From Lepas anatifera (lineage: Eukaryota > Arthropoda > Thecostraca > Lepadidae), in the NCBI GenBank assembly GCA_034440635.1, contig JAOTON010000056.1:565501-629500 (forward strand): a DNA stretch of 64,000 nt. The letters are read 5' to 3'. The notes below the pieces were generated by a model that was given only the letters and a program-made list of their open reading frames with translations, did not search any database and was not told the origin of the DNA. Made by a program: the position numbers and the translations under genes. Positions 1 through 64,000 of this stretch are shown in pieces; the stretch's first letter is position 1; each line of letters starts with the position of its first letter.

Positions 1-581
1 CATTGGGACAAAAGCTAGACTTTCCGGAGCATTTCATAACGATTATGATAGGAAAACGTGATAAGCCCAGTGAACCAAACCGCTTTCTCCTGCACACGTG
101 ACCTAACGTCCGTGAATAAATTTCCTGCGATGAAAAAGGTCGCTCACGATTTCGCCCCATTGCAATGAGCCGAACCAATGCAATGGTACAATTTTCAGCT
201 AATCGCACGCCTGAAACGCTTTCTCCCTCTTTCCATACACCGCCAGGGTGTCCCACTCACTTCAAATAGCTCACCCAAAATAGAAGATTCGCAGCCTGAC
301 AGTCGCTGTTGCGTGGCTGCACTAGACTTTGGGACTGCTGTCGCTCTGGCATCATCAAGGCCTGCAGCAGCATTGTCTCCAGTCATTGCTCCTTCATGGA
401 ACGGGGAACGTACTCGAATGTCGATCGTACGTAAAAGGACCGCACGTAAAACGAGCTCATGTACTCCGATGTTTATTTATTTATTTGCTTTCTCAGAGAT
501 ACCCACGTTGTCGTGGAAATTAAATCTCCGTTTACACTTAACTCAATGTTACAGATCATCGTTTAACATCGATTGTGCTAA
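1..581. other. No gene recognised
   Basis: Overlapping short ORFs on both strands occur between 178 and 591, but none resembles a known domain or has convincing splice borders. I see no repeat structure here. Confidence 0.4.
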
Positions 582-881
582 TTATGGATGATAGACTATT
601 ATTATAATTATTGATTGAAAAGTCGTGGATTTTACTGATAATGGATTGACACAGTAACATAGATTATGATTTAGGGTCGGATGAGTTTCTTTATTTTCTG
701 TTTGAAGCTGTAGCTGTTCTCGGTGTGTCTTGCAGTCGCAGGCAGTGCGTTCCAGGTTCTGACGGCTCGGTGCGGGAATCTCTTGTGTGTTGTTTCTAAA
801 TTTGGTGGTCTCGTGTTGGCTGTTCGTGTTCGTGGTGGTCTCGTTTGGTTGATGCACGTGTTTTCCTGCATGGTACATCAT
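582..881 (-). pseudogene. LINE reverse-transcriptase ORF, carboxy-terminal tail only
   Basis: The minus frame 871-671 reads through a stretch containing FPHRAVRTWNALPATAR and then YSFKQKIKKLI. This matches the tail of many LINE ORF2 proteins, where a phrase like 'R..R.WN.LP..v' is followed by 'sFK.klK..l'. The upstream polymerase core is absent, so this is a truncated copy. The family is recognised by tail pattern only and the clade is uncertain. It lies on the strand opposite to the receptor gene. Confidence 0.55.
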
Positions 882-1287
882 GCCTTTTCTTGATTAGATA
901 CTTGCTTTTCTGTGGGCCCTCAGTTAGGTGAACCAATTTATGAATGGCTGATGAGTCACATGTTGAAATGAGCTCGGTAAATAGGGTCAATGGTTAAGAT
1001 CTTGCACAGGGGGAAGGGGAGGGTAACAAATACAGAAATTGCAAATGCTGAACATTCTGGCACTTACAAAAACAGTTAACAAACACAAAGACCCGATATG
1101 TGCACAAAGCACCTCCATGCATTAAACAGTCTCGGTACGGTAAGCTGCGTTCAACAAGTAAGACGACACCTATATGACAAAGCTGCAGCTAAAGCGCCAT
1201 CTGACCAGCAAATGTATCCCTGGTGCTTAATTTAGCGAGATTGAGATTCATACCGCAACAAAAGCAACAAGAGGATGAGATTGGTGG

Positions 1288-1540
1288 CATAGGCGGATCC
1301 AGGGGGAGGCAAGGGGGCACGGCCCCCGATCAACCCTCGGCGCCCCCTGAAAGGTCGATGGCGCCCCCTGAAATGTCGCTTCCCACGCCCCCCCAGGATA
1401 CGAAAGTCGGCACCCACCGACAGGGTTTGGCGCCCACCTGATAGGTTTTGCCGGTCATAAGTGGCGCCCCCTGGTCCGGATGGCGCCCCCCTCCCCCGGG
1501 AAGGTGCCCCCACCGATCGGCAATCCTGGATCCGCCTATG
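1288..1540. mobile_element. hAT-like MITE with 8-bp target duplication
   Basis: The ends form a perfect 16-bp inverted repeat, CATAGGCGGATCCAGG at 1288-1303 and its complement at 1525-1540. Both sides are flanked by the same 8-mer, ATTGGTGG, at 1280-1287 and 1541-1548. The interior is GC-rich and has no coding potential. An 8-bp duplication with this type of end points to hAT-family transposase. Diverged relatives sit near 30730-30975 and 42500-42590. Confidence 0.85.
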
Positions 1541-1548
1541 ATTGGTGG

Positions 1549-3387
1549 ACGCGGTGAAGAATCGGAGCTGCTTATTGTTCGGCATCCGTCAAACATCAAA
1601 TATAATTTTTGACAAGGGGAGGTAGGAAAAGCAGAACATAAGTAACTGAATTGCCTACATTTTTATTAGATTTGGGCCCAAACTACCACACACCAAACGC
1701 AATAGATATTTGTGGTCTGTACAGACGTCACACCCCATATCATTTGTTTATTTATCATCACTGGTTTTTTGTCTCGACAAAGATATTGATCATTCGGAAA
1801 ACCTTTATTCGCTACATCAAACCGATATGCTAGATACAGCCAGCATGAGTGAAATGCATCTGGTCCGCAAAGCTGTAGGAATCGTTTTAACGCTCTGAAT
1901 TAGGCTGGTCTTAATCGCTCCCGCCCTATCTTGGTACAGTTTTATTTTCGCTGCAATCCAATTATACACTAACGCATAATTACGGCACTTAATCTGTAGA
2001 AGGACTGAGAGCGCCAGCAGCGCTAATTAGTGTTGTGGGAGATGTGGCAGACTTGTGAAGTCTGTCATAAACCTACTGGTCTAGGTTCGCAGCATCGTGG
2101 ACAAAATCCATGGATTATAGAGGTAGCCAGAGTATCATTTGTTACGACATCCGGCTAAACAATTAAACTAAAAGGCATTTATAGATTTCGCCGTCCTGGG
2201 CCGAGGAGCAGGACATAATGGCCAAACATTAATGTTTTCACCGATTGTACGATAAGGATTTTGGTGAAGAGCTGTACCCGAATATATAATCTCAGTGCAT
2301 TAGTTACATTTTGCGTCCAGGACTCGAGGAGGCAGGATATAAAACATCTTATCAACTTACATGACATTTGCATGGCACCAGCTGTGAACGCGAGTGGGGA
2401 AGGGGAGACTTATGCCCCCCTCCCCGAAATATCAGAGTACTTATAGCAACTACATAGCCAGAGGCTATTCCAAGGCAATGGTGAGGGAGGCTCGAGCCCC
2501 TCCCCCAATGAAGTGCTAGATCCGCCACTGTGTAGAGTTCAATTCGAGGTCTCGCTCACGCTATGACCAATAATCTGTGTTTGCACCTGTTGCCCTACGA
2601 GGATTATGATGAAAGGCTGTGCCCGAATATATAATCTCAGTGCGTCTGTTCCATTCTGCATCCAGGATTCGAGAATTCAGCTCATTAAACATCTTATCAA
2701 CTTAAGAATTGGACTAGTTTATTAACTCAAAATACTAGCCAGGGCGACAGGCATGAATTCATCCTTGCCCGATATCAAGCCAGCTTCGTTCTTAAACAGG
2801 TATCAATACCATCTCCAGCAATACACTAAGAATAAAGCCAAGAGTCAAAAGATTCCCGTAATATCATGTCTCTGGCGCAACAATGTTGCTTCGTCTCGAA
2901 TTAGATGTTACTTGTTATCCAGAAGCACCTCCGTTCCGAAAACACCTAATATACCAAGGCTAGTTTTTGTTGCAAAAACGCAACGATAGGCGGAAATGAG
3001 TTAACGTTCCTCCGGGGCTCAATGTCCCATTTTTTAACTTGCTCCCACTAGCACTTGCTCTGCACTTGTAGGTTCCCTGTCATATGACATAATCCTATCT
3101 ACCTCATTTCAGTTTTTAGTCGGATCTTGAGATCGACAAAAAAACTGTAAAACATGCCCAGTGCCTAGAACGTGAAAGCGGAGACGCGGAGGTGCCAGGT
3201 CCTCGCAATGCAGAAAAACGTCGGAGCCTTTTTTACCCCAAGAAACGCATTAGAACTGATGCTGTGTAACGGGGATCGATGGCAACATGGAGTGTGCTTT
3301 CCGCCGTATATGCCTCACAGAAGCTTCCGGGTCAGAGCACAGTACCCAGAGCAAAAATGTGCCTTAACAATCAAGGAAACCAAGATG
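1549..3387. other. Flanking sequence with one decayed MITE
   Basis: A diverged copy of the short family seen at 3388-3533 lies at about 2391-2530. It has the same paired 'gaggctcgagcccctcccc' blocks and a right end reading GATCCGCCACTG. Its left end is eroded and I could not see a target duplication. Two related passages (about 2240-2345 and 2590-2700) share phrases such as 'gcccgaatatataatctcag', so they look like an old local duplication. No gene was recognised. Confidence 0.5.
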
Positions 3388-3533
3388 CAGTGAGAGATTC
3401 AAGGGGGTTAGGGGACTCAAGCCCCCCCCAAATGTCCGAGTGCCTATACATATGCGGAGACTGATCCGAGGCAATGGTGGGCAAGGCTCGAGCCCCCTAG
3501 CCCTCTGGAAATGAAGTCCTGCATCCTCCACTG
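3388..3533. mobile_element. Short hAT-like MITE, 146 bp
   Basis: It starts CAGTG and ends CCACTG. The flanks CCAAGATG (3380-3387) and CCAGGATG (3534-3541) match at seven of eight positions. The interior carries two copies of a 'gctcgagcccc' phrase. Better preserved copies are at 20126-20275 and 31148-31308. Confidence 0.7.
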
Positions 3534-3541
3534 CCAGGATG

Positions 3542-5488
3542 GTACATCTGCCCTTGCATGTTTCGGAAGTGTGACATTAATGATAACAAAAACCCACACA
3601 GGACGCAAGCAAGCTGCTGGTTTTAGGTGCCCTTTCAGTGATCTGGAAGTGTTTTTTTATAGGAAGCTGCCCTTTTCAGCCATGCGCCCGATGCTGATAC
3701 TCTGCCCATTTTTCTACGTGTATCTACATACGTTTTGAATGTGCCATTATGCCAAAAATATTTGTCGGCTGCTGATACACGTGCGTTCATACATTCCATG
3801 TTCATACTTTCATTATGCATTTTCTACTAACTCGAATATTCATACCACTTGGTCACAAAATTCCTCCTCTCCATTTTTTAACTTGAATAAAAGCCAACGT
3901 TACCTTTTGGCGGTTGAAGTTAGCAAAGTGGGCGGTTGAAGTTTGGGATGATATGCCGAGCAAAGTTCCTGTGCTGTCCAAGTGCATGCTCGCTAGGAAG
4001 TATTCTTGTTAGCAAGAGTGGATGCCAAGTTCAGAGCACACGGAAAAATTGCCAGATGTGCGTGGAGGTCGATACCATTGGCTACAAGGGCAGATCCAGG
4101 GAGGGGCAGTTGCCACTTGTCACGGAGAATGAAGATTAGATCCTCGGAACCACGGGCGCCGACGCCCCAGGGACGGTGGCACTAAAGATCCGATGCATGA
4201 CGCCAACGCAAACACAAAACAATCTTTTTCTGGAAGGAGTGTCCACCCGGGAAATATTATCAAGATAAGAGCCTACGTAACTCAGAGTTTTGGGGAAGTA
4301 CTGCTCCCCGAAATAAACAGCGCAAAGTCTTGTTGAGAGCGAGTGCCCTTTCTACGCCCCCCGCGCTGGAACAAAAAAATGAGCCAGCTTGAGGACAACG
4401 TCGCTTTCTTCAGAGAAGCTCGGGGTACATAGGCTGCGGAGGGTCCCAAATTTAACTGGATGACATACCGTGGATAGCCAGGTTTTTCAGTGAATGTCAA
4501 AATTATCGTTAAATGATTTGAACTACTCAATTTTGTTAAAATAATTGTAATAATAGACGATTTAAGGTGCAGTGTGTCCCGGTGCCCCTGACTCCCCGCG
4601 TACGGGTTATCACTGGGGGTTATGGTCATAGAAATGATTTCATAAACCCCGGAATACATTTACGATAGACGTATGTCACATACCTGCAACTAAATAACGA
4701 ATTTATAGAACCATGCCATGCATTGCAGCATGGAGGGTTCATTTCACAACCAAATGGCGTGTTCCAACGTTCCCCTTCACTTCTGAAGAATGAAGGAAAT
4801 CAAAGATCCCTACTTAAAATAGCCTATAGCCCTGTTCCAGCTGTCAGCACAGTTTTGTCAGTACCAATCAGCGGGCCGCGTTGCGCCTACGTGACAGGAC
4901 TGTAGCCTCTCCCCGGGAACTAGTTCTAGAGGTTTTACGGGCTGACGGCCTGCTGTTTGTGCTGATGGAAAACCGTAAGTGCACGAAGTGGCAGCCTAAT
5001 ATTTTTTAATGGTATAAAGGTTTAAGTTCCCTTTGCTTAGCACAAACAAGAGGCAATTATGACGCTGATGTTATTTTTCTGGAGGAGAGGTTAGAGGTCC
5101 TGCTGACAAAACTGTGCTGACTGCTGGAACAGGGCTTATGTAAGGCGAAACGGGATACGATCAACTACTACGATCCTTCGCGCACTTTGCTTTAACTCAG
5201 ATCGAACAGAACGACCGATTGATGACGAGTCGACCGATAAAACTCAGGTGTAATTACACCAAATCGACCAACTTACAAACAATTCCTCTGAAACGTTTTC
5301 CAAAACTCAGGCAGCATCAACTCGTTGCGAGGTCAATACCCTCTCTTTGCGCGTCGTCCAGAATACCCTGCAACTTTTCCTCTGTAGACATTAGGAACCG
5401 CGAAATCTTGCTGAGTTTAACTGGGCTGTTTTGTAGGCCGATAGTACTTCTCACGCACGCTTAGGCCGTGTCCCATACGCATTGCTAA
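3542..5488. other. No gene recognised
   Basis: ORFs here are short and overlap on both strands. A minus ORF of 125 codons (4659-4282) has no recognisable motif. Phrases such as 'ggcagatccaggg' at 4090 suggest further eroded hAT-like element ends. Confidence 0.4.
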
Positions 5489-6328
5489 TTAACACGCGCA
5501 TTGACGGGGGGCGGGTACCCGCCCCTCGGGCTTTTCGGAGGTAGCAGAAAAACGTCGGCGCGTAGCGCCGCCGTACTTGGCATACCTTTTTCCTCACCAT
5601 TTTTACAACTTCTGTGAAAATTTCAAAGTTAGGTCATCTCAGGTCAGGTCACCAGTACAGGTCAAGTGACCCAACCTCAAAAAAAGTTTAAGATGGCATA
5701 AGTCGGAGCATGGTGAACTTATCCAATTGAAACTCATATCACATAATGGCCCCACCGAGTTCTCTAAAATATGTTCCGGTATTTTTGATATCGATGACCT
5801 AAGGTCAGGTACGAGGCATGACCTCTCCATTGGAAATACATGGGAAAAATGTTTTTTACGGCATAACTCAGTAATGGATGGTGATAGAGCATTTATTTTA
5901 GCTGCATTGGACTCGCCTGGGCTTTGCGGTTCTAATGATATGCATTTTATATAATTTGACCCTGACCTGACCTCAGGTCAGGTCAAATCCTTGATTTGAC
6001 CTAGCAAGGTCAACTTATATATCATTCGATTCGGCTTGCTGAGAGGATTCATAAAGTTTAAGTCGTTTTGCTCTATCTTTACTTGTTCAGATGTAATGGC
6101 CGAAAAACTGAATTTACATGTTATCCCTACTACGGCATATTTTGACCTCTCATGACCTTAAATGTGACCTGACAAAAAATGCTTCAAATGTTTTCGATGG
6201 AGAAGTGGATGGGCAGCCCAACGCCCTTTACCGTTTTTCGCTACCTTCCGTGGTTCTCGAGATCTTAGGGGGCGGGTACCCGCCCCCGTCAACTCAGTGA
6301 CTCAGACCCCCGTCAATGCGCGTGTTAA
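5489..6328. mobile_element. TTAA-flanked MITE, family A, rich in AGGTCA
   Basis: The element begins and ends with TTAA at 5489-5492 and 6325-6328. Its termini are perfect inverted repeats of about 22 bp, starting TTAACACGCGCATTGACGGG and reading inward. TTAA duplication is the signature of piggyBac-type transposases, so this is probably a non-autonomous derivative. Just inside each end is a palindromic GGGCGGGTACCCGCCC block. The interior holds many AGGTCA/TGACCT hexamers, for example at 5630-5670 and 5960-6010. An inverted copy is at 63110-63914 and a right-end fragment at 35690-35856. Confidence 0.88.
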
Positions 6329-6479
6329 TCCATATCGTTCCCTCGTCGAGGACATTAGGAACGGTTGCGAGGTATGTACAAACACACTTGCGCAGACTGG
6401 GGACGTGTTCCTTTCACTCTCTACACCGGATTCTTAATAAGCCTATATAAGCGCGTACCAGTATGACATTTAAGCTTTA

Positions 6480-7030
6480 TTTCGAGTTCGGGTGAGCAGG
6501 ACCTGACATTTTTCTTAAAGGCCCAGAGACGCCCAGAAACGCATAAGTGTCTCTATTTCCAACTTTTGTTCGGCTGGAACTAGACTTTAGTCTATTTTGC
6601 CGCCCTTTCCTATTGTTGGAAGGAGAGTCATTGTTCCAACGGACTATTTTTCGAGTAGACTTAAGCTCCACATTATCGTCTCATTCTGTTCGTAGGCTTT
6701 TCGCTCAGTTAAATCTGTGATTTCACTCCAACCGCTCCCTTCTCTTGCTGAAAACTTGGATTGACACCATGGTGTTCTCCGTAAATCTATTAAATGATTT
6801 GACTAAGTCTGCTCTCTTTCCCAGCGGCTTTGCAGTTCCCGTTTTCGTTTCATGCTTGAGAAAGGCAGTTATATTCTCTTGCGAGGGAAGAGCATCATCT
6901 TGTTCATGTTTCCTCATATTCAGTGAGTGCAGGGATTCGCAGCTCACCCTGTCACCGATCTCAAACTTGAGAAGCCTGCTGAAGTAGACCACTTCCTTTT
7001 TCTCTCGTACATCATCTCTCCATGTCGCTA
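6480..7030 (-). pseudogene. Decayed mobile-element ORF, carboxy-terminal half
   Basis: Minus frame 7100-6723 reads TWRDDVREKKEVVYFSRLL, later LPSQENITAFLKHE, and ends VSIQVFSKRRERLE. The layout resembles an unnamed invertebrate transposon-associated family in which a 'lp...d...l..fl' stretch precedes 'FNkRR.gE'. The ORF is interrupted exactly at 7030/7031 by a TIR element. On the far side, at 10931, the minus strand continues in a related frame toward 11540. I infer a single old gene split by insertion. Family assignment is from memory of the pattern and is weak. Confidence 0.35.
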
Positions 7031-7559
7031 TAGGGGAGAGTGGGGTAAGATGCCCAATCGGGTAAGACGCCCCATCCCCTCTTTTGGCAATCCGGGCCAC
7101 TACTGGTAAATGATATTGTTCGTGGTCGAAAGCAGAGGCTTTGCTTGTTTTTTGCGCAAAAATTCAGTTCCCTCCTGTGAGTTGCGTGAAGCTGGTGGGT
7201 AAGTCTTTGTTTCGATGCTTTTCTAAGAAAAAAATTGCGCATATAGGTTGCAGATATCTAAAAAAATATTGAATGCGTGCTTTGTTTGATTTCACATTAC
7301 GAATGATGGCATATTTAACTCAGTAACGGAGCATTTCCCTTGAGTGTATTAATTGTATGATTTTGCCCTTCGGGTTTTATCTAGTTTGGGTACTGATGGG
7401 AAAGATGCCCCCTCAACGAATGGGGAAAGACGCCACATGGGCAACTTTCCCGGTGGAAAGGGGGCGTCTTTCCCCAGAGCAATATAACGTCATTTGTTAG
7501 AGTAAACAACTATGTGTTAAACTTGATGTTAGTCCAAACCTTACCAAGTGCATCCAATC

Positions 7560-9061
7560 ATGTGCATCCAACTATAGGAGTGTGAGTTTGACCCCACTTT
7601 TTAGTAAAGTACTGAAAAAGTGGTTTTTACTTCATTGCTGTCTCATGTGCGCCCTGTTTTAGCTGATCAACAGCATGGTTTTATGTCTGGACGTTCGTGC
7701 GTTACGAACCTGGGATCGATGTTGAGCGTGGCCTGGAGCAACATATCCGCTGGCTCACAAACTGATATAATTTATACAGACTTTAGTTCAGCCTTTCAAA
7801 GCGTAAGTCACAAACTTCTGGTTCATAAAATGGAAAAATCATTTAATATCACCGGGACATCATTGTCATGGCTAAAATCATACCTTTCTGGAAGAGAGCA
7901 GCGGGTAGTTGTGAATGGCCAATGCTCTTCGTGGATCTCGGTTACCTCAGGCACACCTGAGGGGGACATCTCTCGCCCCTCCTCTTCGCCTGTTTTATTA
8001 ACGACCTACCGACTGCTGTCCACTCGGATTGTATAATTTTCGCCGACGACTGTAAACTGTATCGCAGAGTTGACAGTACAGCTGATGCCACACAACTGCA
8101 GGTAGACGTAGATCGATTATGCGCGTGGTCAATGAAGTGGCAACTGTCACTTAATCCTTCAAAGTGTAAATATTTAACTCTGACACTTCGTACAAAGCCC
8201 ATTTTAGAAACGTACCACATAGGCAACTCGGAGCTTGAGAGAGTGAGTGAGATGCGCGATCTTGGAGTGATCATAGACTCGAAATTAACGTTTCAGTCCC
8301 ACATCGATGACATGGTGCGAAAGGCCAACAGGGCTCTAGGGCTTTTAATAAGGTCTTTCCAGACAGGGAAGAATGGTCCATCACTACAGGGGATAGATCA
8401 TAAAAGTATGATTGTGACTTTTGCGCCAACGTTCGAGTATTTTGGAATATGGCTGTGTGATATGGGGAGGAGCTGCCGACACACATCTGAAACGTGCGGA
8501 CAAAATTCAGCACAAGTTTCTTATTTGGCTCTGCGCAAGGTGTCTGTTCAAAACGTTTCACTGGAGTATGCTGACCTTCTCCGTCATTTTGGGTTGGCAT
8601 CCTTATCCGCGAGAAGGTTACAGTATGATATTATGTTCATCAGAAACATTCATAATCACAAAATTGATTCACATTTTCTTTTGGAATGCTTCCCATTGGC
8701 AGCGCCTCCGTGCACTTCGAAACTGGTTGCTTTTCAACGTTCCCTACGCCAGAACTAACACTGTAAGGTCGAGCATGTTTACCAGAATTCCCCGTGTCTG
8801 TAACAGGTTTTTAAATGCAAATAGGGACGTTGATATCTGGCACACGAGCTTAGGAGATTTTAAGAAGCGAGTGATCGCCTTTTCCTTTACTGTCTAAGGT
8901 GTATACAGTGTGCTCGACGAGTGGATGTTTTTAGCGTTATTTACATTTTATCGTTTTGGTTGTTTGATCCAGTGTACTGCTTTTATCTTATCGACTTCAT
9001 CTATAAGTGGGTTTTACTGACCCGTTGGTGATAGGTTTAATAAACTAAACTAAACTAAACT
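7560..9061 (+). pseudogene. Jockey/CR1-like LINE reverse transcriptase, frameshifted
   Basis: The polymerase domain is recognisable in pieces. About 7573-7620 reads NYRSVSLTPLFSKVL. Then 7620-7975 has DQQHGFMSGRSCVTNL, IIYTDFSSAFQSVSHKLL and SGTPEG, which are RT motifs. After a frameshift near 7975 comes LPTAVHSDCIIFADDCKLY at about 8003-8060, with the catalytic FADD. From 8132 the frame reads LSLNPSKCKYLTL and later MRDLGVIIDSKLTFQSHI. The tail frame at 8760-8897 (NRFLNA, SLGDFKKRV) matches LINE carboxy ends. The 3' end is a (TAAAC)n run at 9037-9061. At least two frameshifts and loss of the 5' half make it inactive. Confidence 0.85.
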
Positions 9062-9824
9062 TACCCATGGGCAGCGCCACGGAATTGTTACAAGGGGCTA
9101 CGGACCCCGGACTGGTGATGGCGGGGGGGAGCGGGGGACGTGGCGTGAACTTTAAATTGACAGTGTTTAAAAAGCTAATGACCATGAAGCTCATGAAAAA
9201 ATTTACGTAGATCAACGTAGGTAGGTAATAGGGAGACAATAAAAACCTAGGTCGATTCCCAAAATTTGTCGGGAGATGTCCAAAACAGATTTACGAGTTA
9301 GGGATCTGTCCTCCCGTTCCTGTCCTCTGCTTTTGACGCGCATGACCGTACGTGTTAAATGAGAGCACACTTCAATCTGTGGCTTTGTGACTAACTTTTC
9401 CAATTGAAGGCCTCGCACCTGAACACAGGCCACTAGCGCAAGGAATCCCATGACAGCCAAATTCTGTGGATGGTGCTCTCATTCGATAAAGCGAATCCCA
9501 GCTCAATCATTAGAACCTTGAGACAATTATTTGGGAGTTCACCGGACCTGGCCTGATGCCCCAACCGGAGCTGACCTCAAGGCGGGTTCAGATCAAACTG
9601 GTGTCTTGGAAGCAAAAAGCAATTAGATTAAAATGGACAAAACCATACAATATATTTTAAAACAAAATTGGCCAGAATCGGTCAATTTTTGCAAATTGGA
9701 AGGGGCTATGGCTGGACTGTTTACCCTGGATTCGCCTATGAATGAGCTAGACCTGAAATATTCCAGATGTTTAATCCTGCAAAGCTCCGTATCTGATCTC
9801 TTATGTCGTCCCTGCATTTGCCAT

Positions 9825-10040
9825 CCCGGTAGCCCAGTTGGAAGAGCGTTGGGCTCCAACCCGCTGCTCAGAAACATGCAGTGACAGTGCATGTCCAGGC
9901 TTGGGATCGGTTCTCATGAGACGCTCCGACGCTCAATAGTTTACCCGACGTAGGTCGGCTGGCAACTGACTGGTGATAATGTGACCTGAGCGGGGTGGCC
10001 GTCCCTGTGATTTGTGGGACGTTTAACTTTGACTTTAAAT
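9825..10040 (+). repeat. Probable tRNA-derived SINE
   Basis: The phrase TAGCCCAGTTGGAAGAGCG at about 9830 fits an RNA polymerase III A box. A weak B-box-like GGTTCTCATGAG follows at about 9909. The tail (gtggccgtccctgtgattt and onward) is unrelated to tRNA. No target duplication was identified. Confidence 0.45.
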
Positions 10041-10930
10041 TAAATCTTCATCGCAGGAGTTATCTAAAAGACTTGGGCGAGGCAGGAAAAAGCTGTTAAA
10101 GGGAAAGAAGACAGTGGGCATGACGATGCCAGATATCTCATTTGCGGAGGGAGTTTTGTTCTCTCGTGCAAAGAATGGTTCGAGTGCACTGCCTGCGAGG
10201 GCTGGGCCTGGGTGCCTTGACGAGAAGGCTAGACTGGGAGCCCGTGACAGTTAGTGGAAGGAAGCTTCGAGTCGCCACAAGCCACTTGTACTGTCTGAAG
10301 TGAATGTTTTGTACTTAACAGCTTCTGGCCCATATTTCTTTTAAAATGGGGAATTGCAGCAAAGGAACACATAAAAGACAAGGTAGGGGATTTAGGGGAG
10401 GTTCTCGGAAACCTCCTACCAGGTTGCCTACTTCGTTTCGTACTTCGTTGTTTGTGTGCTTGTGTGATTTTATATTACTTTTGTGGTATGTTTTTTATCC
10501 TTGGTTTTTATCGTTAGTTTCGTCAAAACGTGAAAACCACCTACATGTTCCATCAATGTGAGTGGACGCTTCTAAATACATTCTGACTTCTGAATAATAC
10601 TTAAATGATTACCAATGAAGCAAAGAACTACGAAAAAGCTACTTCATCAACTATAGACCAAAATGGGGTAAGATGCCCAATGGGGTAAGATGGGGAAAGA
10701 AGCCCCAGGGCCGTCTTACCCACCCGATGGGGTAAGATGCCCTTTTGCAAGCCTCTAGTAAAATCATAATAGTTAGAAAATATGGTAATTATCAGCAATT
10801 TCATCGACTCTATAAGGAAGATAAATGATCATGCTACGACTTGGTATCTAAAGCAGCGCTGTTGGTACCGCGGTTATCTTCATAATCCGGATTTCCCTAA
10901 ACCCTGAGCATCTTACCCCACTCTCCCCTA

Positions 10931-11740
10931 CCCTGGATAATGTGAGCAATCTTTCCGAGGGCCTGCCCTTCTACATGGGGACTGAAGTTACAGAGAAATG
11001 GGGACTTTCCTCTTTCGTTCCTTCATGACATCCTCCAATTCTCGAGTGATCGTGACGGCAGTGTCAAATAGGGGAGAGCTGCATAGTTATTTCATGGAAA
11101 GATTCGATTTTCCGATGGAAGCGCTGTCTCCTTTCATAAGTTCTGTCAGTTTCGTCGATAGTATTTTTGTGTATCTGTTTTTCTTTGTGTTACTCAGTGT
11201 ACTCAGCGTAGGTAACACGAGATCATTTTTTACCAGATTGCTGATGTTCTCATCCTTTGTCGTCATGATTTTCTTTGGAATTACATTTCCGAATGCTCCC
11301 GGAAGGACCTCTGATCTCGAGTTTACGCTCTGACGATACTCCCCGCTGATGAGCTGGAAAGTGGCCGCTTGGCTCCCCAGGTCATCGATCAGCATGGATC
11401 GAAGTCACCCAGGACATGGACGGAATCTGGAGATCGGAATCTGAACGCTTTTTAGACCTTCAGCAGAGAAGAAGCTGACTTATTCTGCTTTTGAGAATCG
11501 TCATGTTCCTCTGGAAGTTCTCTTTAATTTTAAGTTTTTTTAATTAATAATTTTTCTGTTTGAGTGTTGACTTTGCCAAACCGGCAGCGAACCCGAGCTC
11601 GTGTTGGTGAACAAGCGTCAGGGGACGGCTTATTTTTTGCTTGATGTCTTCGTGCAGAAGAGACAGGTATTGATGGTATCGTATGCCTTTGTCTCTGGAT
11701 ATGGCGCGTATTAGACCCCAGCTTCTGTGCTGATATCAAC
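10931..11740 (-). pseudogene. Decayed mobile-element ORF, amino-terminal half
   Basis: Minus frames 11395-11087 (FGNVIPKKIMTTKDENIS, LSTKLTELMKG) and 11739-11530 are open. With the 6480-7030 segment they appear to form one older ORF, now split by the TIR element at 7031-10930. I cannot name the family. The plus-strand ORF in the same place (10998-11333) is hydrophobic and T-rich and is probably the shadow. Confidence 0.3.
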
Positions 11741-13799
11741 GCAGTTTATCAGTTGCTCTACAATGCTCTCGCTACACTCCGATGTCGCCAAATATCATAT
11801 GAGTCCGGATCATTCTCCTCGTTATTCATCTGAGGATCGGGACTCGTGTCGCCCGAGTCATCCAGCCATTCAATCACTCCCTATTCCGTCTAGTTCATTC
11901 TGACCTCTGCTATGTGCAGGCATGGGTAGTGTCAGCAGAGAGTGACGATTCCTCCCCATTCAAACCGTTGTCCGAAACGATGTTCTTACAACTGCGATCA
12001 TACACGGACATGACAGGCACCATTAACTAGTTGGAAAGCGCAGGGTTCGCTCGTGGATATTTCACTCCCCGGCGATGTCTCTGAAGTGGCGGAGTTCTCA
12101 TCAGCGGTCTACAGTCATGATTACGGAATAACGATGGAGTTTGATGTTTAATTTCGTTCATGATATAATTTAATATATAAAATGTATGTAGCTATTAGCT
12201 GATGGAAAGAGCTGTGAGGCTCTTGGAAGCTCGTAATAAGCAAACTATTGAAATTATTTTATCAACAGACACTGAATCTGATTATCAGGGATGTACATAC
12301 ATACCTTCAGCTATGCAGACGTATTTAAAACAAAAGCCAATTTGCAACGTTTAAACGAGATCACCGTTCAAATTGATAACAAAATTAAGTAAATTTCTGT
12401 AATGTCCATTTTCTGGCATCACTATCTTTAAGCCAAAATCTTGGTGTTCGGCTAGACTGCATCAGACGTAAGGGGAAGCAAAGGTGTGCTCCGCACCAAG
12501 CACGTTACGCTAACAGTGCTTACTTTTGTTGTATTTTGCCGTGTTTCTTGTTTATATACAGATGTCTAGAGCCCTTACCTTTAATCGTCGTCTATTCAGA
12601 CATTATTTTTTACCACGCTGCAATTATATTTTTGAATTGATATATTATGTGATTAATACTTTTCAAGTGAAAAAAACGCTTTAGAACTATCACCAATATC
12701 CTCATTTGCTAATTCGAAACGTTTTGATACACCTGACTTTACCTGCTTGTCATTATTTTAACCGAACAGAATAGTTGTAACAAACATTTACCCACGCGCA
12801 AAGAGTAAAATTCCTCGAGGCTAAAACTACGGAAGCGTTACACCTAGCAACCTAAGAATATCGCAGGTTTGTTCTGACTCGTCGATAACCCCAACCCCAA
12901 GGACGATGTTTCCAGAAAATCAAAGACATGAGGGTACACAATTACTATTTTGCGGACTGAAATGTCATGGAATGACCCCAATAGCTATACTAATCAATAC
13001 TCCAAGTGTAAATGGTGAGTTACGATTCTGTGATGGTAAAACTTGTTGCCAGTTGTTCTCACAGTCGTCAAATTACGACTTCGGCCTCCAATTTGCTAAC
13101 AAAGTTAAACGGGCACAAGCGCTCGCATCATATCTTTCAGCTCTTCCCACTTTAGAGTTATTTGGTGCTTGGGTAGGCGTTATGCTGGAAGAGCAGCGGC
13201 AAGAAAGTGCCAAACAAAAGTGACGGCCACATTTGCGCACGGCGAGCTAGCATAGGTTAGCTTTTAGAGCTGCATCAACAACCATTATGCTGAGGCGCAG
13301 TTCGGTAATACACTAAGAAGGCATGAATAATGCATAGATAGTAAAAAAAACGCTGCTTACGTGGAGTGCAATATATGGTTAAAAATATTTTCTCGTGCCG
13401 GCAGGCTGAATTTGTCTTTTTGTGCGAGTGATATCTTTTAGGCACAAATATTAAATTGGCACGTGCCGGTACGGGGGTGAGAAGGTTTTCACAAATAGCC
13501 AAAATGGCGTCGTGCAGCGCCTGTTTACCTGGTATACCTTTTACCTGATCTTTTTTGCAAATTCTGAGAACATTTTAGAAACAATGAGTGGAGCTGGAAG
13601 AAAACTTCCCAGAATATTAATTACCCAAAACCCCAACATTAGATCTCTAGAATTTCGAAGTGTTGAAGGATAGAATGCAGATATAGTTATCGAAACAATA
13701 TGTACTGCACACTGGAAAAATTACGAAACTTTGGGAAAAAGAAAGATGAGCTCAGGCAGAATTTCGCGAAACGTCTTCAAGACAATGGGCACCGTTCAT
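11741..13799. other. Unassigned AT-rich sequence
   Basis: The one ORF of note is 12906-13223 (105 codons, +). It contains KTCCQLFSQSSNYDFGLQF and matches no family I know. It has no clear splice borders, so I do not call it a gene. Confidence 0.35.
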
Positions 13800-13931
13800 A
13801 AATTACGTAATGCAAGGGGGATGGCAGGAGTCAATCACAGCACCACCAAAGGCTGCACATGGGTGTAATAAAACGTCACCTAAGGGAGGAGGTAAAAATT
13901 CACATAAATATGAGCTACGTAGTATATCCCT

Positions 13932-14912
13932 CGCCCCACCGGGGGCCATCGAAGGCCCCCTAAGGTTTTTTCGGGATAACAGAAAAACAACGAAACGCAG
14001 CACCGCGGTTGAGGGCTCTATCTCTCACCTCATCATTTTCCCACCAGCCCTGAAAATTTTTACCCCGGGTCACCCAAGGTCAGGTCACCAGGCGAGGTCA
14101 ACCAAGGTCACCTCACTTTAACTTTGAAGCTCTATAAGAGCTACATTTCTTAGTCGATCGATTTGAAACTTGCTACCCTTTATGACCCTTCCAGGGTCTA
14201 CAAGGTGTATATCGGGGATTTTTCGATTTCGTGATCTGAGGTCAGGTCACGAGGCGACCTCTCCCATTGGAAAAGCATGGGGAAAAGCTGTCTCATGATA
14301 TAAAAGCCACAAAAATGATTGCAAAGATTCAGACTGCTCAGAACAGCGTTTTTGGACACCCTTTCACAGATCCCAGGGGTCATATTTGCCCTTTGACTTT
14401 TCCAAGGTCATCCAAGTTCACCGGGTCAAAAACAGTATTTTGACAATAACTTTTGACCTAATTAAGCTAGAGCGCTGAAACAAACACCATCGTGTTTGTC
14501 TCGGCACTGGCTTTCTTTTGATATACACAAGGTCACTTTCTGACCTTTCGTAACCTCAGGTCATATTAGGTCACAAGGTGACCTCTGGAGGTCAAACCAC
14601 TGGCGGAAGATCTTTACGTTCCACATAGCGGAAAAGTTCGGACAATTTCCTATCAAATGTACTTAACCAGATCTCAATAGCTCTAATGGCATAGGAGTTA
14701 TGCCCAGTTTTCTTAAGCATTGCATATTTGAGTGAAAATAGCCTATCGTGACCTTTCTTGACCTCTGGTGGTCAAACCATTGACCTGAGCGCTTAAACAT
14801 GCGAAGTAATTTCTTACTGAATTCACGCGAGCTTTCTATGCACTTTGCAGATTTGCGCTAACCCCCATATTTTCGGAATTAGAGGGGGCCATCGATGCCC
14901 CCGGGTGGGGCG
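13932..14912. mobile_element. MITE family C, about 980 bp, AGGTCA-rich
   Basis: The termini are long imperfect inverted repeats, CGCCCCACCGGGGGCCATCG at 13932 against its near-complement at 14881-14912. They differ from families A and B. The interior is non-coding and unusually rich in AGGTCA, with four half-sites within 14079-14120 and more at 14235, 14400, 14530-14600 and 14750-14780. The exact ends and target duplication are uncertain. Confidence 0.7.
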
Positions 14913-16085
14913 AATGTGGCGCCGGACTCCTGGTGGGGCGCGGGATATAGAAGATCCTTTGCCCTCGAGCACTTATCAAAAATAATTTTTCAACCCTTCA
15001 GGAAGGCGTAAAATTTGTAGGTGACGAACAAAACACGGATAGGTAGGACTTTCAAACCCTTTAGAGGAAAACTGGACACAGAGGAGCCAATGGAGAAAGC
15101 TGTGGCTTGTAACAAACCTCAAACTGATAGAATCGATAAACTTATTTTATAAACTTATTTTATATGTGGATTCGAACGTAGACAATTTGGTTCAAACAGA
15201 AGAGAAAAGTCAAATTCCTCAAAATCGCAGCCAGCCCTACCCCAGGATCAGGTGCAAGTTCAAACTTAAATGCTAAAACACACTTCTGGCCAGGATAACG
15301 CAGAGTGGGGGACCCAGATGCTCTAGCAAGACTCCACCACAGGTGGCCAGTGTTCCTCCAGAGTGGTGGACACAGATGCTCTAGCAAGACTTCACCACAG
15401 GTGGCCAGTGTTCCTCCAGAGTGGTGGACGCAGATGCCGTAGCAAGACTCCAACCACAGGTGGCCAATGTTCCTCCAGAGTGGTGGACGCAGATGCCGTA
15501 GCAAGACTCCAACACAGGTGGCCAGTGTTCCTCCGGTTTGGCGAATGTGTTACAAATGACAGCAACAGAACTACACGATAGGGGCCAGCACGTTATCCCA
15601 TCACGCCATAGTCACACACAAATATGCCAGGTCTGCTACAGAGCCAGCAGGGCACGCATCCTTCTTCAGATAAGTACTCTTCGAGACAACATGTAGGCAT
15701 GCGCTGTTTTGGGTGCATTCACGATGTCTTGTTACAAATACTTATCTTACTTTTTGTTTTAATGTCTCTTCGTTTTTGCTGATGCATTCGAAACCGTTTA
15801 AATTTGGCCTAAGGCAAACGAATAAGTCATGAAATCCTGGGACAAGTAAATATTGTGTTACGCACAGTTGTGGCTCTACCAGAGAGGGAGTAGAAACCGT
15901 GGAAGCAAAATCACAGGGGAACCACTAGAAGTGAGACCGGATATGTTTTGAAATCATCCGATTCAGTCACCCTGGTTGTGCGAAACCTGACAACGCCAGT
16001 TACCTCTACCGAAGCGCGGTGCTCAGTTTGCATAATGGTTTGTTTGATCTTCGGTGCTTGGAGCTGATGATACGTTCGTCTGCAG
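14913..16085. other. Sequence upstream of the first recognised receptor exon
   Basis: It holds the tandem array at 15303-15536 and otherwise no recognisable coding sequence. The last 25 bases (ctgatgatacgttcgtctgcag) look like a branch point and acceptor for the exon starting at 16086. Confidence 0.5.
15303..15536. repeat. Tandem repeat, about 58-59 bp x 4
   Basis: Four copies of 'gagtggtggacacagatgct...caggtggccagtgttcctcca' start near 15303, 15361, 15419 and 15478. The last copy is interrupted at 15536. ORFs running through it on both strands are by-products of the repeat. Confidence 0.9.
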
Positions 16086-16285
16086 AAGGCAGACATCGCG
16101 GTCGCTGCACTCTGGATGATGGCGGAGAGAGAAATCGTGGTGGACTTCACCCTCCCCTACTACGATGTCGTCGGCATCACCATCCTCATGAAGAAGCCCA
16201 TGGTGCCCACATCACTCTTCAGGTTCCTGACTGTGCTTGAGACAGATGTATGGGTCACCATTCTTGGAGCATACTTTGTCACAAG
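16086..16285 (+). CDS. Ir25a: IR25a exon: end of S1 lobe and start of M1
   Basis: The acceptor TCTGCAG ends at 16085 and the donor ACAAG|GTGAGT opens at 16286. The 200-nt exon reads KADIAVAALWMMAEREIVVD, then FTLPYYDVVGITILMKKP and SLFRFLTVLETDVWVTILGA. AEREIVVDFTLPYYDVVGI is the S1 phrase typical of IR25a. Its arginine (AERE) aligns with the iGluR residue that holds the ligand alpha-carboxylate. VWVTILGAYFVT begins the first membrane helix, and the last codon is completed by the next exon (AG|C, Ser). The residues just before AERE (LWMM) differ from the MSVM I recall in insect IR25a. Confidence 0.93.
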
Positions 16286-17896
16286 GTGAGTAACGGTTGA
16301 TTACAATGGTAGGCAGCAATTTGTTCTAATAAGGGGCTTCATGGTCCACCAAATGGGTTTTCCTTTTACTTTTTGCGGTACGGAAACAGAAAAATGCTAC
16401 ACACAGAATCAGGACATGCTGGGTGCCTTGCCCATGCGTGCAGCTTTACCGCACCTGTCATACCATATGGAGGACTGAGCCAGATAAAAAGCTCACCGAA
16501 AACTACAAGTTGTGGTAACTTGTTGTCCCCCAGATTTACCTGTTCTGTCCTATTTTGAGTGTTGACCAGCTGAAGGTACCCCCTCCCCCCTTTGTCTCTG
16601 AGTTTGGATCAGCTTCAGCTGTGTCTCCAGGGACGAATCTTGAGGTGGAGGGCCTCGCCGGACCTCTGAGATCGACGAGGAGCCATTTGTCTTCGTTATG
16701 TTCCTAGATCGGGTACCGGGCCTCAAATGTGCCCCATATGAACAGAAAACGCCAACTGCTTGCTGAACCTGTGCAAAGCTGGTGCCCTGAAGTTGACTTT
16801 AAAGTATGACACAGGCAGGGGCACTCTTTTTCCCCACATCCTCGCAATAGTGAGCTTGGTTTTGCAGCGACAGGTCGTCCACTGGTGACTTAGGGTGCGG
16901 TTGGCTGCGTTGCACCGGGTGGGCAACTATCGTTCCCGTGTGCGAGGGAAATTTTCGGGGACCATGTCCGACTGGCGGATCTCTGCCTTGGGCAGAGCAG
17001 CTGTACTCCAATATTCGGTGCGCGTTTTTTCTCAACACCTAGGTATTCTGCTGCGTAGCCTGTATGCGATCTGTGGTAAATTAACCTTATTTTACGTTAT
17101 TTGATTTTTTTATCTTTCTAACATTTTCTTTTTTCTACACTCTATCGTGCGCCGTATTGTGTTTGCGCCTGGCTACCCGCCTCATCGCGGACTGACGGCG
17201 CACTGACGCTGTCCCGCGGTCACCTTTTCGGGTGCTGTCCTGCGTTTGGCCGCAGTATCTCTGTCTGCCGCTCGCTTCGCGCTGGCCCGCCTGCGCCTGT
17301 ACGCGGCCCCTAGCCTTCTGGACCGTGTGGTATTGATATCATGTTTCTTTTTGTAAACATCATCTACGCTTTTATCTTTTGCATTATCATGTCTTCGTTT
17401 TTTAACCCGTGTGTATTTCAAAATATATATGTATACATCGTAAATCAGAGAGATACATCGGAGTCAGCGTGCGTCGTTGCGCGTCCCCTTACAACCAGGG
17501 CCGAACGCAAGAACGCCGTTTGAGGGGGCAACTAGGGAGAAATCGTAAAAACAAAACAACCAAAATTTTGCCACTTGGGGGGCGTCCTTGCTCCCCCTGC
17601 GTCCGCCAATGTCTGGTGCCAGGTAATTTTCTTGGTTTAGGGAACAGAAATATATCAGGTTGGGATATATGCAATGATGATAAGACCGTGAAATGAGAAC
17701 ATTTTGAATTATTCACATTTGGAAATGTCTTGTGGCTAAGGCATTGTCTTGAGGCTAAGTATTGTGGCTAAGACACTGGCGGGGAAACTAGGGGCACCGG
17801 GGCACGATACCCCCCCCTTAAATCAGAAATTTCAACACTAACCCCATGGCGTTGACTGGAGATAAATGTGTGCCGCCTTTAAATTCGAACGTTCCG
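16286..17896. other. Intron, unassigned part
   Basis: No gene was recognised. A minus ORF at 17421-17182 is very basic (RRLGAAYRRRRASAKRAADR) and sits in a GC-rich patch. It may be a mobile-element remnant. A short element-like block at about 17500-17610 has the ends 'gccgaacgcaag' and 'ctgcgtccgcc', similar to a block at 52550-52640. Confidence 0.4.
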
Positions 17897-18757
17897 CCGT
17901 CACTGCCTAAGAGGCCCCACCTATTTTTTCGAGGTGGCTGAAGAACCGTTTGCAACCGAACGACGCTAATTGGCTACAGTTGTGGGAATTCAACGGTGCG
18001 TCGATAAGTGAAAGAGTTTTGGAAATAGGTCAATTGTTTTTTTCACTTATAGGCTTTCAAAGTCAAAAGCCATATTTTGAGATCGCCGCAACCGCGCGGT
18101 GGCGCTTGTTCGCCTGCATCGAAAACCGACTAGTGACGTTAAAACGCCGTATGAACGAGATTGTATATCAGGGTCATCCCGAATGAATGTCAAGGACAAT
18201 TTCAAAGATCACAGGTCAAGGTCATACCAGCATTCTCAATGAAATTGGCCCCAGTCCTTCTGTCAAATGGCATTACCTAGCATGACGTATATTATGAGCT
18301 TAACGCCATTCTTATAATTCAATGTAAAGGTAAAGATCAAAAGTCATTGGTCAAGGTCGATCTCAATTTTCCTCCCAACGGTTTCCATGGTGCTAGTCAT
18401 AGCATTATTATAGGGAATATAATATATTGTGACATCATAGGCCATTGACCTTGAACGACCTCGACCCGAAAAAATATAGGGACAAATTTTGGGACCCTTT
18501 TGCTATGACCTTGGTCCATTTTTAGTACTTCCCGGTTTTTTGCGCTTAATGACGGGAATCCCGATGAGTACCCAGCAATAATAAAATTTGACATTTATGA
18601 CCTTGTTTAACCTTGAATATATTGACCTAGGTCAATGAAAACTGGCTATGATGTACATACATCACCATAGTCTCCACTCTTCTACCGGCATATTTCTAGC
18701 CTCTGAGTTTCCGACATCTTAGGTTGGCCTTCCAGGCCCCCTCTCAAGTGCGCGTTA
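17897..18757. mobile_element. MITE family B copy 1, AGGTCA-rich
   Basis: The left end (AGAGGCCCCACCTATTTT) and right end (AGGCCCCCTCTCAAGTGCGCGTTAT) match the family B termini seen intact at 46528 and 35689. The TTAA at both ends is mutated here. The interior includes TCAAGGTCA at 18209-18217, GACCTTGAACGACCTCGACC near 18449 and other half-sites. Confidence 0.65.
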
Positions 18758-20125
18758 TTGCCTGGCCCTCTCTAGTGCGGGAGTTAAGAACTGCTACGTT
18801 TTTCACAAATAATTAAACTTTCATTTGGTATTCTACTACACTATGTCATTGACAAGGAGGTGAGAGGATTGTATGTGCTTTTGAAGAACACGCAATTGAA
18901 AATTACTAAAAAAACTCGAGGAACATTTATAAATTTTAATATATTTTGAATCAGCACGCACGCAGCTCTCCAGTTATGTAACCTTTTCTCATTGGCGCAG
19001 ACATTGCTCTCCAACGAACGGTGAGTGATGGAAGGCGCATTCTTGGGCAGTGACGGGAATGATTAGATGACGCTTTCAGATCTATTTCCAGTGGCGGCAA
19101 AGGCACTAGATGAGAAATTGTCAGAGATCCGAGGTCTAATTTCCGAGCGTAAATGGCCAAATTTGGGCATTATTGTACATCGCCAACCAGAAAAAACTCA
19201 TCACCAACAGAGATCCCAAATCGCCAATTTGGTGTAAAATCTGATTTCCCCGGTCGAAAAACAGCTAACCACTGAACTGATTGGCAAATTCAGCTCACCG
19301 TTTCACTATTTTCTACAACTCAGTCTGATGGAACACGAGTGAAGAGAAAGAATAAGTCGTGGAGTTGGGGTAGGGATAGTAATAACGCAATCAATGATGC
19401 TCAGGGGTTTGGATTCGGTTCTCATTGTGGACACCCCGGGGAAAACCCAGTGTAACATTAAGGTAATTCTAAGCTGCTGTTAATTTTGTGTCCTTCCAGC
19501 CAATACTTCGAATGGGCCTCATGGGCTCAGCAGGTTTGCTGCAGCGCGAAATCAACATTAAGAACATAATATTCCTTTTAACGTAGTGGTTATAGACATT
19601 CTTTCAGAGTTGAACATCCCGAATCATTTTCGGAATTCTACGCCCCTGATGATGATGCTTCTTTTTCCCGCTTCAGCGTCGTTGTAGTGCAATTATAGTC
19701 TGGAGTTGTACAAAATATGTCAACAAGTATAATAGGATAAAATATGCTCGTTAACCGGAAAATAACATGATAGAATAAGCCCCATATTTTTCTTTTTTTT
19801 CTTGTGGAAACACCGTCCAAACCACAATGGTTTAAATCAAAAAGGTTGTTATCATTTTGATGCCACTGCTCTAGAATGATTTTCCCTTTAAAATTACTTG
19901 GAACGTGAGACTTTTCTATGATACCCTGTCGCTAAAAACCATAAAACTGAGCGCTTGACACATACGTTGATTAAAAAATTAGGTAAAGATGTTGAGAAAA
20001 CGCTAACGTTTACCTTTTTCAATTTTAAATGTGTCGTCTTGACTCTGCTGGATGACTTCCCTGCATTATACACTACGCATCATCGATGTGCAGTTTGGCG
20101 CTGATTTCGGTGTTTAGTGTTAAGC
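18758..20125. other. Intron, unassigned
   Basis: AT-rich with no ORF longer than about 70 codons. No repeat structure was recognised. Confidence 0.4.
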
Positions 20126-20275
20126 CAGTGGCGGGGGCTGGGGGGGGGGCTCAAGCCCCTCCCCCGAAATGTCAGGGTGTCTTTAGTAACTTCATAACCG
20201 GAGGCTGTTCAGAGGCGATGGCGGGAGAGGCTCAACCCCCTGCCCCCCTGAAATAAAGTCCTGGATCCGCCACTG
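20126..20275. mobile_element. Short hAT-like MITE, 150 bp
   Basis: The ends CAGTGGCGG and GGATCCGCCACTG are inverted. The flanks TGTTAAGC (20118-20125) and TGTTAAGG (20276-20283) match at seven of eight positions. The interior is the paired 'ctcaagcccctccccc' layout of the family at 3388-3533 and 31148-31308. Confidence 0.8.
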
Positions 20276-20283
20276 TGTTAAGG

Positions 20284-21480
20284 TCCTGTAACATGCCACC
20301 GTTGCCGGCACGCTCGCCCCCGGTTCTGGAGTGCCCTCTCTTTGTTCGGACGCCCATGCTCTGTCGCGGGGGTGGGCACTCGATTTGTTGAGGAGGGTGT
20401 AAGTAACGACGCGGCCAGACATCGGTGGTCAGCGGGCGCTCGTTTTGGTGACGGATGATAGCTGATGCTGATGAGTGTCGCCGCTCGCTCGTACAATGCC
20501 GAGTCCTCCGTCCCGGTGACCTCCTCCCCCGTGACGCATCTGTGGAGTGCCTGCGACACGCGACAGTCACCGGGCCGACGAGAGGGGATAGCTCGTAGAG
20601 AAGAATGAGGGGGACTCTGGGGCTTTAACTGGAATATTTGCATCGTGCAATTACCATTCAAGAACGTTTGAACCCGGCTATGCCTCACTTTGAACGGATC
20701 AACCTCAGGCCACCAAGCCGGGTAAAAAGAGTCAGCAAATCACAGATGCAAATATCCTGACCTGTGAGCCCAATTAGATGGAACAAAATGTGAGGCAGTG
20801 AGATGCAGACGGTTTACGAGCGCAGTTTAGTGGAAAAAGTGCGAAGACACTGTCGCGACGGTGCGGTTTTGTAGCGACGAAACCCGGTTTAGCATTTCAA
20901 GCATGGAGCCAAGCGCATGGACTTATTTTCCAGCCAAAGGAGGCAAAGACAGATCAGGTGTTTTCATTAGTGGGGAGGTGCAGTATTTGGATCCGCATCA
21001 ATTAGGGTGGCCTGAGGCGTCACCTCTGATGTTTTTAATGGGGATGAGAGGACACAACATGGTGACGACCAGGGGAGGGTGTGGGAGGCAAGCCGCCGAG
21101 TCAAAACTTAATGACTGTCGGGCGGAGAGCTCCAGAAGTTGACTTACTAGATATGAAATTATCTCCAATACTCTTCAAAATTAACACATTTGTCTACCAA
21201 GTAAATGAATTCAAAACATTAACAGCTGCTGGGAACTTTCAAAAGAAGTAACACAGCGGAGGACTATCACTGGGACAGAGGGGTATCTCACGGAATTTTG
21301 GTATAGACACGAACCACGACTAGCGATAACCGGGCAGGAGGAAGAGCCACGTAGGCAAAACCGTAGTCGAGAGCCAACATTTTGGAGAGGCTCACCTTGT
21401 TTCGCTAGCTGGGGAACGTATTCTCCCTGTTTTTATGCCTATGTCGAGACGTAACATTGACAATATTTTTTACTCCTAGG
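20284..21480. other. Intron with a GC-rich patch, unassigned
   Basis: Two overlapping minus ORFs (20570-20232 and 20688-20278) are open together over a GC-rich stretch. Their products are rich in R, S, P and H with no domain I recognise. Coincident open frames in GC-rich DNA are a weak coding signal. The plus ORF 20861-21142 is also unrecognised. Confidence 0.35.
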
Positions 21481-21714
21481 CTGGGGCGTCGCCACGGGGG
21501 GGGCAGGGGGGCCTGCCTCCCCACTTTTTGGCCAAAAATTTTCTGATCTCAGTCAAAATGGGAGAAAACCGGACATTCTTATAACCGGCCGCTGCAGACG
21601 GCAACGAGGAGCCCAAATTCGAACAGTATTTGGTCCTAACGTGGAAAGTTTTTTGTCAGCGTCAGTTTGAAGTTTGGCTGCCCCCCCCACTTTTTGCCGG
21701 TGGCGACGCTTATG
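21481..21714. mobile_element. hAT-like MITE (GCGTCGCCAC family), copy 1
   Basis: Left end CTGGGGCGTCGCCACGG and right end GGTGGCGACGCTTATG are inverted. The flanks CTCCTAGG (21473-21480) and CTCCTAAG (21715-21722) differ at one base. The body is nearly identical to the copy at 22942-23174. Confidence 0.8.
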
Positions 21715-22297
21715 CTCCTAAGTGATATTTTAACAACAAATGCTGATAATGCTGCCACGATTAGGATATTCGATGTCGCGGATTCCTTTCACTAAGAACC
21801 AGTGGTGTTGGTCTGTGGTAGGTTTAATTTCTGACCGCTTACTATCTCCTCCTGCCTCCTGCTATGGCCAAGCCCTCGGCAGAGGTTTTCCGTCGAGCCG
21901 AGCGGCAGAGCGTATGTAAGCGACCGGCCCGCACGGATGGAAATTGCTGCGGAAACGCTGTGAATAGAGCTTTAGAGGATCAATAAGTACGCTCCTCTTG
22001 ACTGGCCTTATTACGTAATGACAAATCTAACGATAACAAAGAAAACTTAATGCGTCACGAAAAGAAAAAAATACTGACATCACTGAGGTGGTACATACCA
22101 ACCTGGTATCTAGCAAAGCCCCTGTTTGCTAATCTTCGATGCGCACCATGATACCATGATTACATTGACAACATGTTTGTCTCTAATTGAAAAATGTTCT
22201 CACTCATAACCATGCAAATGTATGATGAATTGATCACTCGCCCTACCTCGCTCATTTTCGGTAGTTCACTCTAGCAGTAATGCATTTCTTCCGACAG

Positions 22298-22436
22298 CAT
22301 CCTGCTCCTCGTCTTCGACCGGTTCAGTCCGTACAGCTACAAGAACAACAAGCAGAAATACATCGACGACGAGGAGAAGCGCGAGTTCAGCGTGTCCGAG
22401 AGCTTCTGGTTCACTCTGACTTCTCTGACTCCACAG
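22298..22436 (+). CDS. Ir25a: IR25a exon: rest of M1 and pore loop entry
   Basis: Acceptor CCGACAG ends at 22297 and donor CCACAG|GTCAGT opens at 22437. The first base completes a serine codon split by the previous intron. It then reads ILLLVFDRFSPYSYKNNKQK, YIDDEEKREFSVSESFWF and TLTSLTPQ. ILLLVFDRFSPYSY is the cytoplasmic end of M1, and the charged DDEEKRE segment followed by FWFTLTSLTPQ is the run into the pore helix, as in IR25a. The intron after it is phase 0. Confidence 0.95.
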
Positions 22437-22941
22437 GTCAGTGTGGCGAGCAGACTCTGAGTTCTGAGCTTGTGATGACAGAATGTGGCGCGACCAGTTG
22501 GCTGAGCTGTATGCCAGGGCTTATTTTAAGGAACTGGGGCTGGCTGGCACTCAGCTGACCCGAGCACCTCTTTCCACCAATGGAGCAGGCCATTTTTTAA
22601 CATGTTAACTGGGGGCCATTTGCCCCCCCCAGTGGGCCGAAATGCCCCCCCCAGCGCCCGGAAATTGGCTCCCCAGTGAAATAGACAGGAGACGACTTAA
22701 ACATCAACAAATGCAAACTCACCTAACGAAAATAAGACAGAACACAAACCTATAATAATAATCTAGTTTTATTTCTGGTGCCAAATTGGCAATCCACAAA
22801 AATTATGTTAAACAATTTCCATCCGTGGCTTTCTCCTCTATCGTGCGAAGACGAAACAAAGCGTGTAGTTACGGGAAATCCCGGCAAAGCAGCCTCAGCA
22901 TCAACTGATCACAACGCTGGAGATGAATGCTGGCCTACAAC

Positions 22942-23174
22942 GAGGGGCGTCGCCACGGGGGGGGCAGTGGGGCCTGGCCGCCACTTTTTGGCCGAAAATG
23001 TCCTGATCTCAGTCAAAATGGGAGAAAACCGGACATTCTTATAACCAGGCGCTGCAGAAGGCAACGAGGAGCCCAAATTCGAACCGTATTTGGTCCTAAC
23101 GTAGAAATTGTTTTGTCAGCGTCAGTTTGAAGTTTGGCTGCCCCCCCCACTTTTTGCCGTTGGCGACGCTTATG
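22942..23174. mobile_element. hAT-like MITE (GCGTCGCCAC family), copy 2
   Basis: A perfect 8-bp duplication, CCTACAAC, flanks it at 22934-22941 and 23175-23182. Ends are GAGGGGCGTCGCCACGG and TTGGCGACGCTTATG. No coding sequence. Confidence 0.88.
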
Positions 23175-23315
23175 CCTACAACCAATCAAATATCATGCTT
23201 TATCCGACCGGAAGCCCACACCCCATCCAGTATCGTGAGATTGTATGATGCTCTCATTTAAAACGCGGTCAGTTGTGCGCGCTTAGAACTCGGTCGTGGA
23301 TTAGACGGAACACGG

Positions 23316-23694
23316 CAGTGGCGGATCTAGCTGGTTGGTTTGGGAGGGGCAAACCAAAGTAGAAAAAAACGTCACACAGTGAAAAATTGCGCTACAATAT
23401 GCCTTTTCGGTAGGATTTTGGGAACTGGAGACGAAAAGCAAAAAAAAAACGTCACGGGTGAAAAATATGGGCTCATACTTTTCTTCCTATCTAAGCCCCA
23501 ATATTAACACTGAACTTCTCTAATTCTGTTTGAAGTTGAGAGTTGAAGCACCAAAATCTTGCTTATGAAGCTAAAAAGGAGTCGGGGAAAAAGTAGGTTG
23601 ATCGCTTTGGGGGGGAAGCAAAAACATAGTTTTTCCCCGAGCTTTTCCGTTTGGGGGGGCAATTGCCTTTTTTGCCCCCCTGGATCCGCCCCTG
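23316..23694. mobile_element. hAT-like MITE, 379 bp
   Basis: Ends CAGTGGCGGATCTAG and CTGGATCCGCCCCTG are inverted. The perfect 8-mer GAACACGG is duplicated at 23308-23315 and 23695-23702. A second copy at 60643-61018 lacks its left end. Confidence 0.88.
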
Positions 23695-23787
23695 GAACAC
23701 GGTGTAGTCAAATCGCATAAGACTGGTTGTTGGTGTGGCGGTGTGAAGTGCTTCGTCTTTGTATTTATTATTGTTGTGGTAGCATAC

Positions 23788-24022
23788 ATAAACGTCACCA
23801 CCGGTAAAAAAGCGGGGGGGGCCAGCCAAACTTCAACCTGATGCTGACAACAAATTTTCCACGTTAGTACCAAAACTGTTCGAATTTGAGGTCCTCGTTG
23901 CCTTCCGCAGCGGCTGGTTATACAAATTTCCGGTTTCTCACATTTTGACTGAGATCAGGAAATTGCTGGTCAAAAAAGTGGGGGGGGCAGGCACCCTGGT
24001 CCCCCTTTTCCGAGGCTTATTG
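23788..24022. mobile_element. hAT-like MITE (GCGTCGCCAC family), copy 3, inverted
   Basis: Same body as 21481-21714 in the opposite orientation. TAGCATAC is duplicated at 23780-23787 and 24023-24030. The ends are more eroded than in copies 1 and 2. Confidence 0.82.
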
Positions 24023-24030
24023 TAGCATAC

Positions 24031-27000
24031 CTGAAATTTATAGTGAGATCGCTGCATCAATTTGTTCTGCAAAGTCGATAAGTTGTTAGCTGGCCTTTCT
24101 CATCGATTCCTTGATGTTGAAAATTGGGAGAGATTAAATATTCGGCCACAGCCCTTCGTTAGAATCATCAAACTGTCTCCCGAGGAACCCTTCCAACAAG
24201 AAAAGAGCTGGCGATGCCGTATGACCCTGACAGTTGGTGCGTCGATAAGGCTAATAAAATTATCAACTGGTTTTTGTACTACATTCCCTAGATAATTTTG
24301 ACAGCAACAGCCACACATCATAGTAGGTATGTATGTACATAACTTATCTCGACTTGTAACACTTCATTTTACCTTGCCACACTCATAAAGAAAAATAAGC
24401 AAATAACTTTTTCATTTGGAATACATTGCGGCGGCGTCAGGGTTGCCAGGTTGGCCATTATTGTGACCAAATATCTTGAATTGGGCTGTTAGGTCGTGTC
24501 TGGCCCTGCGATTTTTTCGGTTGGCCCTTTCTTAGAATCTGGTCTTTTTTCCCCTTTTTCTAGCAGCTGGCACCTAAGCTATTTCTGGTTTGTCCCTTGT
24601 ATAAATATGGCTTCTTTTGACCTCTTACGCTCTTGAATACGATATTCTGACACCGAAAAAGCAGCAGAGCAGCAGAAAGAATGGTAAGGTAGTGGGAGGG
24701 AGTGACAGAACTTTGTTAAAAGCACGATCCACAAGAGTAATGGCCAATGAAAACGGGGCGCGAAATATGTGATACTATATGCGCCCTTTCGGTGGAAAGG
24801 TACTACCTACAACTTATAACTTAACTTTGTTAGTTTTTTTGTCTCCTGTTCTGTTTGTTCTTAATTTTATTTTGCTTTTAAGTGTGTTTTGGCATTATAT
24901 ATCTGTTCAGTTTCGTTATTTAAGGCGCCTCTCGTTTTGTTATGTCCTGTTAGTCTCTCTGTTTTGTATGTTTTTTTATTTTTCTCGTTCCACGGTTGCT
25001 GCTTCTTTGCTGGCGGTTTGTATTTTGTTCCATCTAACTAGGTTATAATAATTTGCTCTAATCGGAAAACTGGTCGCCTGCTTCCTCTTATTCTCTACCG
25101 TGTGCCTGTGACGTTCTGTTATGTTGCTTCTTATTGCTTTGCCTTGTTCATGTCTTCTTTTGCTCGTCTATTCTTTTGCTTCTGTTGCCAGTCTATGTGA
25201 AAAATGAAATAAAAAAGTTGATGATAATGGTAAAAAAGTTGATGGCAAAGTGCGCCCTCTGAGGCTCCCCACTCCTCACTTACCAAAATCCTAGATCCGC
25301 CACTATCCAAGAGCAAAAAAAAGCCTAGTTGGAAAAGAGAGAAAGCATTAAATGTTTGCGGGGAGTGGTGCGGCCAAGATGATTAATGATGCTAACAAAT
25401 GTTCTGGTTATGTGGATAAAATCACGTGATGGTCACACAAGATTGGAAAGGCACCACTGGCTTCCTATTAAATGAGTAGTATGCTAAAAAATATTGTGTC
25501 AAGTCAATATCAAACTTTCAACAATTAGTTTTAACCAGTGATACAAGTCGCTTTTTTGTGAGCTTATGACTACCGCTAGGGGTTGTTTTAGTCTCAAATC
25601 TGGCTTTTGTGGTATTTATTTGGCTATTTTAGTGAAAATAAAATTTTGCCCCTCTTTAGCCCTTTTTCTAACTCGGTTTCACCTTTTCCGCCGACAAAAA
25701 CTGGACAGCCCTGAGCAGCATTATACTCTGGAATAACATGGAATAATACAAAAATTGAGAAACATTTGTTAACACTAACACGTCTAAGTTGTATTAAACC
25801 CCCCTCAAAAATTGGGTCTTGATCACCTGAAGACACTATAATGGCCAGCACAATAAATGCCCCCCCCTCCCACTGACTTTTCCTTAAAAAAATGCCCTGC
25901 AATGGAGCATTTCCAGATCACCAAAAGGGTGTTCCAGATGACTAAAAGGGTGCTTAAAAGGAGCAGCTTGTTTGCGGCATGCATGGGTTTTTGGTAAGAA
26001 AAAATTGCCGACACTTAAAAAATAATTGTTGGGTTTTAGCAATGCATTAATTTCCAAGGTCATTGGACGTCGCCAACTCTTTCCCTGTTGGGAGGGATTT
26101 GGGGGATTCGGCACTTCAGAAATATGCAAATACAAGCATACACTTTTAGCTCTCTAAATTTAAGAGGCATCTTTTTTCTCAGTGTGGTGGATGCTCCAAC
26201 CCATAAGACTTGGCGGAACGGTGGGAATCATCTTCTATGCCAACCCCTGGTCACGAGCTTCCATGTTGTCACGCTAAAATTCCTTTACTTATCTTTAACA
26301 TTGAAAACTTTGCCTAGTTTGGAAGTGTATCTCCAGCACCAAAAGCGTGAAAACATGTTTTGGGCACTAACCTGCAATTTTTTGTCCTTTTTGTTCTGGA
26401 AATGACACTTAACTTGTCAAGTTTGGATTTATCAGGGGTTGCGCTCCGGCTGTTTAGCATAGGCCAAAAATGGCAACCGCAAATCTGGCATTCACCAAGG
26501 CGATGACGTCAGCAATCGCCTGGAGATGCCTAGCAACCCATTGCCGCTGTGTATTGTAGAAGACGGGGCTCAGCAGATAGGTTGCATGTTAGTGGCAATG
26601 ATATTGTTTTTTGTGGACGTAGGGTAATTAATCCTGGGTTTAGCCCTCTCCAAATGCATCTTCAAACCATACAAACAGTCCACGATCCGTAGCCGATTTA
26701 CATTGAATGAATAGGCGGCTCCACCTCGAGAGCAATTGCTGACGTCACAAACGTAAAACAAAGGTTGCCATTTTTTTAGAGCGGAGCGTTCTACCTGTAA
26801 ATTTAAAGGCCTTGGGATTTATTTAACATTTTATCCGGGTTCGAAAAGAGCCCTTTAATGCAGATGAAGGAATTCCTTTCATAAAGGTGAGGTTTTTATA
26901 TTTTCAAATGATAAATCAGTTCGCTTCATGGCGTTGTGACCATGTTAAAGGAATGCTGCAATTACTTGTGTAGATTCAACCACCGCGCAAATGGTTAACA

Positions 27001-29480
27001 GTGGCATTTTGCTTCTCGTGAATAAGTGACGTTTCAATAAAGAACATCATATCAATACAGACAAAGGAGGCATCAAAACTGTATGAATGCAAGTTGTTTT
27101 ACCCATGATTAAAGTTAAATATAAATAAAGAAAGAATTTGTAAGTTCTTTTATATCTTTGAAACCTAAATATTACGTAGCTTGGAAGCATGTTTCTTGTG
27201 AACGTGTGTATGTATACATACATTGTCTTAAAGGTATGTTGCTTCTATGCGGCCGTGAATCCACGTTAAGCACACAAAAATATCGTGCCATACATATATC
27301 AATCATTTAGACTGCTGTTTATTCGCCGTACACAAATTTGTTCGGGAACTTAATTCTGTGCGTTTCGGTGGACAAACCTTATACAAGATAATGCCTGTAA
27401 AACACTGAGTATGTTGTGCTCCTAAGATAAATAATGCTGGGCCAAAGGTCGGGAGGGAAGAAAAATAGCTTCCATCCTGCATTCCCGTCGTCTGAGATTT
27501 ATCATCGCTGGAGGAAGTGTCATCCACCGGAGAATGCAGAGATTCAGCCTAAAAGAAGGCGAAAAATCGAAAGCAAGTTCCGAATGGAAACGAAGTTACC
27601 TAAGTCATTATCTCGTCAGCTCAATATGGATGTCACTTCAGGTAGTGGTCAAAGGTCACAGGTCAAAAAGGATAACAAAATGGCTGCCATGAGGTGTACT
27701 TACAAAGCTTCATTTATCTCAAAAACTAAATAGCATAACATGTTTTCTCAACGTCATTCGAAACCGCTTGAATTTCTCTTTCATTACCATTGCAATAGAA
27801 TTTCGAGTCAGGGCAGAAGCTAGGGGACTGCAGGTCACGGCACGTAGGGGCGCGGTGGTGTAAAGAGCAATCCTGGCTCTCGTGAACCCTTCCCAACAGG
27901 GAAAGAGTTGGCAACGCCATGTAAGTCAGGCAGCTGGTGAGTCGGCAAGCCCCAAGATTGATTAATTATCACTAGATTGGGAGCATTAGTTAAACCTTAA
28001 GGCTAAACTTGTACGGGCTTTTTAAAGCTACTGGAAATGCATATTGACGATAAACTTTGGCTTCTAAATTAACCCTTCATTGTGGGAGTTGCTCCTGCGG
28101 TTGGTGTGGTCGGTGTCTCCGTGACAAGTCCCTTGATTACTTTAGTGAGGCTCCGACTCCAAAAACCGAATTGGGAACAACTTGGACAAAATTCATAATA
28201 AAAAAGGTGCCTACCATGTTTAAGCTAATTCTTCTTAGAAGTCAGCCAAGGTCAGTATGATATTCTCACCATATTATGGGTTCTGATTTTTCTTTCATAT
28301 AGGTAACGAACCAAGTGAGATACGATAATTGTTGGGACACAATCGCAAACATATCGTCAGCACGTCTGCCTGTGTTTTCGCATGATATGTTGTTTTAAAA
28401 TACTAGGTAAAATTCTAACGTTGACTTGGCCTCAGATCAACGAATTGACTTAATATGACTCTGTACGGTCATAATGTACATCGTGCGACTCGCAGCGACA
28501 AAACAGGCACAAAGACAGTAAGATCAGTCTTCTGTTTCGTTTAGTCGAAACTTATTGACTGAATTATAGCAAACTGCGTACCTAACCTCAGATAACATGC
28601 CAAAGATGACAGGTCATATTGTTGGCTTCACCATCAGCAACGGGCCACGAAGGCGTGATGGTGATATTTACTGGATCTGAGGTGTAGGTTCTGAAAAACA
28701 AGCATTTCAAAACTTTCCCATGGCTTAAAACGTGGATATGTATGCACGCACGTTTGCTACGCATGTATGGCCGTATAGTAGGCCTAGGTCACCGATCTAA
28801 AACATCCCATCACTGCATATTCTAGATATTGTGGTAATTGGTGGCTTTGTAATGTGCTCTGAATATCTGATCAGTAGATTGAACACACTCTCATTGCTGC
28901 CATTTGAAACATTTCTTTGAGGCGAGGCCACTTGACTGGTAGTGTACTGGTGGTACTAGACGTTCCTGATGGCCTGACCTGTCATGACCTGTACTCAAAA
29001 CTCACAGGGTGGATGCGAAGAGGATGCAGGAACAGCTATACTATATACGTCCATCTTCAGAGGCGGAGATTAAAAAAATGATTCAGGGTGCGTAGATTTA
29101 AAACAATGTCAATAATCACCGTATAAAAAAATTGATATAATATTAAGTATGTTTTAGCCTTTCACATGCCTGAATAAGAGCACAAAACCAATTCCAAATC
29201 CTTGAAATTAAAAACACGCAAATTTAAACGACATCTAAACTCTACTGCAATGTTTTATTGCGGGTGCCCGGGCACTCCCTGGATATATAAATCCATACCC
29301 TTGACTGCTTGGGGTAACCTAATGAGGGGAGAGGGGGTTGTAAAAAGACCCCACCAGAGCGTACTTTAATGAGACTGGGACTGGCAAAGCTCCAGCTGAG
29401 CCCATGGTACTCACAGCAACCACACTACCAGGGGAACATCAGGGAGGATACGCTGCAATTTATTCTGAACCTCCCGACGT
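24031..29480. other. Large intron segment with SINE fragments
   Basis: No exon was recognised. Fragments of the SINE family intact at 45994-46159 occur at about 24170-24290 (+), 26040-26100 (-) and 27860-27975 (+), each with the phrase 'ccttccaacagggaaagagttgg' or its complement. A tandem nuclear-receptor-like motif lies at 27646-27665 (three half-sites, one base apart). The plus ORF 24779-25048 is hydrophobic but T-rich and lies beside other poly-T stretches. Confidence 0.45.
27646..27665 (+). promoter_or_regulatory. Two overlapping DR1-type nuclear-receptor sites
   Basis: TGGTCA, AGGTCA and AGGTCA follow each other with single-base spacers. DR1 spacing of AGGTCA is the classical site for HNF4 and RXR-type receptors. 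Function here is inferred from sequence only. Confidence 0.4.
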
Positions 29481-29935
29481 GTCGACCCACCGGACAAAAG
29501 ATGAGGAGCAACTCTGCTTGCCATCACTGCCTTTCTAAGGCCGGATGATTCGGCCTGGGACGACGGTTCGTCCTGTGGTGCAGCTGAAGAAGGTGCGTAT
29601 TGACCTGCTTCGAGAAGGGTGCGCCATTGAGATGACGGCTGCGCCTGGTTCAGCGTACAGCGGCACCAGGACTACGCTGGTTGCCATACGGACAGCGGGC
29701 CCGGGACATCACTGCTTAAGATTGTATCTGCGTAATGCACCAGCCAGTGACGTCTTAAGAGGTCCCCACTCCCAAGCTTAGCCCCTTCCTGGAAGAATAT
29801 GGAAGCTACTTCAGCTTCGAGACCGGTGGCACCCACTTCACCTTCCAGTGGGGGCCTGGACATTTAGGCAGAGAGGGCAAGAGGCAGCCGACGTCTTCGC
29901 TAACCAAGCAGTCTCCGGTCAATAGAATCCTCCGC
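29480..29935 (+). pseudogene. LINE fragment with decayed RNase H domain
   Basis: Frame 29545-29781 ends AYSGTRTTLVAIRTA and then LRNAPASDVLRGPHSQA. This resembles the RNase H phrases 'sYRaElvAlr' and 'tDs.sal..L.rGP.sQ'. After a frameshift, about 29842-29930 reads FQWGPGHLG and then GQEAADVFANQAVSG, like the RNase H end 'fqWvPgH.g..GNE.AD.lA..A'. The polymerase core is missing. It is a degraded piece of a LINE that carried RNase H. Confidence 0.55.
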
Positions 29936-31139
29936 TTGAGGATGGCACTTCATTCGGAAGGAAAGGCGTGTCTGGGTATCACAGGCAGCCCCCAGCATCC
30001 GCATCCGGCCAGTACACCTGGTTATAATGACCTGTCGCGAATGGGCCTAGTCACGGTGTTGCAGGTGCGTGTTGGGAAATCGGCCCTCACACGCGACTTC
30101 CTCTTCCAGATTGGCAGCACCACGATCATAAGTGCCTGTAATGTGGATAAGTAGACACTACTAAGCACCTGCTGGCAGGGCCCAGCTTAGGCTGTCCGGG
30201 CCCAACTATGGAGATATTCCATAACCACGATGGCCTTCATCTTTGGCGATGACGTCCGTTCAATAGAACGGTTTCTCAACCGATGAACCGCGCCGAGCTT
30301 GTGCTAAAATTGGTCACGGTCACACCCCCTGCAGGGGGGAGGTGTAACGTGACGTGAAGATAGAAGTACCAAGATGCTGGCAACGCCATGGGTATGCTAG
30401 TGATGCAAATTGTGTTGTCAAAAGGTGGGGGCACCAGTCTAGTAAAAGACAGACGCCAATGACTTCCCGTTCACCAAGGGCGGCCGTGGCACAGGATGAA
30501 CTGCAAAGGGATGGACTCGTCCGTGGGTTGGTGTGGGGCGCCGATGAAGTGAAATATATGCACCAATGATGTACTAAGGAGGCGCCGCCGGTACAGCGTA
30601 GGGTATCAGTCATGTGATGTGGAGACATCCCGCGGTACATCACAGGCGCCGGTATTTCCCTGAGAACAGGTAATGAGAGAAATGAGGGCAGAGAGGGCGA
30701 CGGAGGCACCACTGGGACATAGGAAAATTCAGGATTGCCGATCAGGGGGAGGGGGTACGTCCGGACCAGGGGTGCCACTTTTGGACGGCAAAACCCTATC
30801 ACGTGAGCGCCTAATCCTATAGTGGGGGCGTAGGTAATCTCATCCTGGGAGAGGGAGGTTTGAAAGCAACATTTCAGGGGGCGCCATCGACCTTTCAGGG
30901 GGGTGGTGCCGTGACCATTTCAAGGGGCGGTGAGGGTTGATGGGGGCAAGTGCCCCTTTGCCCCTCCTGGATCCAGCTATGCTCTGGGGGAGGGGTGGTT
31001 CCCACACCTCGCCCCGGGACGCGTCACTGCTGAAGATTTTCATCGGACCAAAGTTAATTCATGTAAGTCCATGCATTTTGCTCTCATGTTGATAACTATA
31101 TCAGTTGCCTAATAGTGACTAATGAACGTAGTGCCTGTT
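29936..31139. other. Intron, unassigned, with eroded MITE
   Basis: A minus ORF (30802-30320, 160 codons) is proline- and serine-rich without a recognised domain. About 30730-30975 is a diverged relative of the 1288-1540 element, with repeated GGCGCCATCGACCTTTCAGG-like blocks and an end reading CCTGGATCCAGCTATG. Confidence 0.4.
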
Positions 31140-31147
31140 GGAGCGGG

Positions 31148-31308
31148 AGTGACGGAAACAAGGGGGAACTGGTGTGCTCAAGCCCCCCCCTCGAATGTCA
31201 GAGTGCCTGTAGCTAATGCATAACCGGATGCTGATCGGAGGCAATGGCGGGGGAGGCGAGGCTCGAGCCCCAAGCCCCTCCGGAAATGAAGTTCTGGATT
31301 TGCCACTG
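31148..31308. mobile_element. Short hAT-like MITE, 161 bp
   Basis: The 8-mer GGAGCGGG is duplicated perfectly at 31140-31147 and 31309-31316. The right end TGGATTTGCCACTG and paired 'gctcgagccc' blocks match the 3388 and 20126 copies. It ends less than 200 bp upstream of an IR25a exon. Confidence 0.85.
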
Positions 31309-31502
31309 GGAGCGGGTATTGTCGCTAAAAGTGTTATTCTTCAGTTTTTGGGCCGTTTGATTATGAAAATGTTTTATTTAGAATGATTACGAAAGAAGTA
31401 AAGCGTAACAGAAAGTTTGTGACATCCTGAGAAAAATCACTGCTGTAGTTTTGGGCGTTGGGTGTGACGCAGTATCTCACCTTGGATGTCAATGATGGAC
31501 AG

Positions 31503-31617
31503 GGTGGAGGCGAGGCCCCGAAGAATTTGTCCGGACGCCTGGTGGCGGCTGCCTGGTGGCTGTTCGGATTCATCATCATCGCATCCTACACCGCCAACCT
31601 GGCTGCCTTCCTAACAG
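31503..31617 (+). CDS. Ir25a: IR25a exon: pore loop and M2
   Basis: Acceptor GATGGACAG ends at 31502 and donor CTAACAG|GTCAGA opens at 31618. The exon reads [20 protein letters not shown] and then [18 protein letters not shown]. This is the most conserved part of the family. [13 protein letters not shown] forms the pore loop and [24 protein letters not shown] is the gate helix, with [11 protein letters not shown] as the counterpart of the iGlu[10 protein letters not shown] motif. The last base begins the valine codon completed in the next exon. Confidence 0.97.
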
Positions 31618-32230
31618 GTCAGACTAGGGCTGCCAATTTTACTTGCACCCACAGGTTTCCAAAATAGTTCACCAGATTCCCAACATTTGGCCTTTGATAT
31701 TCTTATGTTTACTGTTTTAAGTGCATATTTTAGTCAGCTCGCAATGTGATCGTTGTTTGTAGTTTGTTGGCTCCTCATTTTTACCTGTAGTTGTATGTGA
31801 CCTGTTTACCGTGACCATGTTTTATGATTCCTGACTTGAGCTCTTATTGGGGTATGACCCTGTTGCTCATATAGCACTAATAAATAATAAATAAATAAAT
31901 GCTACTCAGAACTGGTTTTCGTTTTCTTCGAGACTCAAAAACTGACCATGCGCAGCGAGGTTGAATATATCTCCTATATTGCACTAATACCCCAGTCTAC
32001 ACCATGAAACATAAGCTATCAAATATGTCTAGCAAAAAGACTACTGGTTTTATTCACACACCTCATGTATTGTGCTTCATTGAGTACCAATCCGACAAGA
32101 AGCTTTACGTGTAACACAGTGCCAAGTCACAGTCATTCACAAGAGGCATTGATGATTCTACCTTCACAATACCTCCCAGCCGCCGATGCCACCGGCACCG
32201 CTGCTATAGATTCTCAGTTTAGACCTCAAG
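31618..32230. other. Intron, with probable LINE 3' tail
   Basis: A (TAAA)n-like microsatellite at 31876-31902 follows a passage ending 'ctcttattggggtatgaccctgttgctc'. Such a run is typical of LINE 3' ends. No coding part was recognised beside it. Confidence 0.35.
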
Positions 32231-32707
32231 TGTTTAATGCGTGGCAAACCTTAGAACTTCAACTACCGGCAGTTCTTGTTTGTAAGTGCCTTCTTGGTGA
32301 AGTTGGCATATACCTTCCAGAACATCTCCATACCCTGCAGCAGTTTGTTTCTTCTGAGCCTGTCTTTCCAAGTTAGAATCTTGCTGTACTTTGTGATGGT
32401 GCAGCAGCACCTCTCGGTCAGGCCGTTGGTCACTTTGACATTCCACACAAGCTCCTCAGTTTCCTTGCACTGGTGGTCCTTGTCCCACAGCTTGGAATCC
32501 CTGGCCAGTTACTTGTGGTCGACTCCCAAGGATGGCGAAAAGCATGAAGGACTTAGGATCGCACAGGTCGGCCAGTTCGGTCTTGGAGGTGAGCTCTTTG
32601 AAGCTGGGCTTCTCGAGGGAGTAGTGCTTGGGGCAAGTGTTGTGCAGGCACGGCTGGTATACCACCGAGCCATTCAGCAGCCTCGCCCACAGCCCCCTTT
32701 GCAGCAC
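32230..32707 (-). pseudogene. Transposon-associated gene relic, minus arm of a palindrome
   Basis: Minus frame 32707-32456 reads FKELTSKTELADLCDPKSFM and continues LFAILG. After a frameshift, 32448-32263 reads WNVKVTNGLTERCCCTITKY. The same order of phrases occurs on the plus strand at 32700-33010. The pattern 'DL....s...f.il......vVND.aERg' is one I associate with a common arthropod transposon-linked protein of unknown name. Frameshifts show it is not functional. Confidence 0.5.
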
Positions 32708-33060
32708 TCCCTCGAGAAGCTCACCTCCAAGTCCGAACTGACCGACCTGTGCGGCTCCAACTCATTCATCCTCTTCACCATCTGCAAAATTGATCACACG
32801 TGGCTGGTGAGGGATTCCGGTCTGTGGGGCGAGGACAAGCAGTACAAGGGAACGGAGGAGTTTGTGCGGAATGTCAGAGTGGCCAACGACCTGACCGAGA
32901 GGTGCTGCGGCACCATCACAAAGTGCATCGAGACTCTTACTAGGGAAGACCAGCTTATAAAAAACTGCCAGGGCGAAGTTCCAGAAGGTGCATCCCAACT
33001 TCACCGAAAAGACACAGAAGATGGGCATGATCCATCTGGTTGGCGGCAGCTAGGAGTAAA
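32700..33060 (+). pseudogene. Transposon-associated gene relic, plus arm of a palindrome
   Basis: Inside the open frame 32276-33178, residues from about 32709 read LEKLTSKSELTDLCGSNSFI, then DSGLWGEDKQYKGTEEFVRN, VRVANDLTERCCGTITKC and ETLTREDQ. This mirrors the minus arm. The first 140 codons of the 300-codon frame are antisense of the minus copy and are not meaningful protein. The family name is uncertain. Confidence 0.5.
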
Positions 33061-33366
33061 GAGCGGGACTTTTCAGCCAGCACAGAGTCCCAGGTGCGCT
33101 GATTTCTGGAAGCATCATCAGCCGGCGAGGGCATTGTTTAAATGGTCCTCGCATACGATCTTTTGCATGAGCAAATAATTTAAAGGGGCCTTAAATGCGC
33201 CTTGTACAACTGCTAATCCAGTTGTCACAAATATATAAGTGCTTAGATGTATATTTGTCACCAGCATTAAAGGCGAGTAGGCACTGTTTTCCTTGGTAGA
33301 ATATTGACGATTTGTATGAAGAATTCCTGTATTATCTACAGACTTTCCAATCCTTCCGAACCGAGG

Positions 33367-33480
33367 GATGCGTCGCTCAGTGGATAGCGTTCCCGGCTTC
33401 TGAGCCATGGATCCCAGGTTCAACTCCCGGAACAGCCTCTGAATAAAACAGTCTGACCCCCAAGTACCTCCCAAAAGGGT
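33367..33480 (+). repeat. tRNA-derived SINE head
   Basis: CGCTCAGTGGATAGCG (about 33372) fits an A box and GGTTCAACTCC (about 33418) fits a B box, 30-odd bases apart as in tRNA genes. The downstream part does not close a tRNA acceptor stem, so I call a SINE rather than a tRNA gene. It lies about 230 bp before an IR25a exon. Confidence 0.6.
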
Positions 33481-33707
33481 GAGAGTGAGTGACACCGTAA
33501 AACTTCTGCAGTTATGTGTCGTTAAGGCCAACAATGTTAAATTCTTCCGTTCTATTCCCGATCGGGCTACGAATGCTTTCCTAAATTCCCGGTTCCTCAT
33601 CCCCCACCCCCCCCACCTCCAATCCTCACCTCTCGTCCTCGGCTTTGAAGTTGCGATTATTGCTGTAGCGTGCAAAAAATTGACAGATTTTTTCTGTATT
33701 TTCACAG

Positions 33708-33843
33708 TATCCCGTTTGGCCACGCCCATTGAATCTCTGGAGGAACTCTCTCAGCAGTACAAGATTCAGTACGCTCCAATGAAGGGGACTTCAGTCGCGA
33801 ACTACTTCGAGCGCATGGCACACATTGAGGATAAATATTATGA
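33708..33843 (+). CDS. Ir25a: IR25a exon: start of S2 lobe
   Basis: A pyrimidine-rich acceptor (TTTCTGTATTTTCACAG) ends at 33707 and donor TATGA|GTAAGT opens at 33844. With the split valine it reads VSRLATPIESLEELSQQYKI, then QYAPMKGTSVANYFERMAHI and EDKYY. VSRL.TP.ESL..L..QYKI.YAP is the start of S2 in IR25a. The final GA is completed to aspartate by the next exon. Confidence 0.96.
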
Positions 33844-33849
33844 GTAAGT

Positions 33850-34880
33850 ACCCGTCAAGGGCCACCGCCGTGTACGCTGCCCAACATTTTCTGATGTCAA
33901 TAATGACAACCTCATTTCTAATTATTATTTGCTGTTTATTTGCCATTGACTTATAGTACAGGGACCAACACCACTTTAGTATAATGAAGATGATTCATTC
34001 GCTACGCTAACGATTGATTGTGTTAGAAGTAATTGCGCGTAGCCACAGTTTTTGCTAATTCATACGCTTTGTAGACGAACATACATTCGTGTATGTCGAC
34101 TCTGACACCAAACAAGATGCGTGGGCCGCAACAAACGCAAAACATGAATGCTTGTACATGGTACCGCTCACCCGGGTTAGGGATCGCCCATAAATCATGT
34201 AACGCTTGGGGGGTGGAGGGTAAGGGGAGTAAGTAAAAACGCGTCTCCCCACTTTCCAATAATTTTTGTTTCAACCGTATTGCGGAAATGTTTCGAAGCA
34301 TTCATGCGACCACATTTTCAGTACGGAATTGAAGAGGGTTATGGGCAGTCCTATAGCGGCCATCCGGGCCATTGCTCCTCAAAGCTCCTCCCAAATGGCT
34401 GTCTGTCTTAATATTTCTGTAAATGATGTGTCCCTTGTTCTACCTTTTGGTAAAAGTGAGGGGAAGGTGTAGACCCAGAATTACGTAAGGTATGATTAGG
34501 GAAGCGTTCTGAGGGGCCCTGGCGTGACGAAACTTTACATGGGGCTGGGGGAGTACAGAATCGCAAAAACATGCGTTACGTAATTCATGAACTGCCCCTT
34601 AGGTCATAAAACTGCACCGCCACCACAGCCAGATCAGGAACCACCACTCAAAAACGACCAACATGTGCCGCTCCATAGCGCACCCTGTCCGAACATAAAC
34701 TAATCAAAGCACTTTGTATTGAGCATGTATTTGAATATGTTTGACACTACTTTTCAAGAAATTGAACCATTTAACGAAGAGAAGTACAGTAAAGTGTTCA
34801 GCTTTGTTGAATTATTTAGGTTATTAATGTCAGAAACCGTTGACTGCACAACTCTAAAACTAGGACTGGACATCTGACGC
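33850..34880. other. Intron, unassigned, with a small palindromic element
   Basis: About 34477-34593 is bounded by inverted ATTACGTA copies ('gaattacgtaagg' and 'gcgttacgtaattc'), suggesting a tiny MITE. A related ATTACGTAAT end is at about 13803. No coding sequence was recognised. Confidence 0.4.
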
Positions 34881-35689
34881 AGTAAGGCACATTGGAGGGG
34901 CCCTACACGTCCCTGAGGTCTAAAAAAACAAGAGGGCTAGGAAAACACCGGTTTGGAGATTGTGAAAACCATGGTGATCCACATTATAACCAACTTTCAT
35001 AAGCATAGGCCAGTATCTTCAAGGTCAAACGAGGTGACGGTAACATTCGTGAATAACTAAGCGGATTAAGGACATTTTAGAAAAGTCCCATACAATGGTC
35101 TCAAAACTCTTTGGTCAAGAACATTCATGTTCGTTGACAATTGATGTCACCATATGATATATTCCGCGTAATATATGTACACTTTAACTGGCACTATAAC
35201 AATCGTTGGCGGCAATGGGGGTTCATGACATTTGACCATGATCTTAACTAAGTAATATTGACTATGACATCATAGCATAATACCTACATGTAATTCTGGG
35301 TTACGTCATCTGGCCGGAAGCAATGGGGTTAATTATCTTCAAATTACTGGCACGGCCTTTAACTGCGACCTTTGATCTTGACCTAGACCTTATGAGTTAA
35401 CCTTGACATGTGATCCTGGTTATATTGTGTTATGATGTCACCACTCGCTCTCCAATGCAAGCGAACTGGTCCGACGGCGCGATTGTGGTGATCTCAAAAT
35501 GTAGGTCTGACTTTGAAAGCCTATAAGAAAAAAAATATCTACCGATTTTCAAAATTTCTTCACCAATCAAAGTGCTATTGAATTCTGTTAAATGTGGCCA
35601 AGTATCGTTTTTCGGCTACGAGCGGTACTCCGCCCACCTCGGAAAAACAGGTGGGGGCCTCTAAGGCCCCCCTCCAGTGCGCGTGTTAA
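34881..35689. mobile_element. MITE family B copy 2, inverted
   Basis: The right end reads CCCCCCTCCAGTGCGCGTGTTAA (TTAA at 35686-35689), preceded by GGTGGGGGCCTCTAAGG. These are the complement of the 46528 left end. The left end near 34881 (CACATTGGAGGGGCCC) is mutated. The interior has TGACCT/AGGTCA half-sites, for example around 35020 and 35365-35400. A family A fragment is joined directly to its right end. Confidence 0.7.
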
Positions 35690-35856
35690 ACGTGACGCGA
35701 AGAAAAATGGTTCAGTTTTTTCAATAGAGAATTGGATGGGCTTCCCAACGCCTTTATCCTTTTTCGCTATCTAGCGTGGTTCTCGAGATCTCAGGGGGGT
35801 ACCCGCCCCCCCGTCATAGCGAAGATGGCTCAGACCTCCGTCAATGCGTGTGTTAA
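35690..35856. mobile_element. MITE family A fragment
   Basis: It matches the last 165 bp of the 5489-6328 element, including the GTTCTCGAGATCT phrase, the GGTACCCGCCCCC palindrome and a terminal TGTGTTAA (TTAA 35853-35856). Confidence 0.75.
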
Positions 35857-35941
35857 GTTTAACACCAAACCAGACTCGCTTACACCGCAAGGGACTAGTT
35901 TTTCCGGCCTTAGACGGGGGACTAGTTTTGTAATGCTATTC

Positions 35942-35953
35942 AGTTTGCTCTTC
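35942..35953. repeat. Candidate 5' target-site duplication of the retro-unit
   Basis: AGTTTGCTCTTC occurs here and again at 41119-41130, directly after the A-run that closes the retro-unit. A 12-bp direct repeat in this arrangement is typical of LINE-mediated insertion. Confidence 0.6.
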
Positions 35954-36738
35954 CACGATGGTCCACGTGGATGGTCCACGTGCTCTCGGATGGAGAAGAC
36001 GCTCTGGCTGTAGCTCGTCATCTTGAGTCTCTTTTCTAGACATTTAACATTTTTTTGCCTTGGGGCCCTGATTGTGCTTTTCTTGAAACTATTTCTCAAC
36101 TGTTGAAACATACATTTTCTTGGCTCATGTTTTAGTTTTTTCTTGACTTGTTACTTTTATCTTGCGTCGGATTCGCCACGATTGCCTCGTTCGTTGCAAA
36201 TGTTCATACATGGTCCCCGCATGGTACACTTGCTCGGAAAGCAACGCTACATGTTACAAGAACCACCTCACTGCTTATTCCAGAAAAGGGATGACAAAAC
36301 AAGCTCTGTTTATGCAGAATACCATGGAATCGGTGTTGAAGACGATCTCGGCGTTATCGGCAAGTAACGACTATTCAGTCATTCAGTCATGCATGTAGGG
36401 TATAAATCTATATGAGTACGTGTAGGGCAGTACCTTTCCTCAAGTAATTTATCACCAAATGACTGCAAACCGACATATATGCCAATTTGGTATTTTAATG
36501 ATTTCGCCGCATTTCCTTAGCTTTCGGCCAGACCAGCACCAATTTTCAAACAAGAACGTGACGTTGTTCCATAGGAACCACTAGTAGAGTAACATCATGC
36601 TGCATTCATTATCCAAAATTATAATCGCCGTCTATTCCGATAGTAGAATCATTCACGGCTTGCATCCCCTGAGACAAATTCCAATACGTTAGCGCATGGC
36701 CCTTTGTTGAACGTCATACCAAGCTCTTTAATTTATTC
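35954..36738 (+). other. Probable 5' part of the inserted retro-unit
   Basis: The stretch lies between the candidate duplication and the PHD-finger ORF. It has no recognised coding sequence. An ORF at 36162-36398 (MTKQALFMQNTMESVLKTIS) is unassigned. It may be the 5' untranslated region or an unrelated older piece. Confidence 0.35.
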
Positions 36739-38928
36739 ATGTCTGACTGCACAAAAGAATACAGCTGCGCTAGATGTCCCAGCCAATCCACTCGTAAGGC
36801 GGCCATCAGTTGCAGTGCCTGCAGCCAACGCTGGCACACGTCTTGTGCGAAGCTCACGGTTGCCCAGGCTCGTGCACTTACCACTTGGCACTGTCCATCC
36901 TGCCTCGGCCGCCATCAGGCCACTTCTACTTCTGCTACATCTAAGCCCGACTTACCTGCACGTGGCTTATCTGCTGGTCTGGCCCACATTGCGCGCGCAC
37001 TGCTGTAATTGCAAGAATTCCGAAAGGTGCCCGCTCGGCAGTAGCTGATGGACTATCCAATAGCATCAACGAGGCGATTTCGGGTAATAGCACCCAGTCA
37101 TGGTGGCAACTACTTACATTTGCCTACGCTGTTCTCCGTAACCCTGTAAAATCAGACAAGGCCCCACGGCTGTCCACGGCTACCATGATCAAGAAACAGC
37201 TCGATGATATGGAGATATTGACATTACAAGAGCCTACAAAACGTCCGAATATGAATGATACCACCGATTCTGATGCCATCACGCGGCGTGTGCACGCAAA
37301 ACTCGCCGACGGCGACATCCGTGCGGCCCTTCGAGTCCTTACTTCTAACGACGCCCTTGTAGAACCGACTGAAGAGATAATCGCAGCATTGAGCGAGAAA
37401 CACCCGCCAGCCCCAGAAGACGAGTCTCTTCCGCCTCCACCCTGTGACACCGACCCGCCTGCACTTAAAGTCACGGAAAAACAAGTACGACAAGCTATTG
37501 AGACCATGCTAACTGGCTCCTCAGCTGGTCTGGACGGGATCCGCCCCCTTCACCTCCGGCATCTAATATCCAAAGAGGCTTCCGAAGCCGGCTGCCGGCT
37601 GCTTACATCACTGACTTCCCTCACCAACACCATCATATCTGGTGACGTTCCCGACTGCGCTCGTCAAGCCTTATTTGGTGCTTCCCTTTTTGCATTGCGG
37701 AAAAGGACGGAGGCCTGCGCCCTATAGCTGTTGGCAGCGTATATCGCCGACTGGCTGGCCGCATCGCAGCACGTCACGCATCCAGCATCCTCGGACCCGA
37801 ATTAAGGCCTATCCAGCTCGGGGTTGGAACACCACTTGGCTGTGAGGCAGCTGTGCATGCAGTGCGCGAATACATCTCTGCTACCTCCAAAGACCCAGTT
37901 CCCCACGTCCTCATAAAACTCGACGTCCAGAACACATTTAATACCATAAGGCGAGATGTCCTTCTAACAAGCGTCCGTGAGCGGTGTCCAGACATCTATC
38001 CCTTAATGTACCAGGCGTACAGCTCTCCAGCACCTCTTCACATAGGCGATCACACTGTGATGTCGGCCAGCGGCGTGCAACAAGGCGACCCCCTCGGCCC
38101 CGTCGCCTTCGCACTAGCAGTGGATTCTGTTGCACGGGCTGTACAGTCACCGCTCAACCTGTGGTACCTCGATGATGCCACCATTGCTGGTCCGTTGACA
38201 ACGGTCAGCGCAGATATCTATGGGCTACTCACCGCTCTACCAAAAATTGGCCTAACATTGAACGACAAAAATGTGAATTTATGACGCTGGGGATGCCATC
38301 CGACGATGTCGCCTTATCGTCAGTAAGCAGGATAAAGGAGGCTCTTCCTGCCAGCACAGAGTTGCCCCTGGAGTCTTTTACTCTTCTGGGTGCTCCTCTC
38401 TGCGACGCAGGCCTCAGCGCGGCCACTCACGCGGCCTCAAAAGCCATCAGCAGGATGTGCGACCGCCTGCGTCAGCTGGATCCCCACAGCGCGACATACT
38501 TCCTCGCCCACTATGTCTCCGCCCCAAGACTCATGTACATGCTACGATCATCCCCTACCTACAAGGTACAAAATGAACTGAGGGAGATCGACGATGTGGT
38601 ACGGAAGACACTTGCAGATGTCACCAATGTAGATATAAGTGGAGCGGCATGGGACCAGGCAGCGCTCCCTGTTAGACTGGGCGGCCTCGGCGTTCGTTCT
38701 GTGGAGGCCTTAGCCTTACCGTGCTACATCTCATCTTTGCACGCGTCGGTTTCTCTCGTTACATCTATCTTACCCACAGTCATCGCTGAAGACCCATCAC
38801 CAGCTCTTCAACAGGCCACTGACCGACTCCAAAGCTCGATCGGTCCCTACGAAATCCCAGACAAGGAAGCAGTCGGACGCCAGCGCGCATGGGACTTATT
38901 GGTGGCCGACACACGCGTAGTCAGCTAA
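36739..38928 (+). pseudogene. PHD-finger LINE-type reverse transcriptase, frameshifted
   Basis: Frame 36739-37008 opens with a zinc finger of PHD spacing: C..C, SCSACSQRWHTSC, and WHCPSC. The linker continues in another frame at about 37009-37730 (RIPKGARSAVADGLSNSINE, KLADGDIRAALRVLTSND, SAGLDGIRPLHLRHL). After a frameshift near 37700 it reads GGLRPIAVGSVYRRL and LGVGTPLGCEAAVHAV, then KLDVQNTFNTIRRDVL, ASGVQQGDPLGPVAFALAV and the catalytic WYLDDATIAG at about 38160-38190. A shift near 38280 leads to 38281-38928, with LLGAPLCDAGL and WDQAALPVRLGGLGVRS. The order is that of a widespread invertebrate retroelement protein. At least four frameshifts make it non-functional. Confidence 0.85.
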
Positions 38929-40397
38929 TGGAGGCAGCCAACCAAGTACACCGAGCGCGTCTGATGGCTGCGAGCCAACCTTACACCGGTGCCTGGCTAC
39001 ATGCCTTACCTGTCCCAAACCTTGGCCTTCATCTCGACAGGGAAACTGTTCGCGTCGCAGTCGCCCTTCGGCTGGGTGTCGCTGTTTGCGAGCCACACCG
39101 CTGCCGGTCCTGCAACCTGCCCGTCGACAAACTTGGGCACCACGGACTCTCTTGCCTGCGGAGCGCCGGCCGTTTTCCTCGTCACGCTAACCTCAATGAC
39201 GTTGTGAAACGTGCCCTCACAAGTGCAGGTATACCATCTGTCCTGGAACCAGTAGGTCTGGACCGCGGGGACGGCAAACGGCCGGACGGGTTAACGTTGT
39301 TCCCGGTCACCAGTGGAAAGTGTTTAACGTGGGACGCAACCTGTGTAGACACTTTCGCCGAAAGCGTGGTTGTTCAGTCTGCCCTAGAACCGGGAACGGC
39401 GGCGCGTGCAGCAGAGGAGAGGAAGCGGCATCGCTACGCCAGCCTGACCTCTAGGTACCGTTTCGAGCCGCTGGCAGTCGAAACAACTGGTGTACTGGGA
39501 CCCGCCGCTTCAGCCCTGTTGAGAGAGCTGGGCCGGCTCATCACGGCTGTCAGCGGTGATCGCCGAGAGACGGCCTGGCTGCGACAACGATTTTCCATTG
39601 CTGTTGTTCGAGGCAACTCCGCGGCAGTCCTTGCTACGGCCAGCCCCCGTTTTACACAGGAACATCGCCAGACGCCGTCGGCTCGACTCTCAGCATCAAC
39701 GCAGAATACAGGCGAGCGGGAGAATGCCCTGTTGCTGAAAGGCGCTCAAGCGGAGGCACCGACCCCAGAGCTGGTGCCCGCAAGCAATCGCGACCAGCAC
39801 AAGCACAGCCTGGACCCGGTATTTATCGGTCTGCCCAACTTCGGCAACTCGTGCTACCAAAACGCCACGCTGCAGTCGCTGCTGGGACTGCGGCCGTTCC
39901 TCAGTGAGATGATGACTCTGGGGCCGGCTCTGGTCGCCGAACGATGCTGCACCCTCCGCGCCGTCACCCGCCTTATGGAGCTGCGCCAGAGCGCATGCAG
40001 CACCTCCGTTTACAGCCACCTCAACCACATGCGACGCGTGTTTGCTCGAATAGACTTGGCGTTCCACAGCACTGAGATGCAGGATGCTAATGAGTTCCTG
40101 CTCAAGCTACTGAACACCATCAAGGAGGAGGTGGACGGCAGCCAACCGGCGTCCCTCAAGCAGCCGGCTGACCAGCCCGGCACTGCCGCCAATCCGGTTA
40201 GGGACAACTTTCAGTACCAAACTGTCGAGTGCTACATGTGCACAAAGTGTCAGGAGTCGGTGCTGAAGCGGCAGGACAGCATTAGCTGGTTCGTCAACGT
40301 GCCGCAGCTCCAGAGCAGCGGCGTAGCACCCACCTTGCAGGACGCGTTGCGCCTCTCCATGCGACCCGATCGGCGAGAGCTGCATTGCGAAAAGTGA
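38889..40397 (+). CDS. Chimeric ORF: retroelement endonuclease-like tail fused to USP catalytic domain
   Basis: One open frame of 502 codons. Residues 1-255 or so are the carboxy end of the retroelement protein. They hold a zinc-knuckle-like HRCRSCNLPVDKLGHHGLSC, then the PD-(D/E)XK-like pair KRPDGLTLF and CLTWDATCVD, then YRFEPLAVETTGVLGP and RFSIAVVRGNSAAVLATAS. After about 50 linker residues comes a ubiquitin-specific protease domain of USP37/USP29 type. It has GLPNFGNSCYQNATLQSLLG with the catalytic cysteine at residue 322 (codon 39852-39854), then TEMQDANEFLLKLLNTIKEE, and the zinc-site pair CYMCTKC. The frame stops at TGA 40395-40397, just after LHCEK, where related proteases have a second Cys pair. 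No intron interrupts it. Whether it is expressed is unknown. Confidence 0.8.
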   Translation: MGLIGGRHTRSQLMEAANQVHRARLMAASQPYTGAWLHALPVPNLGLHLDRETVRVAVALRLGVAVCEPHRCRSCNLPVDKLGHHGLSCLRSAGRFPRHANLNDVVKRALTSAGIPSVLEPVGLDRGDGKRPDGLTLFPVTSGKCLTWDATCVDTFAESVVVQSALEPGTAARAAEERKRHRYASLTSRYRFEPLAVETTGVLGPAASALLRELGRLITAVSGDRRETAWLRQRFSIAVVRGNSAAVLATASPRFTQEHRQTPSARLSASTQNTGERENALLLKGAQAEAPTPELVPASNRDQHKHSLDPVFIGLPNFGNSCYQNATLQSLLGLRPFLSEMMTLGPALVAERCCTLRAVTRLMELRQSACSTSVYSHLNHMRRVFARIDLAFHSTEMQDANEFLLKLLNTIKEEVDGSQPASLKQPADQPGTAANPVRDNFQYQTVECYMCTKCQESVLKRQDSISWFVNVPQLQSSGVAPTLQDALRLSMRPDRRELHCEK

Positions 40398-40404
40398 CGA
40401 TTCA

Positions 40405-40953
40405 ATGCGGATGGACTCGGCTGAGCCGGTGCAACCCATGGCGCCGCTGCCCTTTGATCCTCCGCAGACGTCGGACGCCGATCTGGAGGAGCTGGCGGAG
40501 CAGGACGGAACCCAGGAGCGGCCAACGCGCCCTGTTGACGACGAGGAGAGTCAGCAGCAGGAGGCTGTCGGACGCCCACTGCAGGAGGGCGCGCCGGCCG
40601 ACTTCGCCGCCGAACAGACACGGCTTTCCCAGCTCTGCGCGGAGGACGACGACTCAGCGGCTGAGAGTCTAGCAGTGAACCCGGCCGGTGTCTACAGCTA
40701 CCGGCTGGTGGGCCTAGTCAGCCACTATGGCAGCGCCACTCAGGCCGGACACTACGTGGCAGACGTCTACAGCCTTGGTAGGGACCGCTGGTTTCACTAT
40801 GACGACCGCAGCGTCACCTGCGTCTCAGAACACCACGTGCTGCACAATGGATCCCAGCATGACGGCTACATCTTTTTCTACCAACACACAGACCTGTGCA
40901 GGCAGGTGGCCAATTTAGAAATTGGTCCTTGCAGTGGGCATTCGATACGCTAG
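40405..40953 (+). pseudogene. USP37-like carboxy half, out of frame with the cysteine half
   Basis: It lies in another frame from the preceding ORF. It contains an acidic low-complexity stretch (SDADLEELAEQDGTQERPTR), then YSYRLVGLVSHYGSATQAGH, YVADVYSLGRDRWFHYDDRS and HDGYIFFYQH. GHYVADVY holds the catalytic histidine (codon 40750-40752) and WFHYDD the third catalytic acid. Compared with USP37, the part between the first Cys pair and the His box is shortened. The second CxxC and the 'LP..LilHLKR' phrase are absent. The stop is TAG at 40951-40953. I infer a deletion plus a frameshift, so this copy is unlikely to be an active protease. Confidence 0.8.
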
Positions 40954-41086
40954 CGCGTCATATCGCCGAACCGTAGATCAGTGATATATTAGCAGATAAG
41001 TTATCAGATAAGATACTCAGTGTGAGGGCATATCCTGGAACAGGTATGCACCATTCTCCTCATCTTGTGAATGACATGTGCCATAT

Positions 41087-41119
41087 AATAAATTATAGGT
41101 TTCTATAGTAAAAAAAAAA
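41087..41119 (+). terminator. Poly(A) signal and copied poly(A) tail
   Basis: AATAAA at 41087-41092 is followed 17 bases later by ten A residues (41110-41119). This is the 3' end expected of a reverse-transcribed mRNA. The second copy of the candidate target duplication starts at 41119. Confidence 0.75.
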
Positions 41120-41130
41120 GTTTGCTCTTC

Positions 41131-42927
41131 AGAATTTACACGTATGCACAAGAACAATGATCTCACAAATTAAACTAACTTTGCTAAACTAAACTAAACT
41201 GCTTTGAAAACTATGTGCCAAATCGCTGCAATCACTGACAATACAGAACACCCAGAACAAATAATCCGTTCCACTCATTTAAATAAAAGGGGCAGTACAA
41301 CAAGTAAAGAACGAAGAAAACTAATATAGATATTTAACCGTAGTTGAAAAACAAAAACGCTCGCTTATAGAATGATCATTAAAACTGTGAATCATGTACG
41401 TTGCGCTTCACACCACATGAACATACAACTTGCCAACTTGACCATTCCATATAGACCGCTGCGCCACCGCATCCCCCTAGAAGAATAGCTAGTCTTCTCA
41501 AAGCTAGCCTTATTGGAGGTGCGTATTTCAGGTATCAAGTTGTTAAACATTCTAGCTGCGATGTATATACGGGCGTCGGTCTCCGGTCTCCAGCATTTGT
41601 CCGCGGTCTGGGTGGGCGCAGGTGCCCCGTCTGACGCGTTCGTTGCTAATGATCAGTGGAAAGGAGGATTGCTCGTCGGACCGTGGGTTGACCCATGCTG
41701 AGTACACTTTCTGCCAAACATACTTGACTGATAAAACCCAAGTTCCCTCACTTCCTGCGATTTGTGTTCAAACATTTCCGACATAGGCGACTCCCACAGA
41801 GAAACTGACGTGCGATGTATTTGTGGGACGCCGAATGGGTGGTAGGCGGATGTGGATTAGCGTGGTGTTGTCTTGTCCAGAGCGTTGGCGATTTATTCTT
41901 AGACAGCGGCGAATAACGTGACTGACATGAAGTGTTTGCGCTGCCGTCCATGCCTTGGCTCAGAGCAGTGTTTTCTCGACACGGTAGGTAGCGCTCAATA
42001 GCTCGTGTTTCTGGGACGCGATGTCTTATGTCAGCTTTTTCTAGCACGTATGAGTAGCTATGTGCTCTTCAATCATTGTTTCTTTGGATTCTGAGCTCGT
42101 GTTTGAGGGTCTTGCCTTCCTTTAAGTCTAAGAACAGTAACGTTCCCTCAATTCTTGAAAAGTAAAAAAATTGTATTGTAAATGAGATATAGTGCCCTGG
42201 ATGCTTTATCAGTGCACAATACAACATGCTCGACACAAGAAAGCACACACATTTGAAATTAAACAGGGGAACAAATTATTTTTGTTAGCAAAAATATTGT
42301 GCTCACTGTTATGATATCTGCACTTCCCATGGAAGACAATAGACCAAGCAAAGTTCTTCTCATAGCGCCTAGTGTAAATATGTGCGACATGCAATATTAA
42401 AAATTGTGTAACGTTTGGACATGTTACACAAGTGTTCCAAGATCATCTATGTGCATATTCTGAGGCCATTATGCACTCATACTCATACGCATAAGAGGAC
42501 CAAGGGGGTGGGGCAACCAGGGACACTTCCCTACCCCGATCGACCCTCCGGGGCCCCCTGAACTGGTCACGGCGCCCCCTGAAGGGTTAGCGAGATGAAC
42601 TACGCTTGAAGTACTTTCTTCCCTGGGAAGTGTAAATAGAAAAACTGTGAGTTCACATTTTTTGCTTGAGGAACTCAAGTTGCTCTTTTATGCGATGTAA
42701 AGTATTTGTGTACTTTCTTGTGGTGTGCATTGATGACTCTAATGTAGCTTCAAGGGCGCAATATCAGCCATTTACAGTTTAAATTTCCTTTCACTTTTCG
42801 TAACATTACGGGAAATATTTTTTCCTTTAAATGTAGATGTTCTTGTATTAGTTCCCTGCAAATATCCATAGCCCTGGAATATGCATATGTTGCCAAATTT
42901 CCTCTCGAATATTCTCCCTGCAGAATG
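41131..42927. other. Intron, unassigned
   Basis: A (TAAAC)n-like run at about 41169-41202 resembles the tail of the LINE at 7560-9061. About 42500-42590 is a fragment related to the 1288-1540 element. A minus ORF at 42047-41748 has no recognised domain. Confidence 0.4.
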
Positions 42928-43110
42928 TCTGTAATAATTTTTGGTGTTTATCAACGCACCAACTCCCAGGGTCATATAACGTCGCCAACTCTTTCCCTGT
43001 TGGAAGGGTCTCTTGGGAGCCAGCTTGCTCCTTGTTCAGGGAAGCCGCCGGGCCTTGAATCCGGGTTGGCTGTCGAAATAGCATTAGATGCTGCCAACTC
43101 TGTGACCACG
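42928..43110 (-). repeat. SINE copy, inverted
   Basis: It is the reverse complement of the 45994-46159 SINE with scattered differences. It includes the B-box complement (GGGCCTTGAATCC region) and the 'aactctttccctgttggaagg' block. It ends about 175 bp before an IR25a exon. Confidence 0.65.
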
Positions 43111-43285
43111 CCTACCCCTACAAGAGAAAGTGCATCATCTGAAGGTTTATGCCTAGGTACATTTTTTACTTCCCATGGAACGACAAAAAACGTTTCATCA
43201 GCGATCGAGTCTGAAATGATATGCCACCACTTCACTCAACGGATATTTCATCAGAACTTGTCTCTAAAACCCTGTACCCCTCCAG

Positions 43286-43485
43286 TGCCTGGAAGAACAT
43301 GACCTTGCAAAGTAGCTCGCCGTACGTGGAGCGCGCCAAGCTGGCGGTGTGGGACTACCCAGTCGACGACCGCTACACCAAGATCTGGAAGGCGATGCAG
43401 GAGGCCGGCCTGCCCAACAGCCTGGACGAGGCGAAACAGCGCGTGCTGCAGAGCCCCTCCAGCGATGAGGGCTTCGCCTTTCTTG
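43286..43485 (+). CDS. Ir25a: IR25a exon: middle of S2 lobe
   Basis: Acceptor GTACCCCTCCAG ends at 43285 and donor CTTG|GTATGG opens at 43486. It reads AWKNMTLQSSSPYVERAKLA, then VWDYPVDDRYTKIWKAMQEA, GLPNSLDEAKQRVLQSPSS and DEGFAFLG. YVERAKLAVWDYPV and GFAFLG are family landmarks. Codon usage is clearly GC-rich compared with the surrounding intron, as expected of a constrained exon. Confidence 0.97.
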
Positions 43486-43881
43486 GTATGGTAGTGACCA
43501 GCTACTCAGGGGGTGGTGCGTCGATGTGTCCATCGTTATCGATAACAGTTCATTCATTGGTTCATTAATTTAATTCATTAATTTTGATTGTAGCTTGAAT
43601 TTTTAGCTACATGCACTATGAAATCATCTCAGTGCCAAGATTCCATGCTCTGTGTGCAGATGTGTGATTACACTGATGCTGACATGACGTCACAATCGTG
43701 CTGATGTGACCTCACAGTGGTGCTGATGTGACCTCACAGTGGTGCTGATGGGGCGTCACAGTGGTGCTGATATGACGTCACAGTGGTGCTGACATGACGT
43801 CACAGCGGCACTGATGCGACATTACAGTGGCGCTGTTCTGACGTCACGCTGACGCCGTTGTTCGCTGCACGTGTGTGCCAG
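43486..43881 (+). other. Short 396-bp intron with CRE array
   Basis: This is the only short intron found in the gene. It runs from donor GTATGG to acceptor GTGTGTGCCAG and contains the 22-bp tandem array at 43671-43852. Confidence 0.9.
43671..43852 (+). repeat. 22-bp tandem repeat, about 8 units, with CRE palindromes
   Basis: The unit is close to GTGCTGATATGACGTCACAG plus TG. Four units carry the full CRE/ATF palindrome TGACGTCA, at 43685-43692, 43773-43780, 43795-43802 and 43839-43846. The distances between them are 88, 22 and 44 bp. Other units have one-base variants such as TGACCTCA. Enhancer function is inferred only. Confidence 0.9.
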
Positions 43882-44014
43882 GCGAGAAGACGCAGATCGA
43901 CTACCTCACCATGACGTCTTGTGACTTCATTTCGGTGGGGAAGCAGTTCTCACGCAGGCCGTACACGCTGGCGGTGCAGAAGGGTTCTCCCCTCAAGGAT
44001 CAGCTGTCTGGAGC
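43882..44014 (+). CDS. Ir25a: IR25a exon: later S2 lobe
   Basis: Acceptor GTGTGTGCCAG ends at 43881 and donor GGAGC|GTAAGC opens at 44015. With the split glycine it reads GEKTQIDYLTMTSCDFISVG, then KQFSRRPYTLAVQKGSPL and KDQLSG. The acidic residue in FLGEKT aligns with the iGluR glutamate/aspartate that binds the ligand amino group. FSRRPYTLAVQKGSPLKDQ matches the IR25a phrase FSRKPYAIAVQQGS.LKDQ. Confidence 0.96.
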
Positions 44015-44327
44015 GTAAGCAGCACGGCTGATCTGTGTCTGAGCACATGCACCACCTGTGTACTGGGAGCGCCGACTGCACCCACCTGCTTCTGCTTCCA
44101 TGCGCACGATAGTGAGAAACTTTTCAACCCCCTCACATGCTCACACACTCGTTGACGCACCACGCCGACGTGGTGCGCTTGAAGCATGCTCAATGCTTTG
44201 ACCCATGCAGTTTTTTTTCTGTGTGGAAACAGCTTACAGCTCCCAGGTGTCTTTCTGAGAGGAAATCACTTTGAGGACTCTTTGAGCGGGAATAAATTAG
44301 GGAAATGAAGGAGCTGGGCAAGATAAG

Positions 44328-44330
<3 letters not shown>

Positions 44331-44422
<92 letters not shown>
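44331..44422. repeat. (GA)n microsatellite, about 46 repeats
   Basis: An uninterrupted GA dinucleotide run. ORFs of alternating R and E (or L and S on the other strand) through it are not genes. Confidence 0.98.
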
Positions 44423-44426
<4 letters not shown>

Positions 44427-45979
44427 AGAGCGAGGCAAATGTGATTGGTGTTCCCTGGATAAAACATATGCAATACTTTGTGGCTCAGTCAGCTCAGCAG
44501 CGGCACTGCATCCGCACTCACCGCGAAGGTAAGATCCATTTCTTTCCTCTGAACCCATCAAAGATGAATGTGTCATGAAAAGCTGCCTTGGCTAGGGCTA
44601 TGTTTAAGCTAGTGCATCAAGTCTCAAATATTGATGAAAAGTTCCGCCAATTGCCTGTCTGATACGTCGTCATGAGAGAATGCTGACCCAAAAGCTTTCT
44701 CGGACATTTTACGCCATGATCGCGGTCTTATCCACTGCTGATTTTGTGTTGGTGTTTTTATTTCTCCTGGTTATATTTTTATTTTTCTTGGCCTGCTCAG
44801 TTAATATGCAGAATCTGCTGGTCTCACATCTATTTCCTCACAAGATTCTGAGCAGCGTAATGATGTGTGCTAAATGTTCTCAAAGGACCAATACAGTGAT
44901 ATGAAATTAAGATTCATGCACGTCATCCATAGGTATGTACATCGGCCTGCAGCCGGGATGCTCATTTAATTTTGAACGCATAATCCGTGAACAATTGCTT
45001 TTCATGTTTCACAATGCGGTATTTGAACGGAAATTACATCTAATATGGAATATAGTATCCGATACATCGTTTTATTTTCAAATACTACGGCTGAAACGCA
45101 GCCAGACTTCGAGATTTGCACCCTGTTCTTCTTATTTAGCCATTACTTTTCGAGGGTTGTGGTTTGACATAGTTTTAGTTTTTTTCGTTCCGATGTGACT
45201 TGCAATAAAAAGAAGGCTTCAGCATCGAGCTTTCCCTTTGTTCAACCCGTTGTCTCTCCCCGAGTCACTGAACTTCTAGGCAATTTCCAAGCCGAGCTGG
45301 GCGGTAGTATGCAAATGCCACCCGGCCTCCAAACAATCAATATCCGGGAAGCCTCGTGTCATGATGAATGGTTGTCACGACGTGTGGAACCACTAATCTC
45401 TGAGCGGAATACCCGCTGCTGTTGGCGAGAACGAACCAAGACCATTGAATGCCAAGTTGGTGCTTGTTCCAGATGTGTTGTGACTTTTCGGATGGTATAA
45501 ACCTGATACAAGTTTGGGACAAACATTTCAAGAGGGTTCCAGCAAAGGCTTTTAAATGAAATCAATACTGTAGTTTTCCTTCCGCGCTCGCTCAGAAACA
45601 CGGTACTCTCCATAGCCTTAAGCTGTAAGACTCCTCCGGCGCTGAAGCGTTACAGTCAGCTTTTCATTTTGTCAGGCAGCTTGGACGGGGGCCGAATACG
45701 GTGGCCCACGTCTCCATGGTAAAATATAAGTGTTGTGGAATGTTTCAGGCTGCATGTTGCCCGTGTTCCACTGCATTTCAGATATATCCATACAAATTTT
45801 GGTGCAAATCGGATAATATCTACTGGTCCCCCGACGTGCACTTTGTCACCCCTCCCGGTGCATGCAAGGTGGATAGACGCACTAGGTAACGCGGGAGCTT
45901 ACTCTGTACACAAGCCACCAGGTTCACGTTTTGCCAATTGCGTAGTGATAAGACACGGGAGTGTCATTTCCTATTTGAT
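44423..45979. other. Intron, unassigned
   Basis: Short ORFs only. The plus ORF 44680-44904 is hydrophobic (LVFLFLLVIFLFFLACSV) but T-rich and has no family match. No repeats were recognised. Confidence 0.4.
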
Positions 45980-45993
45980 CATCGGAACTTTGA

Positions 45994-46159
45994 GGGGGCG
46001 GTGTGGTGGTGCATAGCTGTCTGCCACGCAGCCGACCCGGTTCAGGCCCGGCGGCTTCCTGAACAAGGAGCAAGCTGGCTCCCGAGAAACCCTTCCAACA
46101 GGGAAGAGTTGGCGACGCCATATGACCCTGGCATTGGTTCGATAAGCCCAAAATTATTA
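45994..46159 (+). repeat. Full-length SINE with 14-bp target duplication
   Basis: CATCGGAACTTTGA is present at 45980-45993 and again at 46160-46173. Between them lies a 166-bp unit with a B-box-like GGTTCAGGCCC, a conserved 'cccttccaacagggaagagttgg' body and an AT-rich end (aaaattattac). Relatives are at about 24170, 26040, 27860 and 42928. A tRNA origin is likely but the A box is weak. Confidence 0.8.
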
Positions 46160-46527
46160 CATCGGAACTTTGAACGAGAGCGCTTTTAATTTTTATATTG
46201 ATAAGCTATTGCACCTATGCACAGTGTTCTAACGGAGCCGAAAGTGGGGACATAATTCAATAACTCAGAAAGTATGAATCCCAGATCAATAATTTTGGTA
46301 TCAATCGAAAGCTCTTTTCCCACAGATTATGTGGACAATCTATGAATGTCAAGACCTGACCGCAGCGGGCATGGCTGTCGAGTATTTGACCCTAGGTCAG
46401 TAACAAAAATAACTACATTTATATATGATAATAAGGGGGCTTTGCATGGATGTTCTAGTTGATTTCCAGTCACTTCAAGAGAATACGCGAGATATGCTTG
46501 ACATCTAAGACGTTATTTGACCCTCGC

Positions 46528-46990
46528 TTAACACACGCAGTGGAGGGGGCCCTAAAGTGCCCCACCTATTTTCCAAGTAGCCAAAGAATTGTTCGCCGCC
46601 GGTGAACGCTACTCGGCCACATTTGAGAGCATTTGTGTGCGCGTCGATTAGGTAAGAAATTTTGAAAATCAGTCAGTATTTTTTACATATAGGCCTTCGC
46701 GGTATTTTTTTATAGTCAGACCTATATTTTGAGACCGTCGCACTCGGACGGTCGCACCAGTTCGCCTGCACTGTGGACCGAGTGGTGACGTCATGACGTC
46801 ATATAATCAGGTTATATGTAAATATTAACCCACATGGAAGCCAAGGTCAAGGTCAAAGGTCACATTTAAAGGTCATTGACCGCAGGATTCCGGTCAGGCA
46901 TTACTCAGTATGGCGTATGTTATGCTATGACTTTATTGCTAAGGCTACTCATGGTCAAGGTCACAGGTCAAGTTCAAAGTATTGAATTTT
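46528..46990. mobile_element. MITE family B copy 3, right part missing
   Basis: The left end is intact: TTAA at 46528-46531, then CACACGCAGTGGAGGGGGCC. The body follows copies 1 and 2 until about 46990. It contains AGGTCA at 46844-46849, 46850-46855 and 46857-46862 (a DR0 followed by a perfect DR1). AAGGTCACAGGTCA, another DR1, lies near 46960. Confidence 0.75.
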
Positions 46991-47459
46991 AAATGTCTTT
47001 CCTGCGTTGGCACGTTCTGCTTCATATCGTAAACGAATGCCTCATTACCTGTGACATACCGTATCATGGAAGCATGCTCTGTCCAGTTTTTAAGTCTGGT
47101 GATCCAGCCGACCCGTAGCTTTCGGCCCATCTAATTCTTCCGTGATCTCAAACTAATCGAAAAATTGTCCAAGACGCTCCACCACTACCTGCATCAATCA
47201 TTCCTGGTCCACCAAATGGTTTTGCCCAACACTCTACCGAAACGGCGCTGCTGACTATGTCTGACAAAATTCTCTCGGCCATGGACCAATCTGAAATCTC
47301 CTGTTTGTTTGATGATCTCAGTAATGTTTTGACGTCATAATCATCTAATTGCTCCAAATTGCAGCTCCATGGCATTGACATAAATGGTTCCAAACTATCT
47401 GTCCGGTCACCAAGTGTTGTCTTCCCGTGTGCGTGAGTAAATTCAGTTCCGAATTTCGG

Positions 47460-48450
47460 CCGCGCGACCTATCAACAGGAATTTTCCAAGGCAGCAGTTT
47501 AGGCCCCTTGCTCACACCATCTTCTGTAACGATCTCGGTCTGTACGGAAACGGCTTTTCATTGTCCAATAGCCGACGAACCAGTTCTGTTTGGAAAATAG
47601 TTTTTCGACCTGGTGTCGGCTCGAAACCACGCTTTTCGCTTGATGCTTATTTTCACTTCAACGGTCTAAGTCAACGAGTAAATTCGAAATTCTTGCCATT
47701 GGATCTCAACAAATCTGCGCGGACAAATTTTCCGTTAGTTCGCAAACCACTATCACATTGCACTGAAGCTAGGAATCTCGGTGTAATTTTGACCGCCACC
47801 TGACATGGGATCTCACGTCAACGCGTGGCGCGAGTGCACGATTCGTCGGCTTGTCCCATTTGCGGCACACCTCCCGCCTAATATCCTACCCTCCCTTGTT
47901 TTGGCCCTAGTTTTTCACATGTCGATACTGTCTCAGTTTATGGGAATGGATCTAAAAAAATCTGGCCATTCTAGAAAATTCTAATTTTGCTGCTAGAGTT
48001 ATTTCTGGAAAGAAAATTTGACACATTTCGGCAGAACGGCACGACTGGGTTGGCTGGATACACCGGATTTGCTACCTACCAGACTGCATTGCTTTTCATG
48101 GGTACGTTGGTGGTGTTCGTGTTGTCCTGTGTTTACCGCAATCGCAGCGCCCGGGCCGCTCCACGTACCGACGGACGAACTCCTGAGTTTGCCGGTGGCC
48201 GGCAGTGCTGGAGCGTCGATTGTACCGGTTGACCATATGTCTGCCGCCTGTTTCTACTGACTGTGTCTTTAGCTTGCCGTAGAACACCTGGTGCGTGTGG
48301 GCTTATTGGTTGTTAGTTATTATACTAGTATGTTTTGAATGCTGTGGTGGAATGTTTAATGGTTTTTGCTACTCTGCTTAATGACTGGTCCAGAAAGCCA
48401 CGAACCCCGTCCTATGGATACCTGTCAAATAATATAATATAATATAAAGT
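47460..48450 (+). pseudogene. CR1-like LINE reverse transcriptase, carboxy part
   Basis: About 47480-47510 reads GSSLGPLLT. The frame ending at 47803 reads EARNLGVILTA, followed after a frameshift by SHVNAWREC. Further on come LVLALVFHMSILSQF and AILENSNFAARVISGKK. These match the CR1 succession 'aRnLGVifD..l....Hi..vcR', 'LvhAlVlSrLDYCN' and 'LQ..qNaAARli'. In-frame stops are present (for example near 47980). A (TAATA)n run at 48427-48447 may be its 3' tail. Confidence 0.7.
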
Positions 48451-50048
48451 TATTTTTCAAGGTCAAACCCTCATTTTTGCCCAAAGGCTGCTATACTTCC
48501 GGTTATATTGTATATAACCACCCCCTCCCCTTGGGTGCGCTACTGCATGTAACCATGAAGACAAAATTGATCACATTTAACGTTGATATGTTTGTTCAAA
48601 CATCAGCAAAATGGTATCAGATTCCTGCAGAATAAATACGCAACCGTGGCTTGGTCCATGACCGGACTAAATTTTTTACGGAATTGGCGTTGCGTCGATC
48701 GCCTAGAACGATTTTTCCAACGAACCTGCCTCACGTTTTGTGTCACCCTGTTTGTACTTACTTACTCGGTAAAGATCAGTGAGCTGCTCGTTCTCTTTTT
48801 CAATGAAATTCCCAAGTACAAATGCCGTATCAACTATAAGCAGGTCTACCCGCGTTTCTACACTTATTGGCACCTCCATGTTTACAGCATCCAGTTCAAA
48901 TCTCAAGTGACGATAAAAGAACATGCGACTAGTGCGTGTGCCTGCTGTGAGACTCTTTTCCCTGATGTTATTTCTAGTGAGCTTTGCAAACGAGGAAGGG
49001 TCAATTTGTGTATCTCGGTTCTCACCCCATCGTGAGGTCGGACAATGGCCTGTGCAAATACTAGCTGCAATTCTACGAATGGTTACTGGGCATGCTATTG
49101 TCCTGAGACATCAATTGAAAGCTTGGTTTTCCCATACTGTAACCATTGCACTTTTTCACAATTATTGGGTGAAGACGTCAACGACAGTAGGTTAAGTCCA
49201 GTCGACGAGCAATTCAACAAAAAGTGCTCATTTAATTCATTGTAACCAATCCACTGCACTCTCGCCGTGTCCCGGCCCACCTCCCTCCAAGCCTCCATGC
49301 ATGTCTCGCCGACGGCCGCCGCCCCCGACCGACAGCGCGCGCGACATGCCCCTGTATAATATGTCGCCATCACCACTGCCGCAGCGTGACACAGCTGAAA
49401 CTTGCAGGGCAGGTAAGCAAAACATCTTGCTAGAGTTCAGAAGTGGTCTCAGGGTGGGGCAGGCGACGCAATTTTTTGTATGCTTATTGACAATTAACAT
49501 AGTCTCAAAATGTATGGAAAGTGCATATGGTACATATTTTGTTCTCCAAATATAGTTTTATTGATCACTGGAGAAAACTGTTTGGAAAATCGGATTCTTC
49601 ATGATTTACGCTTTCTAATAAACCTTGGTTTGTCTCATCCTGTACGTTTTCTTAGCCTACAAAAAGCACCGAAAGTGAGCATTGATCTTGGCCTTTGTCG
49701 TGTTGTGTGGCGAGAGATTCAAAGGCAACAGTTTGATGCCTTGTTGCGTCGACTTCAAAGGCCTCACATTTTTTGTTTGACATTTTCTGACACTCCGATC
49801 ATTTTGCTACTAGTTGCAAACATCAAAATCAATTTTAAAAATAGCCAAAATTCGAATAATGTCCCCATTTTGGCCTCCCTTAGAACACTGTGCTATGGGT
49901 GTATAGTGTAATACTGATGTTAAATGATTGATGTGTATGATGCGGCAGATAACTCATAATTCAAAGCAAATGAACATGGTGAGGAAATTGGGATAAAGAA
50001 ATCCATAAATTTACCATTTTGCTGAGATTCAGGCGCCAGATAATACTA
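48451..50048. other. Intron, unassigned
   Basis: ORFs at 48583-49035 (+) and 48924-48703 (-) overlap and neither is recognised. A GC-rich segment at 49301-49411 opens with ATG and ends at a strong donor-like GGCAG|GTAAGC, but no partner exon is evident. Confidence 0.35.
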
Positions 50049-50460
50049 CAGGGTGTTACATAAAAAATGATATTTTTAATTGATCATACTGCGGTTACAA
50101 ATTGGCTGTCGTGGCATGATTTACATATCCTCTTGAGACCCGAGAAAAATGTACCGAACGAAAAGTGGTGAAATTCTTAAATGTGCCTTATGCGGTCCCA
50201 AAAATGCATTTTTGCAAAAATTTCTGTCGAATCATTTGTTGCGCATGCGTAGTAGCATGTATACTGTGGTATACAAAAAGTCCCAAAGCATATAGAAAAC
50301 TATGGAATCCGACCATGAACCAGGTAGAGAAAACGTCACATTTCGTTTGTTTATTCAGGTCATGAGAGCTTGAGACATGTTTATTGAGACACGGATGCTT
50401 AATGCGCTGAGACGCCCAATGGCACATTATCTTATGGCCACCTAATGTGACCCGCTAGCT

Positions 50461-50742
50461 CAGGAGCGTAGCCAGGGTTTCGCTCGGGGAGGGGCGGCAC
50501 CCCGCAAAGGGCCCCTGCGACAGCACCAAAAGGGCCCTGATGGGTAAGAAGGGCCCCCTTGTTACAGAATAGAGTGCTGAAGAGGGCTCAAGAGGGCCCT
50601 ATTTGGTATAAAATGCCAAATTTGGCCACAGAGCATAGCGCAGGCGAGCAGCGCTTCGCGCGGCTCGTGTCCTTAGAGGGGCCCTTCGGGCCCTCAGGGA
50701 GGGGCGGCTGTCCCTGCCGCCCCCCCTTGACTACGCCCTGCG
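50461..50742. repeat. GC-rich short interspersed element
   Basis: It begins CAGGAGCGTAGCCAGGGTTT and ends TTGACTACGCCCTG, which are loosely inverted. The interior has runs of 'gggccc'. Flanking octamers match at only six positions, so the ends are approximate. Confidence 0.5.
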
Positions 50743-50829
50743 CAACCTTCAGTACAGTGTGATGGGTTGAGCAGTTGACTCTCTCCTTCCTGTCTTCAAC
50801 GGCGCTCCGATGACCTGTTCGTTTTTGTG

Positions 50830-52361
50830 TGGTAGAGGAAGAAGAATCACGCTCCGGGAGGCAGCATAGGTGTATTTTACACCTGCGATGCTCGGTGCCT
50901 GTCAGCTTGTGGCAGCACGTAAGACGACATCTCTTGAAGCCCGATCTTGTGTGGGCCTTCGGGAGATGCTATCCGTTTATCCTAGTGCTTGGCGATGGAA
51001 GCAGCCTCATTCGTTTGCGGGACTTTTTGCCCACGTCCTGGTCCGATTCGCTTTCGCTGTAGCTGGTGCTGGTGGTGCTGGAGTTGCTGGTGATGTTACC
51101 TTCCAGCAGTTGTTCTGCAAGCTGGTACTTAAACTCCAGCATCTTTATAATATCCGAGTCCGGCGTTTCGAGCAGGGCACAGTCCTTTTGTACTAATCCA
51201 AGCGTTGACTGCTGCCAAGTCCAGAAAATGAAGCATTACATCCACTGTCCACTTTCTGGTCCTGGCGCAGGAGCGATAGTGAGCCACCATTCTGTCGTTG
51301 AGGTACGAGTTGTAGGCCCGGATGACATCAGGGTGCTTGATGTTGATGTACCGCCTCTCCTTCCGGCTGTACCGTCTCGCCTGGTCTTCTGGCTCTCTTC
51401 CGTGCTTGTTGGGTGCCAGGTACACCGTCTTGTTATCTTGCCAGACGCACACAGCCACACCACCGTCACTCCTTGCCGACATTACGCTTGTGCCTCGTTC
51501 TTTCTTCTTCAGTTCCTTCTCAGAGGGGAAGCTTTGCCTCCCTTGGGATGCTGAGTTTTCGGATTGTGCCAGTCCCATTCATGGACTTGGTGACGCGGAG
51601 ATGGTCCAGTAGCCTGATGGTGGTGAAGTAGCGGTCGAAGTAGATGCTTGTCCCTAGTGGCAGGGACTTTGTAAGTCGGGTGACCACGGACTCAGCCAAG
51701 GTCCATGGTTTTCCTGAGGTGGGTCCCCTTCGCACAGCTTCTGTCCCTGATATGGCTCGAAGTCAACACCTGACCATCTGGTGACGCCTAAACGAAGTCC
51801 ATGATGTCTTCCGGGTTAGGCTTTTAGGGTATATATTGTTTCAGGCAGGTCTTTCCCGTGAAAGGAATTATCTACTGATCGATGCCGACTTCGGATGGTC
51901 TAGGAACAGCCAGGCATCCAGTGCGGACAAATTTCAGCACTGGTCTCACTTTCCATAGGCGATATTGAGCCCTCTCTTTTGAGAGATCTCCTGATCGCAC
52001 ACTGCCTTCTGTTTTGCCCTGATTTGGTGGTATCGACTCCTTCTGATGGCATCAGCGATGGCAGCTATCCTGGTTTTTGAGGACCAGTACATGCGTATCC
52101 AAGTAGGTAGTGCACGTGGACAGAAACTGCCACCCTGACAGAAGAACAGGGTTCTGGAAGGGGATGTCTGGTCTCCCCTAGCGCCTGTATTCCTTCATCG
52201 CATTCTACGTCAGTATCACTTCCCGCCAGGCCGCCTTCTTCCCTCTGATTTGGAACAAACTCTTCCTCGGATGAGTCAATTGACAGGCCGAGGTCCGAGT
52301 TCCTTAACTGTTCGATGACTTGTAGGACTTCACGGCCAGATTTGAGGACAGGTGCAGCCAC
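50830..52361 (-). pseudogene. piggyBac-type transposase, decayed
   Basis: Read on the minus strand from 52361. An acidic amino end (LGLSIDSSEEEFVPNQREEG) is followed around 51950-51750 by RPVLKF, GIDQ in place of the usual SIDE-like motif, and FTGKTCLKQYIP, with in-frame stops. Next, 51735-51520 reads VVTRLTKSLPLGTSIYFDRY, then FTTIRLLDHL and NGTGTIRK. After a shift, 51500-51180 reads VCVWQDNKTVYLAPNKHG and RRYSRKERRYINIKHPDVIR. The stretch that normally holds the third catalytic aspartate (GGVD..D) is missing. The end, about 50940-50850, has the cysteine-rich zinc domain (KRCRLTCCHKLTG, HRRCKIHLCCLPER). Stops and shifts make it inactive. Confidence 0.88.
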
Positions 52362-52689
52362 GGGCGGATGCAGACACGAGTTTGGAGGGTGGGGGCAAAC
52401 CCATGTCTGCCTCTCCTCCTGGGGTGGGAGGGGTGCAATTCGGGTGGTCGACAGACCTAGTATAAGCTACCCCTCCAAGTACATGATCGCTCTCCTGGCG
52501 GGGGACGAAATATTTTTGCTCTACAGATCTACAGACCTAGTGTAAACCTTTTTTAAAATTATCCGGCCTTTGGGGGCAAAAGATAGTTTGGCCCCCTCCA
52601 ACCCTTTGGGGGCATGGCCGGAAAGCCCCCTTCTGCGTCCGCCAAAGGGTGCAGCATTGGAAAGTGTGATAAGGGAACATTTGGGTAAT

Positions 52690-53345
52690 TGTACATCTCA
52701 ATTTGTTGGATGGTCGATGTATACTGGAGTGTACATTCCTCGTTGCCGCAGGAGCCCAATGTATACTCCAATATACAAAATGTTGATCTCCTGGGTTCCC
52801 ACGGTATACTCCAGTATACATCATGGGGATAATGGAAGGTTATCACGCAAATAAGATAACTTATTTTCGAAGTCATTTGTAGACATCTGTTTGATCAATT
52901 ATTTAGTTCGTTTCCATAGATGGCAATGGTAGAAATTATACATTGTAATCCCTCATCTCTTTTTCTTCTGGAAGCCTTTTGTATACTCCAGTATGCATCA
53001 ATTTTGGACTGCTTTAGGTAAGGGGTGGGACTATAGTTCGTACAAAATTTTTGTCATAATAGTCTTGAGGATATTTTCAATCAGTTTCTGAGTTTGTATG
53101 CCGTAAGCTTGGATAAAAGTTTAAAAATTGATAAAAAGGTTGGAGGACGTACCTGCGCGTTGTGATTTCCGCGGTGCCGCCATCGTGAAGGATCAAAACG
53201 CCAAAAACAAAATAAGCTGAGTGAAAAAATCGCCCACAGATCAAAACGTCCAACGATTGCAATGTACTCTAGTTGTTAAAACACACATTTTACCATTGAG
53301 ATATTTCTATATTTGCCTTCCAACCAATGTATACCACAGTATACA
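52690..53345. repeat. Cluster of GTATAC quasi-palindromes
   Basis: GTATAC-TCCA-GTATAC or close variants occur at about 52718, 52760, 52803, 52982 and 53326, with a further one at 50259. The copies at 50259 and 53326 share the extension 'gtatacaaaaagtc'. They may be subterminal repeats of the surrounding element. Confidence 0.55.
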
Positions 53346-54506
53346 AAAAGTCTCAAGAGGATATCAATCGAAAGCGAATTTTGGGACATTTACGATTATT
53401 CGTTTTTTGATAGCTGTCTTGATATTTTTGATAGTTCAAAGTAGTCTTCAAAATGAGTTGAAAAATACTGTCTATTTTGCTTTCATCGAAAATGTTCGTG
53501 GAAATCACGGGCGATCACGTGACAAGTATCACCTCAATGCCACTGCCAACATTACATTGTCACTATGGTACATCACAGTCCACATGCACATTGGTGCTGG
53601 AAATTAATTCTAAAAAAAACACCTCTCGAGCTTAGGAATGCTCGGGTCCAAGCAATCAACCCCCAATTGGTCCATGTCCCTTGTTCTGCTGTAAACAGTG
53701 AGGTATTTTGAGCTGTGTCCGCCGCATCCAGTAATTCATGTGGAAGGTAGGCCAATGAGCCATATGGAGCTTGAGCCAAAAGCTTTAAACTTGTAATATT
53801 ACTGAACTTATGCCTTTGATGTGCATTTTTTGCATTTTTGACGTGCCATTTTTGTGTGCTAAAGCCTTTTAGAGTGCTGGCATATGACATAAGCGGGTAT
53901 ATATAATGTTTCTTGCATCATTTTCGGAGTACATTTAAGACATGGGCAAACATTTGATGCAAATGAAACAGGTTTATAGAAAAATGTCCTACAATTTGCC
54001 ATTAAAATGAGCGTTTTGTGAAGGGATTTGAAGGATTATTAGTACTTTACTGAACATTTTAAAAAAAATCATTCTTTCTGAGACACCCTGTAGTTTGGCT
54101 ATAAAATGCACTAGAGACAACAAAAGGGATCTTTGTAATACTAGGAAAGAAGCATCGCTTTGGCCAGCTACTTCAACTCAATTCTCGCCAAGGACGAAGG
54201 CCAGAGACGTCATCCAAAGCAGCATATATTGGGTAAAGTGTGCGGGTTGATAGATGTGACTTCATGTCTGATTGTCATTTCCACTGTTACACTGTTGATC
54301 TATCGTCCACCGCGGGGGACCTCTAAATATTGTCCGATTGACGTGAGCTTTGGCTCGATTTTGTATTTCTGTATTTGAAATAAGGACGACATGCAGCCCA
54401 GAACAATTTCCAACGTTGAGAACTTTGGGCCACCCTACCGATAACAAACCACTACCTAACAGTAACACTTACGCAATTGTATTAATTATATGAGTCCTCA
54501 TGTTTC

Positions 54507-54729
54507 TCAGTAGTGATCCAAGTTCGTCTTCACTTTAATGAATCCACTTGAATCTGTACCTGGAGTCCGTATGTCTCCAGTCAGCAGTCCGCATCTTCCA
54601 AAAAGATGGGGGTGGACAGTGTAGTTTAAAAAACTAGTGTTTCCGACGTCAGCGCTGACATTAGCCGTATGAGCCGGACGCGTTATGGATGATAGGGTGA
54701 TGCAGTTGGTCTTGACTGTACCCACCTGT
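54507..54729 (-). other. Possible minus-strand terminal exon, unassigned
   Basis: On the minus strand an acceptor-like CTGTTTTTTTACAG is followed by 74 open codons (GTVKTNCITLSSITRPAH to SSGFIKVKTNLDHY) and a stop at 54507. No family was recognised and no partner exon is evident, so this is only a candidate. Confidence 0.25.
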
Positions 54730-54780
54730 AAAAAAACAGTCATGGCCGTAAGAGCAGTGAACTCGCACTCAGCCAGGACG

Positions 54781-57260
54781 GAGGTAGGTAAGAGCAGTAA
54801 ACTCTCACTCAGCCAGGACTGAGGTAGGTAAGAGCAGTGAACTCGCACTCAGCCAGGACCCAGGTAGGTAAGAGCAGTGGACTCGCACTCAGCCAGGACG
54901 GAGGTAGGTAAGAGCAGTGAACTCGCACTCAGCCAGGACCGAGGAAGGTAAGAGTAGTGAACTCGCACTCAGCCGGGACCGAGGTAGGTAAGAGTAGTGA
55001 ACTCGCACTCAGCCAGGACCGAGGTAGGTAAGAGTAGTGAACTCGTACTCAGCCAGGACCGAGGAAGGTAAGAGTAGTGAACTCGCACTCAGCCAGGACC
55101 GAGGAAGGTAAGAGTAGTGAGCTCGCACTCAGCCAGGACCGAGGAAGGTAAGAGTAGTGAACTCGCACTCAGCCAGGACCGAGGTAGGGAAGAGTAGTGA
55201 ACTCGCACTCAGCCAGGACCGAGGTAGGTAAGAGTAGCGGACTCGCACTCAGCCAGGACCGAGGAAGGTAAGAGTAGTGAACTCGCACTCAGCCAGGACC
55301 GAGGTAGGTAAGAGTAGTGAATTAGCACTCAGTCAGGACCGAGGAAGGTAAGAGTAGTGAACTCGCACTCAGCCAGGACCGAGGTAGGGAAGAGTAGTGA
55401 ACTCGCACTCAGCCAGGACCGAGGTAGGTAAGAGTAGCGGACTCGCACTCAGCCAGGACCGAGGAAGGTAAGAGTAGTGAACTCGCACTCAGCCAGGACC
55501 GAGGTAGGTAAGAGTAGTGAATTAGCACTCAGTCAGGACCGAGGTAGGGAAGAGTAGTGAACTCGCACTCAGCCAGGACCGAGGTAGGTAAGAGTAGCGG
55601 ACTCGCACTCAGCCAGGACCGAGGAAGGTAAGAGTAGTGAATTAGCACTCAGTCAGGACCGAGGTAGGTAAGAGTAGTGAATTCGCTCTCAGTCAGGACC
55701 GAGGTAGGTAAGAGTAGCGGACTCGCACTCAGCCAGGACCGAGGTAGGGAAGAGTAGTGAACTCGCACTCAGCCAGGACCGAGGTAGGTAAGAGTAGCGG
55801 ACTCGCACTCAGCCAGGACCGAGGAAGGTAAGAGTAGTGAACTCGCACTCAGCCAGGACCGAGGTAGGTAAGAGCAGTGAACTCGCACTCAGCCGGGACC
55901 GAGGTAGGTAAGAGTAGCGGACTCGCACTCAGCCAGGACCGAGGTAGGGAAGAGTAGTGAACTCGCACTCAGCCAGGACCGAGGAAGGTAAGAGTAGTGA
56001 ACTCGAACTCAGTCAGGACCGAGGAAGGTAAGAGTAGTGAATTAGCACTCAGTCAGGACCGAGGTAGGGAAGAGTAGTGAACTCGCACTCAGCCAGGACC
56101 GAGGTAGGTAAGAGTAGCGGACTCGCACTCAGCCAGGACCGAGGTAGGGAAGAGTAGTGAACTCGCACTCAGCCAGGACCGAGGAAGGTAAGAGTAGTGA
56201 ACTCGCACTCAGTCAGGACCGAGGAAGGTAAGAGTAGTGAATTAGCACTCAGTCAGGACCGAGGAAGGGAAGAGTAGTGAACTTGCACTCAGCCAGGACC
56301 GAGGTAGGTAAGAGTAGCGGACTCGCACTCAGCCAGGACCGAGGAAGGTAAGAGTAGTGAATTAGCACTCAGTCAGGACCGAGGTAGGTAAGAGTAGTGA
56401 ATTAGCACTCAGTCAGGACCGAGGTAGGTAAGAGTAGCGGACTCGCACTCAGCCAGGACCGAGGAAGGTAAGAGCAGTGAACTCGCACTCAGCCGGGACC
56501 GAGGTAGGTAAGAGTAGTGAACTCGCACTCAGCCAGGACCGAGGTAGGTAAGAGTAGTGGACTCGCACTCAGCCGGGACCGAGGTAGGTAAGAGTAGTGA
56601 ACTCGCACTCAGCCAGGACTGAGGAAGGTAAGAGTAGTGAACTCGCACTCAGCCAGGACCGAGAAAGGTAAGAGTAGTGAACTCGCACTCAGCCAGGACC
56701 GAGGAAGGTAAGAGTAGTGAACTCGCACTCAGCCAGGACCGAGGAAGGTAAGAGTAGTGAACTCGCACTCAGCCAGGACCGAGGAAGGTAAGAGTAGTGA
56801 ACTCGCACTCAGCCAGGACCGAGGTAGGTAAGAGTAGTGAACTCGCACTCAGCCAAGACCGAGGTAGGTAAGAGTAGTGAACTCGCACTCAGCTGGGACT
56901 GAGGTAGGTAAGGTTCGTGAACTCGCACTTAGCCGGGACCGAGGTAGGTAAGAGTAGTGAACTCGCACTCAGCTGGGACTGAGGTAGGTAAGGTTCGTGA
57001 ACTCGCACTTAGCCGGGACCGAGGTAGGTAAGAGCATTGGACTCGCACTCAGCCGGGACCAAGGTAGGTAAGAGTAGTGGACTCGCACTCAGCCAGGACC
57101 TAGGTAGGTAAGAGTAATGAACTCGCACTCAGCTGGGACTGAGGTAGGTAAGAGTAGTGAACTCGCACTCAGCCAGGACTGAAGTAGGTAAGAGTAGTGA
57201 ACTCGCACTCAGCCAGGACCGAGGTAGGTAAGAGTAGCGGACTCGCACTCAGCCGGGACT
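54781..57260 (+). repeat. Satellite A: 40-bp unit, 62 full copies
   Basis: The consensus is GAGGTAGGTAAGAGTAGTGA followed by ACTCGCACTCAGCCAGGACC. Unit starts fall exactly every 40 bp from 54781 to 57260 with no net insertion or loss. Partial units flank both ends. Variants (GAGGAAGG, AGCGG, ATTAGC, TAGGGA) recur at 160-200 bp steps in the middle, a higher-order pattern. Each unit carries a donor-like GGTAAGAG and a pyrimidine-poor CAG. Confidence 0.97.
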
Positions 57261-57280
57261 GAGCTGGGTAAGAAGCCGTC

Positions 57281-58079
57281 AAAATTTTACTCATGGGCGC
57301 CAAAGGTTGAACCTAAGGTCATATGGGCTTATACCACTTTTGAAGTCAATTGAAATAAATATAATTTGTGGACTATTATTTTTTTCCCTACAAAGGTTTC
57401 CGGCGCGATAACTCATCTGGTTATCTGAGATGCTGTTGCCATGTCTCTATTGCTTTGACTGAGCAGCCACAACACAAACCCCAACTGCAGGTTAATGGTG
57501 TTGTGCTGCGTTGTGTGTAGGTACTGCAAAGAAATCAAAATGAAAAAATATACTGGAAATGTGACAAGGCTGCTGCATTTCTCCGGATTATCATCGCCAT
57601 TTTCAGTAGGGCAATAGGTACACTCACACTCGTACTTCTTTATTTTTTATTTTTGTCGCAGGCGCGCCACAATCCCATGGTACGATATTTGGGTACTTTC
57701 CTCGAAGCTCTAAACGAAGGTACGTCTGACGTCACTAGAACGCTTAAAACTCATGTAGCCGGCCTCTGATGGTGTGACCTTGCTGGATAGTGTGGTCAGT
57801 TCCCTGAACTTCCTACTCATGTATCCGGGGTAACTGATAGTCGAGGCTCTGGCGCACCGCGACGCTTCATCAGTCGGTCTCGGACAGCTTCATCTGGGGA
57901 GGTCTATAGGCAGCGTTTTTACAGAGCGGGACGAAATGGAACGCTTTGTCAAAGCCGGACCGGTGAGCCATCTGTTCCCGCGGCAGCCGTTCTGCGACTG
58001 AGATGCTGCCTGTTGCCGTTGCCGTTCTATTGCCGACTGTGATGGTGCATGTAGGCCATCGTCGCGCTGTGTAGACTTT
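57281..58079. other. Intron spacer between the two satellites
   Basis: No gene was recognised. The minus ORF 58082-57870 is probably continuous with the repeat-derived frame of satellite B. Confidence 0.4.
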
Positions 58080-59690
58080 CATCGTTCGGTTGCCGGCAGC
58101 GACGGTGTCTGTAGGCCGTCGCCGCTCTGTTGCTCGGCTGCGACGGTGTCCGTAGGCCGTCGCTGCTCTGTGGCCGGCTGCGACGGTGTCTGTAGGCTGT
58201 CGCTGCCCTGTTGCCGGCTGTGACGGTGGCTGTAGGCCGTCGCTGCCCTGTGGCCGGCTGTGACGGTGTCTGTAGGCTTTCGCTGCCCTGTGGCCGGCTG
58301 TGACGGTGTCTGTAGGCTGTCGCTGCCCTGTGGCCGGCTGTGACGGTGTCTGTAGGCCGTCGCTGCCCTGTTGCCGGCTGCGACGGTGTCTGTAGGCTGT
58401 CGCTGCCCTGTGGCCGGCTGTGACGGTGTCTGTAGGCTGTCGCTGCCCTGTTGCCGGCTGTGACGGTGTCTGTAGGCCGTCGCTGCCCTTTGGCCGGCTG
58501 TGACGGTGTCTGTAGGCTGTCGCTGCCCTGTTGCCGGCTGTGACGGTGGCTGTAGGCTGTCGCTGCCCTGTTGCCGGCTGTGACGGTGGCTGTAGGCCGT
58601 CGCTGCCCTGTGGCCGGCTGTGACGGTGTCTGTAGGCTGTCGATGCCCTGTTGCCGGCTGCGACGGTGTCTGTAGGCTGTCGCTGCCCTGTGGCCGGCTG
58701 TGACGGCGTCTGTAGGCTGTCGCTGCCCTGTGGCCGGCTGTGACGGCGTCTGTAGGCTGTCGCTGCCCTGTGGCCGGCTGTGACGGTGTCTGTAGGCCGT
58801 CGCTGCCCTGTTGCCGGCTGTGACGGTGTCTGTAGGCCGTCGCTGCCCTGTTGCCGGCTGCGACGGTGTCTGTAGGCCGTCGCTGCCCTGTGGCCGGCTG
58901 TGACGGTGTCTGTAGGCCGTCGCTGCCCTGTTGCCGGCTGCGACGGTGTCTGTAGGCCGTCGCCGCTCTGTTGCTCGGCTGTGACGGTGTCTGTAGGCTG
59001 TCGCTGCCCTGTTGCCGGCTGCGACGGTGTCTGTAGGCTGTCGCTGCCCTGTGGCCGGCTGTGACGGCGTCTGTAGGCTGTCGCTGCCCTGTGGCCGGCT
59101 GTGACGGCGTCTGTAGGCTGTCGCTGCCCTGTGGCCGGCTGTGACGGTGTCTGTAGGCTGTCGCTGCCCTGTTGCCGGCTGCGACGGTGTCTGTAGGCCG
59201 TCGCTGCCCTGTGGCCGGCTGTGACGGTGTCTGTAGGCCGTCGCTGCCCTGTTGCCGGCTGCGACGGTGTCTGTAGGCCGTCGCTGCCCTGTTGCCGGCT
59301 GTGACGGTGTCTGTAGGCCGTCGCTGCCCTGTGGCCGGCTGTGACGGTGTCTGTAGGCCGTCGCTGCCCTGTTGCCGGCTGCGACGGTGTCTGTAGGCCG
59401 TCGCCGCTCTGTTGCTCGGCTGTGACGGTGTCTGTAGGCCGTCGCTGCCCTGTTGCCGGCTGCGACGGTGTCTGTAGGCCGTCGCCGCTCTGTTGCTCGG
59501 CTGTGACGGTGTCTGTAGGCCGTCGCTGCCCTGTTGCCGGCTGTGACGGTGTCTGTAGGCCGTCGCCGCTCTGTTGCTCGGCTGTGACGGTGTCTGTAGG
59601 CCGTCGCTGCCCTGTGGCCGGCTGTGACGGTGTCTGTAGGCCACCATCACTCTGTCTCCGGCTGTGATGGTGTCTGTAAACCGTCGCCGC
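58080..59690. repeat. Satellite B: 40-bp unit, about 39 copies
   Basis: The unit is close to TGACGGTGTCTGTAGGCTGT followed by CGCTGCCCTGTGGCCGGCTG. Most copies are 40 bp and a variant with CGCCGCTCTGTTGCTCGGCTG is 41 bp. It is unrelated in sequence to satellite A despite the same length. The minus strand is open for 523 codons (59650-58079). Because 40 is not a multiple of three, that frame reads the unit in all three phases in turn, so I treat it as a repeat artefact. Confidence 0.95.
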
Positions 59691-60526
59691 TCTGTTGGTG
59701 GGGTGGTCTTCGAAAAAACCTCATGGGACGAAGGTGGATCGAGGACCTACTGGGGTGGGGGGGTTAATGCACGATTTCAATATTTATTATTGTTCCAGTC
59801 CTTGCCAATCACCTTGATTGTAGACATAAAAATCGGTATCCGGCTGATCTCTAAAACACTCTTAATCCTCTGACAACTCTGCTACAAAATCAAGCGTCGT
59901 AACCATGTACTACATACATACATATTTATATTGATATATTTATTTTATGTCACCACATGGGTGGAAATCCTGGGAAATGGGCAGGTCTGACCCCCTGGAT
60001 TTTGGGTCTCCCATAGACTTCGTTTGGAGCTTGTATTGCCGTGCCAGCGTTAAACCACCCAGATCACCTCCCTCTGAATCGAGAAGAGATCTCCAGTCCT
60101 GTATCGCCGACAGATTAATATTCACTTACAGTTGAAGTCAGAGCCTAAAAATAAAAAAAATACTACGCAGGAAATGACATGCATCTCACACAAGAACAAT
60201 AACACATGGTCTGAAATTACCGGCAGCGATGATAGCACTAGCTGGTAGCAAGTGCATGAGGTGAAGGGATATATCTTAAAATATGGGTTTTAAATTCCTA
60301 AACATGTGTACAATCTAATAAAATATGCGACCCAACAATCATGGTAGCACTGGCGGATACAGATACCGATACAGACGTGTATTTTCGTTAATCCATCATG
60401 ATATTTAAACCCATTTTTCACGTTTGGTGCAAAAGCATGCATGCTTAAAATGAGCACCGCTCGCATCACCGGTTCCAGTTACATACCACCGCCAGGGAGG
60501 AGGATCGCCCTGTGCCGCCGCGTGAG

Positions 60527-60528
<2 letters not shown>
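59691..60528. other. Intron, unassigned
   Basis: AT-rich with short ORFs only, including a (CATA)n-like patch at 59908-59925. Confidence 0.4.
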
Positions 60529-60604
<76 letters not shown>

Positions 60605-60641
60605 AGGAGAGAGAGAGAGAGAGAGGGGGAGAGAGAGAGAA
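60529..60641. repeat. (GA)n microsatellite with GGGA interruptions
   Basis: A GA run from 60529 to about 60598, then a mixed GGGAGGAGAGAG stretch to 60641. It directly abuts the truncated left end of the next MITE. Confidence 0.95.
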
Positions 60642-60642
60642 T

Positions 60643-61018
60643 CTAGCCAGTCGTTTTGGGAGGGGCAAACCAAAGTCGAAAAGCAAAAAAAACGTCACGC
60701 GGAGCGAAATCGCGGTACAGTATGACTTGCCGGTAGAATTTTGGGTATTTGAGGCGAAAAGCAAAAAAAACGTCACGGGCTGAAAAATATGGGCTCAAGA
60801 TACTTTTTTCCTATCCAACGCCCCCATATTTCCACTGAAATTAGCTGGTTCTGTTTGAAGTCGAGAGTTAAAGCACCTAAATCTTGCTTTTAAACTAAAA
60901 GTGAGTCGGGGAAACAGGAGATCGATCGCTTTGGGGAGCAAAAACATAGTTTTGCGCCGAGCTTTTCCGTTTGGGGGGGGCAAATGCCGTTTTTTGCCAC
61001 CACTGGATCCGCCACTGC
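60643..61018. mobile_element. hAT-like MITE, left end missing
   Basis: It matches the 23316-23694 element over nearly its full length, ending CTGGATCCGCCACTG. The first dozen bases (CAGTGGCGG) have been replaced by the GA microsatellite. Confidence 0.8.
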
Positions 61019-61988
61019 ACGGTAGTATACCTGGTCACGTACTCCAACTCAGCGGAGTTTCTACATGTGGGAGATTGATCTGATTAATCTGGAGAGTGTT
61101 CTGAGATCCGTGAGCTCAGAACACGAATTCACTACCATGAAGACGCTTGAAGCGGCATGTGCAGATCTAAACAAGTGTGCTTTGTTCTCATCCATCATCA
61201 TTGCTGGTAGCCAGATGCCAACAGCACAAGTGAATTTAGATATCAGATATATTATGTTAGCACACATGCTGTCGGAGGCTGTAACTGCTGGCCTTGTGGC
61301 TACGCTTCTCAATCGCTAATCTAGAACGGAGTGGCGTGTTGGAGTTGGTACTTGTTGCCATCCCTGCCCCTCTCACTATGCTCTGTCCCCAACCACCCAC
61401 TGTTCTCAAGCTGCTGTTTGTTTGGCCGGACAGGCCGGGTCACTCAAGCTGGGTGTCGGGTCGGATAGGTACAGTCTCTGGCATAGGCACCAGCACTGTC
61501 ACCAGTCGATCGTGGAATTGATTGAACTACTACATTGAGAAATCCACATTATTACTTCGGGCCTAGTTCTTGTACTAAGGGAGTCTTAAGGGAAAGGGGA
61601 AGTCTTAAGGGAAAGTTCACGCACCACTTACAGATCATCACTGCTTACAGAAAAGGTCCGAGTTTTGAACATTTGAACATCCTCAAAAGCAAGCAAAATA
61701 AAAATCGTATTCCCCTTGGATAGTTTTTTCGAAAGTTCCTCAAACTCCATGCGCCAAACCGTAGAAGCATGAGCCCCAAATGCTGGGTAAAATAAAACCC
61801 TACGCAGAGTTTCAAATCGCAATTAAACATGCCAAACTAGGATTTTGCAGATAACATGAAGTTGAAGTGCATGAAGTTGAACCAGAAACAAGAAACCAGA
61901 ATAGGTGTCCTCTCAATTTGCTTTATACATTAGCTGAAGTGGTGTACTTAGTTCCACGTCCTTTGACACGCAGTACGTCTTTCTGCAG
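61019..61988. other. Intron upstream of the last visible exon
   Basis: ORF 61065-61319 (+, 84 codons, MWEIDLINLESVLRSVSSEH) is not recognised. The last bases before 61989 (TCTTTCTGCAG) are a good acceptor. Confidence 0.4.
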
Positions 61989-62113
61989 GCTGATGAAGCT
62001 GTTGAACGGACGTAACCTAGAAGGACTGCAAGTGAAATGGTGGAATCAGAATCCTTACCGCAAGGTCTGCGAACAGGATAACCAATCAGAGGGAATCTCC
62101 CTACAGAACATCG
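61989..62113 (+). CDS. Ir25a: IR25a exon: end of S2 lobe
   Basis: Acceptor TTTCTGCAG ends at 61988 and donor ACATCG|GTATGT opens at 62114. With the split alanine it reads ALMKLLNGRNLEGLQVKWWN, then QNPYRKVCEQDNQSEGIS and LQNIG. KWW and the following QSEGISLQNIG match the IR25a end of S2 (DQSDGISIQNIG in insects as I recall it), just before helix M3. The next exon, which should encode M3 and the tail, was not found before 64000. Tandem copies of this exon's last 30 bases and donor follow in the intron. Confidence 0.95.
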
Positions 62114-62420
62114 GTATGTGGGTTATGCTCGGGAATCTCTGTACAGAACATATCTGTGTGGGTGGTACTCGAAATTAGGGTGAATCTCCCTACAGACATT
62201 GGTATGTGGGTTATACTCGTTATCAGATGGAACCTCCCTAAATACATCGTGATAAGGGTTATATTCGTAATCAGAGGGAATATCCATACATACATACATC
62301 GGTATGTGGTTTATACTCGTATTGAGAGTAAATATCCCTAAATACATCGGTATGTGGTTTATACTCGTATTGAGAGTAAATCTCCCTAAAGACATCGGTA
62401 TGTGGGCTATACCCGTAATC
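62085..62420 (+). repeat. 48-bp minisatellite derived from the exon-intron border
   Basis: About seven units follow one another. The first is the real exon end plus donor. Later units repeat AATCTCCCTA, ACATCG and GTATGTGGTTTATACTCG with drift. Donor-like CATCG|GTATGTGG or CATTG|GTATGTGG recurs with GT at 62202, 62302, 62350 and 62398. The last two steps are exactly 48 bp. Confidence 0.88.
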
Positions 62421-63109
62421 GGAGCCCCGTAATAGACCACCATTCCAGTCCCGCGGCCGCCACAAGCCACCTCCTTCCTGGATTCACCCTGTCTGCAGCG
62501 AGCCTGCTACCCGCGATATTCGGGTGTCTTTTTTATGGCTTCGAGCCCAAGTGTGTCCTGTTCAAATTCCAGTGCAGGTCTCCTAAATGAGATGTAAGAT
62601 TCCTGAATGAAAGGTAATACGATTTCCTGACATCGGGACAGCGTGAGCTTTGTCGATGTCATGTTGTGTGAACACCTGGTGCGGTTTTGAAACACCCGAA
62701 GGAAGAATTTCACGATGGAGGTGATGAGTGAGCAACTATCAATGGTGTCCTGGTGGTGACACCATAAGGTAGCTGGCGACGCGGACGTATTGAAGTGGTT
62801 ATATTTATGTCTGAAAATCAAGCACCTGACGAAAACACATTTCCACTATTTTTTGGTTACTGTCTTGTTTTTCTTGGATGTGCCAGGCCATATTAAGTCC
62901 GGCGGTTGGATTAGGTCCGAAGAAAACTTGAGATGTTACAAATATTGTGTGTACGTATCGCTTTAGCTATAGCATTATAGGTTTTTTCCGTCCCCGTTTG
63001 CACGGTGGTACCGTGTAGATGAATGCGGGCATGTCTACCTGAAGAGCTGAGAGGTTCAACTACTAGATATGCCGGGTTCCTCTGCCTTATTATTGAGACG
63101 GCTGATCAC
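62421..63109. other. Intron, unassigned
   Basis: No exon encoding the third membrane helix was found. ORFs are short and unrecognised. Confidence 0.45.
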
Positions 63110-63914
63110 TTAAACACGCATTGACGGGGGTCTGAGCCACCTTCGCATTGACGGGGGGCGGGTACCGCCCCTAAGATCTCGGAACCACGGTAGGTAGCGA
63201 AAACGGTAAACGGCGTTGGGCTGCCCATCACTTCTCCATCGAAAACATTTGAACCATTTTTTTGTAGGTACATTTAAGGTCACGAGGGTCAAACATGCCC
63301 GTCATAGGGATAACATGTAAATTCAGTTTTTCGGCCATTAAATCTGAACAAGTAAAGATACAGCAAAACGACTTGAACCATATGAATCCTCTTGAAGCCG
63401 AATCGAATGATATATAATTTGACCTTGCTAGGTCAAATCAGGATTTGACCTGACCTGAGGCCAGGTCAGGGTCAAATTATATAAAATGCATATCATTAGA
63501 ACTGCAAAGCCCAGGCGAGTTAATGCAGCTAAAATAAATGCTTTATCACCATCCGTTACTGAGTTATTCCGTAAAACCATTTTTCCATGTATTTCCAATG
63601 GGAGGTCATGTCTCGTACCTGACCTTGGGTCATCGATATCAAAATACCGGAACATATTTTAGAGAACTCGGTGGGGCCATTATGTGATATGAGTTTCAAT
63701 CGGATAAGTTCACCCTGCTCCGACTTATGCTATCTTAAACTTTTTTGAGGTTGGGTCACTTGACCTGTAATGGTGACCTGACCTGAGATGACCTAACCTT
63801 AAAATTTTCACGAAGTTGCAAAATGATGGGGAAAGGTATACCAGTACGGCGGCGTACGCGCCGCGTTTCTATCTCCAAAACCCGAGGGGGCGGTCCCCCC
63901 CCTCAATGTGTTAA
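63110..63914. mobile_element. TTAA-flanked MITE, family A, inverted copy
   Basis: TTAA at 63110-63113 and 63911-63914 encloses the reverse complement of the 5489-6328 element with scattered differences. It shares the same inner phrases (ggtaccgcccc, ctcggaaccacgg, tatataatttgacc) and the AGGTCA/TGACCT-rich centre at 63420-63475 and 63745-63800. Confidence 0.88.
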
Positions 63915-64000
63915 TACCGAAATAGAAGATAAAAACCGGTGCTATTTTGTGACTCTTATCACCATGCCAACACTGGCACAGTAATCAGCCGTTTCTTTCA

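What the first reader, a model, noticed from the sequence alone, without database searches (positions are those of the whole stretch)
35954..41119. Reverse transcriptase fused in one reading frame to a deubiquitinase domain
The 502-codon frame 38889-40397 joins the endonuclease-like tail of a PHD-finger retroelement protein (KRPDGLTLF, WDATCVD, RFSIAVVRGNSAAVLA) to a USP37-type domain (GNSCYQN, QDANEFLL). The USP continues to its His box at 40750, then a stop, AATAAA and A10. Some LINE groups (NeSL, Dualen/RandI) are known to carry OTU or Ulp1-like cysteine proteases, but I know of none with a USP. Two explanations fit: a LINE lineage that captured a host deubiquitinase, or a single chimeric retrocopy made by template switching. 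The first would be a new kind of retroelement accessory enzyme.
Basis: partly seen in the sequence, partly recalled or inferred. Interest (0 to 1): 0.88.

Follow-up and report, generated by a model that had tools for sequence, protein, structure and literature searches.

The report
LINE retrotransposons carrying swappable deubiquitinases
The window holds a dead copy of a jumping gene whose intact sister copies encode, in one protein, a reverse transcriptase joined to a USP-type protease domain that was likely taken from a host gene and is predicted to strip ubiquitin, which would give the element its own protection against protein breakdown.

Summary
The window carries a LINE insertion (35954-41118, between 12-bp target-site duplications), inactive through frameshifts and a ~218-bp deletion in the USP. 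Two sister copies encode one uninterrupted protein of 1,500/1,501 codons: PHD finger, R2-like reverse transcriptase, zinc knuckle, restriction-like endonuclease (RLE), then a USP with intact Cys, His and Asp/Asn. A second family in the same genome has the same USP37-type domain on a very different RT: synonymous divergence is saturated in RT/RLE but about 0.45 in the USP core, where dN/dS is about 0.23. RT and USP trees conflict (p-AU 3e-7, 4e-41). Three further RT lineages in this genome carry a USP8-type domain; relatives in the barnacle Amphibalanus and in unnamed public contigs carry USP2-, USP8-, USP35/38- and perhaps USP30-type domains at the same place. This LINE clade thus has a C-terminal slot filled by different deubiquitinase-like domains. 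Whether LINEs trade them or repeatedly capture them is open: stand-alone USP37-like proteins of Amphibalanus interleave with the LINE-borne ones. Enzyme activity and benefit (likely protection of the element's own protein) are inferred. Eight paper searches listed no USP in a LINE.

The parts
35942..35953 (.). 5' target-site duplication AGTTTGCTCTTC
   Evidence: exact 12-bp repeat of 41119-41130
35954..41118 (+). whole LINE insertion, inactive copy; 99.1-99.3% identical to L009, L011 and L012 in the long aligned block
   Evidence: blastn against copies in the same genome, TSDs
36739..40953 (+). position of the single reading frame (interrupted here; 1,478 codons from the first ATG in L009)
   Evidence: intact frames in L009/L012; motif positions
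36757..36909 (+). PHD-type finger (Pfam PHD E 6e-4, under the curated cut-off)
37697..38315 (+). reverse transcriptase domain (RVT_1; KLDVQNTFN 37916, GVQQGDP 38072, YLDD 38165); broken by frameshifts in this copy; ends approximate
   Evidence: Pfam on intact sister, motif positions, R2 protein by PDB sequence search
39102..39155 (+). zinc knuckle C-X2-C-X8-H-X4-C ahead of the endonuclease
39276..39635 (+). restriction-like endonuclease region (RPDG ... WDATC)
   Evidence: RPDG and WD-T-C invariant in the 34 rows of alignment A1; position
39636..39818 (+). linker; DNA similarity between the two families starts here (about codon 1003 of the sister frame)
   Evidence: blastn family 1 against family 2
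39819..40395 (+). USP domain, N-terminal part: Cys box GNSCYQN 39843-39863, QDANEFLL 40080-40103, two CxxC pairs
   Evidence: Pfam UCH on the sister
40396..40953 (+). USP domain, C-terminal part in another frame after a ~218-bp deletion: His box 40747-40767, WFHYDD 40789-40806
40954..41118 (+). 3' UTR with AATAAA at 41087 and A10 at 41109-41118
41119..41130 (.). 3' target-site duplication

Best explanation
This is an inactive copy of an RLE-type LINE retrotransposon family whose intact copies encode one protein with PHD finger, reverse transcriptase, endonuclease and a C-terminal USP domain, the USP likely captured from a host USP37-like gene and predicted to act as a deubiquitinase that protects the element's own protein from ubiquitin-dependent removal. 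Shown: one frame in intact copies, insertions flanked by target-site duplications, a conserved Cys/His/Asp-Asn set, purifying selection on the USP, and a USP that entered at least one of two RT lineages after these had split. Inferred: the host origin of each USP (nearest known families USP37, USP8, USP2, USP35/38), its activity, its substrate, the benefit, and whether the slot is refilled by trade between LINEs or by new capture. Most likely working: the protein binds its own RNA, nicks the target with the RLE and reverse-transcribes there, while the tethered USP removes ubiquitin from the same particle (in cis) or from target chromatin; different USPs can serve, so the slot is refilled with different ones.
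Against: No enzymatic or expression data. Host USP37/USP8 genes of this genome could not be retrieved (genome search busy). Of 39 type-A entries P0116-P0154, 36 show no RT/RLE similarity, and 7 of 9 LINE-borne type-A domains align better to a stand-alone protein than to another LINE's domain, so trade between LINEs is not shown against repeated capture. Type A has no close PDB relative (best USP46, 1e-12), and its grouping with fish USP37-like rests on long branches (warning). A UIM-like pattern, expected of USP37 (recalled), is in 3 of 9 type-A domains and Pfam listed no UIM in seven proteins scanned. P0113 lacks the Cys box and P0002 the His box; P0009, P0014, P0016, P0028 and P0033 end inside the USP. 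dN/dS over the whole USP is 0.35-0.36 and in its insert 0.67-0.70. The neutral control is thin: dead passenger copies give 0.44-1.13 on 14-33 changes.
Confidence: 0.75

Rival explanations
1. The USP is kept for action on chromatin or on a host silencing factor in trans (for example histone or piRNA-pathway deubiquitination at the target), not for protecting the element's own protein.
For: An N-terminal PHD finger suggests chromatin contact; USPs of families with different host roles fill the same slot.
Against: A tethered domain in the same polypeptide acts in cis most simply; no substrate is known.
Confidence: 0.3
2. Different LINE lineages each captured USPs from stand-alone genes, again and again, and do not trade USP blocks with each other.
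For: At least four USP families are present, so at least four captures are needed. In barnacle data 36 of 39 type-A entries have no RT/RLE part; in a 36-row type-A tree stand-alone and LINE-borne rows interleave (8 changes, at least 4 on starred branches), and 7 of 9 LINE-borne domains have a stand-alone protein as best match. P0113 shares linker with P0116. USP8-type rows form one group only at 89/83 and fall in two long-branched sets.
Against: P0004 and P0003, in one genome, are each other's best match and one clade at 100/100 on unlike RTs. Some stand-alone entries may be broken LINE copies: P0117 and P0124 pair at 100/100 with the LINE proteins P0005 and P0023.
Confidence: 0.45
3. USPs are passively captured 3' parts or recombination by-products without function.
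For: 3' ends do switch: one family-2 ORF is followed by three different 3' UTRs that part within about 10 bases after the stop. Relatives such as P0029-P0032, P0035 and P0036 end 3-17 residues after the RLE match, so a USP is not needed by every lineage.
Against: dN/dS 0.23-0.25 in the USP core over dS 0.44-0.49 and 0.16-0.27 in 9 of 10 USP8-type pairs; 21 of 21 complete domains picked keep the catalytic set; recurrences all of one enzyme family.
Confidence: 0.08
4. One chimeric retrocopy made by template switching, without a family.
For: The window copy alone is broken and could look like this.
Against: Copies with the same junction at separate places with their own target-site duplications.
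Confidence: 0.01

Closest known systems
R2 and other RLE-encoding non-LTR retrotransposons (clades CRE, R2, R4, NeSL, HERO as listed in PMC4640811; passages seen)
   Same: One ORF, R2-like RT, zinc knuckle, C-terminal RLE, target-site duplications and 5' truncation; PDB sequence and Foldseek matches to R2 protein
   Different: A long C-terminal extension with a USP; the duplicated target sequences found differ from copy to copy
NeSL and Utopia-1_TSP LINEs with Ulp1-like cysteine protease (PMC4640811; passages seen)
   Same: RLE LINE with an accessory protease of the ubiquitin/SUMO system
   Different: Ulp1-like and N-terminal there, nematodes; here USP (UCH) and C-terminal, of several types
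Dualen/RandI LINEs with OTU-like protease (recalled; no call)
   Same: LINE with a protease of a deubiquitinase family
   Different: Different protease family; no OTU match in the proteins scanned
Helitrons/Helentrons with VTD or OTU deubiquitinases (PMC9741609; 12 of 24 passages seen)
   Same: Mobile element with a DUB that can come from different DUB classes; the authors argue this for Helitrons and herpesviruses
   Different: Rolling-circle DNA transposons; the find call counted no 'retrotransposon' or 'reverse transcriptase' in that paper
Insect LINEs with captured viral SF1 helicase (PMC6338049; part 1 of 4 read)
   Same: Accessory enzyme domain captured by a LINE
   Different: Viral helicase, not a host-like protease; no refilled slot described in the part read

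Membership tests
RLE-type (R2-like) non-LTR retrotransposon | RT of the non-LTR type close to R2 | tested here: met
   RVT_1 E 1.7e-15; R2 proteins 9nl3/9dou E about 1e-10
RLE-type (R2-like) non-LTR retrotransposon | C-terminal zinc knuckle and PD..D endonuclease | tested here: met
   CX2CX8HX4C at P0004 812-829 (the pattern failed in 3 of 9 rows tried); RPDG and WD-T-C invariant in the 34 rows of A1 (in A2 the P is only nearly invariant); Foldseek to R2 over 835 columns for P0024. That these motifs mark an RLE is recalled
RLE-type (R2-like) non-LTR retrotransposon | no APE endonuclease, single ORF | tested here: met
   no such match listed for P0002-P0004 at E up to 1; one long frame per intact element
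RLE-type (R2-like) non-LTR retrotransposon | target-primed insertion marks (TSD, 5' truncation) | tested here: met
   repeats of 9-14 bp or more at both ends in 8 of 15 copies; the 9-bp ones (L012, L022) are within what shuffles gave; L010 and L013 5'-truncated
RLE-type (R2-like) non-LTR retrotransposon | placement in one named clade (CRE, R2, R4, NeSL, HERO) | not tested
   no reference elements of those clades were fetched
USP (peptidase C19) deubiquitinases | UCH domain with Cys and His boxes, catalytic Asp/Asn | tested here: met
   UCH E 3.5e-41; 21 of 21 complete domains picked keep C, H and [DN]D
USP (peptidase C19) deubiquitinases | USP fold | tested here: met
USP (peptidase C19) deubiquitinases | ubiquitin hydrolase activity | not testable with these tools
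   needs a bench assay
USP37 subfamily (type A domain of the window) | closest to USP37 among USPs | tested here: inconclusive
   profile reaches fish proteins (three named USP37-like; best 4.7e-33) before USP2a (1.2e-15); tree groups them 98/94 but with long branches and few references
USP37 subfamily (type A domain of the window) | UIM motifs in the insert (recalled) | tested here: inconclusive
   pattern in P0023, P0051, P0113 of 9; Pfam listed no UIM in the 7 proteins scanned
NeSL (Ulp1) or Dualen (OTU) protease LINEs | Ulp1 or OTU protease domain | tested here: not met
   Pfam scans list UCH, not Ulp1/OTU
Helitron/Helentron with DUB | RepHel protein | tested here: not met
   no Rep or helicase match listed; RT and UCH instead

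The most novel reading that the evidence does not exclude
A clade of LINEs runs an open C-terminal enzyme slot: host deubiquitinases of at least four families (USP37, USP8, USP2, USP35/38) were captured into it, several times over or traded between reverse-transcriptase lineages inside one genome, and are kept active by selection as counter-defence against ubiquitin-based control of the retrotransposition protein.
Probability: 0.55. Interest if true: 0.92.

Novelty: new variant of a known kind. Interest (0 to 1): 0.87.

Why it matters
Accessory proteases in LINEs are rare and unexplained (Ulp1 in NeSL; OTU in others, recalled). Here one clade holds USPs of several families at one place, which suggests that deubiquitination itself, rather than one host substrate, is what the element needs. 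That makes a question testable: is ubiquitin-dependent turnover of the RT particle a host defence that LINEs evade? It also shows LINE ORFs gaining or exchanging whole enzyme blocks, and it warns that some barnacle proteins named USP37, USP2 or USP38 in databases (P0113, P0024, P0025) are LINE proteins.

Tried and rejected
Single chimera or assembly error: rejected.

The 60 matches with shared stops as independent LINE copies: rejected on the 5 of 60 examined (L023-L027), which are 90-99% alike far outside the RT-USP piece; the piece is a passenger in another repeat, which has a further RT-like frame (my reading, no domain search).

My first reading that type-A USPs of LINEs form a clade of their own: withdrawn. 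The 14 USP37 rows are 8 LINE-borne and 6 stand-alone, and stand-alone rows interleave. For this I raised the repeated-capture rival from 0.25 to 0.45 and reworded the novel case.

5' self-cleaving ribozyme of the R2 kind: no Rfam match in six loci at E up to 5 except one IRES family below its gathering score; none in the window at gathering scores.

Known domain in the non-USP tails (DPELARYL, PWGELFGAR): none by Pfam in the 8 proteins scanned. Cysteine-rich N-terminus of family 2: no Pfam match.

Papers: listings (20 of 3,144 seen; 20 of 28; 14 of 14; 2 of 2; 8 of 8; 0; 5 of 5; 12 of 35) showed no LINE with a USP; preprints outside PMC and most subscription papers are not covered.
Full report
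Observation. The window (G000:C53:565501-629500) contains at 35954-41118 a LINE insertion bounded by a 12-bp duplication AGTTTGCTCTTC (35942-35953 and 41119-41130), with AATAAA at 41087 and A10 at 41109-41118. Against L009, L011 and L012 the window copy is 99.1-99.3% identical in its long block, lacks about 218 bp inside the USP at 40395/40396 and is broken by frameshifts. It is a dead, young copy.

The family. tblastn of the 502-aa product gives 101 matches in the same genome, with 85 of 1,130 candidates scored. By identity and stop pattern I sort them into 10 loci of the window's family, 15 loci (31 rows) of a second family, and 60 copies with shared stops. Five of those 60 were read (L023-L027): they are 90-99% alike over kilobases outside the RT-USP piece, so there the piece rides in another repeat. 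Two family-1 loci, on contigs of 2.1 and 0.5 Mb, hold uninterrupted frames of 1,500 (L009) and 1,501 codons (L012). Repeats at both ends were found in 8 of 15 copies of both families: window 12 bp, L009 up to 10, L012 9, L013 11, L018 14, L019 12, L020 14 and 19, L022 9; not in L010, L011 (its locus is cut), L014-L017 and L021. In one search shuffled flanks of the nine family-2 copies gave 8-9 bp at the 95th percentile and at most 9-12, so the 9-bp repeats are weak; the four family-1 copies with a repeat had no such control. L010 and L013 are 5'-truncated.

The protein. On P0004 (L009) Pfam gives PHD 32-77 (E 6e-4, under its cut-off), RVT_1 343-548 (1.7e-15) and UCH 1053-1477 (3.5e-41). PDB sequences give USP46/12/14 for the tail and R2 retrotransposon proteins for 267-625. 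A zinc knuckle CX2CX8HX4C stands at 812-829 and the RPDG...WDATC endonuclease motif at 871-892. The C-terminal domain has the Cys box (C1062), two CxxC pairs, His box (H1434) and WFHYDD.

Homologs. A whole-length search gave 107 relatives (only the 7,984 candidates sharing most words were scored). Precomputed Pfam lists both RVT_1 and UCH for 14 of 107; six more (P0023, P0051, P0055, P0091, P0092, P0094) carry UCH and the same RLE motif; P0111 has a USP-like match only. Named ones with RT or RLE and USP are from the barnacle Amphibalanus amphitrite (there called USP2, USP38, uncharacterized). A USP-only search added P0112 and P0113, and a profile of eight type-A domains listed 46 (7,990 candidates scored): 21 named from A. 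amphitrite, 1 from Pollicipes pollicipes, 7 from fish, 17 unnamed. In 24 of the 39 entries P0116-P0154 a Cys box was found and all 24 read CYQN. The window's genome is therefore probably a barnacle's, but it is unnamed.

Several USP types. PDB sequence searches assign USP2 (piece of P0033, E 1.5e-73, next USP21 1.2e-55), USP8 (P0012, 1.4e-91, next USP15 1.3e-76), USP35, standing for USP35/38 (P0025, 9.3e-51, next USP12 3.5e-21), and weakly USP30 (62 aa of P0016, 5e-7). Type A, the window's, has no close PDB relative (USP46 1e-12); its profile reaches fish proteins, three named USP37-like, at best 4.7e-33, and USP2a at 1.2e-15. The other rows were typed by motif reading, and most of them by the USP tree; P0009 and P0028 were not in that tree. 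P0092 matches human USP8 from about 37 residues before the catalytic domain.

The same genome holds a second type. A search with P0025 gave 34 matches (34 of 2,916 candidates scored). I read the C-terminal parts of 8 of the 34 loci: five (L031-L034, L038) carry a USP8-type domain (L033 E 7e-69, next USP15 4.5e-63) on three RT lineages, the one in L032 being cut short; three (L035-L037) end instead in a short tail with DPELARYL. Frames without inner stop reach 1,445 codons (C1036).

Different histories of RT and USP. In a tree of RT/RLE regions (93 rows, quick method) the labels need 17 changes in all; USP37 needs at least 7, USP35/38 4, USP2 3, USP8 2 on starred branches. P0001, P0093-P0111 (P0094 among them), P0114 and P0115 were left out, and some rows labelled 'none' are cut off at the end of their protein (P0020 and P0027). 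In a USP tree (29 rows; P0157 dropped) each type is one group: USP37 100/100 (8 LINE-borne and 6 stand-alone rows), USP2 99/95, USP8 100/99, USP35/38 100/100; with five own-genome rows added, USP8 is one group only at 89/83. The RLE tree (35 rows; P0092 and P0094 of 37 intended were missing) rejects the USP-tree pairs P0004+P0003 (p-AU 2.9e-7) and P0005+P0023 (4e-41); P0113 has a long odd branch there. In DNA, families 1 and 2 have pS about 0.76 in RT and RLE (dS 2.7-2.8 or saturated) but dS 0.44-0.49 in the USP core. The similarity starts in the linker (about codon 1003) and ends near codon 1491; the 3' UTRs give no significant match. So the USP entered at least one of the two lineages after their RTs had split. 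USP8-type pairs of unlike lineages show the same tendency: RLE identity 0.46-0.55 with dS 2.5 to saturated, USP identity 0.61-0.66 with dS 0.95-1.36; within one lineage (L031/L038) both parts agree, dS 0.74 and 0.75.

Trade or capture. Against a simple story of trade, 36 of the 39 type-A entries P0116-P0154 have no RT/RLE similarity. In a type-A tree of 36 rows stand-alone and LINE-borne rows interleave (8 changes, at least 4 on starred branches), and 7 of 9 LINE-borne domains align better to a stand-alone protein than to another LINE's; P0004 and P0003 are each other's best. P0113, a LINE protein, shares 82% over 56 linker residues with the N-terminal half of stand-alone P0116, which looks like capture from such a gene. 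Some stand-alone entries may be LINE fragments: P0117 is 96.5% identical to P0005's domain. Both routes may operate.

Selection. dN/dS of the USP core is 0.23-0.25 between families, 0.67-0.70 in its insert and 0.35-0.36 over the whole domain; 0.16-0.27 in 9 of 10 USP8-type pairs and 1.03 between the near-copies L031/L032. Dead passengers compared with each other give 0.44-1.13 on 14-33 changes over the USP, a thin control. All 21 complete USP domains picked keep the catalytic set (P0001 and P0004 are near-copies; L031 lacks its first CxxC pair). Outside that set P0113 lacks the Cys box and P0002 the His box.

3' ends. Family-2 copies carry three different 3' UTRs that part within about 10 bases after the same stop. 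The alternative of L018 lies inside a 14-bp duplication, that of L022 inside a weak 9-bp one. 3' replacement thus happens in these LINEs and offers a route by which new tails arise (inference).

Mechanism. Shown: anatomy, mobility marks, different histories of RT and USP, purifying selection. Inferred: the USP is an active deubiquitinase that acts on the element's own particle. That USPs of different families fill one slot suggests that the tether, not the native substrate, sets the target; this favours action in cis. Chromatin or silencing factors remain a rival.

Novelty. LINE proteases known to me are Ulp1 (NeSL, Utopia-1_TSP; PMC4640811 passages) and OTU (recalled); Helitrons carry VTD or OTU deubiquitinases (PMC9741609 passages), where the authors argue that different DUB classes can serve. 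The listings showed no paper on a USP in a LINE; for only part of the matching papers was listed.

Noticed in passing
P0011, P0017, P0026, P0037, P0039, P0041, P0042, P0048, P0050; L035, L036, L037: USP-less relatives end in a recurrent short tail with DP[ED]LA.Y[LF]; no Pfam match to it in the four of them scanned. Another filler of the same C-terminal slot, function unknown.
   Followed up: partly
P0019, P0021, P0022, P0049, P0050: A second recurrent non-USP tail with PWG[EQ][LI]FGA; P0050 carries both tails.
   Followed up: no
L023-L027: A dead RT-USP fragment (83-84% to the intact element) sits inside another amplified repeat with an RT-like frame of a different kind, which spread it.
   Followed up: partly
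L016, L018, L021, L022 after the USP stop codon: Near-identical ORFs continue into unrelated 3' UTRs within about 10 bases of the stop.
   Followed up: partly
P0116, P0118-P0121, P0123, P0125, P0126, P0128-P0131, P0133 and others: Amphibalanus amphitrite has many predicted USP37-like proteins without RT part and with a CYQN Cys box where one was found: an expanded gene family or LINE remains.
   Followed up: partly
L014 2747-2900; P0040 1-133: The N-terminus varies as well: family 2 has a cysteine-rich stretch without Pfam match instead of PHD; P0040 has a zf-C4 finger before its PHD.
   Followed up: partly
P0156-P0160: Fish (Dallia, Coregonus, Esox) hold USP37-like proteins, three Dallia entries on contigs of one length, with a LPNIGN[ST]CFLNATLQ Cys box.
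   Followed up: no
P0142: An A. amphitrite protein named Dscam2 carries a UCH domain of type A, probably a fused gene model.
   Followed up: no
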